Below are positions 1 through 64,000 of a stretch of 64,000 nucleotides of DNA, in pieces. Location of the stretch: assembly GCF_001422045.1 (NCBI RefSeq), contig NZ_LMLW01000008.1, positions 376,501-440,500 on the forward strand, read 5' to 3'. Position 1 is the stretch's first letter. Every line of letters begins with the position of its first letter. The notes beneath the pieces are model-generated. The model did no database searches, was not told where the DNA came from, and was given only the letters and a program-made list of their open reading frames with translations. The DNA is from Sphingomonas sp. Leaf242 (lineage in GTDB: Bacteria; Pseudomonadota; Alphaproteobacteria; Sphingomonadales; Sphingomonadaceae). A program made the position numbers and the translations under genes.

Positions 1-179
1 TCGTAATCCGCGCGCAGCCGCTCCCCCGCCTCGAACTGCCGCGCGTCGATCAGCGCGCGCGACCGCAGCCACCCGAGCGGCGACTCCGCCAGGTTCACGG
101 TCACGGTACGGCCGCGACTCACCCCGGCCGGCTGTGGAACACCCTCCGAATCGACCGTCCGCTCTACCAGTTCGCGCAT
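1..179 (-). CDS. DUF6456 domain-containing protein (3' part outside window)
   Basis: The minus strand has an ATG at 179 and stays open to the window edge, giving about 59 residues that begin MRELVERTVDSEG and include the stretch SPLGWLRSRALIDARQFEAG. The phrase AGERLRADYE that follows is typical of the DUF6456 family of alphaproteobacteria, which has no established function and is often found beside a small XRE regulator, as here. The rest of the gene lies outside the window. The family call comes from recall of the motif, not from a search. Confidence 0.75.
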   Translation of the reverse strand, partial: MRELVERTVDSEGVPQPAGVSRGRTVTVNLAESPLGWLRSRALIDARQFEAGERLRADY

Positions 180-278
180 CCGCCATCTCCCGTTGCGGTT
201 GGCGGTTGCCATATCTGCATGGTTGTAGGACAGAAGAATAACCCATCTGGTTTGGAGTCGTTCGATGATCGCATTGCA

Positions 279-839
279 ATGATCACTGCCATTCGCGAAG
301 TCCGGCGCGCCAAGGGACTGACGCTGGAGGACGTCGCCAAGCGTTGCGCTCCACCGACCACCGCACAGACGGTCGGGCGGCTGGAGACGGGCACGCGCAC
401 CGTCTCGATCGGCTGGCTCAACCGGATTGCCGCGGCACTGGGCGTAGAGGCGAGCGATCTCGTGACATTGCCGGACCGTGCCGACCTGCCCGTCGCCGCG
501 ATCCTCGACGGCCGCGGCGCGCATGCCCCGCGGCGCACCACGACGGCACCGCCACCCCAGGTCGCGCCGGGCCAGATCGCGATCACCGTCGCGGGCGGGG
601 TCGGCGATTATCGCACCGGTGACGTGATCTGGTGCGCGATGGTGGCCCCCGCCGATTTCGCAACCGCACTCAATCGCGACGTCCTCGTCCCGCAACCAGC
701 AGGCCGGTTCGCGTTCGGCAGGCTGATCGCCGTCGGTGGCGCGGTGACGTTGTTACTGCCGAATACCGGTTCGCAATCCCTGAAGATCGAAGATCCCGGC
801 TGGCTCGCAGTTGCAGTGCGACTGATCCGCGATCTTTGA
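279..839 (+). CDS. XRE-type helix-turn-helix transcriptional regulator
   Basis: This 186-residue protein begins MITAIREVRRAKGLTLEDVA and has an N-terminal XRE helix-turn-helix (about residues 1-60, with the recognition-helix region TTAQTVGRLETGTRTVS). A C-terminal part of about 100 residues resembles the peptidase-like or S24-like sensor half of such regulators, but I see no convincing catalytic Ser/Lys pair. The frame is open from an earlier ATG at 219. I prefer 279 because the HTH family normally starts at this point, although neither start has a strong ribosome-binding site. It is divergent from the DUF6456 gene, so the two probably share a control region. Targets are unknown. Confidence 0.8.
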   Translation: MITAIREVRRAKGLTLEDVAKRCAPPTTAQTVGRLETGTRTVSIGWLNRIAAALGVEASDLVTLPDRADLPVAAILDGRGAHAPRRTTTAPPPQVAPGQIAITVAGGVGDYRTGDVIWCAMVAPADFATALNRDVLVPQPAGRFAFGRLIAVGGAVTLLLPNTGSQSLKIEDPGWLAVAVRLIRDL

Positions 840-1433
840 GGGCAGTGGGCGGTGCCCCTGCACGCGGGCCCAAGGAACAGCCTCGCCTTCTTAGATATGC
901 CGTCTGAGTGCTCTTGGTTGCCTCTCGTGCGATCGGCTGCCTCCCTTGCCAGAACAGCCTGCCGCAATGGGCGGGATTTAGCGCTCGCCCGCACCGGCGT
1001 CGCATTGGTCCGACTGCGTCTGGGGGAACGGGAAGGGGTCGTAAGGTTCCTCGCACGACGGCGTCGCGGGGCAAAGACCGCGCCCCACTCCGCCCTCCGA
1101 TGAACGGCCAGAAGCGCCGGCACCAGCTCGACCAGCTCTCACCAGATCTGACACGACACTGTTCCAGTCGTCCACAGGTCGATAAGTTGCGGCATATCGC
1201 CACGACCTGCACGCCTGACAGGATCGGGAGTATCGTTTCCGCTGGCGCCGATCGGCAGCCGTCAGCTGCCCGCGATGCTCTCGATTGTGGCGAAGGCCGC
1301 TCCCTGCGGTGGCGCGGCGACCTGCTTCGCCACGCTCGCCGCGGAGCGTTACTGCTGATTACGCATGATCGGGTGGACACCGATCTCGTCTTTCAGGCGT
1401 TTGGCTATCGACAACCCCGACTACGAGAGCCCG
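840..1433. other. 594-bp gap with no supported gene
   Basis: Several frames are open here because of the high G+C, but none has a recognisable domain, convincing start or ribosome-binding site. I see no tRNA and no copy of the repeat families found elsewhere in the window. The gap may be decayed coding DNA or regulatory DNA for the small ORF that follows; I cannot say which. Confidence 0.4.
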
Positions 1434-1649
1434 ATGACAGACGCCGCAGACATTCTCAACGACATGATACTGGAGCAAACCCGCGAGCCCATGACCCGGG
1501 CAGATGCAGAGGAGCTGGCCGATCGATGGTATGAAGTCGCTATCGGCAACGGTTCAAGCGCCGCAGAAATGCACAACGCTGCCGGAATGCCGGTCCCCGA
1601 CTATATCCTGCAAACGTTCGGCGAAGCAGGGCAGGAACTGATACTGTAG
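1434..1649 (+). CDS. small hypothetical protein (71 aa)
   Basis: This short acidic ORF begins MTDAADILNDMILEQTREPM. It is predicted to be soluble and largely helical, with no signal peptide or membrane segment. A purine-rich GAGAGC lies just upstream of the ATG. I do not recognise a family. Its amino-acid composition is balanced, without the Arg/Pro/Ala excess of the antisense shadows in this region, which is the main reason to think it is real. The long frame that extends upstream from 1365 has no better start. Confidence 0.5.
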   Translation: MTDAADILNDMILEQTREPMTRADAEELADRWYEVAIGNGSSAAEMHNAAGMPVPDYILQTFGEAGQELIL

Positions 1650-1952
1650 TGCGCGCGAGACCAGCTCGACGTCGCACCGAAGCTCGGTGACTTGGTAGGT
1701 ATCTACATCCGATCGCGTTGCCCGGCACCGCGCCCCCTTCCTCGTTGAGGTGATCTCGTTACGGATGATCACGTTGTGAGTTCGCCGGGTTGAACGAGAG
1801 CGTCCCGGCCCTTCGAGACGGCAAACTCGCCTTGGCCCGACGTCCGCACGAAGAATATCGAGGCACGATCGACCGCGACCGACGGTAAAAATTTGCCGGA
1901 GTTCGTGTCGCCCATGCCGGCACCAACAGCGCAGCATGGTCAAGGAAAAGGA
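1650..1952. other. 303-bp gap between the small ORF and tRNA-Val
   Basis: No gene or repeat is recognisable. The open frames on the minus strand run straight through the tRNA-Val gene, so they are not coding. The segment nearest 1953 is the downstream flank of the tRNA on the minus strand, but I see no clear terminator hairpin. Confidence 0.4.
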
Positions 1953-2028
1953 TGGTGGGCGATGACGGGCTCGAACCGCCGACATTCTCGGTGTAAACGA
2001 GACGCTCTACCAACTGAGCTAATCGCCC
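1953..2028 (-). tRNA. tRNA-Val (anticodon TAC), CCA encoded
   Basis: On the minus strand the 76-nt cloverleaf has the acceptor stem GGGCGAT/ATCGCCC, D arm GCTC/GAGC, anticodon stem TCTCG/CGAGA with loop TTTACAC (anticodon TAC), T arm GGCGG/CCGTC with TTCGAGC, discriminator A and an encoded CCA. All stems pair apart from ordinary wobble positions. It reads valine GUA and, by wobble, GUG codons. Confidence 0.97.
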
Positions 2029-2092
2029 CCTCTGGGTTGGATGTCCGATGCCAAAGCCGGGCGGCGGGGGCAAGCTAAAAGGGCGCGGACCG

Positions 2093-3034
2093 TCACGGAA
2101 TCCGCAGGTCGGCGCCTCTGGTGGCCACGATATACCCGCGCATCGCCTCGCTCGCGCGGTCCGACAGCACCATGAACGCGCGCCGCCGGTCGTGCAGGTC
2201 GGGACGGCGTTCGAACAGCCCGGTGTCGGTCATCCGCGCGATCCAGCGCAGCGCAGTGGTCGGCGCGACCGCGGCGGCGATGCACAGGCTGGAGACCGAA
2301 ACGCGTCCCCGCTCGAGTTCGGCGGCATAGAGATCGAGCAGCATGTCCCAGCCGGGATCCTCGAACAACGCGGTGCCGAAGAACTGGTCGCGCAGCCGCC
2401 GCGCGCGGATCGCCCGCCGGACATCGGCGGCGCTCGGCTCGGCCAGCGACGGCGGCGCGCCGTAGCGGTTCGTCCGGTCGCCGACGATCGGCGGGGTGGA
2501 GGCATCCTCGTCGATCTCCGCGCGCGTCAGTCGGGCGAGCGCCTCGGCGATCCGTGCCACCTCGGTGTTCAGCCGTTCCAGCCGCGTCCCATCGGTCTCG
2601 CGCCCGACATCGAACACGCCCGCGGGACTGCGCGCACGTTCCGCGGCGACGATGATCGCCGCGACGCAGTCCGCAACGCTCGGATCGACCAGCAGGATCG
2701 TCCCGCCGCCGAGCGTCGCCGCCGCGACCGCGTCGATCTGGTCGCTCCCCATCGCGACCACCAGCCCCGCGTCGAGCACGGCGGCGCGCTCGACGATCCG
2801 CGGCAGGTGTTCGGCAAGCACCGCGACTTCCACCCCTGCGGTCTCGACCACGACGACCTGAGGCGCGGCGTGCAGGCCGAACGGCGCCTGCCAGTCGATC
2901 CTGGCGACCACCCGCCCCTCCATCGCGGCGAGTGCGGCGGCGAACCGGTCGGGCGCGTCCGCACTCGCGACAAGGACTGCGGCGATCCCGGTATCGTAAC
3001 GCGTGTCGGCAGAATCTCCGCCCGGTAGGATCAT
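2093..3034 (-). CDS. MarR-like winged-helix transcriptional regulator
   Basis: The product is 313 residues if it starts at the ATG at 3034, which has GGAG six bases upstream; the frame is open to 3085. The last 100 residues look like a MarR-type winged helix: SVSSLCIAAAVAPTTALRW is the helix-turn-helix, followed by a wing-like FERRPDLHDRRRAFMVLS, where the DxRR pattern is typical of MarR proteins. The N-terminal 180 residues have alternating strands and helices like a degenerate receiver or Rossmann sensor domain. The gene stands alone between tRNA-Val and the transhydrogenase operon. Ligand and targets are unknown. Confidence 0.7.
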   Translation of the reverse strand: MILPGGDSADTRYDTGIAAVLVASADAPDRFAAALAAMEGRVVARIDWQAPFGLHAAPQVVVVETAGVEVAVLAEHLPRIVERAAVLDAGLVVAMGSDQIDAVAAATLGGGTILLVDPSVADCVAAIIVAAERARSPAGVFDVGRETDGTRLERLNTEVARIAEALARLTRAEIDEDASTPPIVGDRTNRYGAPPSLAEPSAADVRRAIRARRLRDQFFGTALFEDPGWDMLLDLYAAELERGRVSVSSLCIAAAVAPTTALRWIARMTDTGLFERRPDLHDRRRAFMVLSDRASEAMRGYIVATRGADLRIP

Positions 3035-3145
3035 GATCATCTCCGCTGTGTCGCGAAGACTAACCTCGATCATCCTCAAAGCCACACGCGAACTGGGTCG
3101 AGTTTCGTTGGACTTTCACGCCTGCTCAACAAGGTTGCGTTCGAC

Positions 3146-4642
3146 CTAGTCTAGCGCCTTGACGATATCCTCGACCATCTTCTTGGCATCGGCGAGCAGC
3201 ATCATCGTATTGTCGCGGTAGAACAGCTCGTTATCGACGCCTGCATAGCCGACTCCGCCCATCGAGCGCTTGATGAACAATACCGTCTTTGCCTTCTCGA
3301 CGTCGAGCACGGGCATGCCGTAGATCGGCGAGGACTTGTCGGTCTTGGCGGCGGGGTTGGTCACGTCGTTCGCGCCGATCACGAAGGCGACGTCGGTCTG
3401 CGCGAACTCGCTGTTGATGTCCTCCAGCTCGAACACGTCGTCATACGGCACGTTCGCCTCTGCCAGCAGCACGTTCATGTGCCCCGGCATGCGGCCCGCA
3501 ACGGGGTGGATCGCGTATTTCACACGGACGCCCTCGGCCTTCAGCTTGTCGCCCATCTCGCGCAGGACGTGCTGCGCCTGCGCGACTGCCATGCCGTAGC
3601 CGGGGACGATGATGACCTGTTCCGCCTGGCTCATGAGGAACGCGGCGTCCTCCGCCGAGCCGCGTTTCCACGGCCGATCGCTCGCGACCGCGCCGCCGCT
3701 GGTGTCCGCGACCGCGCCGAAGCCCCCCGCGATGACGCTGATGAAGCTGCGGTTCATCGCGCGGCACATGATGTAGCTGAGGATCGCGCCCGAACTGCCG
3801 ACCAGCGCGCCGGTGATGATCATCGCGCTGTTGTGGAGCGTGAAGCCCATCGCCGCCGCCGCCCAGCCCGAATAGGAATTGAGCATGCTGACCACCACCG
3901 GCATGTCCGCGCCGCCGATCGGGACGATCAGCAGGAAGCCGATGACGAAGCTCAGCAGCGTGATCGCCCAGAAGATCCACGGTGCCTGGTCGGTGACGAA
4001 ATACGCGATCAGGCCGAGGATGGCGGCAAGCAGCGCGAGGTTGATGACGTGGCGGCCGGGCAGCATGATCGGCTTGCCGCCCATGTTGCCGTTGAGTTTC
4101 AGGAACGCGATGACCGAGCCCGAGAAGGTGATCGCGCCGATCGCCACGCCTAGACCGAGTTCGATCCGGCTGACCGGGTGGATGACCGCGAACGGCTGGC
4201 CGATCAGCGGAATTACGAGGTCGGAGATCCCGAATGCCTGCGGGTTGAGATACGCCGCAACGCCAACCAGCACCGCGGCGAGACCGACGAGCGAATGGAA
4301 TGCGGCCACGAGCTGCGGCATCGCGGTCATCGCGATCCGTCGCGCGGTGACGAGGCCGATCGCGGCGCCGACACCGATCGCCGCGAGGATTTCGACGACG
4401 GTGGTCCAGTCGATAGCGCGCACGACTATCGTGGGTCCGATGTCCGCAACCAGAGCATGCTGGACGAAGGGCACATGCGTCACCAGCGTGGTGACGACCG
4501 CGATCGTCATGCCGATGATGCCAAAGCGATTGCCGCGCTGGCTCGACGCCGGGCTCGACAGCCCGCGTAACGCGAGGATGAAGCACACCCCCGCGACCAG
4601 ATAGGCGAGCGATGCCCAGGGGCTGACCGTCAGTTCATGCAT
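3146..4642 (-). CDS. pntB: NAD(P) transhydrogenase subunit beta
   Basis: This 498-residue integral membrane protein is the beta subunit of the proton-translocating transhydrogenase, which uses the proton gradient to reduce NADP+ with NADH. About nine hydrophobic segments occupy residues 1-270. The C-terminal NADP(H)-binding domain III starts near residue 310 and has the Rossmann stretch VIIVPGYGMAVAQAQH and the later GANDVTNPAA and YAGVDNELF motifs. A GAGGGGA ribosome-binding site precedes the ATG at 4642. It is the last gene of the operon, 27 bases after the small alpha-2 gene. Length and motifs are normal for the family. Confidence 0.97.
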   Translation of the reverse strand: MHELTVSPWASLAYLVAGVCFILALRGLSSPASSQRGNRFGIIGMTIAVVTTLVTHVPFVQHALVADIGPTIVVRAIDWTTVVEILAAIGVGAAIGLVTARRIAMTAMPQLVAAFHSLVGLAAVLVGVAAYLNPQAFGISDLVIPLIGQPFAVIHPVSRIELGLGVAIGAITFSGSVIAFLKLNGNMGGKPIMLPGRHVINLALLAAILGLIAYFVTDQAPWIFWAITLLSFVIGFLLIVPIGGADMPVVVSMLNSYSGWAAAAMGFTLHNSAMIITGALVGSSGAILSYIMCRAMNRSFISVIAGGFGAVADTSGGAVASDRPWKRGSAEDAAFLMSQAEQVIIVPGYGMAVAQAQHVLREMGDKLKAEGVRVKYAIHPVAGRMPGHMNVLLAEANVPYDDVFELEDINSEFAQTDVAFVIGANDVTNPAAKTDKSSPIYGMPVLDVEKAKTVLFIKRSMGGVGYAGVDNELFYRDNTMMLLADAKKMVEDIVKALD

Positions 4643-4669
4643 CTCGCGTCCCCTCGCGTACCGTATCGC

Positions 4670-4987
4670 TCACTTGCTCGTGGCAGGCGCGACCGGCCGT
4701 TCCTTTTTCTTGTACATCGCCAGCATCCGCGCGGTGACCGCGAAACCGCCGAAGATATTGATGCTCGCCAGCACGACCGCGAGCAGCCCGAGCGCCTTGG
4801 CGACGCCCGATCCGGCGCCGATGCCGGCCGCAGCGGCGGCAATCAGCGCCCCGACGATGATGACCGAGGAGATCGCATTGGTCACCGCCATCAACGGCGT
4901 GTGAAGCGCCGGCGTCACCGCCCAGACGACGAAATACCCGACGAAACACGCCAGCACGAAGATCGACAGGATCGCGATAAAGTCCAT
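4670..4987 (-). CDS. pntAB: NAD(P) transhydrogenase subunit alpha, part 2
   Basis: This 105-residue membrane protein begins [18 protein letters not shown] and holds three or four hydrophobic helices. It corresponds to the membrane part of the alpha subunit, which is a separate gene in many alphaproteobacteria. The ribosome-binding site GGGGAGGA, seven bases before the ATG, is formed by the outer end of the inverted repeat that bounds the DUF559 cassette. It lies one base after the DUF559 stop codon. The protein completes the proton channel together with pntB. Confidence 0.93.
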
Positions 4988-4988
4988 C

Positions 4989-5441
4989 TTATTCCTCCCC
5001 GGCACGGGGAGGGGGACCGGCCGCAGGCTGGTGGAGGGGGCTGGCCGCGGACGATACGATCATCGTCACCACGGCCTCGATATCCCTCAGCACGTCGCCT
5101 GCTGCCACTCGCAACACCCGGTGGCCATTCTGTTCAAAAAACTGATCGCGATCGGCGTCGCGTTGGGGACGGTCGCCGCGTCCGTGAAATTCGCCATCTA
5201 CTTCGACCGCGAGCTTGGCGGCGGCGCAGTAGAAGTCGCAGACGTATGGACCGATGGGATGCTGGTGGCGGAACTTGACGCCGGTTTTCTTTCCCCGGAG
5301 CTGCTCCCATAGCAGCACTTCCGGGAGGCTCATTTCGCGCCGCAATTTGCGCACCAGCGATACTTCTGGACGTAGCGTGTGCGGGACGCCCCCTCCACCG
5401 GCTGCGCCGGTCCCCCTCCCCGTGCCGGGGAGGATTATCAT
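4989..5441 (-). CDS. DUF559 endonuclease-like protein inserted in the pnt operon
   Basis: The frame encodes 150 residues. Residues 35-125 match the DUF559 family (Vsr/PD-(D/E)XK-like fold): [18 protein letters not shown], then [16 protein letters not shown] and [10 protein letters not shown] with the acidic D...ExD pattern. About 25 N-terminal and 18 C-terminal residues are encoded by the flanking inverted repeats. The ATG overlaps the pntA stop (ATGA) and its TAA ends one base before the pntAB start, so it is perfectly nested in the operon. The true start could instead be a GTG or later codon beyond the repeat. DUF559 proteins are thought to be DNA-processing enzymes, but no activity is established. 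Confidence 0.88.
4994..5040. repeat. Family J: DUF559 cassette terminal inverted repeat, pntAB side
   Basis: About 46 bp reading cctccccggcacggggag and then a G-rich run ending in gtggaggggg. It is an imperfect inverted copy of 5387-5434, and its outermost 20 bp are themselves a small hairpin (CCCCGGCACGGGG). On the minus strand its end gives GGGGAGGA, the likely ribosome-binding site of pntAB. Confidence 0.9.
5387..5434. repeat. Family J: DUF559 cassette terminal inverted repeat, pntA side
   Basis: This is the inverted partner of 4994-5040, with about 90% identity between arms by eye. It starts four bases beyond the pntA stop codon, in the 3' flank. Short AAT triplets occur on the outer side of both arms and could be a 3-bp target duplication, but that is too short to be sure. 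Confidence 0.88.
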
Positions 5442-6559
5442 GCCAGCAGCCTTGGGTTCACGATCTTGCCGCCCTGCGTAAGGCGAATCGCGTCGCCGAT
5501 TTCGGCGTCGAGCACGGGCTTGCCCGCCTCCTTGTCCCAGAAGGCGTTGAGGAAGTTGTACAGGTTGCGTGAGAACAAGGCGCTGGCATCCGCCGCCAAT
5601 CGAGACGACACGTTGCGATGGCCGACGATCTTCACCCCGTTCACCACGACCACTTCGCCCGCGACCGAACCTTCGACGTTGCCGCCCTGTTCGACCGCGA
5701 GATCGACGATCACCGAGCCCGGCTTCATGCTTGCGACCTGCGCCGCCGAGATCAGACGCGGTGCGGCGCGTCCTGGGATCAGCGCGGTGGTGATGACGAT
5801 GTCCTGCTTGGCGATATGCCCCGAGACGAGCTCGGCCTGCGCAGCCTGGTATTCGGGCGACATCTCGCCGGCATATCCACCCGTTCCCTCGCCTTCGATC
5901 CCGGCGACGTTCTCGACGAAGATCGGTTTCGCACCCAGTGACTGGATTTGCTCGCGAGTTGCCGCGCGCACGTCGGTCGCCGACACCTGAGCGCCGAGCC
6001 GCCGTGCGGTCGCGATTGCCTGGAGTCCGGCGACGCCGACGCCCATCACGAACGCCTTGGCCGCGCTGATCGTGCCCGCCGCGGTCATCATCATCGGAAA
6101 CGCGCGGTCATATTCGGCGGCGGCGTCGAGCACCGCCTTGTACCCCGACAGGTTCGATTGCGACGACAGGATATCCATCGACTGCGCGCGCGTGATCCGC
6201 GGCATGAATTCCATCGCCAGCGCCTCGTACCCCGCCGCGGCATAGGCGTCGACGCGGGCGCGCTCTGCAAATGGATTGAGGCTCGCGACGATCCACACCC
6301 CCGGGGCGACCCCGTCCAGCGTTGCAGGATCAGGTCCCTGCACCCCGAGCACGATCTCCGCACCCGCCAGCGTCGCCGCACGATCGCCGACCGATGCGCC
6401 CGCATCGGCGTACGCGGCATCGGCGATCGAAGCCGCCTCGCCCGCCCCCGCCTCGACCGCCAGCGTCGCGCCCAGCGCGATGAACTTCTTGACCGTTTCC
6501 GGCGTCGCGGAAACCCGCCGCTCGCCGTCCGCTTGTTCTTTCAGGACGGCGATCTTCAT
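5438..6559 (-). CDS. pntA: NAD(P) transhydrogenase subunit alpha, part 1
   Basis: This 373-residue soluble domain I of the transhydrogenase binds NAD(H). It begins MKIAVLKEQADGERRVSATP, typical of the alanine dehydrogenase/PntA N-terminal domain. VGVAGLQAIATARRLGAQV is the nucleotide-binding GxGxxG-like turn and GYAGEMSPEYQAAQ is the family signature. In enteric bacteria this part is fused to the membrane segment; here, as usual in alphaproteobacteria, that segment is a separate gene, with a DUF559 cassette between the two. The start lies five bases after the small upstream gene. Confidence 0.96.
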   Translation of the reverse strand: MKIAVLKEQADGERRVSATPETVKKFIALGATLAVEAGAGEAASIADAAYADAGASVGDRAATLAGAEIVLGVQGPDPATLDGVAPGVWIVASLNPFAERARVDAYAAAGYEALAMEFMPRITRAQSMDILSSQSNLSGYKAVLDAAAEYDRAFPMMMTAAGTISAAKAFVMGVGVAGLQAIATARRLGAQVSATDVRAATREQIQSLGAKPIFVENVAGIEGEGTGGYAGEMSPEYQAAQAELVSGHIAKQDIVITTALIPGRAAPRLISAAQVASMKPGSVIVDLAVEQGGNVEGSVAGEVVVVNGVKIVGHRNVSSRLAADASALFSRNLYNFLNAFWDKEAGKPVLDAEIGDAIRLTQGGKIVNPRLLA

Positions 6560-6563
6560 GCGC

Positions 6564-6686
6564 TTAGTGGATCAGCCAGATGACGAGCGCGACGACCAGC
6601 GCGCATCCGACCGCGCCCCATTTCATCATCCCCGTCACGCTCGAATAGGTCGCCGCATGCGCCTTCATGTCTCCGTTGCCGGCCAT
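6564..6686 (-). CDS. aa3-type cytochrome c oxidase subunit IV-like peptide
   Basis: This 40-residue peptide begins MAGNGDMKAHAATYSSV and ends in one membrane helix (KWGAVGCALVVALVIWLI). It matches the pattern of the bacterial aa3 oxidase subunit IV family: a short soluble head with a His in a KAH motif, followed by a single helix. It heads the transhydrogenase operon, ending five bases before pntA. No other oxidase gene is in the window, so its link may be to the transhydrogenase or simply positional. It is too short for most gene finders. Confidence 0.82.
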   Translation of the reverse strand: MAGNGDMKAHAATYSSVTGMMKWGAVGCALVVALVIWLIH

Positions 6687-6836
6687 GGTTCGTGCCCCAA
6701 TCCTGTGAGTGCCATCCTCTATGAGCGCGACCTTAACCGGCACGGGCGCTATCGCCAAGCCCGAGTGCACGGCGCTTTTAAGTCGCTCTTTACCCGGCTG
6801 CGCTATTGCACGTGCCGGAACGGGACAGGATTCGCC

Positions 6837-8252
6837 ATGACGCGCAACGGGCAGCGCCTTCTACTGCTGATCGACGAAGAGCCTGCGCAGCGCCGGCTGG
6901 TGGCGGCGCTTGCCACGCGTGGCGGCTGGCGCGCGATCTTCGCGACCGATGGCGAGATGGCGATCGCGACGCTCGGGACGCAGGACGGGATGCAGCTCGA
7001 TGCGATCGTCCTCGATCACTCGGCGCCCGATGCCGACGCGACGGGTCTCATCGCCGCGTTGCGCGAACGTCGGCCGGCGCTGCCGATCCTGATGCTGACC
7101 GCGAACGGATCGGTGTCGCACGCCGTCGCTGCGATGCGCGCGGGCGCCACCGACTTCCTGGTCAAGCCGCTCGCGCCCGACCGCTTTCTCGCCGCGCTCG
7201 ACACCGCTGTCGGCGCCACGTCCACCGGCGAACTCCGCCCCCTTACCGAGAAAATACCTGCGCTGCTCGGGTTCGACGAGATCGTCGGATCGTCGCCGGA
7301 TTTCCGTGCCGCGCTGGCCATCGCCGCCAAGGCTGCGCGGGCACGCGTTTCGGTGTTGCTGGAAGGCGAGATCGGCGTGGGCAAGGACGTCATCGCCGAA
7401 GCCATCCACGCCGCCTCGCCCCGCGCCAAGAAACCGATGATGAGCGTCAATTGCGGTGAGGTCTCGGCCAACCTCGTCGAATCGGAGCTGTTCGGCCACG
7501 AAATGGGCGCGTTCACCGGTGCGTTCGAGCGCAAGACCGGTCGCTTTCGGGAGGCCGACGGCGGGACGCTGTTCCTCGACGAGATCAGCGAAATGCCGCT
7601 CGAGGCGCAGGCCAAGCTGCTCCACGTGCTCCAGACGGGCGAGGTCCACGCGATCGGCGCGCGCCATCCGCACGATGTCGATGTCCGGGTCATCGCCGCC
7701 AGCAACACGCCTTTGCTCGACGAAGTCGAGGCCGGCCGGTTCCGCGAAGACCTGTATTACCGGCTTAACGTGGTCCAGGTCATGATCCCGCCGTTGCGCG
7801 AGCGGACCGGCGACATTCCAGCACTGGCACGCCACCTGCTCGCGCGGATCGCCGAACAACCAGGGTTGCGGTCGCTGGGCATTACCGATTCCGCGCTGGC
7901 GCTGCTGGTTCAATACGACTGGCCGGGCAATGTTCGTCAGTTGCAGAACGCACTTTTCCGCGCAGCCGTGCTCTGCGAGGACGCTGCGCTGACCGAAGAC
8001 GATTTCCCGCAGATCGCCGCGCTGGGCAATCGTCGCCGTATTCCCGCTACGGTTGCGGCGGGCGGCGGCGGCGTTACGCTGTTCCGCGCCGACGGCAACC
8101 TTCGCGCGCTCGAGGAAATCGAGGCCGATGTGATCCGTCTGGCGATCGGCCATTATCGCGGTCGGATGACCGAAGTCGCGCGGCGGCTCGGGATCGGGCG
8201 ATCGACATTGTATCGCAAGCTCGGCGAACTGGGCATCGACAACGCCGCCTGA
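6837..8252 (+). CDS. sigma-54-dependent response regulator (NtrC family)
   Basis: This 471-residue protein has three domains. A receiver covers about residues 1-125, with phospho-acceptor Asp in AIVLDHSAPD and the conserved Lys in LVKPL. The acidic pair is Asp-Glu (LIDEEP). An AAA+ sigma-54 activation domain covers about 145-385, with Walker A GEIGVGKD, the sigma-54 contact loop GAFTGA, Walker B GGTLFLDEI and the R finger region YYRLNV. A C-terminal FIS-type helix-turn-helix ends in EVARRLGIGRSTLYRKL. The frame is open upstream, but the ATG at 6837 is where the receiver begins. No histidine kinase is adjacent, so the cognate sensor and promoters are unknown. Confidence 0.92.
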   Translation: MTRNGQRLLLLIDEEPAQRRLVAALATRGGWRAIFATDGEMAIATLGTQDGMQLDAIVLDHSAPDADATGLIAALRERRPALPILMLTANGSVSHAVAAMRAGATDFLVKPLAPDRFLAALDTAVGATSTGELRPLTEKIPALLGFDEIVGSSPDFRAALAIAAKAARARVSVLLEGEIGVGKDVIAEAIHAASPRAKKPMMSVNCGEVSANLVESELFGHEMGAFTGAFERKTGRFREADGGTLFLDEISEMPLEAQAKLLHVLQTGEVHAIGARHPHDVDVRVIAASNTPLLDEVEAGRFREDLYYRLNVVQVMIPPLRERTGDIPALARHLLARIAEQPGLRSLGITDSALALLVQYDWPGNVRQLQNALFRAAVLCEDAALTEDDFPQIAALGNRRRIPATVAAGGGGVTLFRADGNLRALEEIEADVIRLAIGHYRGRMTEVARRLGIGRSTLYRKLGELGIDNAA

Positions 8253-8386
8253 TGGGCGGCTCGTCTTTGGCAGGACGCTGTCGCCAGGTCTCGGCTGCGT
8301 CTTGCGGGCCGCATCCGAGGCACCTCGAGATTTGGCGGCTCCCGCCTAGGCCGCAAATGTACGTCGGTGCATGCCTGACAAGAGCG

Positions 8387-9271
8387 TTACCAGAGCACGC
8401 CCTTGTCGGGCGTCAGCGGCTCGGGCGCTGGATCGCCGATCGCCTGGAGCAGGTCGATCTCGATCGTCCGGCACATCGCGTTCAGCGGCACGTCGTGGAT
8501 CGTGTCGGCAAACGGATCGACCAGATCGTCGCCGATCTGCAGCACCGCGAGGAACATCAGCCCGGCGATCGTCGAGCCGACCGGCGTCGCATAGCCCAGC
8601 GTCTCGACCAGACCGATCGGCAGCAACACGCAGAACAGTCGCGTGAACAGGCTCGGGAAGAAGCGGTATTGATTGGGCAGCGGCGTGTTCTTGATCCGCT
8701 CCATGCCGCCCTGCGCGTTGGCGATATCGACGAGGATGGACTCGAACTGCATCTGCTGGATGGTGTCGATCCAGCCGTTGCGCCGCGCGATATCGATCCG
8801 CCGACCAGTGCCGTCGAGCAGGCCGTTGGCGATATTGGTGCGCTCGAGCGCGAACGATGCCTCCTCCTTCGACAGGAAGCGCAGCACCTCGGGCGGTGCG
8901 GGCTGCTTGCGCAACTGGCAGCGCAGCGCGTTCACATAGGCGATCTGGCGGAGCACGATGGTCCGCTTCATGTCGTGACCCTCGGGTTCGGGCAACATGT
9001 TGCGCGCCATACGCGCTAGGTTGCGCGAGGCGTTGATCATCAGGCCCCAGAGTCCACGGCTTTCCCACCAGCGCTGATAGGCGGAATTGTCGCGGAAGCC
9101 GAGGAACAGCGCGAGTGCGGTACCGAACAGCGTCAGGGGGAGCGCGGGCGCGTGGAACGGCAGGACGTAATAGGTGATCGTGACGATCACGTCCCAGACG
9201 AACAGGCCGAGCAGCGGGCGCCAGACCTCGCTCAGGATCTGACTGAAGCGCGGTGTTGCAGTGACGATCAA
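8387..9271 (-). CDS. bestrophin family (UPF0187) ion channel
   Basis: This 294-residue membrane protein of the bestrophin family probably acts as an anion or cation channel in the inner membrane. It shows the family motif GFRDNSAYQRWWESRGLWG near residue 60, the pore-region Arg-rich stretch ASRNLARMARN and a later helix pair around LLPIGLVETLGYATP. The GLVETLGYATP segment and the C-terminal DLVDPFAD motif are characteristic. It converges with the NtrC-family gene. No partner gene indicates its physiological ion. Confidence 0.93.
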   Translation of the reverse strand: MIVTATPRFSQILSEVWRPLLGLFVWDVIVTITYYVLPFHAPALPLTLFGTALALFLGFRDNSAYQRWWESRGLWGLMINASRNLARMARNMLPEPEGHDMKRTIVLRQIAYVNALRCQLRKQPAPPEVLRFLSKEEASFALERTNIANGLLDGTGRRIDIARRNGWIDTIQQMQFESILVDIANAQGGMERIKNTPLPNQYRFFPSLFTRLFCVLLPIGLVETLGYATPVGSTIAGLMFLAVLQIGDDLVDPFADTIHDVPLNAMCRTIEIDLLQAIGDPAPEPLTPDKGVLW

Positions 9272-9351
9272 ACGAAAGCTCCCTTGTTTACAGGGCTTTT
9301 AATGCGCGAAGTGGCGTTTCGCTGCAATGCAGCGACGATCAGCCGCCCCGC

Positions 9352-10410
9352 TTAGCCGCCAACGAGCGACTGATCGCGCAGGCCGCGCCAGATCTTCACT
9401 GCCTGCACCGTTTCGGCGACGTCGTGGACGCGGAGGATCTGGACGCCCGCCTCCGCGCCTTTCAGCGCCAGCGCGAGTGAGCCGGCGAGGCGTTGGTCGA
9501 CGGGCGCTTCGTTCGAGAGCGCACCGATGAGGCGCTTGCGGCTGGCGCCGAGCATGATCGGGCAGCCGAGACCGTGGAAGATCGTCAGGCCGTTGAGCAG
9601 CGCGAGATTCTCGGCGAGTGTCTTGCCAAAGCCAATGCCGGGATCGACGATGATCCTCGATCGGTCGACACCGCTAGCGACGACCGTTGCAATGCGCGCT
9701 TCGAGCCAGTCGAAGACATCGGTGAGGACGTTGGCGTAGCCGCCATCGCCGTGTCCGCCTTTCTTGGGGTCGGGTGAGTGCATCAGGACGACGGGGCAGC
9801 CACTTTTTGCGACCACGTCGAGCGCACGATCGTCCCAGAGAAGTGCAGCGACGTCGTTGACGATGTGCGCGCCGGCGGCGAGCGTGGCCTCCATGACGGC
9901 GGCCTTGCGCGTGTCGACCGAGACGATCGCACCGGCGCGCGCGAGGCGCTCGACGACGGGGACGAGCCGCGCGATCTCGTCGCCTTCCCATACCGCGGGC
10001 GCGCCGGGGCGAGTGGATTCGCCCCCGACGTCGATCAGCGTCGCGCCGGCGGCGGCCATGTCGATACCGGCTGCTGCTGCTGCGGCGGGGTCGTCGACAT
10101 GCTTGCCGCCGTCGGAGAAGCTGTCGGGGGTGACGTTGAGGATGCCGGCGACGATCGGCTGGTCGAAGCGGAGCGTGCGTTCGCCGAGCTGGAGGCGCGC
10201 GCGCGGGGCGGTGATGGCGGCGTGGAGGTGCGCGGCGCGTTCGCCCAGCGTTGCGATTTCGGCGACGGGGATGGTGCGGCGGGTGCGGGTTTCGGTCACC
10301 TCGTAGGCGGCGAACCATTGCAGGCCGCCCGCGAGGCGCGCGACGCTGCCGTCTTCGTGGCCGATCGGGGTGTCGACGAACTGGACGGGGCGGAGGTGGA
10401 GGTTGGTCAT
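9352..10410 (-). CDS. folP: dihydropteroate synthase
   Basis: The enzyme joins p-aminobenzoate to 6-hydroxymethyl-dihydropterin diphosphate in folate synthesis and is the sulfonamide target. The catalytic domain starts near residue 85 with GILNVTPDSFSDGG, followed by DVGGESTRPGAP, the NDVAAL segment, and ASRKRLIG near the C terminus; all are standard. At 352 residues it is longer than the usual 270-280 because of an 80-residue N-terminal extension with its own short beta/alpha pattern, common in sphingomonads as far as I recall. folK lies 18 kb away. Confidence 0.96.
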   Translation of the reverse strand: MTNLHLRPVQFVDTPIGHEDGSVARLAGGLQWFAAYEVTETRTRRTIPVAEIATLGERAAHLHAAITAPRARLQLGERTLRFDQPIVAGILNVTPDSFSDGGKHVDDPAAAAAAGIDMAAAGATLIDVGGESTRPGAPAVWEGDEIARLVPVVERLARAGAIVSVDTRKAAVMEATLAAGAHIVNDVAALLWDDRALDVVAKSGCPVVLMHSPDPKKGGHGDGGYANVLTDVFDWLEARIATVVASGVDRSRIIVDPGIGFGKTLAENLALLNGLTIFHGLGCPIMLGASRKRLIGALSNEAPVDQRLAGSLALALKGAEAGVQILRVHDVAETVQAVKIWRGLRDQSLVGG

Positions 10411-10431
10411 GATCTATTCGCTACGATCTTT

Positions 10432-10526
10432 CGTCACCCCGGACCTGTTCCGGGGTCCACCGTTCCGCATATCCAACGTCTGTGATTTCGCGGAACCGTG
10501 GATGCCGGAACAAGCCCGGCATGACG
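10432..10526. repeat. Family E palindromic repeat, copy 1
   Basis: The arms CGTCACCCCGGACCTGTTCC and GGAACAAGCCCGGCATGACG flank a variable centre; internal halves are CCACCGTTCCGC and GCGGAACCGTGG. It lies just downstream of ccrM and overlaps nothing. Other copies are at 21607, 48921 and 51260. Confidence 0.88.
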
Positions 10527-10532
10527 AGGGCT

Positions 10533-11848
<1,316 letters not shown>

Positions 11849-11850
<2 letters not shown>

Positions 11851-12478
11851 AGCTCGTCGTTTCCTGTGCGAAAAGTCCCTCGCGGGCGAGATAGGCGGCG
11901 GCGACGGGCGCGAAACTGCGGCGGTGAATCGGCGTGGGGCCGTGATCGCGGAGCGCCTTCATGTGGTGGGCGCAGCCGTAACCCTTGTTCGAATGCCAGT
12001 TATATTCGGGATGCACGTCCGCCGCGGCGATCATGATGAGGTCGCGCGTGTGCTTGGCGACGATCGAGGCGGCGGCGATCGACAGCGACTTCGCGTCGCC
12101 GCCGACGAGCGGGGTTGCGGGGTAGGTCCAGCGGGGCAAACGGTTGCCGTCGACCAGGACGTGGCCGGGGGCCTGGCCGAGTTCGACCGCCAGCGCGTCG
12201 ACCGCGAGGGTCATTGCCTTCATCGTCGCCCAGTAGATGTTGAGCGTGTCGATCTCTTCGGGCTCGACAATGCCGATGCCGACGATCGCGCAGCCTTTGA
12301 GACGGGCGCAGAGCCGTTCGCGTTCGGAGGCGGAGAGCTTCTTCGAATCGTCGATGCCGCGGGGTACGCCTTTTGCCGGGAGGATCACGGCGGCGGCCAC
12401 GACCGGTCCGGCGAGGGGACCGCGGCCGGCTTCGTCGACACCGGCGACGGGGCCGACGCAGAGCTTTTCGTGTTTCAT
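11849..12478 (-). CDS. rnhB: ribonuclease HII
   Basis: This 209-residue enzyme removes ribonucleotides and RNA primers from RNA-DNA hybrids. The signature DEAGRGPLAGP holds the first catalytic Asp-Glu pair, VDGNRLP holds the third acidic residue and SIAAASIVAKHTRDLIM is the family motif. I chose the ATG at 12478 (MKHEKLCVGP), which overlaps the thiD stop as ATGA, over in-frame starts at 12487 and 12502. The rnhB-ccrM order is common in alphaproteobacteria. Confidence 0.95.
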
Positions 12479-13362
12479 GCCGGGCATTGGCGGTCTTTCC
12501 ACTGGTCGAACGGGCTGGTGCCGAGTGCGTGCCCCATCGGGCCGTGCCCTGCGCCCAGCCCCGGTGCGCTGGCAAGTGCGGCGCGGACGAACGCGATGGC
12601 GCGCTCGATTGCGGCGTCGAGCGGCAGGCCCTGGGCGAGGCCGGTGGCGATGCCGCTGGCGAGCGTGCAGCCGGTGCCATGCGCGTGGCGGGTTTCGATG
12701 CGGGGGTTGGTCCAGCGGCTTTCGCCGGCGTTGGTGACGAGGCGGTCGGTGATGTGGGGGCCTTCGGCGTGGCCGCCTTTGACGAGGACGGCTTGGCCGA
12801 GGGCGCGGATTGCGGCTTCCCCGCCGAGCGCTGCGAGTTCGGGGAGGTTGGGGGTTACGAGCGTGGCGATCCGCATGAGGCGGGTGAAGGCGGCGATCGT
12901 GTCGCTGTCTGCGAGGACCGAGCCGGAGGTGGCGATCATCACCGGATCGAAGATGATGGGGAGTCTGCTCCCCCCCCTGGAAGGGAGGGATTGGGGGTGG
13001 GTTGGCTTGGGGCTGGTGTCGCGCTCGCGCAGCGGCCTACCCACCCCCGGCCCCTCCCTTTCAGGGAGGGGGGAAAGGCGTTCGAGATATGCGGCGACGG
13101 CGTTGGCGGTTTCGGCCGAGCCGATCATGCCGATCTTTACGGCGTCGATGCCGATGTCCGAGACGACGGAGTCTATCTGCGCGAGGACGATCTCGGTCGG
13201 GATCTGGTGGACCGACTGCACGCCGAGCGTGTTCTGTGCGGTGATCGCGGTGACGGCGGTCATTGCGTGGCCGCCGAGCATCGTCACGGTCTTGATATCC
13301 GCCTGGATGCCGGCGCCGCCGCCCGAGTCGGAGCCGGCTATTATGAGGATTCTGGCGGTCAT
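12475..13362 (-). CDS. thiD: hydroxymethylpyrimidine/phosphomethylpyrimidine kinase with a repeat-encoded insertion
   Basis: The enzyme phosphorylates HMP and HMP-P in thiamine synthesis. The ribokinase-fold motifs are present: ILIIAGSDSGGGAGIQAD at the N terminus, KIGMIGS, FDPVMIATSGS and HAHGTGCTLASGIA with the catalytic GTGC. The product is 295 residues against a usual 255-270. The excess is residues 97-131, a Pro/Arg/Ser-rich stretch encoded by an in-frame copy of palindromic repeat family B (12970-13074). It sits between a helix and the strand leading to FDPVM, away from the catalytic motifs. I chose the start MTARILIIAG. It overlaps rnhB by four bases. Confidence 0.94.
   Translation of the reverse strand: MTARILIIAGSDSGGGAGIQADIKTVTMLGGHAMTAVTAITAQNTLGVQSVHQIPTEIVLAQIDSVVSDIGIDAVKIGMIGSAETANAVAAYLERLSPLPEREGPGVGRPLRERDTSPKPTHPQSLPSRGGSRLPIIFDPVMIATSGSVLADSDTIAAFTRLMRIATLVTPNLPELAALGGEAAIRALGQAVLVKGGHAEGPHITDRLVTNAGESRWTNPRIETRHAHGTGCTLASGIATGLAQGLPLDAAIERAIAFVRAALASAPGLGAGHGPMGHALGTSPFDQWKDRQCPA
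12970..13074. repeat. Family B palindromic repeat inside thiD, in frame
   Basis: The arms CCCCCCTGGAAGGGAGGG and CCCTCCCTTTCAGGGAGGGG each contain a small hairpin, with inner arms TGGGGGTGGGT and ACCCACCCCC around a variable centre. Its length is 105 bp, an exact multiple of three, and no stop is made. Other copies are intergenic at 43875 and 62411. Confidence 0.92.
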
Positions 13363-13512
13363 TGGAGAGCCGCGGGAAAAGTGAAGTATAGAAAGCACGG
13401 TTTCGTTTGGGCGCCGTTTGGGGTCGCTGAGCGGGGTTTGGCGCGGTTGGCGGTCATATGCTGGGCTATGTCATACCTGGTGAGATGTAGGACAGCGGTA
13501 TGCCCCCTTTAA

Positions 13513-13616
13513 CCACCCCGGCGGAGGCCGGGGCCCAATTGGGAAGCGTTGCTAACCGAGGGTAGCGTTCCGTTACCTCGACCTTTCCAATTGGGCCCCG
13601 GCCTTCGCCGGGGTGG
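13513..13616. repeat. Family A palindromic repeat, copy 1
   Basis: Arms of about 30 bp, CCACCCCGGCGGAGGCCGGG continuing to CCCAATTGGGAA and its inverse, surround a variable centre of about 40 bp. It fills most of the 326-bp gap between the DUF1272 gene and thiD. The remainder of that gap (13363-13512 and 13617-13688) shows no gene. Confidence 0.9.
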
Positions 13617-13688
13617 TAGAAGCGGCCGGGGTGGTAGAAGGGGTTGAGGTGGCAGTAAGGAGCTAGGTGGTGCTTGCCCGAACGGCGC

Positions 13689-13903
13689 CTAGTGTCGCCG
13701 CGCGCCCTCCGGCTTTTGCGGTGGCGCTTCACCTAGCCTCGTCGGACGATCCAGCAATTCCCCGCCGCAGTTCGGACACCGCTCGTCGAGTGCGTCGGCG
13801 CATTCCGCGCAGAAGGTGCATTCGAACGAGCAGATGAACGCGCCGGGTGCGTCCGCTGGAAGCTCGGTGGTGCAGCGTTCGCAGCTGGGGCGCATCTCGA
13901 GCA

Positions 13904-13904
<1 letters not shown>
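13689..13904 (-). CDS. DUF1272 domain-containing zinc-ribbon protein
   Basis: This 71-residue protein has eight cysteines in pairs: CERC, CSFECTFCAEC and CPNCGG. That pattern is the DUF1272 family, a small predicted metal-binding protein of unknown role that begins MLEMRPSCERC as here. The start codon overlaps the glmM stop by one base (TGATG), so it is translated with glmM. Confidence 0.9.
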
Positions 13905-15244
<1,340 letters not shown>

Positions 15245-15313
15245 CGCGCGTGCTTTCCGTCCGGTATCGGGGTTCTATGCCGTTGATAGCGCGGTAGACC
15301 ACGAAGGGCGAGC

Positions 15314-16559
15314 ATGTCGCAGACTACACGGATTCTCGCCGCGCTGATCGGCGGCATCGCGATGGGAATCGCCGCGGCGGCGTGGTCGCCGGCGAACGCG
15401 ATCGCGGCGACGGCGGTGACCCAGCCGATCGGGTCGGCATGGCTGCACGGGTTGCAGATGGTGATCGTGCCGCTGGTCGTCGGGCTGCTCGTGACCGGCA
15501 TCGGCGCGACCACCGAGGCGGCGCGCGCCGGGCGGATCACCGTTCGCGCGATGGTGATGATCGTCGTCATCCTGTGGAGCACGACGATCATGTCGGCACT
15601 GGTCATGCCGTTGATCCTCGACGCCTTCCCACTGCCGCACGCGTTAGGCTCCGCGTTGCGTGCCGCACTGACGGGTGCTGCGCCGGTCGGGCCGGTGCCG
15701 GGGATCGGCGCGTTCTTCGATACGATCGTGCCGACCAACATCGTCGCCGCAGCCTCCAGCGACTCGTTCCTGCCGCTCACCGTCTTCGCGCTGACGTTCG
15801 CGTTCGCCGTGACGAAGCTGCCCGACGATCGTCGCCGCGTCCTGACCGGCTTCTTCCAGGCGGTGGTCGACGCGCTGTTGATCATCATCACATGGGTGCT
15901 GAAACTGGCGCCGATCGGGATCTTCGCGCTCGCCTACGGGGTCGGTGCGCGCACGGGGACGGCGGCGTTCGGCGCGCTTCTGCACTATATCGTCTGCGTC
16001 TCGGCGATCGGCTTCATCGTCCTGCTCTGCGCCTATCCGATCGGGATGATTGGCGGGCGGGTTAGCTTCCTTAGCTTTGCGCGTGCGGTCGCGCCGGCGC
16101 AGGCGGTGGCGATCAGCACGCAGTCGTCGCTCGCCTCGCTGCCGGCGATGTTGAAGGCCTCGACCGATCTCGGTGCGTCGCCCGCCACCGCCGGAATCGT
16201 CCTGCCGCTGTCGGTCGCGGTGTTCCGCGCGACCAGCCCGGCGATGAACCTGGCGGTCGCGCTGTACGTCGCGCACTGGCTGGGGTTGCCGATCGGGCCG
16301 GGACAGATGGCGGCGGGCGTGGCGACCGCGGCGATCACGACGATGGGGTCGATCTCGTTGCCCGGCACGATCAGCTTCGTTGCCTCGGTCGCGCCGGTGG
16401 CGCTGGCGATGGGCATCCCGCTCGAGGTGCTGGGTCTGCTCATCGCAGTCGAGACCATACCCGACCTGTTTCGCACCGTCGGGAACGTGACGATGGACAC
16501 CGCCGTTACCATCTCCGTCGCAGCGCGGTCCGATCGCGTCGGCGCTCAGGAGAACACCC

Positions 16560-16585
<26 letters not shown>
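15314..16585 (+). CDS. dicarboxylate/amino acid:cation symporter (DAACS family)
   Basis: This 423-residue inner-membrane transporter has about eight hydrophobic helices. Re-entrant-loop signatures of the glutamate/C4-dicarboxylate carrier family are present: the serine-rich [16 protein letters not shown], the ion-site segment [15 protein letters not shown], and [11 protein letters not shown]. The substrate (glutamate, aspartate or C4 acids) cannot be decided from the sequence. Its 3' end overlaps the aldo/keto reductase start by 26 bases, so the two are co-transcribed. Confidence 0.9.
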
Positions 16586-17552
<967 letters not shown>

Positions 17553-17558
17553 TCTTCT

Positions 17559-17662
17559 CCCCTCCCGCCTGCGGGAGGGGTTGGGGGAGGGGCGTGCCTC
17601 ATAGACCGGACGCCGGTACGTACTTCGTCCCCTCCCCTAACCCCTCCCGCAAGCGGGAGGGG
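17559..17662. repeat. Family C palindromic repeat, copy 1
   Basis: The arms CCCTCCCGCCTGCGGGAGGG and CCCTCCCGCAAGCGGGAGGG flank a centre that shares CCGGACGCCGGTACGTAC with the copy at 55892 (one base differs). It fills the gap between the convergent aldo/keto reductase and POT genes and probably folds as a terminator-like cruciform in RNA. Confidence 0.9.
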
Positions 17663-17671
17663 AATTTTGCG

Positions 17672-19273
17672 TCAGCCTCGCGGTACCTGCTCGCCGCGGG
17701 TGTCGAGGCCGGCGGCACCGGGCTCGCCGAGTTCGTTCTGGCCGGCCATCGCGTGATCGACCGCGCCCATCTGGTCGAGATGCATCAGCTTGGTCACGAA
17801 CGGCGCGAGCACCAGCACGACCACGCCGACGCCGATCGCGAACCAGCCGATCCGGCCGTACACTTCGAGCACCCGCCCGACGCCAGCCCCCTCGCCGCCG
17901 GTCGCCTGCGCGATCAGGCCGGCGAGGAAATTGCCGCCTGCGGTCGCCAGGAACCACGTGCCCATCATCAGCCCGGTCATGCTCGGTACCGACAGTCGCG
18001 TCATCGACGACAGGCCGATCGGCGAGAAGCAGAGCTCGGCCATCGAGTGCAGCATGTAGAGCAGCACGACGAAGATCGCTGGGGTCAGGCCCTGTGCCGG
18101 CGCGCCGAGCGTCAGCGCGAAGAAGCCGGCGCCGACGAGGATCAGGCCGATGCCGAACTTGAACGGTGCGCTCGGCTCGAACCCGGCCTTGCCGAGCCTG
18201 GTCCAGAGCGCCGCGAATACCGGCGCGAGCGTGATGATGAAGAACGGATTGACCGACTGGAACACCGAGGCGGGGATAGTCCAGCCGAACACGACGCGGT
18301 CGACCGACTGGTCGGTGTAGACGTTCAGCGACGATCCGGTCTGCTCGAACAGCGCCCAGAACAGCGGCGCCAGCGCGATCAGGAACAGCGCGGCGAAGAT
18401 CCGGTCTCGGTCGATGCGCGGCAGCTTCGCGACCGCGGTCCACAGGATGTAGCCGACGGTGACGAGCGACGCGACGATCAGCGCGGTACCGACGACGCCC
18501 TGGCTGCGCACCAGCCACCACGAGACGGCGACGCCGACGATCCCGCCGAGATAGATCAGCCATTCGATCGACAGCCCGGCAACCGGCTTCGACGCGAGCA
18601 CGGCGGCGTCGGGCGCTTCGCCGACACCGTGCAGCTCGCGCTGGAACAGGATGAACATGACCAGCCCGAGCGCCATGCCGATACCCGCTGCGCCGAAACC
18701 GTACGACCAGCCGACCGTCTCGCCGAGGATGCCGACCGCGATCGGGCCGACGAACGCGCCGGTGTTGATCCCCATGTAGAAGATCGAGAACGCCCCATCG
18801 CGCCGCATGTCCTCGCGTGCGTAGAGCTTGCCGACAAGCACCGAGATGTTCGCCTTCAGGAAGCCGGTGCCGACGATGATGAAGGCGAGACCGAGATAGA
18901 AGCCGTTGAGTGCCGCGCCGTGCACGCCCTGCGGCGCCTCGACGATCGCCAGCAGCAGATGGCCGAGCGTGATGAAGATGCCGCCCGCGAGCACCGCTTT
19001 CCGTGGCCCCAGGAAGCGGTCGGACAGATAGCCGCCGATGATCGGCGTGATGTACACCATCGAGGTATAGGCGCCGTAGATCGCGTAGGACGGCTCATCG
19101 CCGAACAGGAAATGCTTGGTGAGATACAGCACCAGGATCGCCCGCATGCCGTAGAACGAAAAGCGCTCCCACAGCTCGACGAAGAACAGCATGAACAGCC
19201 CGCGCGGGTGCCCGAAAAACGTCTTCGCATCGGCAGGAACGCCGCTGCCCCTGATCGCGTGGGGGTTGGCCAT
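17672..19273 (-). CDS. POT-family peptide:proton symporter
   Basis: This 533-residue major-facilitator transporter has 12-14 helices. The N-terminal FFVELWERFSFYGMRAI carries the ExxER proton-coupling motif of POT/PTR transporters, and GAYTSMVYITPIIGGYLSDR and later NPFFIITLAPVFA are further family marks. It imports di- and tripeptides. I chose the ATG at 19273 (MANPHAIRG), preceded by AGGAGCT. The frame extends 21 codons further but without a ribosome-binding site. Confidence 0.95.
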   Translation of the reverse strand: MANPHAIRGSGVPADAKTFFGHPRGLFMLFFVELWERFSFYGMRAILVLYLTKHFLFGDEPSYAIYGAYTSMVYITPIIGGYLSDRFLGPRKAVLAGGIFITLGHLLLAIVEAPQGVHGAALNGFYLGLAFIIVGTGFLKANISVLVGKLYAREDMRRDGAFSIFYMGINTGAFVGPIAVGILGETVGWSYGFGAAGIGMALGLVMFILFQRELHGVGEAPDAAVLASKPVAGLSIEWLIYLGGIVGVAVSWWLVRSQGVVGTALIVASLVTVGYILWTAVAKLPRIDRDRIFAALFLIALAPLFWALFEQTGSSLNVYTDQSVDRVVFGWTIPASVFQSVNPFFIITLAPVFAALWTRLGKAGFEPSAPFKFGIGLILVGAGFFALTLGAPAQGLTPAIFVVLLYMLHSMAELCFSPIGLSSMTRLSVPSMTGLMMGTWFLATAGGNFLAGLIAQATGGEGAGVGRVLEVYGRIGWFAIGVGVVVLVLAPFVTKLMHLDQMGAVDHAMAGQNELGEPGAAGLDTRGEQVPRG

Positions 19274-19381
19274 GTGGTGATGAAGCTCCTTGGTGCGCCG
19301 CTGACGGGCGCTCGATCGCGCGCAACTTAACGACAAAGCCCGGACTGTAAATATCGCACATCAGGGCCTATCTGCCGGGGC

Positions 19382-19957
19382 ATGCTCAACGATCGCTCCA
19401 CGCCGCTCTCGCTGCTCGCCACCCGTCGATCGGGAAAGCCGCGCGATTTGATCGCGCCCGGCCCCGATTCCTACCAGCTGGCGACGATCCTCGAGATTGC
19501 GGCGCGGACGCCCGATCACGGCAAGCTCGCGCCGTGGCGGTTCGTGGTGGTCGGCGACGAGCACCGCGCGGCGCTGTCGACGCTGATCACGGACGCGTAT
19601 CTGGCGGAGCGGCCTTCGGCGTCGCGGACCGAACTCGAGTCGCTCGACCAGTTCGCGCACCAGGCGCCGACGCTGGTGGTCGTGCTGTCGTCGCCGAAGG
19701 AGAGCAAGATTCCGTTGTGGGAGCAGGAGCTTTCGGCCGGGGCTGCGTGCATGAACCTGCTTCACGCGGTGCATGCGGAGGGCTTTGCGGGCGGCTGGCT
19801 GACGGGATGGCCGGCCTATTCCGACCTGGTGCGCGACGCGTTTGGGTCGGCGGCGGAGCGGATCGCCGGGTTCATGTTCATCGGCACGCCGTCGCGCGCG
19901 CTCGACGAACGGCCCCGCCCCGATATGGCACGGCTGGTAAGCCATTGGGGCTCGTAA
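19382..19957 (+). CDS. nitroreductase family protein (YdjA-like)
   Basis: This 191-residue FMN-binding protein has LLATRRSGK at the N terminus (the RRS(G/x)K FMN-binding motif), ARTPDHGKLAPWRFVVV, and GGWLTGWPAY near the C terminus. It resembles the small YdjA-type nitroreductases rather than NfsB. The substrate is unknown. It lies divergently from the POT gene and 37 bases before a GntR regulator. Confidence 0.9.
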   Translation: MLNDRSTPLSLLATRRSGKPRDLIAPGPDSYQLATILEIAARTPDHGKLAPWRFVVVGDEHRAALSTLITDAYLAERPSASRTELESLDQFAHQAPTLVVVLSSPKESKIPLWEQELSAGAACMNLLHAVHAEGFAGGWLTGWPAYSDLVRDAFGSAAERIAGFMFIGTPSRALDERPRPDMARLVSHWGS

Positions 19958-19978
19958 GGCTCGACTTTGGAGCTAATT

Positions 19979-19994
19979 GCTGTATTAGAACAGC
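19979..19994 (+). promoter_or_regulatory. Inverted repeat abutting the GntR start codon
   Basis: GCTGT-ATTAGA-ACAGC is a perfect 5+5 inverted repeat ending on the base before the ATG at 19995. It contains TATTAG, a possible -10 element. YtrA-type regulators often bind such a site over their own promoter, and the position would give a leaderless message. This is inference from the sequence. Confidence 0.5.
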
Positions 19995-20351
19995 ATGACA
20001 GCGCTCAGCAGCGACGACAGCCCCGTATATATCCGCCTCCGCAGCACGATCGCTGCGGGGATACTTCGCGGCGACTATCGCGCGGGCGACCAATTGCCGT
20101 CGGTGCGCGCGTTTGCCGCCGAGCAGGGTGCGAACCCGCTGACGGTCGCCAAGGCGTATCAGAGCTTCCAGGACGACGGCTATGTCGAGGTACGGCGCGG
20201 GGTCGGGATGTTCGTGATGCCGGGTGCGGCGGAGGCGTTGCGGGTGGCAGAGCGCGAAAATTTCGTGACGACGCAGTGGCCCAGGATATTGGGGCATATC
20301 GATCTGTTGGGGTTGGATGCACATGATCTGCTGGAGCACGAACGGGCCTGA
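19995..20351 (+). CDS. GntR-family transcriptional regulator (YtrA subfamily)
   Basis: The protein is 118 residues. The N-terminal 75 form a GntR winged helix (SPVYIRLRSTIAAGILRGDY, DQLPSVRAFA, NPLTVAKAYQSFQDDGYVEV). The short C-terminal part of about 40 residues has two helices, typical of the YtrA subfamily, which usually sits in front of an ABC transporter operon. No transporter follows here; the next gene is on the other strand, so this is an orphan. Confidence 0.9.
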   Translation: MTALSSDDSPVYIRLRSTIAAGILRGDYRAGDQLPSVRAFAAEQGANPLTVAKAYQSFQDDGYVEVRRGVGMFVMPGAAEALRVAERENFVTTQWPRILGHIDLLGLDAHDLLEHERA

Positions 20352-20390
20352 TTTCGGACCGTCTCGCCCATTCGTGAACCTCGTCCCCGT

Positions 20391-20556
20391 CCGTTCGTCC
20401 CCCCGTCCGTTCGTCCCGAGTAGTCATCGAGTAGTGGCGAAGCCGCGTATCGAGAGGACGTATCGAAGGACAGGCTGGCGAGCGGAACCGATGCTTCGAT
20501 ACGCACCCTCGATACGTTCCTGAAGGAGCTACTCGGTCGCTACTCAGCACGAACGG
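20391..20556. repeat. Family H palindromic repeat, copy 1
   Basis: CCGTTCGTCC at one end and GCACGAACGG at the other, with internal CTTCGATACG and CGTATCGAAGG segments. The last 60 bp match the copy at 55561-55696 closely (CTCCTGACGGAGCTACTCGG and onwards). It lies between the convergent GntR and nat genes. Confidence 0.82.
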
Positions 20557-20595
20557 TGGGGGTTCGGGGCGATACTCGGAGCCCGCGCCCGCGCT

Positions 20596-21411
20596 TCAGA
20601 ACAATCCCAGCGCAGCGACATCCTCGACGCTCAGGTCGATCCCGAACAACAGGCTCATGCGGATACGGTACACGCGGGGATCGGTGATCTCGCCGACGGT
20701 CGTATCCGTCCCCGAACGCCGGCGGTAGTTGCGCCCGATCAGCGACGCGAAGCCGTTCGGCAGGACGATGCTGGCGATCGGGGTGTGGGTAAAGCGGCTG
20801 GACGGTGCGGTCGAGGTCCAGTGGTTCGACAGCGCGAGATCCGCGTCGAACACTTGCGCGAGCGTGAAGCTGTATTGCGGCTGGAACCCCTCGCCGATCC
20901 CGCGTCCGTCGGTCGTCATCGGATCGCCGTCGCGGAGGAGTATCCAGCCTTGTTCGGTTGCTTCGAGGCGGAAGCGGGCGCCGTCCGGAGCTGTGCCCTC
21001 CGCGCCATCTGCTAGCGGGAGGACGGGCGTGTAGCTGCCGCCGAAGCCGGTGTCGGCGATCCAGTCCTGGCCGTCGATCGTCACCAGCGCGAAGGTGTGG
21101 GTGAGCGGCGGTACGTCGGTCGCAGCGATCCAAACGCGGGCTAACAACGGGCGGGCGGTGAAGCCGAGTTCCGCGAGGGCGTCCAGGAAGAGGCGGTTAT
21201 GCTCGAAGCAATAGCCGCCGCGGCGGGCGGTGACGAGCTTGGCGAAGACGGATGTGCTGTCGATCGCGATGCCGCGGCCGAGGACGACGTCGAGATCCTC
21301 GAACGGGATCGAGAGACGGTGCGCGTGCTGGAGGCGGCCGAGACCGATCGAGTCGAGCGTGGGCCGCGCGGGCATCGCGACACGGAGGAGATAGGCTTCG
21401 AGGTCGAACAT
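20596..21411 (-). CDS. nat: arylamine N-acetyltransferase
   Basis: This 271-residue enzyme transfers acetyl from acetyl-CoA to arylamines and hydrazines. The catalytic triad is visible: Cys in RRGGYCFEHN, His in LTHTFALV and Asp in WIADTGFGG. The start MFDLEAYLLRV at 21411 fits the family N terminus. The open frame continues 80 codons upstream through palindromic repeats, which is not coding. Confidence 0.95.
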   Translation of the reverse strand: MFDLEAYLLRVAMPARPTLDSIGLGRLQHAHRLSIPFEDLDVVLGRGIAIDSTSVFAKLVTARRGGYCFEHNRLFLDALAELGFTARPLLARVWIAATDVPPLTHTFALVTIDGQDWIADTGFGGSYTPVLPLADGAEGTAPDGARFRLEATEQGWILLRDGDPMTTDGRGIGEGFQPQYSFTLAQVFDADLALSNHWTSTAPSSRFTHTPIASIVLPNGFASLIGRNYRRRSGTDTTVGEITDPRVYRIRMSLLFGIDLSVEDVAALGLF

Positions 21412-21508
21412 CGGTCGGGCTTTCAGAGATTTCTGCCCTCCCTTACCGTTCTTGCCGCGGGGGCGTCGAGGGGTTGGCACCGGATGCTGTACGTGACGCA
21501 GCCCTCCC

Positions 21509-21579
21509 CCGTTCGTGCTGAGCGCAGTCAAAGCACTTGCGCGTTGGGCATGCCCTTCGACTACGCTCAGGGCGAACGG
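21509..21579. repeat. Family H-like palindrome (short variant)
   Basis: CCGTTCGTGCTGAGCGCAGT and the inverse end CTACGCTCAGGGCGAACGG form a 71-bp imperfect palindrome. It shares the CCGTTCGT end with family H, but the interior differs. It begins the 697-bp gene-free stretch 21412-22108, which holds only repeats of four kinds. Confidence 0.75.
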
Positions 21580-21606
21580 GAAAAGGGGCGCCATCCCTGC
21601 TTGCTG

Positions 21607-21700
21607 CGTCACCCCGGGCTTGTTCCGGGGACCACCGTTCCGCGTTCTCATTTCCCTCGGATCTGCGGAACGGTGAATGCCGGAACGAGTCCGGCATGAT
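21607..21700. repeat. Family E palindromic repeat, copy 2
   Basis: It has the same arms as the copy at 10432 (CGTCACCCCGGGCTTGTTCC; GGAACGAGTCCGGCATGATG), with CCACCGTTCCGC inside. It lies 28 bp from the preceding family H-like copy. Confidence 0.86.
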
Positions 21701-21741
21701 GGTGTGGTTTGAGGCTGGCACGACTAGAGGCGCTGGACGTC

Positions 21742-21869
21742 GATCTTCCCCCGCAAGGGGGAGGTGGCTGGCGCTTGCCAGACGGAGGGGGCGGTAAGGC
21801 ATCACCGTCGTTGCGCGTCCTCCCCCTCCGTCACCTTCGGTGCCACCTCCCCCTTGCGGGGGAGGATCG
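21742..21869. repeat. Family D palindromic repeat, copy 1
   Basis: The arms GATCTTCCCCCGCAAGGGGG and CCCCCTTGCGGGGGAGGATC are each a small hairpin. The interior holds GGTGGCTGGCGCTTGCCAGA and CTCCGTCACCTTCGGTGCCA. Copies at 38615 and 44089 share all of these parts. Confidence 0.9.
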
Positions 21870-21926
21870 CGAGGGGCGGCGCGTTTGCATGATCGGTCTG
21901 GAGAATTGTCGTCACTCAAACCCGCC

Positions 21927-22010
21927 CGTCATCCTGGGCTCGACCCAGGATCCAGAGCCATACGCGTTACCGCTTGTGGCTCTGGATCCTGACTTTCGTC
22001 AGGATGACGG
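21927..22010. repeat. Family F palindromic repeat, copy 1
   Basis: The outer arms are CGTCATCCTG and CAGGATGACG, the inner arms GGATCCAGAGCCA and TGGCTCTGGATCC. It lies about 100 bp downstream of the acyl-CoA dehydrogenase gene. Other copies are at 29477 and 59837. Confidence 0.9.
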
Positions 22011-22108
22011 AGGCCGGGGGTCAGTGTCAGTGGACCAACCGTTGCTTGGCGTATGAACCGTGACGCCCGGCCTGACGACGGCTGCACACTGCAAAGTGGC
22101 GGAGCGCC

Positions 22109-23821
22109 TCAGGCCGCGAACAGGTCCGCTTCGATCGAGTAGAGCACCGCTGCGCTCGCATTGGCGGCGGCGTTGAGGCCCATCGCTTCGGGGACGATCT
22201 GGTCGAGGTAGAAGCGCACCGCTGCCGTCTTCATCCGGCCGAAATCGTCGGTGCCGGCGACGCTGCCCTGCCGTTCCATCAGCCAGCCACAGGTCGCGAC
22301 CGACAGCATCGTGAGGAACGGGTAGCTCGCGGCGAGCTTGTCGTCGGCATCCGCGGTGGCGAGCTTCCGCCCGATCGCTTCGCAGGCATCGACCAGCGCT
22401 AGGAGCCGCTCGTCCTTCGCTTCCGCGCGGATGTCGGCGATCAGCGTGGCGAATGCGCCGCCGTTGTCGAGGCCGAGTTTCCGCCCGACCAGGTCCGCCG
22501 CCTGGATGCCGTTGGTGCCCTCGTAGATCGGCGTGATGCGGGCATCGCGGAAATACTGCGCGGCGCCGGTTTCCTCGACATAGCCCATGCCGCCGTGGAC
22601 CTGGATGCCGAGCGATGCGACTTCGTTGCCGAGATCGGTGCCGTGCGCCTTCGCTAGCGGCGTGACGAGTTCCAAGCGATTCCGCGCGGCGCGGTCGCCG
22701 AGATTGGCGCGATCGACCTGCCCTGCCGCGTAGTAGACGAGCGCGCGTGCGGCCTGGGTCTGCGCCTTCATCCGCATCAGCATGCGGCGGACGTCGGGAT
22801 GCTCGACGATCTTGACCGAGTCCTTGCTTGGCGAACCGGCGCGCGCCGACTGCACGCGGTCGAGCGCGTAGGCGACCGCGCCTTGGGTCGCGCCCTCGGC
22901 GACCTGCACGCCCTGGAGGCCGACGTTCAACCGCGCGTTGTTCATCATCGTGAACATCGCGCGGATGCCGCCGAGCTCCGCGCCGATCAGCTCGCCGATG
23001 CAGTCGTCGTTGTCGCCGAAGCTCAGCACGCAGGTCGGCGAGGCATGGAGGCCCATCTTGTGCTCGATCGAGACGACGCGGACGTCGTTGAAGTCGCCGG
23101 GGGTACCGTCTTCGTTCAGGCGGAACTTGGGGACGAGGAACAGCGAGATGCCCTTCGTACCAGCGGGGGCGCCGGGGGTCCGCGCGAGGACGAGGTGGAC
23201 GATGTTCGGCGCCATGTCGTGGTCGCCGAACGAGATGTAGATCTTGGTGCCCTTGATCGACCATTTGCCGTCGCCGAGCGGGGTGGCGGTCGCGCGGAGA
23301 GCGCCGACGTCGGAGCCTGCCTGCGGCTCGGTGAGGTTCATCGTGCCGGTCCATTCGCCGGTCGCGAGATGGGGGAGGTAGAGCGCCTGCTGCTCGGGGC
23401 TGCCGTGATGCTGGAGCGCCTCGATCGCGCCGACGGTCAGCGTCGGGCAGAGCGCAAAGCCCATGTTGGCAGAGCCGAGCGTGTCGAGCACTGCGGTCTG
23501 GATCGCGAACGGCAGGCCCTGTCCGCCCCATTCTTCCTCGACGCCGATTCCGCCCCAGCCGCCCTCGACATAATCCTTGTACGCCTGCGTGAAACCGGCG
23601 GGCATGACCACGCCGTCGGGGGTCCACTTCGCGCCGACGGTGTCGCCGGTGCGGTTGAGCGGGGCCCATTCGCCCGACGCCAATTGCCCAACGCCTTCGA
23701 GGACCGCATCGACGACGTCGTCGCTGGCGGCGGCATAGCGTTCGGTTGCGGCGATCTCGCCGATCCGCACGACATGGTCGAGCACGAAACGCTGTTCGGT
23801 GGTTGCTGGAGTGAAGGCCAT
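22109..23821 (-). CDS. acyl-CoA dehydrogenase
   Basis: This 570-residue FAD enzyme has N-terminal, middle and C-terminal acyl-CoA dehydrogenase domains plus an extra C-terminal domain. That fits the large DmdC/FadE12-like group rather than the 380-residue class. Visible motifs are GTMNLTEPQAGSDVGALRA and YISFGDHDM (FAD/substrate region), MMNNARLNVGLQG, and IYEGTNGIQAADLVGRKL near the end. The substrate chain is unknown. It is divergent, at 46 bases, from tsaC. Confidence 0.93.
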   Translation of the reverse strand: MAFTPATTEQRFVLDHVVRIGEIAATERYAAASDDVVDAVLEGVGQLASGEWAPLNRTGDTVGAKWTPDGVVMPAGFTQAYKDYVEGGWGGIGVEEEWGGQGLPFAIQTAVLDTLGSANMGFALCPTLTVGAIEALQHHGSPEQQALYLPHLATGEWTGTMNLTEPQAGSDVGALRATATPLGDGKWSIKGTKIYISFGDHDMAPNIVHLVLARTPGAPAGTKGISLFLVPKFRLNEDGTPGDFNDVRVVSIEHKMGLHASPTCVLSFGDNDDCIGELIGAELGGIRAMFTMMNNARLNVGLQGVQVAEGATQGAVAYALDRVQSARAGSPSKDSVKIVEHPDVRRMLMRMKAQTQAARALVYYAAGQVDRANLGDRAARNRLELVTPLAKAHGTDLGNEVASLGIQVHGGMGYVEETGAAQYFRDARITPIYEGTNGIQAADLVGRKLGLDNGGAFATLIADIRAEAKDERLLALVDACEAIGRKLATADADDKLAASYPFLTMLSVATCGWLMERQGSVAGTDDFGRMKTAAVRFYLDQIVPEAMGLNAAANASAAVLYSIEADLFAA

Positions 23822-23867
23822 CGCATCCTCTTATCGCTACGGTTTGGACCCGCTATACGCCTGTGGA

Positions 23868-24887
23868 ATGACCCGTCCACACCCTCGGATTTTACCCTAC
23901 GGCACGGCCGCGATCGCCGAAGCCGCCGCACTGATTCGCGACGGCGGGATCGTCGCGGTGCCGACCGAGACGGTGTATGGGCTCGCGGCGGACGCCACGA
24001 ATGCGGAGGCGGTGGCGCGGATTTATGCGGCCAAGGGCCGCCCGAGTTTCAATCCGCTGATCGTGCATGTGGCGGACCTGGCGGCGGCGGAGCACATCGC
24101 GGTGTTCGATGCGGAGGCGTTGACGCTGGCCGAGGCGTTCTGGCCGGGGCCGCTGACATTGGTGTTGCCGGTCAGGGGGGATTCGGGGATCGCATCGCTG
24201 GTGACGGCGGGGTTGGATACGATCGCAATCCGGGTGCCTCGGCATCGGGCTATGCAGGACTTGATCGCGGCGTCGGGGCGGCCGTTGGCGGCGCCTTCGG
24301 CCAATGCGAGTGGGGGGATTTCACCGACTAGCGCTGCGCATGTTGCGGGGAGTCTCGGGGGGAACGTGCCGTTGATTATCGACGATGGGGCTACCGAGGC
24401 GGGGTTGGAGTCGACGATCGTGGCTGGGCGGACGGTGCTACGGCCGGGGCCCGTTACGGCTGAAGCGATCCGCCAGCACCTTCAACACCCCCCCGGCGAA
24501 GGCCGGGGCCCAATTGGAACGTCGGATGTAACCGGGCGCAGCGCTGATCACGAGCGTCCCCCAATTGGGCCCCGGCCTTCGCCGGGGGGGAGTGAGCTTG
24601 GGGTGACGGCGCCGGGGCAGCTCGAGAGCCATTATGCGCCAAGCAAGCCGCTCCGGTTGAATGCGACCGAGGCTGCCGTGAGCGAGTGGTTGATCGGGTT
24701 TGGTGACGTCGGGGGAGACGTCACGCTATCTGGCACAAACGACCTAGTCGAAGCCGCGGCGAAGCTGTTCGACCTGCTTCACGCCGCCGATGCGAATGAT
24801 CGTCCGAAGATCGCCATCGCGCCGATCCCGATCGACGGTATCGGCGAAGCGATCAACGACCGTCTTCGCCGTGCTGCGCATCGTTGA
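23868..24887 (+). CDS. tsaC: threonylcarbamoyl-AMP synthase (Sua5/TsaC) with a repeat-encoded linker
   Basis: The enzyme makes threonylcarbamoyl-AMP for the essential tRNA t6A37 modification. The YrdC domain (residues 10-200) has VAVPTETVYGLAADA, GRPSFNPLIVHV, IAIRVPRH and APSANASGGISPTSA. A C-terminal Sua5 domain starts at about residue 248 (VTAPGQLESHYAPSKP). Between them, residues of about 207-241 (PPGEGRGPIGTSD and on to PIGPRPSPGG) are encoded by an in-frame palindromic repeat of family A. The start MTRPHPRILPYG at 23868 was chosen over the open frame upstream. Confidence 0.94.
   Translation: MTRPHPRILPYGTAAIAEAAALIRDGGIVAVPTETVYGLAADATNAEAVARIYAAKGRPSFNPLIVHVADLAAAEHIAVFDAEALTLAEAFWPGPLTLVLPVRGDSGIASLVTAGLDTIAIRVPRHRAMQDLIAASGRPLAAPSANASGGISPTSAAHVAGSLGGNVPLIIDDGATEAGLESTIVAGRTVLRPGPVTAEAIRQHLQHPPGEGRGPIGTSDVTGRSADHERPPIGPRPSPGGSELGVTAPGQLESHYAPSKPLRLNATEAAVSEWLIGFGDVGGDVTLSGTNDLVEAAAKLFDLLHAADANDRPKIAIAPIPIDGIGEAINDRLRRAAHR
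24488..24590. repeat. Family A palindromic repeat inside tsaC, in frame
   Basis: The arms CCCGGCGAAGGCCGGGGCCC-AATTGG and CCAATTGGGCC-CCGGCCTTCGCCGGG match the intergenic family A copies. The centre is about 40 bp. It produces no stop codon in the tsaC frame and lies in the linker between the two domains. Confidence 0.92.
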
Positions 24888-24896
24888 AAGAAGAGT

Positions 24897-25010
24897 GGTT
24901 CACGCGAAGGCGCAAAGGCGCGAAGAGATTTTGAATCTTTCGATAGGCCGGGACGGGCCTATCAAATCCCATCATCTTTGCGCCTTCGCGCCTTCGCGTG
25001 AACCCATTCT
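24897..25010. repeat. Family I palindromic repeat, copy 1
   Basis: The arms GGTTCACGCGAAGGCGCAAA and GCGCCTTCGCGTGAACCC surround an A/T-richer centre with GGGACGGGCC. It fills the gap between the convergent tsaC and msrA genes. The second copy is at 47013. Confidence 0.88.
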
Positions 25011-25013
25011 GTC

Positions 25014-25559
25014 TTACGCGTTCACCGCCGCCTTGGACCGCGCGGCGAAGCTCTTGCGCAGCTTCTGCAGCTTGGGGGGGATCACCGCCATGCAATACGG
25101 GTTCGAGCGGCCCGAGGTTTCCCAGTAATCCTGGTGATAGCCCTCGGCCTCATACCACGTGTCCATCGGCTCGATCGTCGTAACGATCGGCTTGGGCGAG
25201 TCGGCCTGCGCGCGTGCCAGCGCCGCTTCCATCTCCGCTTTCTGCGCATCGTCCGCGGGAAACATCGCCGAGCGGTACTGCGTGCCGACGTCGTTGCCCT
25301 GCCGGTTGAGCGTCGTCGCGTCGTGCGTTGCGAAGAAGATGTCGAGCAGGTCGCCGAGCTTCAGCTGCTCGGGGTCGAACCCGATGCGGATCGCCTCGGC
25401 ATGGCCGGTGTCGCCGCCGCACACCTGCTTGTAGCTCGGGTTGGGCACGTGCCCGCCGATATAGCCGCTTTCGGCGCTCTTCACGCCGATCACGTCCTTG
25501 AATACCGCTTCGGTGCACCAGAAGCAGCCGCCAGCGAGCGTTACATAATCCGTCATCAC
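25014..25559 (-). CDS. msrA: peptide-methionine (S)-S-oxide reductase
   Basis: This 181-residue enzyme reduces methionine S-sulfoxide in proteins. The active site [11 protein letters not shown] lies near the N terminus, with [21 protein letters not shown] and the resolving region [10 protein letters not shown] at the C terminus. Length and motifs are normal. It is divergent, at 56 bases, from galE. Confidence 0.97.
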
Positions 25560-25615
25560 GATCTCCTTTCTCCCAAGATAGGAAGTCGCTACCGCGCAAC
25601 AAAGAGGAGACGCGT

Positions 25616-26614
25616 ATGATCGATGGTAAGGTTATGGTCACCGGCGGCGCCGGGTATATCGGCAGCCACGCGGTACTGGCGCTGCTCGACGCGGGCTACG
25701 ACGTCGTCGTGCTCGACAATCTGGTCACCGGGTTCGACTGGGCGGTCGACGCCCGCGCCGCACTCGTAGAGGCGAACGTCGCCGACGATGCGAAGGTCCG
25801 CGCAGCTATCCGCGAGCACAACGTCAAGGCGATCATGCACTTCGCCGGCTCGGTCGTGGTCCCCGAGTCGGTCAGCGATCCGCTCAAATATTACCGCAAC
25901 AACACCGCCGCGAGCCGCGCACTGATCGAGAGCGCGGTGGTCGAGGGCGTGCCGCACTTCATCTTCTCGTCGACCGCCGCGACCTATGGCACGCCTGAAA
26001 AGGTGCCGGTCGCGGAGGGCGATCCGACCGTGCCGATCAACCCGTACGGCATGTCGAAGCTGATGACCGAGGCGATGCTGCGCGATGTCGCCGCGGCGCA
26101 TCCGATGAACTATGCGGCGCTACGCTACTTCAACGTCGCCGGTGCGGATCCGCAGGGGCGCAGCGGCCAGTCGACGGTCGGTGCCACCCACCTGATCAAG
26201 ATCGCGGTCGAGGCCGCGACCGGCAAGCGCGACGCGGTCGGCGTCTACGGCACCGATTTCGACACGCCCGACGGTACCGGTGTGCGCGATTACATCCATG
26301 TGACCGACCTAGCCGCCGCGCATGTCGCCGCGCTGGAAGTCCTGGTCGCGGACCCTGCCAAGAGCCACACGCTCAACGCGGGCTATGGCAAGGGCTTCTC
26401 GGTGCTCGAGGTGCTCGATGCGGTCGACAAGGTTACCAACCGGACGATCGAACGTCGTCTCGAAGGGCGTCGCGCGGGCGATCCGGCGATGCTGATATCG
26501 GACAATCGCGCGATCCTGGAGACGCTCGACTGGACGCCGCGGCATGCCGATCTCGACGGGATCGTCCGCGATGCGCTGGCGTGGGAACGTGCGCTCGCCG
26601 AGAAGGGGCGGTGA
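25616..26614 (+). CDS. galE: UDP-glucose 4-epimerase
   Basis: This 332-residue short-chain dehydrogenase-type epimerase has the NAD-binding [13 protein letters not shown], the catalytic Tyr-x3-Lys in [19 protein letters not shown] with the catalytic Ser/Thr, and [12 protein letters not shown]. The ribosome-binding site AGAGGAGA precedes the ATG. It supplies UDP-galactose for surface polysaccharides. Its stop codon overlaps the GTG start of the next gene (GTGA), so the two are translationally coupled. Confidence 0.97.
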
Positions 26615-27444
26615 GACTCCGCTCGCTGCTGTTCGTGCCGGGAGACCGGCCCGAGCGGATGGTCAAGGCGCTCGGGCTGGGGGCGGACGTGCTGATCCTC
26701 GACCTGGAGGATTCGGTCGCGCCCGCCGGCAAAGTGGCGGCTCGCGCGCATGTCGCCGCGTTTCTCGCCGAGCCTCGGACGGTGCCGCTGTTCGTGCGGA
26801 TCAACCCGCTCGACTCCGGGCTGGCGGATGACGATCTCGCGGCGGTGCTCCCCGGCAAGCCCGATGGCATCATGCTGCCCAAGGCCGAGGGCGGCGCATC
26901 GCTAGCCGCGCTCGATGCTCGGCTGAGCGGCGACATTGCCATCCTGCCGATCGCGACCGAGACGCCCGCGGCGATCTTCGCGCTCGGCAGCTATGGCAGC
27001 ATCACGAACCGGCTGGTCGGGCTGACCTGGGGGGCAGAGGACCTGCCAGCCGCGATCGGTGCGGCGACCTCGCGCGAGGCGGATGGATCGTACACTGCGC
27101 CATACCAACTCGCGCGGTCGCTGACGCTGTTCGGCGCGCATGCGGCGGGGGTGGCGGCGATCGAGACGGTCTATCCCGACTTTCGCGATCTGGACGGGCT
27201 TGCCGCCTATGCCGCGCGCGGGCGGCGTGACGGGTTTACGGGGATGATGGCGATCCACCCGAGCCAGGTCGCGGTGATCAACGCCGCCTTCACGCCATCG
27301 CTCGAAGAGCGCGCGAAGGCACAAGCGATCGTCGACCTGTTCGCCGCTAATCCGGGTGCGGGTGCGCTCCAGTTGGAGGGCAGGATGGTCGACGCACCGC
27401 ATTTGAAGGCGGCGAAGGCGCTGCTAGCGCTCGCCGCCGATTGA
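26611..27444 (+). CDS. HpcH/HpaI aldolase/citrate lyase-like CoA ester lyase
   Basis: This 277-residue TIM-barrel lyase of the CitE-like group (citramalyl-CoA or malyl-CoA lyase type) has RSLLFVPGDRPERMVKAL at the N terminus, DLEDSVAP with the metal-binding acidic residues, RINPL, the IMLPKAEG strand and GLTWGAEDL. The GTG start at 26611 overlaps the galE stop. It is not obviously related to galE in function. Its exact substrate cannot be told. Confidence 0.9.
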   Translation: MRLRSLLFVPGDRPERMVKALGLGADVLILDLEDSVAPAGKVAARAHVAAFLAEPRTVPLFVRINPLDSGLADDDLAAVLPGKPDGIMLPKAEGGASLAALDARLSGDIAILPIATETPAAIFALGSYGSITNRLVGLTWGAEDLPAAIGAATSREADGSYTAPYQLARSLTLFGAHAAGVAAIETVYPDFRDLDGLAAYAARGRRDGFTGMMAIHPSQVAVINAAFTPSLEERAKAQAIVDLFAANPGAGALQLEGRMVDAPHLKAAKALLALAAD

Positions 27445-28098
27445 TTCGCGCACGCGCGCGGTGGCGAGCCACCAGGCGAGCGCCCAGAGCGTGCCGAAGC
27501 TCCACCCGGCCAGCACGTCGCTCGGCCAGTGGACGCCGAGATACACGCGGCTGCAACCGATCGCACCGACCAGCAGGATCGCGACGATCAGCAGATAGCG
27601 CCGGGTCGCGCGGTTCTCCGTCACCTGCGAGGCGAGCCCGGCGAGCGTGAGATACACGATCGCGCTGTTCGCCGAATGCCCGCTCGGGAAGCTCATGTTC
27701 GAGACGGTGACGAGGTGCTCGACGATGTCGGGGCGCGGGCGGTTGACCTGCGCCTTGACGAAATCCACGATCAGACCGCCGGTGATGCTCGCGGCCAGCG
27801 TCGCCAGTGCGGTCAGCCATAGCCGTTGAACGATCAACAGACCCGTGACGACGACCACCACGATCGTCAGCACGATGCCGCCGCCCAGCGCGGTGACGTC
27901 GATCGCGACGTTCGGCAGCCAGGACGGCCCGTGCCAGGCGCGCAGGCCGAGGATGATCGCGCGATCGAATGCGAACGGCCAATGATCTACCGCGAGACCG
28001 ACCAGCAGGATGAAGATGATGCCGACGGCCGCGACGGATGCGCCCGCGAGAATCGCCGGGACATGCCGCCGCCTGCTCGGCGCAACGCCCGAGGCATC
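27424..28098 (-). CDS. PAP2-family membrane phosphatase, start codon unresolved
   Basis: This polytopic protein has the PAP2 phosphatase motifs complete: KAQVNRPRP (KX6RP), PSGHSAN and SRVYLGVHWPSD. It probably dephosphorylates a lipid phosphate such as phosphatidylglycerophosphate or undecaprenyl pyrophosphate. The frame is open through tRNA-Lys upstream, but between the tRNA and the first membrane helix it contains no ATG, GTG or TTG. ATG codons at 28097 and 28052 are in another frame. It either uses a non-standard start or has a frameshift. The boundary given is the first codon after the tRNA. The 3' end overlaps the convergent lyase gene by 21 bases. Confidence 0.85.
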   Translation of the reverse strand, partial: DASGVAPSRRRHVPAILAGASVAAVGIIFILLVGLAVDHWPFAFDRAIILGLRAWHGPSWLPNVAIDVTALGGGIVLTIVVVVVTGLLIVQRLWLTALATLAASITGGLIVDFVKAQVNRPRPDIVEHLVTVSNMSFPSGHSANSAIVYLTLAGLASQVTENRATRRYLLIVAILLVGAIGCSRVYLGVHWPSDVLAGWSFGTLWALAWWLATARVRESIGGER

Positions 28099-28100
28099 GA

Positions 28101-28176
28101 TGGTGGGTCCGCCGGGGCTCGAACCCGGGACCTCTCGATTAAAAGTCGCTTGCTCTACCAACTGAGCTACGGACCC
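28101..28176 (-). tRNA. tRNA-Lys (anticodon TTT), CCA encoded
   Basis: The minus-strand 76-nt cloverleaf has acceptor GGGTCCG/CGGACCC, D arm GCTC/GAGC, anticodon loop CTTTTAA (TTT), T arm CCGGG/CCCGG with TTCGAGC, discriminator A and CCA. The anticodon stem AGCGA/TCGAG pairs in its lower three base pairs but has A-G and G-A oppositions at the top two. It sits 21 bases after folK and directly before the PAP2 gene. Confidence 0.95.
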
Positions 28177-28197
28177 CCGCCATCGTGGACCGCGCAC

Positions 28198-28707
28198 CTA
28201 ATCGCGTGGCCGCTTTCGGTCAACCGATTGCGCCAATTGCCGTATCGTTCTGCCGGTCAGCGGATCGCGCCATGTCGGGATCAGGCCGGCGAGGGGCCCG
28301 AGGACGAAGCTGCGGGTGCGAAACGCGGCGTGGGGAACCGTGAGCCCGGGTGACGACCAGGCGCCGCCGGACCAGAGTACGATGTCGAGGTCGATGACGC
28401 GGCTGCCCCAGCGGCGGCCGGGGCGACGGCCGAACGCGCGCTCGATCCGTTTGAGGCGGACCAGCAGCGCGGTGGGGTCCTCCTGCGTTTCGATCAGCGC
28501 GACGGCGTTGGCGTAGCGGCGGTTCGAGGGACCGAGCGGTGCGCTGGCTACGGTCGGCGACCGTGCGACGACAGTGCCGAGGGTTTCCAAAGCGGCGGCG
28601 ATCTCGCGTTCTGGGGCGCCGTGGCGACCACGTCGGTTCGAGCCGAGCGCGATCGCGTAGGTGGTCGCGGCCTGCGCGATCGGTGGGAGCGGGGTTGCAG
28701 GCGACAT
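28198..28707 (-). CDS. folK: 2-amino-4-hydroxy-6-hydroxymethyldihydropteridine diphosphokinase
   Basis: This 169-residue HPPK of folate synthesis has YAIALGSNRRGRHG at the N terminus, the central GRRPGRRWGSRVIDLDIVLW motif with catalytic DLD, and VPHAAFRTRSFVLGPLAGL. It provides the substrate for folP. The start MSPATPLPP is 22 bases from the divergent uracil-DNA glycosylase gene. Confidence 0.95.
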   Translation of the reverse strand: MSPATPLPPIAQAATTYAIALGSNRRGRHGAPEREIAAALETLGTVVARSPTVASAPLGPSNRRYANAVALIETQEDPTALLVRLKRIERAFGRRPGRRWGSRVIDLDIVLWSGGAWSSPGLTVPHAAFRTRSFVLGPLAGLIPTWRDPLTGRTIRQLAQSVDRKRPRD

Positions 28708-28729
28708 TTGGTCCGCCTAGCGCAATCCC

Positions 28730-29467
28730 ATGGATTCCACACCTTACACCTCCGAGCTTCCCGAGCACGCAACCGACTCGGCCGACGAGATCGACGTAAC
28801 GACGGTCTTCGCGCCTGTCTCCGCGTTGCCCGAGACCGAGCCGCCGCATGACTGCCCGCTCTGCCCGCGCCTCGTCGGCGTGCGCGAGCAGTTGCGGACC
28901 GAGTTCCCGACCTGGTGGAACGCGCCCGTCCCTGCGTTCGGGGATCCGGCTGCTTGGCTCGGCATCATCGGCCTCGCGCCTGGGAAGCATGGCGCGAACC
29001 GGACCGGGCGCGCGTTCACCGGCGATTATGCGGGGCAGTTCCTGTACGAGACGCTTGGGCGGTTCGGGCTTGCGACGGGGACTTATGGTGCGAAGGCCGA
29101 GGACGGGCTGGCGCTGGACGGCGCGATCATCCTCAACGCGGTGAAGTGCCTGCCGCCCGAGAACAAGCCGACGCCCGAGGAAATCCGCACGTGCCGGCCG
29201 TTCCTCGAGACGCAGGCGGATGCGGTGCCGACCGCCCGCGTGTTCGTCGCGCTGGGGCATATCGCGCATCAGTCGGCGGTGAAGATGCTCGGCGGGCGGT
29301 TGCCCAAGGCTCGGTTCGCGCACGGCGCCGAGCATGTGATGCCCGATGGACGCATCCTGATCGATAGCTTCCACTGCTCGCGGTACAACGTGAATACGGG
29401 CGTGCTGACCGCGGAGATGTTCGACGCGGTGTTCAAGCGCGCGCTGGAGTTGCGCGGGGCGGTTTGA
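28730..29467 (+). CDS. family 5-like uracil-DNA glycosylase
   Basis: This 245-residue protein of the UDG superfamily has an N-terminal cluster-binding cysteine pair CPLCPRL, the substrate motif IIGLAPGKHGANRTGR, NAVKCLPPENKPTP, and FVALGHIAHQS. The C-terminal SFHCSRYNVNTG corresponds to the second active-site motif with a cysteine. The pattern matches the 4Fe-4S family 5 (UdgB) enzymes, which remove uracil and other deaminated bases. A separate family 1 Ung is 3 kb away. Confidence 0.9.
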   Translation: MDSTPYTSELPEHATDSADEIDVTTVFAPVSALPETEPPHDCPLCPRLVGVREQLRTEFPTWWNAPVPAFGDPAAWLGIIGLAPGKHGANRTGRAFTGDYAGQFLYETLGRFGLATGTYGAKAEDGLALDGAIILNAVKCLPPENKPTPEEIRTCRPFLETQADAVPTARVFVALGHIAHQSAVKMLGGRLPKARFAHGAEHVMPDGRILIDSFHCSRYNVNTGVLTAEMFDAVFKRALELRGAV

Positions 29468-29476
29468 AGCCCTCTT

Positions 29477-29560
29477 CGTCATCCTGACGAAAGTCAGGAT
29501 CCAGGATAACAGTACACGGCGCTGCTTGGCTCTGGATCCTGACTTTCGTCAGGATGACGG
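29477..29560. repeat. Family F palindromic repeat, copy 2
   Basis: CGTCATCCTGACGAAAGTCA and TGACTTTCGTCAGGATGACG are its perfect ends, with GGATCC further inside. It is placed between the convergent UDG and MBL-fold genes, 10 bases after the UDG stop. Confidence 0.92.
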
Positions 29561-29577
29561 CGTGGGTTGGCAGCGCT

Positions 29578-30615
29578 TTACTCGATCACCCAGGGCTCGC
29601 CGGCCTCTGGCGTGCGGAAGCGGTTCGCGGGGATGTGTTCGCGGATCAGCGCGGCGCGGAGGTGCTCGGGCGGTTCGTTGATACCCTCTGACGTCAGTTC
29701 GAACGTGCCCCAGTGGACACCGATCGCGTACGCCGCGTCGAGCTGTTCGAACGCCGTCACCGCCTGATCCGGACCAATGTGGTTGTCGGTCTCGTGCCCC
29801 GCGAAATGATACGCGCCGATCGGCAGGATCGCGAGGCGGGCCGGCCCTGCTGCGCGCGCTTCGGTCGCCCAGCGCATGTCGCCCGGGCCGGTGTCGCCCG
29901 CGAAATACAGGTTTCCACCGGGTAGCGTCACGGTGAAGCCCGCCCATAACGTCTTGTCGCGGTCGCCGGGATCGTATTCGCTCCAATGATGCGCGCGGTC
30001 GACGATCACGTCGATGCCGGGACGCAACGCCACCCGCCCGCCCCAGTCGCGCGCGACCGCACGGATACCGCTGCGTGCGAGGATCTGGTCGTTGCCGAGG
30101 CCGGTCACGATCAGTGGCTTATCGCGGTGCCAGAGCGTTCGCATCGCACGCATGTCGAGATGATCGCGGTGGTTGTGGCTGAGCAGGATCAGGTCGATCT
30201 TGGGCAGGTCCGCGATACGCACGCCGGGTCGGCGGACTCGCTTCACGCCGACGAACTGGACCGGGGACGAGCGCTCGAGCCACATCGGATCGGTCAGGAT
30301 GTTGAGTCCTTGCGTCTGCACCAGCACGGTCGAATGGCCGATCCAGGTGACGCGCATCGTCTGGCCCTCGACCCGGGCCGGGGGCCGCGTCGGGGTTACG
30401 GGGACTTCGGGCCAGCTCCGATAGGGGGGCTTTACGAGATTTCGGAGCAGCGCGACCGGGCCCTGCTTCTGCTCGCCGGTGCTGCCCTGCACGCCGTCGG
30501 GGTTGAAGAAGCGCGTGCCGTTGAAATGATTGCTCAGCGGAAAGGTCTTTATCGACGGCGTTGCGCAGCCGGTAAGGAGCGCGAGAGCGAGCAGTATCGA
30601 GCGAGGGCGGATCAT
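29578..30615 (-). CDS. MBL-fold hydrolase lipoprotein (NAPE-PLD/UlaG-like)
   Basis: This 345-residue protein has a lipoprotein signal (LLALALLTGCATP, lipobox Cys-17), so it is predicted to be anchored in the cell envelope. The metallo-beta-lactamase domain starts near residue 95 with TWIGHSTVLVQ; SHNHRDHLDMRAM holds the HxHxDH-like zinc site (an Asn replaces the usual Thr/Ser between histidines), followed by YFAGDTGPGD and IGVHWGTFELT. It resembles NAPE-phospholipase-D-like hydrolases. The substrate is unknown. Confidence 0.9.
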   Translation of the reverse strand: MIRPRSILLALALLTGCATPSIKTFPLSNHFNGTRFFNPDGVQGSTGEQKQGPVALLRNLVKPPYRSWPEVPVTPTRPPARVEGQTMRVTWIGHSTVLVQTQGLNILTDPMWLERSSPVQFVGVKRVRRPGVRIADLPKIDLILLSHNHRDHLDMRAMRTLWHRDKPLIVTGLGNDQILARSGIRAVARDWGGRVALRPGIDVIVDRAHHWSEYDPGDRDKTLWAGFTVTLPGGNLYFAGDTGPGDMRWATEARAAGPARLAILPIGAYHFAGHETDNHIGPDQAVTAFEQLDAAYAIGVHWGTFELTSEGINEPPEHLRAALIREHIPANRFRTPEAGEPWVIE

Positions 30616-30683
30616 GGCGCGCTGACGACTATGTCACGCGATCATCAGCGTCCAGTCACGCGCGGAGGGCTATAGCGGCCAAC

Positions 30684-31259
30684 ATGGATGATGATTTCGA
30701 AGTGCGCGGGTTGCATGAGCAGCTATCGGAGGAACGCGCGGCCGGCGGGGAAGCGTTCGACCAGCGGATCGCTTTGTTCACCGCGATCCTGGCGACGCTG
30801 GCGGCGGTGACCAGTTTCCTCGGCGGGCATACGCAGAACGAGGCGCTGCTCCACAAGAACGAGGCGGTGCTGATCAAGGCGCAGGCGTCGGATGCGTGGG
30901 GATACTACCAGGCGGAGGATTTGAAGCGGCATATCGCGCAGATGGAGGTCGACCTCGCGCCGCCCGGGTTCGGTGCGACGCAGATGGCGACGCACCGGGC
31001 GGATATCGCGCGGTACAAGGCGCGGGGGACGGCGTTGAAGCGGGAGGCGGAGACGCTCGATCGGCGATCGGCGGCGGCGGATGGCGAGTCGGACGAAGCG
31101 CTGCGGCCGCATACGAAGCTGGCGCTGGCGGTGACCGCGATCCAGGTGGCGATCGCGCTGGCGTCGATTACCGCGCTGACCGGGCGGCGGTGGTTGCTGT
31201 GGGTTGCGGGGGCTGCTGCGCTGGTGGGGGCGTTGCTGGCTGGGCTGGCTTGGTTCTAA
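30684..31259 (+). CDS. DUF4337 membrane protein
   Basis: This 191-residue protein has one hydrophobic segment near residues 30-50 (LFTAILATLAAVTSFLGGHT), a charged helical region rich in Glu, Lys and Arg from 55 to 140 with a Gln/Trp-containing ASDAWGYYQAEDLK motif, and two C-terminal membrane helices. This layout and the WxxYQA motif match DUF4337, a family without known function. It is divergent from the MBL gene. Confidence 0.85.
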   Translation: MDDDFEVRGLHEQLSEERAAGGEAFDQRIALFTAILATLAAVTSFLGGHTQNEALLHKNEAVLIKAQASDAWGYYQAEDLKRHIAQMEVDLAPPGFGATQMATHRADIARYKARGTALKREAETLDRRSAAADGESDEALRPHTKLALAVTAIQVAIALASITALTGRRWLLWVAGAAALVGALLAGLAWF

Positions 31260-31260
31260 T

Positions 31261-31284
31261 CCTCCCCCGCTAGGGGGAGGATCG
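31261..31284. repeat. Solo end hairpin of family D
   Basis: CCTCCCCCGCTAGGGGGAGG followed by ATCG has the same hairpin and GATCG flank as the ends of family D elements, but alone. It lies in the 30-bp gap between the convergent DUF4337 and aguB genes and could serve as a terminator for both. Confidence 0.7.
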
Positions 31285-31289
31285 GAGCG

Positions 31290-32138
<849 letters not shown>

Positions 32139-32188
32139 GGCGGCGCATATAAGAGAGCGGTTCGGGTTGTGCGAGCCTTTGGTGATCC

Positions 32189-32267
32189 GGTTCCCCCGCG
32201 GAGGCGGGGGTCCAGGATCTCGGGCGGCGTCGTGTGTGATCCTGGGCCCCCGCCTTCGCGGGGGAAC
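32189..32267. repeat. Family G palindromic repeat, copy 1
   Basis: The ends GTTCCCCCGCGGAGGCGGGG and CCCCGCCTTCGCGGGGGAAC flank an inner CCAGGATC / GATCCTGG pair. It is located between the divergent aguB and ung genes, upstream of both, unlike most copies. Confidence 0.88.
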
Positions 32268-32317
32268 AAGAGGGGTGGCGATTGACACTGCCCTGCCCTG
32301 TCCGACATGCGGCGGGG

Positions 32318-33013
32318 ATGATCGATCATACGCTCCCGCCAAGCTGGCAGTCGCTCGCCCCCGAGTTCGACGCGCCGTACATGCGCGAGCTCGATGCGTT
32401 TCTGGAGGCCGAGCGGGCGGCGGGGGCGCGGATCTTCCCGGAGGATGCGGACCGGTTTCGGGCGCTGGAACTGACGCCGCTCGATCAGGTGCGGGTCGTG
32501 ATCCTGGGCCAGGATCCGTATCATGGCGAGGGGCAGGCGCACGGGCTCAGCTTCTCGGTGCGCCAAGGCGTGCGGACGCCGCCTAGCTTGGTGAATATCT
32601 ATAAGGAGCTGGAGGCGGATCTCGGGATCCCGCGGGCACGCCACGGCATGCTCGATCATTGGGCGGCGCAGGGCGTGCTGTTGCTCAACGCGGTGCTGAG
32701 CGTGCGGATGGGCGACGCGGCGTCGCACCAGAAGCGGGGATGGGAGCGGTTTACCGATGCGGTAATCGCGGCGGTGAGCGCGCAGGACAAACCGGTCGTG
32801 TTCCTGCTGTGGGGGGCGTATGCGCAGAAGAAGGCGGCGTTCGTCGACGATGTGAGCAAGGGCGGGCGGCATCTGGTGATCGCGTCCGCGCATCCTTCGC
32901 CGCTGGCGGCGCGGACCGGGTTCTTCGGATCGCGGCCGTTCAGCCGGGCCAACGCCTTTCTCGAAACCAACGCGCGCCCTCCGATCGACTGGGCGCTGCC
33001 GGAGACTGACTGA
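32318..33013 (+). CDS. ung: uracil-DNA glycosylase, family 1
   Basis: This 231-residue enzyme excises uracil from DNA. The catalytic water-activating motif is [17 protein letters not shown] and the minor-groove loop is [11 protein letters not shown], both canonical. [21 protein letters not shown] is the third conserved block. The ATG at 32318 follows GGCGGGG; an ATG-like upstream extension from 32282 is not needed. The stop overlaps the next gene's start (TGATG). Confidence 0.97.
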
Positions 33014-33312
33014 TGAGCGACGAATACACTTACGACGAAGCGACCGGCGAGTGGGTTGCGGGCGGTTCTGCGACCGCGGTGGCGGCGGACGACGGCGCGG
33101 TCGTGGTGCGCGATTCGGTCGGCAACGTGCTGGCGGATGGCGACCAGGTGACGCTGATCAAGGACCTGACCGTGAAGGGCGCGGGGCAGACGCTGAAGCG
33201 CGGCACGCTGATCAAGTCGATCCGGCTGACCGGCGACGCGCAGGAGATCGACTGCCGGTACGAGGGGATCAAGGGGCTGGTGCTGCGCGCGGAGTTCGTT
33301 CGGAAGCGATAG
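33013..33312 (+). CDS. PhnA/YjdM-like protein (alkylphosphonate-utilisation family)
   Basis: This 99-residue protein contains the PhnA C-terminal SH3-like domain: VRDSVGNVLADGDQVTLIKD, LKVKG-like LTVKGAGQTLKRGT and IKSIRLTGDAQEIDC. The N-terminal zinc ribbon of the full-length family is absent; instead there is an acidic, Tyr-rich lead. Despite the family name, a role in phosphonate use is unproven. It is translationally coupled to ung. Confidence 0.85.
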   Translation: MSDEYTYDEATGEWVAGGSATAVAADDGAVVVRDSVGNVLADGDQVTLIKDLTVKGAGQTLKRGTLIKSIRLTGDAQEIDCRYEGIKGLVLRAEFVRKR

Positions 33313-33348
33313 GTCGGGAGACGGCCGGCGCCAAAGGTCACGATAAAG

Positions 33349-34206
33349 TTACGCTCGGAAACGGCGCCGACCGCGACCTTCATGGTCATCCTCACCTTCG
33401 TCTTCGGCGCGGACCCTTTCCGGATATTTCGGCGGGATCGTCGCCTTGGCCGCCGCAAGCTGCGCCTCGAAATTCGGGCCGAGCGGTGAGGGATCGGGTG
33501 GCGCGGGACGGGGCCTGGCCACGGGTTCGGCGCGAATATCGGCGACTGTGAGCGCCGTCGCCAGCGCCTCGGGGGCCATCAGGCGGTGCGGTTCGACGGG
33601 CATCGGCGGCGCGAGCGCGGCGAGCGTGGTCTCGACCGGCGGTACCGGGATGGGCGCCGGCGCAGGCGACTGGCCGGGGGTGCGATAGCGATCGGGTTGG
33701 TGCGCGCGCAGGAGGAACATCAGCAGGCGATCGTTGTAGCGGATGCGCTGGCCGACGCGGTTGCCGTCGCGATCGAACACCGGCTCGGGCGATCCGTTGA
33801 TCGCGCGGTCGAAGGCGAGATCGACCAGCCGCAGCGACGCGGTCTGCACCGCCGCATCCCACGCCGCCGCGAACGCCGCGCCATCGGCCGCGCGGCGCAG
33901 GCGGTAGCACGAGGTCGCCGACATGTTCACTTCGATCGCGGCCTGCGTGACCGAGCCGGTATCCGCCAGCACGCCGATGAACGCCTGCTGCGTCGCCACC
34001 GTCCAGCCATCGTGCCGCACCTTCCTGCGGACGGGGACCCAGTCGTATTCGGCGAGGTCGAAGTCCTCGACGGTCGGGAGATGCTCGGCCTCGATGATGG
34101 TCATCGCGGTGGTCCGTGCGGTGGGCTTGGGGGCGGCCGGTTCGAGAGCGGGGGCGATGTCGGGCATGACATCGCGGCGAGCGCGCGTGCGCGTGGGTTT
34201 GGTCAT
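33349..34206 (-). CDS. hypothetical protein with terminase-small-subunit-like helix-turn-helix
   Basis: This 285-residue protein has a central domain (about 65-180) carrying QQAFIGVLADTGSVTQAAIE followed by SATSCYRLRRAADGAAFAAAW. This resembles the helix-turn-helix of phage terminase small subunits and of related sphingomonad hypotheticals. N- and C-terminal tails are rich in Pro, Ala and charged residues and look disordered. No large terminase or phage gene is near, so a regulatory or relic role is possible. The function is not recognised. Confidence 0.6.
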   Translation of the reverse strand: MTKPTRTRARRDVMPDIAPALEPAAPKPTARTTAMTIIEAEHLPTVEDFDLAEYDWVPVRRKVRHDGWTVATQQAFIGVLADTGSVTQAAIEVNMSATSCYRLRRAADGAAFAAAWDAAVQTASLRLVDLAFDRAINGSPEPVFDRDGNRVGQRIRYNDRLLMFLLRAHQPDRYRTPGQSPAPAPIPVPPVETTLAALAPPMPVEPHRLMAPEALATALTVADIRAEPVARPRPAPPDPSPLGPNFEAQLAAAKATIPPKYPERVRAEDEGEDDHEGRGRRRFRA

Positions 34207-34350
34207 GGCCGGAGCGGATCAGGCGGGCGGCGTGTAGGACAGCGTTTGCATGGGGTGTTGGACTTTTTGTGGAGAGGGTGTGGCGCGAGGGCATCCGTCA
34301 CGACAGCCGACATTCTCGACATCGAGCAGAATGTCGCGCATCCTTGCCCT

Positions 34351-34605
34351 ATGCAAACCGTGACCTATTCCGACGCGCGCGAGAACCTGAAGTCCGTGAT
34401 CGACAAGGTCGTCGCCGACCGCGCGCCCGTGATGATCACGCGCCAGCGCGGCGAGAATGTCGTGCTGATCTTGGCGAGCGAATGGGCCGGGATGGAGGAG
34501 ACGCTGCATTTGATGGCGTCGCCGGCAAATGCGAAGCGGCTGTTGGACGGGATCGCACGGTTTGATGCCAGCGAAAGCGAAGAGCACGCGCTCATTCAGC
34601 TTTGA
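34351..34605 (+). CDS. Phd/YefM-family antitoxin
   Basis: This 84-residue protein begins MQTVTYSDARENLKSVIDKV, and VMITRQRGENVVLILASEWAGMEETLHL is the classical Phd/YefM fold and dimer region. The C-terminal tail (LLDGIARFDASESEEHALIQ) would wrap the toxin. Its stop overlaps a TTG (TTGA) that begins a decayed YoeB toxin, so this is an antitoxin without an active partner. The family normally represses its own promoter. Confidence 0.92.
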   Translation: MQTVTYSDARENLKSVIDKVVADRAPVMITRQRGENVVLILASEWAGMEETLHLMASPANAKRLLDGIARFDASESEEHALIQL

Positions 34606-34853
34606 AGGTCGTTTCCGATCCGGAAGGCTGGTCCGAATATCTCTACCGCCAGTAGGCCGACGCCAAGGTCCTGCGACGGATCAATGTCCTGATCAAAAGG
34701 ATGCAGCCGACACCCGTTCACCGGCACGGGCAGGCCATAGCCGTTGCGACAGAACCTGACGTATCGACGTCGCAGCGTATCACCGATAGGCACCGGTTGG
34801 TCTACCGGATGTGTCGGTTGGGTAATGCCCAGGTGCGGGGAAGCCGATATATT
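34602..34853 (+). pseudogene. Decayed YoeB/Txe toxin
   Basis: From the TTG at 34602 the frame reads KVVSDPEGWSEYLYRQ, then a TAG at 34653, then ADAKVLRRINVLIK, matching the YoeB start pattern. After a frame change near 34699 comes CSRHPFTGTGRP, a second TAG at 34738 in place of the conserved Glu region, then PLRQNL. After another shift comes RITDRHRLVYRMCRLGNAQ, the YoeB C-terminal core with Arg and His. Two stops and two frameshifts make an active RNase toxin impossible. The end coordinate is approximate. Confidence 0.85.
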
Positions 34854-35005
34854 ATTAAGAGAGATTCGATAAATTTACCGTCTCGCTCAAGCGGAACAAT
34901 GATGTGTGCAGTTCGAATGGATTAAGAGAACGAGACGCACCAGTTGCGCTGGGGTTAACACTGTCGAAAATATATAGTCTCTATAATAGATGGTTTCGAA
35001 ATTTA

Positions 35006-35998
35006 TTACGACTTAGGTTTGTTTGCAGCGCTGGACTCCGATGCATTAATACTTTCAAGCAACCTCAATCCGTCCTTTGCAGAACTACTTGCCTCACTAT
35101 CAGAACTGTCCGAAAAGTCTCTGATTAATCTTTGCAAGGCGCCCCTAGCCTCCGATATGCGCTGCTGATCAACTAATATACTTGCCTTGTTATAAAGGGA
35201 ATATGCAATTTGGCGCGCGACGTTGAAAGATTTAGCACCCTCGCTATCAGAGAGAATCTGTTCATATTCAGCAAGAGCATCATCCGCTCTATCGAGATGT
35301 GTCAGAACAGTAGCGCGGTTCACCTTCATGGGAATGACTTCTTCTAAATCCAGTCCTTCATGCTTATTTGTGTAAGCCATATACTGATCATAAATATCCA
35401 GCGCTTTGTGATACTGCTCTCGCTCTACGTAAATCCAAGCTAACGCTCGCAAAGATTTCGCAACCGTAGAAAACGCTGGCTTGTAAATTTCGAAATCTGC
35501 TATTAGAGCTATCAGTTCACGCGTGGCCGACTCCACTCGACCGTTAATCTTAAGATTTACTGCACGATTATACAGCGTCCGCGCTAATCTCTCTCTCGCG
35601 GGATCGCTGTCTTCTGCCTTAAGGCGCTTGATCACTTGGTCATAAACGGCAAGAGCATCGACAACCTTCTCACTGCTACTCAGTGTAATTGCCTTATTCA
35701 TCAAGAGACGAGTAACCGTTTCATGAACAAAAGGGTCGCTGCTATCTCCAAATCGAAATAGTGCTTCGTCGTATGCTTGGATTTCCAAATCATGCTTACC
35801 CATCTCATCAAAGCACAGAGCTTCGACCTCGATACCCCGAAGCGCTAATTTCTCCGACTGCGAAAATGCTTTGAGAATTATCGCATAATCTAGTGCCAAA
35901 TAGTGATTTTCGACCTCGAGAGCCTGCTCTAGTTCAGAGGCGAATTCATCCTCATCAAAAAGTCGCTCGGATCGATCAAAAAATAAATTGACCGTCAT
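35006..35998 (-). CDS. TPR-repeat protein of a low-G+C two-gene module
   Basis: This 330-residue acidic soluble protein has repeated helix pairs of tetratricopeptide type: YNRAVNLKINGRVESATREL, AKSLRALAWIYVEREQYHKA, VNRATVLTHLDRADDALAEY and YSLYNKASILVDQQRISEAR show the spaced A/L/Y positions. There are probably six to eight repeats covering residues 50-310. No enzymatic motif, signal peptide or membrane helix is seen. Two 60-base samples of this module are about 40% and 33% G+C, far below its neighbours, suggesting horizontal transfer. The start overlaps the upstream gene's stop (ATGA). The function is not recognised; a scaffold or sensor partner of the membrane protein is likely. Confidence 0.85.
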   Translation of the reverse strand: MTVNLFFDRSERLFDEDEFASELEQALEVENHYLALDYAIILKAFSQSEKLALRGIEVEALCFDEMGKHDLEIQAYDEALFRFGDSSDPFVHETVTRLLMNKAITLSSSEKVVDALAVYDQVIKRLKAEDSDPARERLARTLYNRAVNLKINGRVESATRELIALIADFEIYKPAFSTVAKSLRALAWIYVEREQYHKALDIYDQYMAYTNKHEGLDLEEVIPMKVNRATVLTHLDRADDALAEYEQILSDSEGAKSFNVARQIAYSLYNKASILVDQQRISEARGALQRLIRDFSDSSDSEASSSAKDGLRLLESINASESSAANKPKS

Positions 35999-36447
35999 TC
36001 GCGATCCTTCCCATTTGTCTTAGGCAATTGAACTACTTGATCTCTATTGGCCCTAATAGTTCTCACATCAGATGCCGCTACTTGCTTGTGACCTTCTATT
36101 TCTAGTAATGCATTGCTCATTTTTTCTTCAGCAAGCCTGGCACTTTTTAAAATCTCATCTATCTCATTTCGACTAATAAGTAGTTCGTCTTTAGCTGCTG
36201 TGGTCGCAGCTTGAATTGCCGATTTTTCAGTTTTAAATGCGAAATAGATTATTATAATTGTGACAAGTATACCGAAGCACGCCAGTATAATTTCCAACCT
36301 ATCGTTCGCGGCCGACTGCATCGACAGCTGATCTTTCAAGCCATCATACTTTGTTTCTAGGATGACCAAACGATCACCTTGACCTTCATTGCCAGCACTG
36401 GGCAAGTTACCTGCAACGGTGCCAGATAGGACAGCGACTTTTGACAT
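35995..36447 (-). CDS. single-span membrane protein with coiled coil
   Basis: The protein is 150 residues. After about 50 mostly polar residues comes one strong membrane helix (IILACFGILVTIIIIYFAF). It is followed by a long helical, Ala/Glu/Lys-rich region with heptad-like spacing (KSARLAEEKMSNALLEIEGH). No family is recognised. It starts 19 bases after the thiC stop on the same strand and is coupled to the TPR gene by an ATGA overlap. Its base composition is as low as that gene's. It might anchor the TPR protein at the inner membrane; that is inference. Confidence 0.8.
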   Translation of the reverse strand: MSKVAVLSGTVAGNLPSAGNEGQGDRLVILETKYDGLKDQLSMQSAANDRLEIILACFGILVTIIIIYFAFKTEKSAIQAATTAAKDELLISRNEIDEILKSARLAEEKMSNALLEIEGHKQVAASDVRTIRANRDQVVQLPKTNGKDRE

Positions 36448-36466
36448 CCCTAAGCGGATACGCAGG

Positions 36467-38524
<2,058 letters not shown>

Positions 38525-38614
38525 GTGGGGTGAGCATAGGGGGGTTGGGGTGGGGTGCAATGGGAAACTTGGTGGTGGGGGTGCCGGGCGAACGGCGGGG
38601 GGCGGCGGCTCTTG

Positions 38615-38743
38615 CGATCCTCCCCCGCCAGGGGGAGGTGGCTGGCGCTTGCCAAACGAAGGGGGCGGTAAGGGTAAACCTATGCTCCGTGTCCTCCCCC
38701 TCCGTCACCTTCGGTGCCACCTCCCCCTGGCGGGGGAGGATCG
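38615..38743. repeat. Family D palindromic repeat, copy 2
   Basis: The arms GATCCTCCCCCGCCAGGGGG and CCCCCTGGCGGGGGAGGATC, with the same interior as the other copies (GGTGGCTGGCGCTTGCCAAA; CTCCGTCACCTTCGGTGCCA). It lies between thiC's riboswitch and the ferritin-like gene. The rest of 38525-38614 shows nothing. Confidence 0.92.
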
Positions 38744-38761
38744 AGCGTATGCACGCAGTAG

Positions 38762-38800
38762 AAAGGCCGCTGCCCTGGGTGGGGCAACGGCCTTTTCTTT
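38762..38800 (-). terminator. Bidirectional terminator-like hairpin after the ferritin-like gene
   Basis: AAAGGCCG pairs with CGGCCTTT, and after one mismatch TGCCC pairs with GGGCA, giving a 13-bp stem with a 6-base loop. A T-run (TCTTT) follows on the plus strand and a shorter one on the minus strand. It is about 100 bases past the stop at 38903. Confidence 0.65.
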
Positions 38801-38863
38801 CACTCCGCGCGCCGTCAGTCGTAGCAAAGCTACGCCTTGTGGCGTGCTGTGCTGCGCTGGCCG

Positions 38864-38909
38864 CGCTTAGGCGAGTCTTGCGCCAGCTTGGCGCAAGCCG
38901 CCCTAAGCG
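38864..38909 (-). other. Nested hairpin overlapping the ferritin-like stop codon
   Basis: CTTGCGCCA and TGGCGCAAG form a perfect 9-bp inner stem with a GCT loop. Outside it CGCTTAGGCG pairs with CGCCCTAAGCG with one bulge. The TAG stop codon at 38903-38905 lies in the outer arm. It may protect the 3' end or slow termination; no known motif matches. Confidence 0.6.
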
Positions 38910-39967
38910 TTTGCCGCAGACGTCCGGATCGAGCCGTTGACGCCGGCGGGGAAGAAGCCGCCGAGCGAGACCGCGGCCTTGCTGAGGTAGACGATGTTGA
39001 GCACCTGGCCGGTCGAACGGCTGTAGGCAAGCCCGTTGGCATCGGTCGGGACGATGTTCGAGATCGTCGCGTCCGACCCGGTGATGCCCTGGTCGTCGTC
39101 GCCGATCACGCCGGTCGTCGCGTTGGTGACGGTGCCGTCGAGGCTGTCGCGCGCGTCGCTGATCTTGTTCGCGTTGGTGATCAGCGCCGTGATCGGGTTC
39201 GGCGTCTGCAGACCCTTGCGGTACAGGATCGTCCGGATCAGACCGGCATGATAGGCCTCGGCGGCGAGGATGCCGGCAGCGGCCTCGAGATAGGTCTTGT
39301 TGCTGATCAGCGGGGCCGCGCCCTTGTAGGCCGAGACGCCGACGTCCTCGAAGATGTACGCGCCAAGCAGGAAGCTGTTGTCGTCGGCATAGGGGTCGAA
39401 CACGCCGGTGTTCGCATCGACCACGCCTGCCGCGCGGGCCGCGAGGCTGAACGCGCCGGGAGCGGCGGCGGTGCCGCCCGAGATGTTGATCGCGGGCTGC
39501 GCTGCGGCGGACGCACCGAGTGCACTGCGCAGGAACGCGACGTGCGCGACTTCGTCGATCGCGATCTCACGCGCATATTGCTGGACGACGACATCCTGGA
39601 AGGCGACCTGGCGCGGGAAGCCGGCACCGGTGCCGGTGACGACCGCGCCCTGCGTGCCGACGCCGGTCAGCAGGTTGGCGTTGAGGCCGACGCCGAACGC
39701 AGCATAGGCGTAGAACTGCGCTTCGAGATATTCGAGGTTGAGCGCGAAGTTCAGCACGTCCGGGTCGGTCACACCGGTTGCCGGGGTCGGCGTGGGGGTC
39801 GGGGCCGGCGTCACGCTGTCGTTGTCGTCACCACCACAGGCGGCGAGCAGCGAGGCACCGCCGAGCGCGACCGCGCTGCCGCCGGCGAACCGGAGGAAGC
39901 TGCGGCGTTCGTTGCGGCGGGTTTCGATCGCGTCGAAGATCTCGAGCGTATTCTTGATGTCGGTCAT
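38903..39967 (-). CDS. ferritin-like domain protein, Tat-type lipoprotein
   Basis: This 354-residue protein has an N terminus with twin arginine and lipobox: RRSFLRFAGG, a hydrophobic run, then LLAACGG, so it is predicted to be Tat-exported and lipid-anchored. A Pro/Thr linker follows. The ferritin-like helices carry [16 protein letters not shown] and EIAIDEVAHVAFLRSALG (Glu and ExxH iron ligands) and EAAAGILAAEAYHAGLIR. It resembles the Ferritin_2 group of desiccation- and stress-related proteins. Its neighbour upstream is a paralogue, 48 bases away, in the same operon. Confidence 0.9.
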   Translation of the reverse strand: MTDIKNTLEIFDAIETRRNERRSFLRFAGGSAVALGGASLLAACGGDDNDSVTPAPTPTPTPATGVTDPDVLNFALNLEYLEAQFYAYAAFGVGLNANLLTGVGTQGAVVTGTGAGFPRQVAFQDVVVQQYAREIAIDEVAHVAFLRSALGASAAAQPAINISGGTAAAPGAFSLAARAAGVVDANTGVFDPYADDNSFLLGAYIFEDVGVSAYKGAAPLISNKTYLEAAAGILAAEAYHAGLIRTILYRKGLQTPNPITALITNANKISDARDSLDGTVTNATTGVIGDDDQGITGSDATISNIVPTDANGLAYSRSTGQVLNIVYLSKAAVSLGGFFPAGVNGSIRTSAANA

Positions 39968-40015
39968 TGGGTTAATCCCCTGAATAGCGAAGAAAGCGAA
40001 GGGCGTTGGGCTGGA

Positions 40016-41035
40016 TCAGCTCGCCGCGACGCTCGTCTTGATGTTGCCGTTCATGCCCGACGGGTAGAACCCGCCTGCCGAGGCTGCACCGCTGTTGAGA
40101 TACACGATGTTCAGCACTTGGCTGGTCGAGCGGCTGTACGCGATGCCGTTCGCATCGAGCGGGACGATGTTCGACGTCGTGACCGCGACCTGCGTCGTCG
40201 CGAGGTTGGTCGGCGTCTGACTGTAGGGCGAGATGCCCTGATCGAGATCGCCGGCACCGAACATCACCGTGTTCGCGCCACCGCCGTCGAGGCTGTCGCG
40301 CGCCTTCGAGATCGCATCCGCCGAGGTGCGTAGCGCCGGCGTGTCGATACCCTTGCCGTAGAGCGTCGTGCGGACGATCGCGGCGTGATACGCCTCGACC
40401 GCGAGCAGGCCGGCGGCAGCCTCGAGATACGCCTTGCTGGTGAGCAGCGGGGCGGCGCCCTTGTAGGCGGTCACGCCGACGTCTTCGAAAATGAACGCGC
40501 CGAGCAGGAAGTTCTCGTCGGAGAAATAGGGGTCGAACGCGGTGCCGGCGGGAACCAACCCTGCAGCCTGCGCGGCGGTCGAGAAGGCGCTGGTCGGCGA
40601 GACGCTGACGTCGATCGCCGGCTGCGCGACGGCGGAGTTGCCGAGCGCCGAGCGGAGGAACTTGACGTGGGCGATCTCGTCCTGCGCGATCTCACGCGCA
40701 TATTGCTGGACGATCGGGTCGGTGAAGGTGACCTGGCGACCGCCGAGAACCGCGCCCTGCTGGCCGGTGCCGGACAACAGGCTGTTGTCGAGACCGGTGC
40801 CGTAGGCGGCGTAGGAGTAGAACTGCGCCTCGAGATATTCGAGATTGAGCGCGAAGTTCAGGACATCCGCGTCGGTGATCGTCTGTGCCGATGCCGCGCT
40901 GGAGAAGGACAATGCGGTCGCGCCGGCCGCGGTGATCGCCGCCGCGCCGAGCGCGTTCTTGAAGAACTCCCGGCGCTCGCTGCGTCGCTCTACGCGCGCA
41001 TCGAGGGCTTCGATCAGGTGCATGCTCTCGGTCAT
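40016..41035 (-). CDS. ferritin-like domain protein, Tat-exported soluble form
   Basis: This 339-residue paralogue of the next gene shares [34 protein letters not shown] and [18 protein letters not shown]. The signal has twin arginine ([14 protein letters not shown]) and ends in SAASA-QT, a normal signal-peptidase I site, without a lipobox. It is therefore predicted to be free in the periplasm. An AGGGGAGGAC sequence lies just upstream of the start. Confidence 0.9.
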
Positions 41036-41158
41036 GGCAGGGTCCTCCCCTTGTGGGTGATACGGTCGAGTATCGTATTGTTCTTATTGACTTAATCGCG
41101 ACATATGACGGTTTAAGGTCCGTAATCACAAAGTCCAGTCCACAACGAGGTACGCACG

Positions 41159-41187
41159 AAAAACCCGCCCGGATGCGCCGGGCGGGT
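41159..41187 (-). terminator. Rho-independent terminator of the MipA/OmpV gene
   Basis: On the minus strand ACCCGCCCGG-CGCAT-CCGGGCGGGT forms a 10-bp perfect stem and is followed by TTTTCG. It lies 54 bases past the stop codon at 41241 and before the promoter region of the ferritin-like pair (41036-41158), in which I could not identify a clear promoter. Confidence 0.9.
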
Positions 41188-41240
41188 GATTTATTCGCAA
41201 GACCTGCGAGCCTGCCGAAACAGACCCGGTCAGGTTGGGA

Positions 41241-42104
41241 TCAGAAGGTGTAGGTCAGGCCGACCGCACCCATCCACTGATCCGCCGAGCCGACATCGGC
41301 GACGATCGGGCTGTCCTTGTACTTGCCGAGCAGGCGACCGTAGAGCACGCCGGCGCCGACGCCGAAGCCGTGGCGAAGATCGCCCGACAGGCTCTGCACC
41401 ACGAACAGCGACGCGTTGATCTCGCGAAAGCCGCTGTCGTTGACGTCGTAGGTGCGCAGCCCGCTGTTCAGCGTGCCGATCGGCGTCACCGCCGAATAGG
41501 TGCGGCCAAAGCCCTTACCGACGTAATCGCCGGACACGCCCATCGAGACGAGCGTACGGACCGACAGCGGCGTCGTGTAGTTGATCTGCGGCGTGATGAC
41601 ATAGCTGTCATAAGTGTCCGAAACGTCGTGGACATAGGCTACGCGTGCGGTGAGCGTGTCGTAATCGCTGGTGATGACGCCGGTCTTGCCGATGCCGACA
41701 TAGCCGCCGACTTCGTACGCGGTGTCGATCTTGCCAAGCGCGCGGACCTGGCGGTTGTCGACCTTGCCGGTACGATCGGTACGAATGCCGCCGATGACGC
41801 CGAGTTCGTAGTTGATGCCGACGTTGCCCGTGTTGGGGATCAGGTTGACGTACAGCTGCGTGCCGCGGGTGAAGAAGTCATGGCCGCGCACCGTGCCGAT
41901 CACCGCGCCGACGGGCGAGAAGTCGTTGCTGTCTGCACCATCGTAATCGGGCAGCGACGCAACGCCGACCGCGACCGTCACGCGGTTGTTGTCACGCGCA
42001 CTGGTGATCGGCGGCGACGGGTTGGGGTCAGTCTGCGCGAGCGCAGGCGTGGCGGTCAGGAGCACCGCGATTGCGGCAGACGTAAAGAGAGTGAATGCGC
42101 GCAA
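41241..42104 (-). CDS. MipA/OmpV-family outer-membrane protein
   Basis: This 287-residue protein has a signal peptide (LRAFTLFTSAAIAVLLTA, cleavage near ALA-QT). The mature part begins with VGVASLPDYDGADSNDFSPVG, the hallmark MipA/OmpV N-terminal strand, and ends in WMGAVGLTYTF with a C-terminal Phe as in beta-barrels. I chose the TTG start at 42104, which has GGAG at good spacing; the frame also has a TTG at 42140. The function in this organism is unknown. A strong terminator follows it. Confidence 0.88.
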   Translation of the reverse strand: MRAFTLFTSAAIAVLLTATPALAQTDPNPSPPITSARDNNRVTVAVGVASLPDYDGADSNDFSPVGAVIGTVRGHDFFTRGTQLYVNLIPNTGNVGINYELGVIGGIRTDRTGKVDNRQVRALGKIDTAYEVGGYVGIGKTGVITSDYDTLTARVAYVHDVSDTYDSYVITPQINYTTPLSVRTLVSMGVSGDYVGKGFGRTYSAVTPIGTLNSGLRTYDVNDSGFREINASLFVVQSLSGDLRHGFGVGAGVLYGRLLGKYKDSPIVADVGSADQWMGAVGLTYTF

Positions 42105-42174
42105 GGAAAAAGCTCCGGACAAAAAGGTTCCACGGCGCAACGCGGGGAAACCGAATTCGGTCCGTGACGATCGT

Positions 42175-42612
42175 TCAGAAGATGTAACGCATTTTTACCT
42201 GTTGCATATCGGCATCACCGGCGAGCGTGAACTCGGCGGCGGAAAAGCGCGGCGGGCCGAACCGGACCGCGGCATTGCGGGAGAAGCCATAGCCCTCGCG
42301 CGGGATGCCGGCGATCGTATCGAGCTTGGCGTTGTTGTTCTCGTCGTGGATGATCGCGAGCGCATAGGCGCGTTGCGGCAGACCGGGGAAGCTGGTCGCA
42401 TGGACGCTGGCCGGGATCGACCGGGTCATCGCGTTGGCATCGTCGACACAGGCCGGGAAGTTATCGGGATCGGCGGTGAGGCAGATCCGGATCGTGCCCT
42501 TCGCCGAGCGCAGATTGTCGACCTCGACGTCGAGCCGCGTGACCGGCGCGGTCGCGGCCAGCATCATCCACACCGCGCCGAGACTCGCCGCGCCGTACAG
42601 CCGCTTCGGCAT
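42175..42612 (-). CDS. DUF2141 secreted protein
   Basis: The protein is 145 residues. A signal-like N terminus (MPKRLYGAASLGAVWMML) is followed by a beta-rich domain with VDNLRSAKGTIRICLTAD, YALAIIHDENNNAKLDTI and IPREGYGFSRNA, the signatures of DUF2141, a predicted periplasmic or outer-envelope family of unknown role. The start at 42612 was chosen because the signal begins there; in-frame ATGs at 42684 and 42705 would add a polar lead. It lies upstream of the MipA gene on the same strand. Confidence 0.88.
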   Translation of the reverse strand: MPKRLYGAASLGAVWMMLAATAPVTRLDVEVDNLRSAKGTIRICLTADPDNFPACVDDANAMTRSIPASVHATSFPGLPQRAYALAIIHDENNNAKLDTIAGIPREGYGFSRNAAVRFGPPRFSAAEFTLAGDADMQQVKMRYIF

Positions 42613-43096
42613 GGTCCGCCCAGTCTTCAACACCGTGTTCGCCGGTGTCGCAGAGCCGATCCCAGGTTCGGAAATGATGGCCATGTTTGCACCCGTATCG
42701 TTCATGATGTCGCCGATGGCGACCGACCGTGATCGGCCGTGTCCCCATTGCTCTCCGCCACATGAACCGCGGGAAAACCTCCCGCACCACATGATAGCCT
42801 CCGCCCATACCCGTCGCGACCGTCATCGCCAAACCTGGCATGCCGACGGGGATCGGAATTGCCGGGACCCGTAGCGCAAGTACCACAGCATCCGTTGGCG
42901 GTCGGTCGGGCGACGGGGCTGTGAGCGGATATTTCGCAGCATGGACGCGATCACGTATGCTGCTCTGTTCTGCGAGGTGACGGCGCAGGCCAAGTCCTGG
43001 AAAATCCTGGCATTGCAATAGGCTCTATGCAGTGCGTGGAATCCTGATAGCTTCCTTCCCTAGAGCAGGATGACCTGCCAATTCGGAGAGTGATGC
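42613..43096. other. 484-bp intergenic region
   Basis: This is the divergent control region between the DUF2141 gene and the small membrane protein gene. Open frames on the minus strand have no recognisable domain. No family A-I repeat is present. Near 43076 the sequence GGAGAGTGATGC is the ribosome-binding site of the next gene. Confidence 0.4.
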
Positions 43097-43297
43097 ATGG
43101 CAAACCATAGCGCCGCGCGCGGGGATACGGGGCGGAATATTGGCCGCGATACGGGCAAGGACCACAAAAGGCTGATATACGTGATCGCCGGCAGCATCCT
43201 GGCGTTGGGGCTGGTGTTGATGGCGTTCTATGACCGGGCGGGCGATCCGATGCCGATCGCGTCGGTGCAGACGCCGGTCGTCACCGCGCAGAAATAG
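43097..43297 (+). CDS. small single-span membrane protein (66 aa)
   Basis: A polar, Arg/Asp-rich N terminus of about 25 residues (GDTGRNIGRDTGKDHKR) is followed by one membrane helix (LIYVIAGSILALGLVLMAFY) and a short tail. A clear GGAGAG ribosome-binding site lies 7 bases upstream. No family is recognised. Its 3' end overlaps the convergent GNAT gene by 17 bases. Confidence 0.75.
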   Translation: MANHSAARGDTGRNIGRDTGKDHKRLIYVIAGSILALGLVLMAFYDRAGDPMPIASVQTPVVTAQK

Positions 43298-43823
43298 CGC
43301 CGGGCGCGGCGCGGTCGAAGATCAGGATCGGCGCGTCGCGGTACGTGCCCGTCGTGCGCAGGCGGTAGCCGAGGCGCTCGGCGAGCCGGATCGAGGGGGC
43401 GTTGGCGGGATCGATGATGCAGGTCGTCGCGGGGATGCGCGCGTCGGTCCAGGCGAGGATCGCGGCGAGCGCTTCGGAGGCGTAGCCCTTGCCTTGCGCG
43501 TCGCCGGTGAGCGTCCAGCCGACTTCGGGAGTCGCGTCGATCGAGGGCTCGATCGCGCGGCGGGCCTCGATCAGGCCGAGCTCGCCGATGAGGTGGCCTG
43601 TGGCGGTGTCGCGGGCGATCCAGCTGCCGTAGCCGAACAGCGTCCACTGGCCGATCGATCGGAGCAGGCGGATCCAGACGTCCTCGCGGGTGCGCGGCTG
43701 ACCGCCGATCATCGCGTAGACGCGCGGGTCGGTCCACATCGTGGCGCAGTCTTCGAGGTCGGTGGCAGTGTGGGCGGTTAGGGTTAGCCGGGCGGTAGTT
43801 AAGGTGGGAGCGGATGTGGCCAT
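43281..43823 (-). CDS. GNAT-family N-acetyltransferase (RimJ/RimL-like)
   Basis: This 180-residue protein begins with TLTTARLTLTAHTATDL, then VGWTLTGDAQGKGYASEAL, where QGKGYA is the acetyl-CoA-binding motif, and ends with NAPSIRLAERLGYRL. These are the usual features of RimJ/RimL-type acetyltransferases, which acetylate ribosomal proteins or small amines. The substrate is unknown. Confidence 0.93.
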   Translation of the reverse strand: MATSAPTLTTARLTLTAHTATDLEDCATMWTDPRVYAMIGGQPRTREDVWIRLLRSIGQWTLFGYGSWIARDTATGHLIGELGLIEARRAIEPSIDATPEVGWTLTGDAQGKGYASEALAAILAWTDARIPATTCIIDPANAPSIRLAERLGYRLRTTGTYRDAPILIFDRAAPGAISAR

Positions 43824-43874
43824 TCGTACTGTCTAAGAGGTATCTTGGTGAAAGGGTATCTGTCGCCGCGCACT

Positions 43875-44025
43875 CTCCCCTCCCTGGAAGGGAGGGGTCG
43901 GGGGTGGGTCGGCCAGCTTGAACCACTCGCGTTCCGGTATGCGGAAGCCAGTCCCCCCTTAGCCGCGCGCGTTCGAACTTGCGGAAGCCGACCCACCCCC
44001 AGCCCCTCCCTTCCAGGGAGGGGAG
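43875..44025. repeat. Family B palindromic repeat, copy 2 (long centre)
   Basis: The arms CTCCCCTCCCTGGAAGGGAG and CTCCCTTCCAGGGAGGGGAG, with inner GGGGGTGGGTCGGC and GCCGACCCACCCCC. The centre is about 40 bp longer than in the other copies and contains a second imperfect palindrome (GTTCCGGTATGCGGAAG / CTTGCGGAAG). Confidence 0.88.
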
Positions 44026-44088
44026 CAGGTTGGGCTTTTCCTATTCGTACGGATCGCACGGTTCAGGCGTCGCAATGATCGATCGTTT

Positions 44089-44215
44089 GATCCTCCCCCG
44101 CCAGGGGGAGGTGTCGCCGAAGGCGACGGAGGGGGAGGATACGGAACCTCGGTTTCCCTGCCCTCCCCCTCCGTCAGACAAGCGCCTGCCACCTCCCCCT
44201 TGCGGGGGAGGATCG
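44089..44215. repeat. Family D palindromic repeat, copy 3
   Basis: GATCCTCCCCCGCCAGGGGG and CCCCCTTGCGGGGGAGGATC are the ends. The interior halves are in the opposite orientation to copies 1 and 2 (CGCCGAAGGCGACGGAGGGG first). It lies upstream of crtY. The 44216-44350 segment before crtY shows no clear promoter. Confidence 0.9.
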
Positions 44216-44350
44216 GTAGGTTATCCTTTCCTGTCTGCCCCCCCCGCCTCCCTCGCCTCCCCCACACTCCCGGCAACGCAGGTTGTCTTCGGCTGCGATT
44301 GCTTCGGAAAGGTTGTTTTCGTGCTCGCTGCTTTGCGCTAGTCCGAGCAG

Positions 44351-45517
44351 ATGGCATCGACGATCTCCTGCGACGTCGCGATCGTTGGCGCGGGTTTGGC
44401 CGGCGGGATGATCGCGCTGGCGCTCAAGGCCAGGCATCCGGCGTTGGACGTGCGGCTTATCGACGCCGCGCCGGTGGTCGGCGGCAATCATCTCTGGTCG
44501 TTCTTCGGCAGCGACGTAGCGCAAGGCGATCGCTGGATCGTCGCTCCGCTCGTGGTGCATGCCTGGCGCGGCTACGACGTGCGGTTTCCGGCGCATGCGC
44601 GGACGATCGACGCGACCTATTATTCGATCGAGAGCGAGCGGCTCGACCGCGAGGTACGCCGCGTGCTCCCCGCGGATGCGCTGATGCTTGGGCGGAAAGT
44701 GTCGGGCGCGAGTCCGACCGCGGTGGTGCTCGCGGATGGAGACCGGATCGAAGCCAAGGGCGTGATCGACGTGCGAGGCCCGGGCGACCTGTCGCTTCTC
44801 GATCTGGCATGGCAGAAGTTCGTCGGGCGCGAACTGGTGCTGAAGGCGCCGCACGGCAGCCCCACGCCGATCGTGATGGACGCGACCGTGCCGCAGATCG
44901 ATGGCTATCGCTTCGTCTATTGCCTGCCGCTGGCCGACGACCGGATGTTCGTCGAGGACACCTATTACAGCGACACCCCCGACCTCGACGTCGAGACGCT
45001 CACGACCCGCGTCCATGATTATGCCGAGGCGCGCGGCTGGGCGGTGGCGCAGGCGGCGCGCGTGGAATCGGGCGTGCTGCCGGTCGCGATGGGCGGCGAT
45101 TTCGAGGCGTATTGGCGCTCTGGCGGCGCGCATGTCGCCAAGGCCGGGATGCGTGCGGGGATGTTCCATCCGACCACGGGGTATTCGCTGCCCGACGCGG
45201 TGCGGACGGCGTCGATGCTGGCGCGTCTCACCGATTTCTCCGGCACGACCCTTCACGACGCGACGCAGGCGATGGCGCGGGCGACGTGGAAAAGCCGCGG
45301 CTTCTACCGGATGCTCGACACGATGTTGTTCCGCGCGTCGGAGCCCGAGGAACGCTATCGCATCCTCGAACGCTTCTATCGCCTGTCGCCGGCCCTGATC
45401 GGTCGCTTCTATGCCGGACGCTCGACGCTGACCGACAAGGCGCGCGTTCTGACCGGCAAGCCCCCCGTCCCCATCGCGCGCGCCGTGCGCGCCATCGCAG
45501 GCAGTATGAGACCATGA
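44351..45517 (+). CDS. crtY: lycopene beta-cyclase
   Basis: This 388-residue flavoprotein cyclises lycopene to beta-carotene. The N-terminal dinucleotide site is VAIVGAGLAGGMIALAL, and DRMFVEDTYYSDTP corresponds to the FLEETxY catalytic region. The C-terminal MARATWKSRGFYRMLDTMLF and RFYAGRSTLTDKARVLTGKPP fit the CrtY type of proteobacteria. Its stop overlaps the crtI start (ATGA). It opens the yellow carotenoid (nostoxanthin-type in sphingomonads) cluster. Confidence 0.96.
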   Translation: MASTISCDVAIVGAGLAGGMIALALKARHPALDVRLIDAAPVVGGNHLWSFFGSDVAQGDRWIVAPLVVHAWRGYDVRFPAHARTIDATYYSIESERLDREVRRVLPADALMLGRKVSGASPTAVVLADGDRIEAKGVIDVRGPGDLSLLDLAWQKFVGRELVLKAPHGSPTPIVMDATVPQIDGYRFVYCLPLADDRMFVEDTYYSDTPDLDVETLTTRVHDYAEARGWAVAQAARVESGVLPVAMGGDFEAYWRSGGAHVAKAGMRAGMFHPTTGYSLPDAVRTASMLARLTDFSGTTLHDATQAMARATWKSRGFYRMLDTMLFRASEPEERYRILERFYRLSPALIGRFYAGRSTLTDKARVLTGKPPVPIARAVRAIAGSMRP

Positions 45518-47004
45518 AGACCGCAATCGTCATCGGCGCAGGATTTGGCGGGCTGGCGCTCGCGATCCGGCTGCAATCCGCGGGCGTGCAGACGACGATC
45601 GTCGAATCGCGCGATAAGCCGGGCGGGCGTGGGTATTTCTGGGAGCGCGCCACCGACGAAGGCACCTTCACCTTCGATGCCGGGCCGACGGTGATCACCG
45701 ATCCGGATTGCCTGCGCGAGCTGTGGGCGCTGAGCGGGCGCGACATGAGCGCGGACGTGACGCTCGATCCGGTGCTGCCGTTCTACCGGCTGAACTGGCC
45801 CGACGGGACGAATTTCGATTACAGCAACGACGACGTCCAGATGCGCGCCGAGATCGAGAAGCTGCATCCCGGCGACTGGGCGGGATACGAGAAATTCCTG
45901 CACTATTCGGCGGGGGTCTTCCATGAGGGCTATGAGAAGCTCGGGCATGTCGCGTTCCTCGACTTCGGGTCGATGATCAAGGCGGCGCCGGCGCTGGCGA
46001 AATACCAGGCGTGGCGATCGGTCTATTCGATCGTGTCGAGCTTCGTGAAGTCGGAGAAGCTGCGCGAGGCGTTGAGCTTCCATACGCTGCTGGTCGGCGG
46101 CAATCCGATGACGACGAGCGCGATCTATGCGCTGATCCACAAGCTGGAGCGCGACGGCGGGGTGTGGTTCGCGCGCGGCGGGACCAATCGGCTGGTGGCG
46201 GCGCTGGTGACTCAGTTCGAACGGCTGGGCGGTGTGCTGCGGCTCGACGATCCGGTGACGTCGATCGAGACTCTGGGCGATCGCGCGACCGGCGTGACGA
46301 CGGCGAGCGGCTGGTCGGGTCAGGCGGATGCGGTGGCGGCGAACAGCGACATCATGCACACCTATCGCGACCTGCTGGCGACCTCACGCAGTGCCAAGCG
46401 GAAGACCGGGTCGCTCGAGCGGAAGAAATATTCGCCGTCGCTGTTCGTGGTGCATTTCGGGATCAAGGGCACCTGGCCGGGCATTCCGCACCACATGATC
46501 CTCTTCGGGCCGCGCTATAAGGGGCTGCTCGAGGACATTTACGACCACGGCGTGCTGAGCGAGGATTTCTCGCTGTATTTGCATCATCCGACCGTGACCG
46601 ATCCTTCGCTGGCGCCGGAGGGGCATTCGACGTTTTACGCGTTGGCGCCGGTGCCCCATCTCGGGAAATTCCCGGTGGATTGGGACGAGATCGCGCCGAT
46701 TTTGGAGAAGCGCATCCTCGACGAGATCGGGCGGCGGTTGATTCCGGATATCCATGAGCGGATCGTGACGAAATTCTCGTACGCGCCGAAGGATTTCGCA
46801 CAGGATCTGAATGCACATCTGGGTAGCGCGTTCTCGCTGGAGCCGGTGCTGACGCAGAGCGCGTATTTCCGCGTGCATAATCGCGACGAGCATATTCCGA
46901 ACTTGTACTTCGTGGGCGCTGGGACGCATCCGGGTGCTGGGATTCCGGGGGTTGTCGGGAGCGCAAAGGCTACGGCTCGGTTGATGCTTGAAGGCGAGAA
47001 GTAA
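45514..47004 (+). CDS. crtI: phytoene desaturase
   Basis: This 496-residue FAD oxidoreductase introduces four double bonds into phytoene to make lycopene. The N terminus is TAIVIGAGFGGLALAIRLQ and VESRDKPGGRGYF is the second nucleotide-binding segment. The C-terminal bacterial-type phytoene dehydrogenase signature NLYFVGAGTHPGAGIPGVVG is complete. It is coupled to crtY by a 4-base overlap. Confidence 0.97.
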   Translation: MKTAIVIGAGFGGLALAIRLQSAGVQTTIVESRDKPGGRGYFWERATDEGTFTFDAGPTVITDPDCLRELWALSGRDMSADVTLDPVLPFYRLNWPDGTNFDYSNDDVQMRAEIEKLHPGDWAGYEKFLHYSAGVFHEGYEKLGHVAFLDFGSMIKAAPALAKYQAWRSVYSIVSSFVKSEKLREALSFHTLLVGGNPMTTSAIYALIHKLERDGGVWFARGGTNRLVAALVTQFERLGGVLRLDDPVTSIETLGDRATGVTTASGWSGQADAVAANSDIMHTYRDLLATSRSAKRKTGSLERKKYSPSLFVVHFGIKGTWPGIPHHMILFGPRYKGLLEDIYDHGVLSEDFSLYLHHPTVTDPSLAPEGHSTFYALAPVPHLGKFPVDWDEIAPILEKRILDEIGRRLIPDIHERIVTKFSYAPKDFAQDLNAHLGSAFSLEPVLTQSAYFRVHNRDEHIPNLYFVGAGTHPGAGIPGVVGSAKATARLMLEGEK

Positions 47005-47012
47005 GGGGTTTT

Positions 47013-47160
47013 GTTCACGCGAAGGCGCGAAGGCGCTAAGATTTTCGTGAAGGGCGTAGCGCCATGCTGCATGAGCCGTTTTTGCGGCTTGGGATGTGTA
47101 AGTCGCTTTGCGACGGGAAAGACATCTTCGCGCCTTTGCGCCTTCGCGTGAACCCATTCT
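47013..47160. repeat. Family I palindromic repeat, copy 2
   Basis: GTTCACGCGAAGGCGCGAAG and CTTCGCGTGAACCCATTCT form the ends, matching the copy at 24897. The centre is longer and holds AAGGGCGTAGCGCC and CATGCTGCATG palindromes. It lies between crtI and the LOG-family gene. Confidence 0.86.
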
Positions 47161-47200
47161 TTCCTTGCGGCACCCCGCGCGCTTCCCCTAGCGGTGCGGG

Positions 47201-47782
47201 ATGAAGAGACTTGCTGTGTATTGCGGGTCGGCGACGCCGGCTGATCCGACTTATATCGAGGGCGCTCGCGCGCTGGGGCTCGCGTTTGCCGCGCGGGGGA
47301 TTGGCCTGGTTTATGGCGGTGGGCGGACCGGGCTGATGGGGGCGATCGCGGATGGCGCGCTCGAGGGTGGCGGCGAGGTTATCGGGGTTATCCCGCAGGC
47401 CTTGGTCGATGCCGAGGTCGCGCATCGGGGGCTTACCGAGCTGCACGTCGTCAGCGGCATGCATCAGCGCAAGCAGATGTTTACCGATCTTTCCGACGGG
47501 TTCGTGACGATTCCGGGTGGGACCGGGACGATGGACGAGCTGTGGGAGGCGCTGAGCTGGGCGCAGCTTGGCTATCATGCGGATCCGGTCGGACTGCTGA
47601 ACACCGCTGGGTATTACGATCACCTGATCGCGTTCTGGGAGAAGATGGGCGAGGTTGGTTTCCTGCGGCCGCAGCACAGGGACCTGCTGATTGTGGCGGA
47701 TACGCTGGAGGTGTTGCTCGACCGGATGGAGCGCCACGTGCCGACGCAGCCGATCGTGCGGATGAACGCGTCGGATTTGTGA
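47201..47782 (+). CDS. LOG-family cytokinin-riboside-phosphate phosphoribohydrolase-like protein
   Basis: This 193-residue Rossmann-type protein (TIGR00730 group) has the substrate motifs GGGRTGLMG and PGGTGTMDELWE, which mark lysine-decarboxylase-like LOG enzymes. In plants and bacteria these release free bases from cytokinin riboside monophosphates or other nucleoside 5'-monophosphates. It sits between crtI and crtB on the same strand, flanked by repeats on both sides. No functional link to carotenoids is established. Confidence 0.93.
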   Translation: MKRLAVYCGSATPADPTYIEGARALGLAFAARGIGLVYGGGRTGLMGAIADGALEGGGEVIGVIPQALVDAEVAHRGLTELHVVSGMHQRKQMFTDLSDGFVTIPGGTGTMDELWEALSWAQLGYHADPVGLLNTAGYYDHLIAFWEKMGEVGFLRPQHRDLLIVADTLEVLLDRMERHVPTQPIVRMNASDL

Positions 47783-47810
47783 GGTTGACGGCTCACTCCA
47801 GCACCTGCCG

Positions 47811-47915
47811 CCACCCCGGCGAAGGCCGGGGCCCAGTTGGGAAGGTTGCAGTAACGACGCTCGGCGCTAGCCAACTTACGTCCCCCAACTGGGCCCCGGC
47901 CTCCGCCGGGGTGGC
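47811..47915. repeat. Family A palindromic repeat, copy 3
   Basis: CCACCCCGGCGAAGGCCGGG and CCCGGCCTCCGCCGGGGTGG are the outer arms, with CCCAGTTGGG and CCCAACTGGG inside; compensating changes keep the pairing (AGTTGG/CCAACT instead of AATTGG). It lies just before crtB. Confidence 0.92.
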
Positions 47916-47948
47916 GCATATAACGGTGGTGGCGTGCGGGGTGTTGCT

Positions 47949-48899
47949 GTGAGTCACCCCCTCCCCTCGCGCGAGGCGATCGTCGCTACCGCGCATGAGT
48001 CGATCTCGCGCGGGTCGAAGAGTTTTGCCGCCGCCAGCCTGTTGTTCGACAAGCCGACGCGCGAGCGGGCGTGGCTGTTGTATGCGTGGTGCCGGCGGTG
48101 CGACGATATCGCCGATGGGCAGGATCATGGGCACGGGATGACCGTAGTGGAGGACGCCCCGGCCAGGCTCGTGGCGCTGTCGGCGATGACCGAGCAGGCT
48201 CTCGCGGGCGACTATGTCGGCGAGCCGGCGTTCGATGCGTTGCGGATCTTCGCCGCTGAGACGCGGCTGCCGAAGCGGTTCGCGCGTGATCTGGTCGAGG
48301 GGTTCGCGCTCGATGCGCGCGAGTGGCGGCCGCGGTCGGAGAACGACCTCTACAAATATTGCTACCATGTCGCGGGCGTCGTCGGGTGCATGATGGCGAT
48401 CGCGATGGGCGTCGATCCCGACGACGAGGATACGCTCGATCGCGCGTGCGACCTGGGGATGGCGTTCCAGCTCGCCAATATCGCGCGCGACGTCGAGGAG
48501 GATGACCGGGTCGGGCGGTGCTATCTGCCCGAGGACTGGCTGGTCGAGATGGACTTTCCGCCCGGGCAGCACATGAAGCCGCCGTTTCGCTCGCGGTTAG
48601 CTGTGTTGACGCGGCGGATGGCGGATCGGGCGGCAGCATTCGAGGCGAGTGCGCGGGAGGGGACGCCGGCGCTGTCGTTCCGCTCGGCTTGGGCGGTGTT
48701 GTCGGCGGCTGGCATTTATGGGGCGATCGGGCGGACTGTGGCGGCTCGGGGGGAGCATGCCTGGGATCACCGGGTGACGACGTCGGGGATGCAGAAGCTG
48801 GGGTTTATCGTGACGGCGGCGCGGGAGGCGGCTCGGCGGGAGAAACTGTATCCGCGGACTGTGCGGGACGCCCGGTTGTGGACTCGGCCTAAGGTTTAG
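47949..48899 (+). CDS. crtB: phytoene synthase
   Basis: This 316-residue prenyltransferase condenses two GGPP into phytoene, the first carotenoid step. The Asp-rich motifs CDDIAD (in AWCRRCDDIADG) and NIARDVEEDD are the metal-diphosphate sites; GRCYLPEDWL is also diagnostic. The start is a GTG at 47949, or an earlier GTG at 47934 that would add five residues. The gene is separated from crtI by a LOG gene and two repeats. Confidence 0.95.
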   Translation: MSHPLPSREAIVATAHESISRGSKSFAAASLLFDKPTRERAWLLYAWCRRCDDIADGQDHGHGMTVVEDAPARLVALSAMTEQALAGDYVGEPAFDALRIFAAETRLPKRFARDLVEGFALDAREWRPRSENDLYKYCYHVAGVVGCMMAIAMGVDPDDEDTLDRACDLGMAFQLANIARDVEEDDRVGRCYLPEDWLVEMDFPPGQHMKPPFRSRLAVLTRRMADRAAAFEASAREGTPALSFRSAWAVLSAAGIYGAIGRTVAARGEHAWDHRVTTSGMQKLGFIVTAAREAARREKLYPRTVRDARLWTRPKV

Positions 48900-48920
48900 C
48901 GCGCACCTGCCCAAGCCACC

Positions 48921-49016
48921 ACGTCATCCCGGACCTGTTCCGCGATCCACCGTTCCGCGCAGTCTAAAGCAGGGAACTCGGGGATGGGTGGATGCCGGAA
49001 CAAGCCCGGCATGACG
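48921..49016. repeat. Family E palindromic repeat, copy 3
   Basis: ACGTCATCCCGGACCTGTTC and GAACAAGCCCGGCATGACG form the ends, with CCACCGTTCCGC at the left inner arm. It fills the gap between the convergent crtB and small hypothetical genes. Confidence 0.88.
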
Positions 49017-49026
49017 AAAATTCGGT

Positions 49027-49257
49027 TCAGCCCTGCGGCTTGGCCTTGCCGGTTTTCGCCAAGAGCTGGCCTTGCGCACGGCAATTCGCGCCGATCATCG
49101 GATACGGAACGTCGGTGTTCTGCGCCAGCTGTCCGGGGAGCGCCGCGCGGCACTGCGCCATCGTCTCGTAGCGCGCCGGGATCACGCGCGCCTCGGTGCA
49201 ATTCACGTTGCCATCGCCGCAACCCATGATCGCCATGACGTAGAACAGCGGTTCCAT
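49027..49257 (-). CDS. small hypothetical protein (76 aa)
   Basis: It begins MEPLFYVMAIMGCGDGNVNC and contains four cysteines (CGDGNVNC, AQCRAALPG, GANCRAQ). The first residues are hydrophobic and could form a short signal or membrane anchor, and the paired cysteines suggest a secreted, disulphide-containing protein. GGAGAG precedes the ATG at 49257. No family is recognised with certainty. Confidence 0.7.
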   Translation of the reverse strand: MEPLFYVMAIMGCGDGNVNCTEARVIPARYETMAQCRAALPGQLAQNTDVPYPMIGANCRAQGQLLAKTGKAKPQG

Positions 49258-49379
49258 TTCACTCTCCGGTTGCGTGCGTGCCGTTGCGGCAGGACGTACC
49301 GATAAAAGCGACGAAGCGGCAGGATTGTTCCCCCAACTGCTTTCGCCGGGGCTTGACTGCACCTACATCGCATCGATCC

Positions 49380-51209
49380 ATGCCCCCTGACAGCTACACC
49401 TCCACCCGCGCGGACCAGCCCTTGCTGCCGACGCTCTGCCGCTTCCTGCCGTTCCTGTGGCCGGCGGGACAGCCCAAGCTGAAGGTACGGATCGTCGTCG
49501 CGATGCTGCTGGTGATCGCGTCGAAGCTGATCCAGGTGTTCGGCGCGGCGTTCACGCTGAAATACGCGGTCGACGCGATGGCGGGGAACGATCGCGGGGC
49601 GCTAACGCTCGTCGTGCTGCTGGTGGTCGGGTACGCGGCGTCGCGATTCGGGACGACGCTGTTCGACAATCTGCGCAACGCGGTGTTCGAGCGCGTCGGG
49701 CAGGACGCGTCGCGGCGGCTGGCGGCGCAGGTGTTTCGCCACCTGCATGCGCTGAGCCTCGATTTTCACCTGTCCAGGCGGACGGGTGCGGTCACCAAGG
49801 TGGTCGAGCGCGGTACCAAGAGCATCGACACGATGCTGTACTTCCTGCTGTTCAACATCGCGCCGACGGTGTTCGAACTGGTGCTGGTGCTCGGGCTGTT
49901 CTGGACCAAGTTCGGCTGGCCGCTGGTCGTCGCGACGGTGGTGATGGTGGTCGGCTATATCCTCTTCACGCGGATGGTGACCGACTGGCGCAACGCCCTG
50001 CGCGCGCGGATGAACGACCTGGATACCGGGGCGGTCGCGCATGCGGTGGATTCGCTGCTGAACTTCGAGACGGTAAAGTATTTCGGCGCGGAGGAGCGCG
50101 AGGCGCGCCGCTACGACAGCGCGATCACGGCCTATTCCGAGGCGGCGGTGAAGAGCGAGAATTCGCTCGCGTGGCTGAATCTCGGCCAGGCGCTGATCAC
50201 CAACGTGATGCTGGCGGGCGGCATGGGGTTCGTCGTGTGGCGGTGGAGCCGCGGCGAGGCGTCGGCGGGCGACGTTGTATTCGTGTCGACGCTGCTGGCG
50301 CAGCTGTTCCGGCCGCTCGACCTGTTGGGGATGGTGTATCGCACGATCCGGCAGGGTGCGCTCGACATGGCGGCGATGTTCGACCTGATCGATACGCCGG
50401 CGACCGTGGTCGATGCGCCGGGTGCGCCTGCGCTAGCGGTGAGCGCGGGGCATGTGCGGTTCGAGGGCGTGTCGTTCGGCTACGACGCCGGGCGGCCGAT
50501 CCTGCGCGACCTGGAGCTGGACGTGCCTGCCGGATCGACACTGGCCGTGGTTGGGCCGTCGGGTGCGGGCAAGTCGACGCTCGCGCGGTTGCTGTACCGG
50601 TTTTACGACCTGACGGGCGGGCGGATTACCGTCGATGGGCAGGATATCGCGCAGGTGCGGCAGGCGTCTTTGCGCGCCGCGATCGGGATCGTGCCGCAGG
50701 ATACGGTGCTGTTCAACGACACGATCGGGTACAATATCGCCTATGGCCGTGAGGGTGCCGAGATGCCCGAGGTCGAGGTTGCCGCGAAGGGTGCGGCGAT
50801 CGCGGGGTTCATCGAGCGGCAGCCGCTTGGGTATGAGACGCGGGTGGGCGAGCGTGGGTTGAAGCTGTCGGGCGGTGAGAAACAGCGCGTGGCGATCGCG
50901 CGGACGCTGCTCAAGAACCCGCCGATCCTGATTCTGGACGAAGCGACTTCAGCGCTGGATAGCCGGACCGAGGCTGAGATTCTGGATACGCTGGAGGCGA
51001 TCGAGCGCGGGCGCACGACGATCGTGATCGCGCATCGGCTGTCCACGGTGGTGCATGCGGACCAGATCGTCGTGCTGGAGGCGGGGCGGATCGTCGAGAA
51101 GGGCACGCATGCGGACCTGCTACGGCAGGGCGGCGTGTATGCGGAGATGTGGAACCGGCAGGCGCAGGAGCGGGCTGGGGATGATGATGGGGCGTTGGCG
51201 GCGGAGTAG
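49380..51209 (+). CDS. ATM1-type ABC transporter (permease-ATPase fusion)
   Basis: The protein is 609 residues. An N-terminal exporter domain with six membrane helices (about residues 20-325; HALSLDFHLSRRTGAVTKVVERG is typical of the ATM1/HMT1 group) is fused to an ATPase domain with Walker A GPSGAGKST, signature LSGGEKQR, Walker B ILILDEATSALD and the H-loop IAHRLSTV. Relatives export glutathione-bound metals or Fe-S precursors. The ATG at 49380 was chosen; the frame is open 34 codons upstream. Confidence 0.93.
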   Translation: MPPDSYTSTRADQPLLPTLCRFLPFLWPAGQPKLKVRIVVAMLLVIASKLIQVFGAAFTLKYAVDAMAGNDRGALTLVVLLVVGYAASRFGTTLFDNLRNAVFERVGQDASRRLAAQVFRHLHALSLDFHLSRRTGAVTKVVERGTKSIDTMLYFLLFNIAPTVFELVLVLGLFWTKFGWPLVVATVVMVVGYILFTRMVTDWRNALRARMNDLDTGAVAHAVDSLLNFETVKYFGAEEREARRYDSAITAYSEAAVKSENSLAWLNLGQALITNVMLAGGMGFVVWRWSRGEASAGDVVFVSTLLAQLFRPLDLLGMVYRTIRQGALDMAAMFDLIDTPATVVDAPGAPALAVSAGHVRFEGVSFGYDAGRPILRDLELDVPAGSTLAVVGPSGAGKSTLARLLYRFYDLTGGRITVDGQDIAQVRQASLRAAIGIVPQDTVLFNDTIGYNIAYGREGAEMPEVEVAAKGAAIAGFIERQPLGYETRVGERGLKLSGGEKQRVAIARTLLKNPPILILDEATSALDSRTEAEILDTLEAIERGRTTIVIAHRLSTVVHADQIVVLEAGRIVEKGTHADLLRQGGVYAEMWNRQAQERAGDDDGALAAE

Positions 51210-51259
51210 AGTGCGTTTGATGCGCTTGGATCACCCGCGGACGGCCGCCACAAAAGCTC

Positions 51260-51355
51260 CGTCACCCCGGACCTGTTCCGGGGTCCACCGTTCCGCGCAC
51301 TGTCACGCTTCGAGTTTTGGGACGGGTGGATGCCGGAACGAGCCCGGCATGACGG
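51260..51355. repeat. Family E palindromic repeat, copy 4
   Basis: CGTCACCCCGGACCTGTTCC and GGAACGAGCCCGGCATGACG are its ends. It is the first of three different families packed into 51210-51634, between the convergent ABC transporter and HsdR-N-like genes. No gene is seen in that gap. Confidence 0.9.
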
Positions 51356-51370
51356 AAGAGTAGGCTCACC

Positions 51371-51465
51371 CCCGCCCCCCCCCCCCGGCGGAGGCCGGGG
51401 CCCAATTGGGGAACGTTGCTGACATTGCCACCTTTCCAATTGGGCCCCGGCCTCCGCCGGGGTGG
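51371..51465. repeat. Family A palindromic repeat, copy 4
   Basis: It is preceded by a run of C residues. The arms CCCGGCGGAGGCCGGGGCCC-AATTGGGGAA and TTCCAATTGGGCC-CCGGCCTCCGCCGGGGTGG have the shortest centre of the family (about 25 bp). Confidence 0.9.
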
Positions 51466-51535
51466 TGGTTTGGATGCCGGGGGGAGCATTAAAGGCGAGC
51501 AGCGTATCGCACGCTGCCCCTTCCTGTTCCCTCGC

Positions 51536-51605
51536 GAACGCGGGGGGCCAGGAATCACGGGCGGTGGCACTGCTTGGTCCTGGGCCCCCGCTTTCGCGGG
51601 GGAAC
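51536..51605. repeat. Family G palindromic repeat, copy 2
   Basis: GTTCCCTCGCGAACGCGGGG and CCCCGCTTTCGCGGGGGAAC are the ends, with GGCCAGGA / TCCTGGGCC inside. It ends about 30 bp from the HsdR-N-like stop codon. Confidence 0.85.
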
Positions 51606-51634
51606 GGAAGGAGAGCGGGGACTAGGGGCGCTCG

Positions 51635-52708
51635 CTACGCCGGAATGGACGGATCCAGTTCGCGCAACCGGGCCTCGATCGCGCTCGAATATTGGTAGAT
51701 ATGCGTCAAATCCGACAGCAGATGCCGCGTCTCGTCCTTGCCGGCGAACATCCCGAGATACTTGGTCGTGATGCCGTTAAAGTGCATCCGAGCGACCGTC
51801 TTCCGGTTGTTGTCGTCGAGCAGGATCGCGCAATACGACTTCGCATCGCGGACGATCACGCGTTTCGGGTCGACCAGCCGTGAGGCGATCGCCTGGATGA
51901 TGTGGAAGCCGGAGATCTCCTCCTGCGTGGTGACGATGCCGTCGCCGTCGGAGGGGTCGTCGGACGCACCCGGCGGCAGGTCCTCGACCGGGCTCGACGC
52001 CTTCAGCGCCGATGACAGCCGCTCGTTGACGAAATCGCGGATCAGCGCGGCGATCGCCGGCGCGAGCAGCTTGGCGAAGCCGTCCTTGATTGCGGGCGTC
52101 AGGCGCCCGCCGTGGACGCGCTGCGCCATCATCCGGACGAACTCGTCGGAGGGCTCGGCGAACTCCTTTTCGAGTTCGAGGCGGATCAGCGACTGCGTCT
52201 TGAGGTTGCCGGCCTCCTGGACGATCTTGTCGATGTCGAACGCGGCCTTGGTGAATTTCTCGAGCGTGCGGATGTCGCCGGGCTTGATCGCGTCCATCGT
52301 GAAGGTGAAGAACGGCTTGTCGTCCATCTTGTTCGGGCGCTCGATGTCCGAATAGAACTGGTAGACGACGCCGTTGGTGAGCACCGCGAGGCGCGCGTCG
52401 GTGACGCTGAAATAGCGGAACAGCTGGCCGGCATGATTGACGTTGAGCTGGACCGAGGAGGGCTTGCACTCGATCAGGATCGACACTTTCCCGCCCGCGC
52501 AGATCGCATAGTCGACCTTTTCGCCCTTCTTGGTGCCGACGTCCGCGGTGAATTCGGGGACGACTTCGGACGGGTTGAAGACGTCGTAGCCGAGCGACTG
52601 GAGGAACGGCATCACCAACGCGGTCTTCGCCGCTTCTTCGGTCAGCAACACTTCGCGGTGTTCGATCGTGCGCTTCTGCAGCTCGGCCAGCCTGATGCTC
52701 AGTTCCAT
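51635..52708 (-). CDS. solitary type I restriction HsdR N-terminal-like nuclease
   Basis: The protein is 357 residues. The N-terminal region resembles the nuclease domain of HsdR proteins: EEAAKTALVMPFLQSLGYDV, TADVGTKKGEKVDYAI and SILIECKPSS supply the PD-(D/E)XK pattern (Asp ... Glu-x-Lys). A C-terminal part of about 100 residues (GFHIIQAIASRLVDPKR) is of a type seen in these stand-alone proteins. No HsdM, HsdS or helicase domain is present, so it is not a complete restriction system. It is divergent from recQ. The role could be defence or DNA repair. Confidence 0.85.
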   Translation of the reverse strand: MELSIRLAELQKRTIEHREVLLTEEAAKTALVMPFLQSLGYDVFNPSEVVPEFTADVGTKKGEKVDYAICAGGKVSILIECKPSSVQLNVNHAGQLFRYFSVTDARLAVLTNGVVYQFYSDIERPNKMDDKPFFTFTMDAIKPGDIRTLEKFTKAAFDIDKIVQEAGNLKTQSLIRLELEKEFAEPSDEFVRMMAQRVHGGRLTPAIKDGFAKLLAPAIAALIRDFVNERLSSALKASSPVEDLPPGASDDPSDGDGIVTTQEEISGFHIIQAIASRLVDPKRVIVRDAKSYCAILLDDNNRKTVARMHFNGITTKYLGMFAGKDETRHLLSDLTHIYQYSSAIEARLRELDPSIPA

Positions 52709-52876
52709 GCGCGTCCCCACGGATTGAATGGGGAGGATGCGCGGGGAAGTTCTGGTGGTCCATCACGGTACCGAAACAATCCGTTCGGATTTCGATCTAG
52801 TCGCGAACGCGGGGCGATCGGACCGATCGCGGATCATGCATTGCGGCGACGGTGAACGAACCCTAGGTCCGGGACG

Positions 52877-54646
52877 ATGGCACTCGACCCCCTTCCCGAT
52901 CTCCAGCGCATCTTTGGTTTTCCCGATTTCCGCGGCGTGCAGCGCGATGTGGTCGACCGGGTGCTGGCGGGGCAGCGGACTCTGGCGGTGATGCCGACCG
53001 GGGCGGGGAAGTCGCTGTGTTACCAGTTGCCGGCGACGATGCTGGAGGGGACGTGCGTGGTCGTGTCGCCGCTGATCGCGTTGATGCATGACCAGTTGCG
53101 GGCGGCGACTGCTGTCGGGATCAAGGCGGCGACGCTGACGTCGGTCGATACCAATCGCGAGGAGACGATCGCGCGGTTTCGGGCTGGCGATCTCGATTTG
53201 CTGTACGTGGCGCCGGAGCGGGCTTCGAACGAGAGTTTCCGCAATCTCCTGTCGCAGGCCAAGCTCAGCCTCTTTGCGATCGACGAGGCGCATTGCGTTA
53301 GTGAGTGGGGGCATGATTTCCGGCCAGATTACCGGTTGCTGCGGCCTTTGCTCGACAGTTTTCCGGACGTGCCACGGCTGGCGCTGACCGCGACCGCCGA
53401 CGCACATACCCGCGCCGATATTCTCGAGCAGCTGGGGATTTCGCAAGAAGGCCTGATCGTGTCGGGGTTCGACCGGCCGAACATCCGCTATGCGATTTCG
53501 GGGCGCGACAACGTCAATCGACAGATCGCCGACATCCTCGAGAAAATCCCGGGGCCGGGCATTGTGTACGCGCAGACGCGCGCGGCGACCGAGAAGCTGG
53601 CGGAGGCGCTGGGGCGGAGCGGGCGGCCGACGCGGGCGTATCACGCGGGGCTCGATCCGCAGGTGCGGGCGAAGAACCAGGCGGATTTCGTCGCGAGCGA
53701 GGACATGGTGATCTGCGCCACGGTCGCGTTCGGGATGGGGATCGACAAGCCCGACGTACGGTTCGTGGCGCATGCCGGGCTGCCGAAATCGATCGAGGCC
53801 TATTATCAGGAAACCGGGCGCGCGGGGCGTGATGGCGACCCGGCGATCGCACACCTGTTCTGGGGTGCGGAAGATTTCGCGCGGGCGCGGCAGCGGATCG
53901 GCGAAGTGGAGCCCGAGCGGCAGGCGGGCGAGCGGCAGCGGCTGACCGCGATGGGCGGGCTGGTCGAGACGGCCGGGTGCCGGCGGCGGATCCTGCTCAA
54001 GCATTTCGGCGAGGAGCGGCTGGAGGATTGCGGGAATTGCGACAATTGCCTCGGTAACGTCGATGCGGTGGATGCGACCGAGACCGCGCGAAAATTCCTG
54101 TCGGCGGTGTTTCGGACCGGGCAGATGTTCGGCGTCGGGTATATCGAGGGCATCCTTACGGGGGTGTCGTCTGAGCGCAGCCTGATGAACGGGCACGAGG
54201 CGCTGTCGGTGTACGGGATCGTCGATGGCGACGAGGTCGCGTTGCTGAAGCCTGTGTCGCGGGCGCTGATGCTGAAGGATGCGCTGCGCACCAATCCGCA
54301 TGGCGGGCTCGAGTTCGGGCCGGCGGCGAAGGCGATCCTCAAGGGCGAGGCGGCGGTGTCGATCGTCGTGCCACCGAAGCGCGAGCGGCGGCGTAAAGGG
54401 GCGGTTGGCGCTACGCCAAACCCCGTGGACGATCCGCTGTTCGAGGCGTTGCGCGTGCGGCGGCGCGATCTGGCGAAGGAAGCGGGCGTTCCGCCGTATG
54501 TGATCTTCCACGATTCGGTGCTGCGTGACATTGCGCGGCAGCGGCCGGCGTCACGGGCCGAGCTCAGCCTGTTATCAGGCATTGGCGCGCGGAAGCTCGA
54601 CGCCTATGGGGATGCCTTCCTCCAGGTGATCCGCGAGTCCGCATGA
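52877..54646 (+). CDS. recQ: ATP-dependent DNA helicase RecQ
   Basis: This 589-residue 3'-5' helicase acts in recombination repair. Walker A is MPTGAGKSLCYQLP, the DEAH box is IDEAHCVSEWGHDFRPDY with the RecQ aromatic loop, and motif VI is QETGRAGRDG. The zinc-binding region has CRRRILLKHFGE and CGNCDNC, and an HRDC domain (LFEALRVRRRDLAKEAGVPP) ends the protein. It is followed, with a 4-base overlap, by two small genes. Confidence 0.97.
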   Translation: MALDPLPDLQRIFGFPDFRGVQRDVVDRVLAGQRTLAVMPTGAGKSLCYQLPATMLEGTCVVVSPLIALMHDQLRAATAVGIKAATLTSVDTNREETIARFRAGDLDLLYVAPERASNESFRNLLSQAKLSLFAIDEAHCVSEWGHDFRPDYRLLRPLLDSFPDVPRLALTATADAHTRADILEQLGISQEGLIVSGFDRPNIRYAISGRDNVNRQIADILEKIPGPGIVYAQTRAATEKLAEALGRSGRPTRAYHAGLDPQVRAKNQADFVASEDMVICATVAFGMGIDKPDVRFVAHAGLPKSIEAYYQETGRAGRDGDPAIAHLFWGAEDFARARQRIGEVEPERQAGERQRLTAMGGLVETAGCRRRILLKHFGEERLEDCGNCDNCLGNVDAVDATETARKFLSAVFRTGQMFGVGYIEGILTGVSSERSLMNGHEALSVYGIVDGDEVALLKPVSRALMLKDALRTNPHGGLEFGPAAKAILKGEAAVSIVVPPKRERRRKGAVGATPNPVDDPLFEALRVRRRDLAKEAGVPPYVIFHDSVLRDIARQRPASRAELSLLSGIGARKLDAYGDAFLQVIRESA

Positions 54647-55071
54647 TACGGCACATCAACGAAAGTATTTCGGTCGCGCCGCAGATCGCGGTCGAGCAGG
54701 TCGCGGAGATCGCCGCGGCGGGCTTCAAGACGATCGTCAACAATCGTCCGGACGACGAGGATGCGGGGCAGCCTTCGGGTGATGCTATCCGTGCGGCGGC
54801 GGAAGCGGCTGGGCTGAAGTATGTTTCGATCCCGGTGACGCATGCGGGGTTCTCGCATCCGCAGATCGACGCGATGACGCAGGCGCTGACGGCTTCGGAC
54901 GGGCCGGTGCTGGCCTATTGCCGGTCGGGGACGCGGAGCTGCAACCTGTGGGCGTTGGCGGCGGCGAAGGCGGGGCGGAATCCGAACCTGCTGCTCGCGC
55001 AGGCCGAAGACGCCGGGTACGACCTGCGCGGAATCCGCCCGATGCTGGACGCGCTCGCAGGGCCGCGATGA
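54643..55071 (+). CDS. TIGR01244-family phosphatase/sulfur-transferase-like protein
   Basis: This 142-residue protein of the beta-lactamase-hydrolase-like (BLH, DUF442) family has a dual-specificity-phosphatase-like fold. The CX5R active site is CRSGTRS, and the N-terminal TIVNNRPDDEDAGQPS motif is diagnostic. Related domains work in sulfide metabolism; the substrate here is unknown. Its ATG overlaps the recQ stop and its stop overlaps the next gene (ATGA both times). Confidence 0.92.
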   Translation: MIRHINESISVAPQIAVEQVAEIAAAGFKTIVNNRPDDEDAGQPSGDAIRAAAEAAGLKYVSIPVTHAGFSHPQIDAMTQALTASDGPVLAYCRSGTRSCNLWALAAAKAGRNPNLLLAQAEDAGYDLRGIRPMLDALAGPR

Positions 55072-55499
55072 GCCCGGTTGCGATCGGGCCCTATCTGGTC
55101 GGGCCCTATGCGATCGGCGGCGTGGGCGTGGCGGTGCTGGTGATCGTTGGTCTCGTCGTTGCCTGGGCGATCGTTCGGGCGCGGCGGGTGGTCAAGATCG
55201 AGACGCCGGAAGAGGCGGCGGACGCGGCACAGGCGCAGTTGCACGGGTTCGCGGTGGCAGGCGCCGTCGTCGGCGCGGATGGCCAGGGTGCGCTGGCGGT
55301 GGCGGACGACGGGCGCGTCGCGGCGGTGAAACGGGTCGGCAAGCGGCTCGCGGTGCGCGAGGTCGCGTGGCGGACGGTGCGCGCGACGCACGAGGGGATT
55401 TTGGTCGAGACCGGCGACAAGATGCTCGGCGCGGTGATGCTGTCGCGGGTCGATGTGCTCGATATCCGGCGGTTGGCGCCGAAGGGCGTGCGGGTTTAG
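55068..55499 (+). CDS. membrane-anchored hypothetical protein (143 aa)
   Basis: After about 15 residues comes one membrane helix (VGVAVLVIVGLVVAWAIV), then a soluble domain of about 100 residues with alternating strands (FAVAGAVVGADGQGALAVAD; RVAAVKRVGKRLAVREVAWR) like a small beta-barrel or PH-like fold. The family is not recognised. It is the third gene of the recQ operon, coupled by ATGA to the phosphatase-like gene. Confidence 0.75.
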   Translation: MSPVAIGPYLVGPYAIGGVGVAVLVIVGLVVAWAIVRARRVVKIETPEEAADAAQAQLHGFAVAGAVVGADGQGALAVADDGRVAAVKRVGKRLAVREVAWRTVRATHEGILVETGDKMLGAVMLSRVDVLDIRRLAPKGVRV

Positions 55500-55560
55500 G
55501 CGGGATTTTGCCGGGGTCGCCGCTTATGCGCTCCCCCGTCTCTCGCCCCGCTCCCCCTCC

Positions 55561-55696
55561 CCGTTCGTCCTGAGAAGCTGCTGAGCTTGTCGAAGCGGCG
55601 TGTCGAAGGAGGGGGTGGCACACGGAACCCATGCTTCGATACGCGCCCTCGATACGCTCCTGACGGAGCTACTCGGTCGCTACTCAGCACGAACGG
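55561..55696. repeat. Family H palindromic repeat, copy 2
   Basis: CCGTTCGTCC and GCACGAACGG ends, with CTCCTGACGGAGCTACTCGG near the right end, shared with the copy at 20391. It starts the 700-bp repeat cluster between the recQ operon and the convergent amtB gene. Confidence 0.88.
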
Positions 55697-55732
55697 TTGG
55701 GGTGTTTGCGCTGGTCGTATCGGGGCTCCGCA

Positions 55733-55837
55733 CCACCCCGGCGAAGGCCGGGGCCCAATTAGGGGACGGCGATAGCGAAGGACTTTCCCTCGTTACATCG
55801 ACCTTGCCAATTGGGCCCCGGCCTTCGCCGGGGGGGT
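55733..55837. repeat. Family A palindromic repeat, copy 5
   Basis: CCACCCCGGCGAAGGCCGGG and CCCGGCCTTCGCCGGGGGGG arms with CCCAATTAGGG and CCAATTGGG inside. One inner base pair is lost (A for G). Confidence 0.9.
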
Positions 55838-55891
55838 ACCAGCGCTTAGGACATGAGGGGCGACCGATGCGGGGAGACCGCGATCTTCTGC

Positions 55892-55996
55892 TCCCCTTCC
55901 GCTTGCGGGAGGGGTCGGGGGAGGGGTTAGCCTCATGGACCGGACGCCAGTACGTACGTCGGCCCCTCCCCTAACCCCTCCCGCAAGCGGGAGGGG
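55892..55996. repeat. Family C palindromic repeat, copy 2
   Basis: TCCCCTTCCGCTTGCGGGAG and CTCCCGCAAGCGGGAGGGGG arms; the centre has CCGGACGCCAGTACGTAC, nearly identical to the copy at 17559. This conservation of the middle, unlike in other families, is unusual. Confidence 0.9.
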
Positions 55997-56018
55997 GATT
56001 TAACCGCCGTTGCTTTGC

Positions 56019-56050
56019 TTGGTCCTGGGCTCCCGCCTTCGCGGGAGAAC
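56019..56050. repeat. Half copy of family G
   Basis: GGTCCTGGGCTCCCGCCTTC-GCGGGAGAAC is the right half of a family G element without its left arm. The remaining sequence up to the terminator (56051-56110) shows a short palindrome, CGATCGAAGT/ACTTCGATCG, and no gene. Confidence 0.7.
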
Positions 56051-56110
56051 ATAGTGGTGTCCTTACCCCCCCCCCTCACACTCGATCGAAGTACCACTTC
56101 GATCGACACC

Positions 56111-56143
56111 AAAAAATGGCCCGGTGTGTTGCCACACCGAGCC
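56111..56143 (-). terminator. Rho-independent terminator of glnK-amtB
   Basis: On the minus strand GGCTCGGTGTG-GCAA-CACACCGGGCC forms an 11-bp stem with a single G-T pair and is followed by ATTTTTT. It lies 57 bases past the amtB stop codon. Confidence 0.93.
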
Positions 56144-56199
56144 AAGGTTGTCCGCAGGAGGAACGTCGTGGGTGCGGGCTGGGGTGGCCCGCTACCGAA

Positions 56200-57558
56200 C
56201 TAGTCGTAGGCGCGTTCGCCGTGTTCGCCGAGATCGAGGCCTTCGCGCTCGACTTCCTCGGAGACCCGCAAGCCGGTCAGCGCCTTGGCGATGTAGATCG
56301 CGATCACGGTGCCGATCGCCGCCCAGACGATGGTCGTGGCGACCGCCGCGACCTGGACGAACAACTGATGGCCCATGTCGAAGTCGGGCTTGCCGGGGCC
56401 GCCGAACGCGGGCGAGTAGACGATGCCGGTGCCGATCGCGCCGATCATGCCGCCGATGCCGTGGATGCCGAACGCGTCGAGCGCATCGTCATAGCCGAGC
56501 TTCGGCTTGAGGACCGTCACCGCATAATAGCAGACCACCGAGGCGACCGCGCCGAGGATGATCGCACCGAACGGGCCCGAGTTGCCGGCCGCCGGGGTGA
56601 CCGCGACGAGGCCGGCGATGATGCCCGAGCAGAAGCCGAGTGCCGAGCCCTTATGGCCGTTGACGCGCTCGATCAGCATCCAGGCAAGGCCCGCCGAGGC
56701 GGTGGCGACGAAGGTGTTGAGCATCGCGAGCCCGGCCGAGCCGTTGGCTTCGAGTGCCGAGCCGGCGTTGAAGCCGAACCAGCCGACCCAGAGCAACCCG
56801 GTACCGATGCCGGTCATCGTCAGCGAGTGCGGTGCCATGCGATCGGTGGGATAGCCGATCCGCTTGCCGAGGATCAGCGCCGCGACCAGCGCCGAGACAC
56901 CGGCGTTGATGTGGACGACGGTGCCGCCGGCGAAATCGAGCGCGCCCATCTTGAAGAACTTGCCGCCCGATGCCCACACCATGTGCGCGACCGGGAAATA
57001 CACGATCGTCAGCCACACGGCGGCGAACACCATCACCGCCGAAAACTTCATCCGTTCGACCACCGAGCCGAGCACGAGTGCGACGGTGATCGCGGCGAAC
57101 GTCATCTGGAAACAGATGAAGACATATTCGGGGATCGCGACGCCGGCGGTGAAGGTCGCCGCGGTGGAGTCTGGCGTGATGCCGCGGAGCAGCGCCTTGC
57201 CGAAGCCCGAGATATACTCGCCGCCGCCGTCGCCGAACGCCATCGTGTAGCCGTACATGACCCACAGCAGCATCGCGAGACACGCGACCGCGCCGATCTG
57301 GGTCATCGTCGACAGCATGTTCTTCGACCGGGTGAGACCGCCGTAGAACAGCGCAAGGCCGGGGACGATCATCATCAACACCAGCAGCGTCGAGGTCATC
57401 ATCCAGGCGGTATCGCCCTTGTTCACGGTCGCGACCACGGGCGCGACGACAGGGGCCACGGGTGCCGCAACCTCTTGTGCCCAGGCGGGTGCGGCAGCGA
57501 TCATCGTCGCGCCGAACCCTAGAGCCGCGACGGCAACCTTCTTCAAATCATGCTTCAT
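56200..57558 (-). CDS. amtB: ammonium transporter
   Basis: The protein is 452 residues. A signal peptide (ends APAWA-QE) is followed by eleven membrane helices. The Amt signatures are present: MIVPGLALFYGGLTRSKN, DFAGGTVVHINAGVSALV, WVGWFGFNAGSA and DDALDAFGIHGIGGMIGAIG with the pore histidines. It takes up ammonium and is gated by GlnK, encoded 11 bases upstream. Transcribed with glnK from a sigma-54 promoter, so it is induced under nitrogen limitation. Confidence 0.97.
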   Translation of the reverse strand: MKHDLKKVAVAALGFGATMIAAAPAWAQEVAAPVAPVVAPVVATVNKGDTAWMMTSTLLVLMMIVPGLALFYGGLTRSKNMLSTMTQIGAVACLAMLLWVMYGYTMAFGDGGGEYISGFGKALLRGITPDSTAATFTAGVAIPEYVFICFQMTFAAITVALVLGSVVERMKFSAVMVFAAVWLTIVYFPVAHMVWASGGKFFKMGALDFAGGTVVHINAGVSALVAALILGKRIGYPTDRMAPHSLTMTGIGTGLLWVGWFGFNAGSALEANGSAGLAMLNTFVATASAGLAWMLIERVNGHKGSALGFCSGIIAGLVAVTPAAGNSGPFGAIILGAVASVVCYYAVTVLKPKLGYDDALDAFGIHGIGGMIGAIGTGIVYSPAFGGPGKPDFDMGHQLFVQVAAVATTIVWAAIGTVIAIYIAKALTGLRVSEEVEREGLDLGEHGERAYD

Positions 57559-57569
57559 CTCGTCCCCCC

Positions 57570-57908
57570 TCAGAGCGCTGAATCGTCGGTCTCGCCGGTG
57601 CGGATGCGTACCGCCTGGCCGACGTCGAGCACGAAGATCTTGCCGTCGCCGATCGCGCCGGTGTTGGCCGATGCCTGGATCGCCTCGACCACGCGGTCGG
57701 ACAGGCTGGCGGCGCAGACCACCTCGATCTTGATCTTCGGCACCATGTTGGTGCTGTACTCGGCCCCCCGATAGATCTCGGTCTGGCCCTTCTGACGGCC
57801 GAACCCCTTGACCTCGGTGACCGTCATGCCCGCCACGCCGATCGTGGTGAGCGCTTCGCGCACCTCGTCGAGCTTGAACGGCTTGATGATGGCAATGACG
57901 AGTTTCAT
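57570..57908 (-). CDS. glnK: PII signal protein GlnK
   Basis: This 112-residue trimeric PII protein senses 2-oxoglutarate and ATP/ADP. It begins [20 protein letters not shown]; the T-loop contains the uridylylated Tyr-51 in [11 protein letters not shown], and the C-terminal [20 protein letters not shown] is the ATP-binding loop. It precedes amtB, the usual arrangement, and binds AmtB to block transport. Confidence 0.97.
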
Positions 57909-57941
57909 CGCGCCCCTTCCCCTTGTTACCGGGGGCGCCTC

Positions 57942-57956
57942 GCAATGTGCGTGCCA
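57942..57956 (-). promoter_or_regulatory. Sigma-54 promoter of glnK-amtB
   Basis: On the minus strand TGGCAC-GCACA-TTGC matches the sigma-54 consensus TGGCAC-N5-TTGC exactly. It lies 34 bases before the glnK ATG, so transcription should start about 20-25 bases ahead of the gene, whose ribosome-binding site is AAGGGGAAGGGG. It implies control by RpoN and an NtrC-type activator. Confidence 0.92.
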
Positions 57957-58072
57957 ATTGGGGTGTGGAGGGGTGGGTGTGCTTGCGGGGGCGAGCAGCG
58001 GGGGTTTTGGGGTTAAAACTTGTGCAGTGCGGTGCTGGTGCCTGTTTTATGGGCAGCCTTGCCGTGGTCGCT

Positions 58073-58150
58073 GTTCTCCCGCGAACGCGGGAGCCCAGGG
58101 TTACGAGCGATGGCGTTTGGGGTCCTGGACCCCCGCCTTCGCGGGGGAAC
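58073..58150. repeat. Family G palindromic repeat, copy 3
   Basis: GTTCTCCCGCGAACGCGGGA and CCCCGCCTTCGCGGGGGAAC form the ends, with CCCAGGGTTAC / GTCCTGGACC inside. It ends 25 bp from the purH stop codon. The rest of 57957-58175 shows no gene. Confidence 0.87.
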
Positions 58151-58175
58151 AGCTAGAGCGTTGCGGTCTTCGAAC

Positions 58176-59738
58176 TCAGTGGCGGAAGTGGCGCATACCG
58201 GTGAAGACCATAGCGAGGCCGGCTTCGTCTGCAGCCGCAATCACGTCGGCGTCGCGGATCGAGCCGCCGGGCTGGATCACCGCGGTCGCACCGGCCTCGA
58301 CTGCCGCGAGCAGGCCGTCGGCGAAGGGGAAGAACGCGTCGGAGGCGACCGCCGAGCCGATCGTGCGCGGGGTCGACCATCCGGCCTTCTCCGCGGCGTC
58401 CTTCGCCTTCCACGCAGCGATGCGCGCGGATTCCAGGCGGTTCATCTGGCCGGCGCCGATCCCTGCGGTGCTGCCGTCCTTGGCGTAGACGATTGCGTTG
58501 GACTTGGTGTGCTTGGCGACCGTCCAGGCGAAGCGGCAGTCGAGGAGTTCCTGCTCGGTCGGCTGGCGCTTGGTGACGACCTTCAGCTCACCCGGCGTAC
58601 CGTTGTCGCGACCCTGGACGAGCCAGCCGCCGGCGATCGACTTTACCGTCAAACCCGCACGGGCGGGGTCGGGCAGTTCGCCGGTGAGCAGCAAGCGGAG
58701 GTTCTTCTTGGCGGCGAACAGCGCGATCGCGTCCTCGTCGGCATCCGGCGCGACGACGACTTCGGTGAAGATGCCGGTAATTGCGCGCGCGGTCTCGGCG
58801 TCGAGCGTGCGGTTCACGGCGATGATGCCACCGAACGCCGACACCGTGTCGCAGGCGAATGCTGCGGCATAGGCGTCGGCGAGCGTGGCGCCGGTGGCGA
58901 CGCCGCAGGGGTTGGCATGCTTGACGATCACGACGGAGGGCTCGGCATCGCGGAATTCGGCGATCAGTTCGAGCGCGGCGTCGGCGTCGTTGAGGTTGTT
59001 GTAGCTGAGCGCCTTGCCCTGGAGCTGGCGAGCCTGGCCGATGCCGCTGACGTTGCCGGTTGCGGTGTAGAAGGCGGCGGACTGGTGCGGGTTCTCGCCG
59101 TAACGCAAGCTGTCGCCGCGCTTGAGCGTGATCGGCAGCGTGGCGGGGAACTCCTCGGCCTGGTCTACCGTGCCGAACCACGTCGCGATCGCCGAGTCGT
59201 AGGCGGCAGTGGTGGCGAAGGCCTTTGCGGCGAGGCGCTTGCGGTCTTCGAGTGTCGTGGTGCCGCCCGAGACCAGCGCATAGTCGGCGGGATCGGTGAC
59301 GATCGCGACATAGGCGTGGTTCTTGGCCGCCGAACGCACCATGCTGGGGCCGCCGATGTCGATGTTCTCGATCACGGTGTCGCGGTCGGCGCCCTTCGCG
59401 ACGGTGGCTTCGAACGGGTACAGGTTGACGATCACGAGGTCGATCGCGCCGATTTGGTGCTCGGCCATCGAGGCGGCGTGGCCGGCGTCGTCGCGCACGG
59501 CGAGCAGGCCGCCGTGGACCATCGGGTGGAGCGTCTTGACGCGGCCGTCCATCATTTCGGGGAAGCCGGTGAGTTCCGACACATCGCGGACGTTCAGGCC
59601 GGCGGCGCGGAGGGCGGTGGCGGTGCCGCCGGTGGAGACGAGTTCTACGCCGTGGCTGGCCAGCGCCTTGCCGAGATCGACGATCCCGGTCTTGTCGGAG
59701 ACGGACAGGAGCGCGCGCTTGATCGGGATGCTGGTCAT
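58176..59738 (-). CDS. purH: bifunctional AICAR formyltransferase/IMP cyclohydrolase
   Basis: This 520-residue enzyme carries out the last two steps of IMP synthesis. The N-terminal MGS-like cyclohydrolase domain begins [19 protein letters not shown] with [12 protein letters not shown], and the C-terminal AICAR transformylase has [28 protein letters not shown] and the final MRHFRH end. The start [10 protein letters not shown] is at 59738; the frame upstream is repeat DNA. Confidence 0.97.
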
Positions 59739-59836
59739 GAGGGTCTTTCGTCGGGGGTCGCCGTGCGGCGGTGCTTTAGCGTCGGTTGACGCTGGGGAAC
59801 AGGGGGCGTGCGGGTGACTCCCGGTCCACCATTTCC

Positions 59837-59919
59837 CGTCATCCTGACGAAAGTCAGGATCCAGAGCCACAAGGGCAGTCGCTTGGTATCCTGGGTCCTG
59901 ACTTTCGTCAGGATGACGG
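59837..59919. repeat. Family F palindromic repeat, copy 3
   Basis: CGTCATCCTGACGAAAGTCA and TGACTTTCGTCAGGATGACG ends, GGATCCAGAGCCA inner arm. It is located between the heparinase-like gene's 3' end and purH; the rest of 59739-59971 shows no gene. Confidence 0.9.
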
Positions 59920-59971
59920 AGGTGGGTTGGGCGAGCGTGGGTCTTCGAAGTGCACGCCGGCAGACGTTAGG

Positions 59972-61708
59972 TCAGGCCTTCTTCAGTGCCCAGCTCACAC
60001 TCGCGCCGCCGGCCGCCGCTTCGCCGGTGATCATCAGCTGCTGCGTCGCGACCGGGCGACCGTCGGCGTCGATCCAGACGCTGTCCTCGACCACCAGCGC
60101 GCCGCCGCGGCAGCGGAATTGCCAGAGGGGACCGCCGGGGAGGCGGAGGATCGCGCCGAGGCCGTCCGCCGTGGGGGAGACCTGCACGCCCGCGCCCAAA
60201 TGGAAGCGGATCGCGAACAACGACAACCCGGCGCGGCGTTTGCGGCCTTGCGGCAACAGCGCGTCCTCGCCGCGGAGTTCGCGGCCGTCGCCGGTGAGCA
60301 TCAGCTGGCGGCGGTGTAGGAATCCCCAGCGGCGGACATAGCCGTCGTGGCTCGCCTCGATCCGGCTGGCGGCGTCCGATTCCTGGCGGCTGAGCTCGAC
60401 TTCGCCGACGCCGCGGCCGAGCGTGCCGTCGGTGAGGATCGCGGTCGAGTTGCTGTCGGCGATCGTCAGCGTGGAGTGGGCGGCGGTGGAGCGCAGGCCC
60501 TCGACCATCGCGGGCGGGAGTTGCGCAATGCCTGCGCGGGCGCCGCCGCAATTGACGACGACCCGCGCCGGGCCGTCGGAGAATTCGAACGCGAGCGTCG
60601 AGGCGCAGCCGCCTTCGACGAGGCGGGCGATCGGGGGCGGGGCGGCGTCGACGATCAGCACTGCAGTGCCGGCGGCGAGACGTTGATAACCCCAGTCGCG
60701 CGCCTGGCGGAGCGGGCGGGTGCGGACGCCGCTGGCCTCGATCACCGCGGCGACCTGCGTTTCGCTGGCCGGACCGCCGCCCTGCCAGCTCGACAGGCCG
60801 CGGTCGGCGTGCGCGACGCCGAGCAACGCCGCGACCATCCGGGTGAGCGTAACCGCGACGGTCTCGGGGAGTTCGGCGCTGCGCGCGGCGTAGCTTTCCT
60901 GGAGCAGGGTGAGCAGCTGGATCGAGTCGAGCAGCATCGCGGGGCTGCGCGAGACCGAGCCGCCGTCGTCGAACAGGCCCGTGCCAAGTGCGCGGAGCAA
61001 GCCTGCCTCACCAAATGCCTGGCGCGGCTCGCCGCCGGGAATGAGCAGTCCGGCCGCGACGACTCCGCACCACGCGGCGATGCGCGGCGCCCCCGCTGGC
61101 GCCTTGTCGGCATTGCGATCGAGGTGGAGCGCGCCCTTTGCGAGCGCGTTGAGCACCTTCGAACGGTAGATCTGGTCGGAGGACGACAGGATCAGCGGCG
61201 CGTGCGCGGTCCAGGCGAGAATGCGGCGGCCCCACATGTCCGGGCGCCACGCGATCCCGCCTTGCGTGTCGGCGTACGCGGTCAGCCAGAGTCCCATGAG
61301 ATATTCGGCGATCGGGGCGCCCCGCGCGCGGGTCGCGACGGTCGAGAGATCGCGCAGCCACGCGAAACTGTGGAGGTACTCGGCGAACGGCTTGGGCAGC
61401 GGTTTCGAAAGATCGAGCGTCTCGATGTCGCGCGCTTCGCCGCGGAACGAGAGGACGCCTTCCAGCAGCATCGTACCGCGCGGGATGTCGCCGAGGATGG
61501 GATCGTCGGGGACCGCGATCAGCTTCAGCGGATACCGGCCCTTGAGGCGCAGCGTGTGGAGCGGGGTGCGCCATGTCAGCCGATGAAAACGCTCGGCCAG
61601 GCGATCGGCGAGCGACAGCCCCTTGTCGCCGCCGAGCCGGATCAGGCGGCGGCCTTCGTCGATCCCGTCGGGGGCGGGATCGGTCACGGGATCACGCGGT
61701 TCGTTCAC
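59972..61708 (-). CDS. heparinase II/III family protein
   Basis: This 578-residue protein resembles the heparinase II/III-like group present in many alphaproteobacteria between rpe and purH. The N-terminal 380 residues are helical ([32 protein letters not shown]-like [14 protein letters not shown]); the C-terminal third is beta-rich with [14 protein letters not shown] and [16 protein letters not shown], corresponding to the lyase active-site region. A polysaccharide lyase role is inferred; no signal peptide is seen. The GTG start at 61708 overlaps the rpe stop (GTGA). Confidence 0.88.
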
Positions 61709-62361
61709 CCCCGCAACGCGGCGATGTTGGCGGCGTAGTGCGACGGCCCACCGCGGAACACCGAGGTGCCAGCGACCAGCGCGTCGGCGCCGGCTTCGAT
61801 GCAGCGCTTGGCCCATTCCGCGTCGACGCCGCCGTCCACTTCGAGATCGATCGTGCGGCCGCTCTTTTCGATCATCGTGCGGATCGCGGAGATCTTCTTG
61901 AGCTGGCTCGGGATGAAGCTCTGGCCGCCGAAGCCCGGGTTGACGCTCATCACGAGGACGAGATCGACCATGTCCATGAGGTAGTCGAGCATCTTCGCTG
62001 GCGTGCCGGGGCAGATTACGATTCCGGCGCGCTTGCCGAGGCCCTTGATGTGCTGGAGCGAGCGGTGGATGTGCGGGCCGGCCTCGTAATGCACGGTGAT
62101 GCAATCGGCGCCGGCCTCCGCGAACGCGTCGAGATAGGCGTCGACGGGCGAGATCATCAGGTGGACGTCGAACGGCTTGGTGGTGACGCCGCGGACCGAT
62201 TTCATGACCGCGGGGCCGAACGAGATGTTGGGGACGAAATGCCCGTCCATCACGTCGATGTGGATCCAGTCGGCGCCGGCCGCGTCAATGGCGCGAACTT
62301 CCTCGCCGAGTTTCGAGAAGTCGGCGGAGAGGATCGAGGGGGCGATGCGGACGGGTTGCAT
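61705..62361 (-). CDS. rpe: ribulose-phosphate 3-epimerase
   Basis: This 218-residue TIM-barrel metalloenzyme interconverts ribulose- and xylulose-5-phosphate. Motifs are [31 protein letters not shown] with metal-binding His and Asp, [14 protein letters not shown] and DLEVDGGV with the catalytic Asp. Length is normal. Its stop overlaps the heparinase-like start, so the two are coupled. Confidence 0.97.
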
Positions 62362-62410
62362 GAGATTGTCCTAGCGCGGGATTCGTGCGGTGCGAAGGCC
62401 TTGGTTTTCG

Positions 62411-62519
62411 CCCCTCCCTGGAAGGGAGGGGTTGGGGGTGGGTCGGGTTCCGCATGTTCCTGCGGTTGCGACCCGAGCCGGCCTACCCACCCCCGGCCCC
62501 TCCCTTTCAGGGAGGGGGG
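62411..62519. repeat. Family B palindromic repeat, copy 3
   Basis: CCCCTCCCTGGAAGGGAGGG and CCCTCCCTTTCAGGGAGGGG arms with TTGGGGGTGGGTCGG and CCTACCCACCCCCGG inside. It fills the gap between rsmB and rpe, six bases from the rsmB stop. Its sequence is close to the copy inside thiD. Confidence 0.92.
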
Positions 62520-62525
62520 AAGAAT

Positions 62526-63803
62526 TTAGGTGCGCTTCAATCGAGTGATGAAGAAGCCGTCGCAGCCGCCTTGGTCGGCCAGCATGCTGGGGAGCGTGCG
62601 GATGGTGCCGGTTTCTGTTGGCGTGATGCCTGCGGGGAGTTCGGACTGGTCGACCGGGGCGATCGAATAGTCGCTGCGGGCCGCGAGGAACGCGTCGAGT
62701 TGCGCTTCACCCTCCGACGGTTCGAGCGAGCAGGTGGCGTACACTAACGTGCCGCCGGGTTTCACCCAGTCAGCTGCACGCGCGAAAATCCGCGCCTGCA
62801 ACGCCGCGGTTTCGGCGATGATCGAGGGGCGGACGCGGTGGAGGACGTCGGGGTGGCGGCGGAAGATGCCCGTCGCGCTACACGGCGCGTCGATCAGGAT
62901 CGCGTCGGCAGGCTCGGTCGGCGCCCATTCGAGGATGTCGGCGTTGACGACCTCGGCCTTCAGATGCGTGCGGTAGAGGTTTTCGCGGAGGCGCTTGATG
63001 CGGCTCTGCGAATTGTCGACCGAGGTGACGGTCCAACCGGCGCTCGCGAGTTGCAGCGTCTTGCCGCCGGGCGCCGCGCAGAGATCGAGGACATGGCCCT
63101 CCCCTTTCCCGAGCAGGCGCGCGGGGAGCGAGGCGGCGATGTCCTGGACCCACCATGCGCCGTCGCCGAAACCTGCCATGTCGGGGACCGAATCATGATC
63201 GCCGAGACGCAGGTGCCCAGGCATGAAACTCTCGCCGCCGAGTTTCTCGCGCCAGCCTTCGGTCTCGGACGGATCGGCGATCGTCAGGTCGAGCGGCGGC
63301 ACCTGCGCGATCGCGCGGCCGGCGGCGTCGACCATCTCCTCGCCCCAGGCGGCTTCCCAGCGCAGTTCGACGGGGGCCGGCAGCGTCGGCACTTCGGGGA
63401 GCAGCATGTTGGCGCGGAACAGCGTGCCGAACACGCCGTGGACCAGTTTCCGCGGGCCACCGTCCACCAAGGGCAACACGGTCGAGATCGCGGCGTGCGA
63501 GGGCGTGCCGAGGATCAGCACCTGGACGAGGGCGATCCGCAGCGCCATGCGCGCCTTCGCATCGTCGGGCAGGTTGGTCTTGGTCACCGAATCGATCATC
63601 GCGTCGAGATCGGGGAGACGGCGCAGCGTCTCGGCGGCGATCGCATGCGCGAGACCGCGATCGGGGCCGTGGATCGCGCGGGTTGCCGCGGGAAGTGCGG
63701 ATTCGAGCGACTCGCCGCGACGCAGTACGGCGTCGAGCAGGCGGAGCGCGGCGCGGCGGGTGGGGACGCCGAGCGGCTCGGGGGCGTGGGTATAGTCGGG
63801 CAT
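62526..63803 (-). CDS. rsmB: RsmB/NOP-family 16S rRNA cytosine methyltransferase
   Basis: The protein is 425 residues. An N-terminal NusB-like RNA-binding domain (VPTRRAALRLLDAVLRRGES) is followed by a methyltransferase with VLDLCAAPGGKTLQLA (AdoMet), ILIDAPCSATGIFRR (catalytic Cys motif) and VYATCSLEPSEGE (second Cys). It methylates cytosine 967-type positions of 16S rRNA. Start MPDYTHAPEP at 63803; the frame is open upstream without a better start. A specific RsmB rather than RsmF identity is likely from the NusB part. Confidence 0.92.
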   Translation of the reverse strand: MPDYTHAPEPLGVPTRRAALRLLDAVLRRGESLESALPAATRAIHGPDRGLAHAIAAETLRRLPDLDAMIDSVTKTNLPDDAKARMALRIALVQVLILGTPSHAAISTVLPLVDGGPRKLVHGVFGTLFRANMLLPEVPTLPAPVELRWEAAWGEEMVDAAGRAIAQVPPLDLTIADPSETEGWREKLGGESFMPGHLRLGDHDSVPDMAGFGDGAWWVQDIAASLPARLLGKGEGHVLDLCAAPGGKTLQLASAGWTVTSVDNSQSRIKRLRENLYRTHLKAEVVNADILEWAPTEPADAILIDAPCSATGIFRRHPDVLHRVRPSIIAETAALQARIFARAADWVKPGGTLVYATCSLEPSEGEAQLDAFLAARSDYSIAPVDQSELPAGITPTETGTIRTLPSMLADQGGCDGFFITRLKRT

Positions 63804-63907
63804 ATGAAGGTCCTTCGCGTTCGGTTTGCTGCGCGGCTTGTGGCAAAGCGGCGCGACAGGGCCCATGTGGCGGTTACGACGCCAACACGCAAATCCGGAG
63901 AGCCGCG

Positions 63908-64000
63908 ATGGGCCAGCGCCCCGATCATCTGAAGCCACCCGAATATCTGGCGAAGAACACGCCGGTGCCGAAGCCCGAGGCGATCGTGCCCGACAAGGAC
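63908..64000 (+). CDS. DUF1674-like protein (3' part outside window)
   Basis: From the ATG at 63908 31 residues are visible (MGQRPDHLKPPEYLAKNTP and on). The Pro/Lys-rich lead matches the start of sphingomonad DUF1674 proteins, which are relatives of succinate dehydrogenase assembly factor 4. The conserved C-terminal motif lies outside the window, so this rests on the lead and the position beside rsmB. Confidence 0.6.
   Translation, partial: MGQRPDHLKPPEYLAKNTPVPKPEAIVPDKD

Follow-up and report, generated by a model that had tools for sequence, protein, structure and literature searches.

Our analysis indicates that the small DUF559 nuclease gene lodged in the transhydrogenase operon of Sphingomonas sp. 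Leaf242, together with the inverted arms that enclose it, is the nuclease-bearing member of a REPIN-type system, in which the nuclease would act on the arms and thereby drive or maintain the REPINs of the genome. We put the probability of this reading at about 0.57. Across the genus the nuclease clade and the arm class co-segregate, each DUF559 clade having an arm class of its own, and for the four classes tested the abundance of the arms is linked, with exceptions, to the presence of the cognate gene. Such matched families of nuclease and repeat suggest that the nuclease helps the repeats to spread or persist in bacteria where no RAYT (REP-associated tyrosine transposase) was found. In the mechanism that we propose, the DUF559 nuclease would recognise the folded arm, with its hairpins and tag, and nick it, and nicking would either drive the copying of REPINs to new sites or maintain them, as RAYT is thought to do. 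The DUF559 gene itself would be a resident source that seldom moves, with classes E and A2 as possible exceptions. Below, the window is the whole stretch of 64,000 nucleotides that was analysed, and the genome to which it belongs (G000, 4.3 Mb) is called the window genome.

The element in the transhydrogenase operon

The DUF559 gene lies between pntA1 and pntA2 (Table 1) and fits there without a seam, just as an earlier note on this DNA had described: its start codon shares bases with the pntA1 stop (ATGA), and its TAA falls one base short of the pntA2 ATG at 4985-4987. The terminal inverted repeats that the same note had placed between the two pntA parts are real, but their length is about 70 nt with a variable middle rather than about 46 nt. 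Over 37 nt, the complementarity between the inverted arms (4985-5021/5406-5442) is 92%, and a second inverted pair, 5027-5058/5371-5402, is 78% complementary. Read towards the gene, the order within an arm is an outer hairpin, H1 (CCTCCCC..GGGGAGG), a second hairpin, H2 (ACC-variable-GGT), and the G-rich tag GGTGGAGGGGG, and each window arm folds as two DNA hairpins (z -3.8 and -2.8). A chance inverted repeat was ruled out, since the best inverted-arm score at the window element is 39 compared to a maximum of 15 in 386 window controls, and since matches to the arm core in the genome exceed those to the reversed pattern (see below). The minus-strand motif GGGGAGGA lies 5 nt ahead of the pntA2 ATG, and, as judged from the sequence, the arm plausibly supports expression of the operon through it. 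This support could be a side effect, since nearly all listed class A arms end in GGGGAGGA. The closest named record to the DUF559 protein is from Sphingomonas sp. PP-CE-3A-406 (98% identical).

Table 1. Features of the DUF559 element and its operon, REPINs of the window, and REPINs lying in frame elsewhere in the window genome.
Feature	Position	Strand	Basis or remark
DUF559 (Vsr-like PD-(D/E)XK) nuclease gene, 150 aa	4989..5441	-	PF04480 E 2.3e-26; first and last codons within arms
pntA2 (PNTB_4TM), operon neighbour	4670..4987	-	PF12769 E 1.5e-33
pntA1 (AlaDh_PNT), operon neighbour	5438..6559	-	PF05222/PF01262
GGGGAGGA, possible ribosome-binding site of pntA2, within H1	4993..5000	-	by eye
Outer hairpin H1, arm adjoining pntA2	4994..5012	+	sequence, inverted-repeat comparison, folding
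Variable hairpin H2, arm adjoining pntA2	5016..5032	+	sequence, folding; covariation
G-rich tag GGTGGAGGGGGC, gene-proximal, arm adjoining pntA2	5030..5041	+	sequence; tag also in the genome's REPINs
Inner extension of terminal repeat, pntA2 side	5041..5062	+	common to gene-less REPINs; overlaps coding end
Outer hairpin H1, arm adjoining pntA1	5415..5433	-	sequence, inverted-repeat comparison, folding
Variable hairpin H2, arm adjoining pntA1	5397..5411	-	sequence, folding
G-rich tag, arm adjoining pntA1	5388..5399	-	sequence
Inner extension of terminal repeat, pntA1 side	5367..5388	-	overlaps N-terminal coding part
Class E arm-core inverted pair (REPIN)	12982..13059	.	cognate DUF559 elsewhere in genome, L003
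Class F arm-core inverted pair (REPIN)	17571..17650	.	cognate DUF559 L001
Class E arm-core inverted pair (REPIN)	43889..44011	.	
Class F arm-core inverted pair (REPIN)	55905..55984	.	
Class E arm-core inverted pair (REPIN)	62423..62505	.	
In-frame class A REPIN, window genome (L031)	C8:521422-521535		
In-frame class A REPIN, window genome (L026)	C11:263189-263321		
In-frame class A REPIN, window genome (L030)	C1:171982-172095		

H2 is conserved in structure and not in sequence. The facing positions of 82 distinct H2 inserts comprise 363 Watson-Crick, 41 wobble and 16 other combinations, and swapping the halves among inserts of equal length gives 50% Watson-Crick. In a set of 27 equally long inserts, pairing is seen in 99.5% of cells compared to 82% after shuffling, and 38 cells are double-changed compared to 12.8, a signal that is lost in slid versions; neither the count of H2 pairs showing a double change nor that of pair types exceeded the shuffles (304 and 356 of 500 as high).

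A canonical G-quadruplex motif is found on the strand reading towards the gene at 94 of the 152 DUF559 loci, all classes taken together, and on the opposite strand in 15 upstream and 13 downstream flanks of these loci. As a background, the motif was counted in 14 of 790 stretches of the window and in 9 of 600 outer-flank stretches. The canonical G3+ motif is frequent in classes C, D, E, F, F2 and G, where it is made up of the second half of H1 and the tag. The arms of classes A, A2 and B mostly lack it (present at 6 of 57 loci), and in classes A and B the H2 hairpin occupies the place of the short middle loop of the G-quadruplex. A canonical G-quadruplex as a universal arm feature was thus rejected, and so was a known Rfam RNA, the only match having an E value of 0.57, well under its gathering score. 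G-quadruplex capacity may be what the enzyme sees, which we offer simply as an idea.

The motif on the gene-facing strand would also suit a Vsr-like enzyme that processes mismatches or hairpins, with the arms, by their hairpins and G-rich tracts, as its preferred trouble spots, kept near the gene for regulation or protection. The predicted Vsr-like fold agrees with such a repair role, as does the genetic link to a cytosine methylase that is described for Caulobacter VsrA, a DUF559 protein, in PMC12907096. We nevertheless hold it to be highly improbable: the arms of classes A, A2 and B mostly go without the motif, the window gene has pntA1 and pntA2 as neighbours and no cytosine methylase beside it, and a repair role by itself leaves the clade-specific, dispersed arm classes unexplained.

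Arm classes, gene-less copies and the cognate nuclease

Matches to PF04480 were found in 57 of 61 Sphingomonas genomes, 218 in all. Arm scoring, the tree, the class contexts and the G-quadruplex counts cover 152 of these copies, and a further 32 were classed, with somewhat looser A and A2 patterns, for the full class A list; the flank of one locus (L210) was too short to score. With the threshold placed above 15, the maximum of the 386 window controls, matched inverted arms are present at 136 of the 152 copies, the other 16 scoring 15 or less. The median score is 32 at DUF559 copies, 9.5 in the window controls and 12 in 400 mismatched locus pairs; direct-orientation scores also exceed 15 at 84 of the 152 loci, with extra REPs near some of them. 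The earlier note had expected DUF559 genes elsewhere to be flanked by the same arms, and this holds as far as the presence of arms is concerned, but the arms are the same only within a clade. The arm classes are regular expressions of our own making, which matched on both sides of 77 loci, on one side of 60 and on neither side of 15, with the tag pointing towards the gene in 214 of 304 flanks and away from it in 28. Among the five DUF559 copies of the window genome, L001, L003 and L004 score above 15 for inverted arms. L002 scores 15 or less and by eye has REPs on one side only, and L005, also at 15 or less, is a domain of a larger protein at which no REPs were seen by eye.

On a tree of the 152 DUF559 domains carrying ten labels (nine arm classes plus none), the arm label changes 21 times, compared to 106.7 times when labels are shuffled (0 of 200 shuffles as low). 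This tree rests on just 105 columns, and 26 of its 149 inner branches are starred; near-copies also inflate the label contrast, class B needs seven changes, and for these reasons we used arm abundance besides co-segregation. Co-segregation alone is also no proof of action, since the arms are physically linked to the gene and, for the most part, the two are inherited together in place.

The arm core, with up to 3 mismatches allowed, has 23 forward and 26 reverse matches in the window genome, compared to 4 and 2 for the reversed pattern. The 30 arm-match sites that we read are mostly inverted pairs with the tags inward and spacers of some tens of bases, and the class A pairs thereby have the structure of REPINs, described as two inverted REP hairpins with a short variable spacer (PMC8049555). 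They are also numerous and dispersed, with 39 class A, 50 class F and 94 class E arms in the genome. A consensus built from the innermost 22 nt of 30 gene-less REPIN arms also matches the inner ends of the class A gene-bearing elements (23 of 28 ends at p <= 0.05 against shuffles), and a bare REPIN therefore looks like both ends of the gene-bearing element joined. Gene-bearing and gene-less copies thus have their terminal inverted repeats in common, as expected of insertion sequences and MITEs. The window genome has arms of classes A, E and F and DUF559 genes labelled A, E, F and G; for class D it has no arms, and no class D gene is among its five DUF559 copies.

The five class E and F REPINs of the window have their cognate DUF559 genes elsewhere in the genome. 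Class A REPINs also lie in frame within apparent leuS, ligD and glyS genes of the window genome, the names being given by eye from translations. At the leuS site, which was readable in 12 of 30 leuS loci, there is a class A REPIN in G000 and G034 and an F-like REPIN in G058, G018, G024 and G022, and six other genomes are without a REPIN.

Class A arms number a median of 22 (2-122) in the 39 genomes that have an A/A2-clade gene, compared to 2 (0-17) in the 22 that do not (p 3e-9), and the reversed pattern has 40 matches over the same 39 genomes, 22 of them in G010. When genomes are divided by the full list of class A genes, the medians are 25.5 (2-122) in 34 genomes and 2 (0-110) in the 27 without (p 1e-7). 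The corresponding medians with and without the cognate gene are 18 and 0 for class D (17 and 44 genomes), 30 and 0 for class E (13 and 48) and 35 and 0 for class F (13 and 48), with p between 3e-7 and 4e-6 in gene lists that rest on 152 of the 218 copies, G047 having been added to E and G054 to F by tree position. All of these tests treat genomes as independent. The four genomes that have no DUF559 at all contain 1, 0, 0 and 2 class A arms. In a tree of the 18 genomes that have both locus sets, G005, which has an A/A2-clade gene, contains 12 class A arms and its sister G059, which has no such gene, contains 2; G053 has 48 compared to 5 and 7 in G022 and G031.

The exceptions go in both directions. 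At least 10 class A arms but no class A gene were found in 6 of 27 genomes (G025 110, G024 21, G026 21, G058 19, G044 16 and G023 15 arms), and in G025 a member of the clade is present with its flank cut by a contig end. At least 10 arms without a cognate gene found were seen in 6 of 44 genomes for class D (G022 71), 9 of 48 for class E (G018 209, G051 155, G058 129) and 10 of 48 for class F (13-30 arms), which may partly be due to DUF559 copies outside the 152. G058 is a true exception for class E, with all four of its DUF559 copies classified and none of them E; its sister G024 has a class E gene. Genomes with an A2 gene also have more class E arms (median 81) than those with a class E gene (30). 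In the other direction, 6 of the 34 genomes with a class A gene have fewer than 10 arms, fewer than 5 arms accompany the cognate gene in 3, 1 and 4 genomes for D, E and F, and G032 has an A/A2-clade gene but 2 class A arms, compared to 24 in its sister G029.

Genomes with many arms and no cognate gene found are what would be expected if another enzyme moves the REPINs and DUF559 landed in one of them, to be kept as a passenger or resident regulator for some host function. Gene positions that are conserved across the genus and purifying selection on the gene (below) are likewise expected of a host function. We regard this explanation as unlikely, though it carries real weight: each DUF559 clade is enclosed by a separate class of arms, four classes show a link between the abundance of arms and the cognate gene, and no other candidate enzyme came up in a search that covered Y1_Tnp alone. 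There is no match to Y1_Tnp (PF01797) in the window genome, on which ground RAYT was rejected as the mover there, and 57 of the 61 genomes have none, the remaining 4 having one.

Position, selection and fold of the nuclease gene

Among the examined DUF559 copies, 116 of 126 genome-class pairs have a single copy. For class A, which was fully listed, 23 of 34 genomes have one copy, 10 have two and 1 has three, and strict single copy therefore fails. A flanking gene is common to another examined copy for 120 of the 152 copies, contexts being judged by the similarity of short flanking ORFs so that some links may be missed. Classes C and G have one common context of 23 loci (one unlabelled), and F and F2 one of 19 (four unlabelled); class B has one context of 19 loci (one unlabelled) and one of 8, class D two of 7, and class A the pnt junction with 12 (one unlabelled). 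Loci of classes E and A2 lie in nearly as many contexts as there are copies (13 copies in 12 contexts and 8 in 7, e.g., L003, L211, L217, L129 and L108), and these genes may still be moving. The largest arm counts among the four classes counted are those of class E. A freely moving cassette as the main reading was rejected, since genes are few per class and mostly conserved in position. The small mobilisable gene cassette of the earlier note fits these counts less well than a resident gene does, with one to three class A copies per genome and most copies in common contexts; what is scattered is the gene-less pairs.

The gene lies between two arms that elsewhere make up a bare REPIN, which is also compatible with a homing-type element, where DUF559 would cut the gene-less REPINs of its class and be copied into them by recombination, the bare REPIN being the target. 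The predicted fold is close to that of I-Bth0305I, and the many contexts of classes E and A2 and the two or three class A copies in 11 of 34 genomes would agree with such movement. A homing element should, however, fill many bare REPINs, yet one to three genes are found beside tens of bare arms, and at the few sites compared no REPIN that is bare in one genome contains the gene in a relative. We consider homing quite improbable and retain the reading of a resident gene that would serve a dispersed population of REPINs.

Relatives without the DUF559 gene at the pnt junction do exist; the earlier note had named the same gene in every relative, with no empty site, as the finding that would speak against it. 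Thirty pnt loci were taken, one of which (L077) is without pntA1, and the element is present in 9 of the 29 readable loci, the window genome included, lying on either side of a PH-type gene in two of the nine. Six loci have just 23-65 nt between the genes. The junction of L089 (G054) has 82 nt with a lone hairpin and neither gene nor partner, possibly a remnant of the element. In five loci there is by eye a HicA/HicB pair, and the remaining loci have other inserts. When one example of each family was tested, HicA-like, HicB and PH matches were obtained, that of HicA lying below the curated cut-off (Hic pair of L067). Small inserts other than the element are seen in relatives such as L067, L068, L070, L075 and L082, and the pntA1/pntA2 junction seems to be a hot spot for them. 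In the 18-genome tree G024 and G058 lie beside G000 and G034, with G018 outside; G000, G034 and G018 have the DUF559 element at the junction and G024 and G058 a HicAB pair, the simplest reading of which is one loss or replacement of the element. No clean empty site with a target duplication was obtained, the pnt and leuS junctions of relatives being too diverged.

The DUF559 gene is under purifying selection. In eight close Sphingomonas (the window and seven of the eight nearest named loci, L255 being left out) the dN/dS of the core is 0.05-0.15, with dS up to 0.87 pairwise and 0.77 from the window. The arms of the seven relatives are 98-100% identical to those of the window although the gene core is 84-96% identical, and the arms would therefore appear to be held at the DNA level or homogenised with other copies.

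The AlphaFold model (18 rows) has a mean pLDDT of 75.5 and a pTM of 0.65; taken in blocks of ten, residues 31-130 reach 81-94, apart from residues 81-90 at 58. The fold of the predicted structure is that of a Vsr-like PD-(D/E)XK enzyme, the matches being 3hrl (Z 14.6), the catalytic domain of I-Bth0305I (3r3p_A, Z 13.5) and Vsr (1cw0_A, Z 10.8). Foldseek was run too; some mitoribosomal proteins, at Z 9 to 10, come close to Vsr. An endonuclease-like protein of Neisseria, 3hrl was also found by phmmer (E 1.7e-11). The residues that do not vary across 18 sequences include R58, H61, D69, E80, D82 and H86.

PF04480 was matched in 98 of 249 genomes of the phylum. Among 30 loci from the best-scoring genomes, inverted arms score above 15 in 17, two of them marginally (15.5 and 16), compared to 1 of 60 controls from the same loci, and some arms lie 100-200 nt from the domain. 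By distance the proportions are 1/1 in the genus, 3/3 in the family, 5/12 in the rest of the class and 8/14 in the rest of the phylum. The link to arms thus reaches beyond Sphingomonas but is not universal for DUF559, 13 of the 30 loci being without matched arms. The top arm score of this sample belongs to L338 (G231, another family of the class), with an inverted repeat of 101 nt. DUF559 proteins of Pseudomonadota could include a large group of REP-associated nucleases that have no relation to RAYT; these would recognise folded arms, with hairpins and a G-rich tag that can often form a quadruplex, and would produce or maintain REPIN populations of their own. We put this generalisation at slightly under even odds. 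Phages or plasmids as the usual home of DUF559 were rejected, the search (at 1e-10) having matched none of 50,697 phage records and 28 plasmid records out of 72,556.

Comparison with known systems

REPs and REPINs are common in bacterial genomes, and in the literature cited here the enzyme tied to them is the HUH-type RAYT. As described in PMC3116915 and PMC8049555, the repeats of REPIN-RAYT systems are dispersed, each repeat family has its own nuclease gene with that repeat adjoining, and RAYT genes are single-copy per repeat family and mostly vertically inherited, with repeats commoner where the gene is present. The DUF559 system is similar in its inverted hairpin doublets, which have a short variable spacer and are scattered over the genome, and in having a distinct nuclease gene per repeat family, apparently mostly vertical inheritance and repeats that are commoner with the gene. 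It differs in its enzyme, a predicted Vsr-like PD-(D/E)XK protein of the DUF559 family and not an HUH/Y1 transposase, in the G-rich tag, in having the gene inside the doublet, in the second, sequence-variable hairpin of class A and B arms, in the presence of more than one class A gene in 11 of 34 genomes and in the lack of Y1_Tnp matches in 57 of 61. The REP superfamilies of PMC3733652 have a GTAG or CGTC tag at one end of the palindrome; here, reading by eye gives GGTGGAGGGGG instead, both in the listed arms and in a consensus drawn from 30 class A REPIN arms.

Vsr and VsrA have the same predicted fold as the window protein, and VsrA the same Pfam domain as well. The window gene differs from them in having no methylase neighbour, and VsrA, in the available text of PMC12907096, is tied by experiment to DNA damage in cells without cytosine methylase and not to repeats. 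The catalytic domain of I-Bth0305I is similar to the predicted fold of the DUF559 protein, but the DUF559 gene is bounded by repeats that occur many times in the genome, and no intron or intein was noticed in passing. As with MITEs and their parent insertion sequences, the gene-less copies are the terminal inverted repeats of the gene-bearing element; unlike in those systems, gene-bearing copies are few and mostly conserved in position, the arms are hairpins and DUF559 is not a known transposase; the diverged junctions gave no target duplication. Rickettsia palindromic elements are inserted in frame in protein genes, and the class A REPINs within apparent leuS, ligD and glyS are like them by description.

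In the literature searched, which covered no bioRxiv preprints and few subscription papers, we found no paper linking DUF559 to REPs. The repeats described here have a population structure like that of REPINs, in a genome where the search found no RAYT, and each of their classes goes with its own clade of a nuclease whose fold is different. The family is still named a domain of unknown function, and two questions become testable in Sphingomonas, namely, the function of DUF559 and the ability of an unrelated nuclease to fill the role of RAYT. If the wider generalisation on DUF559 proteins of Pseudomonadota is true, one account would cover both what many DUF559 genes do and where GGGAGAGGG-type alphaproteobacterial repeats come from, and REPINs would have evolved on at least two occasions, each with a different enzyme. 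The DUF559 system appears to work like REPIN-RAYT but is not a member of it, since the defining RAYT enzyme was not found.
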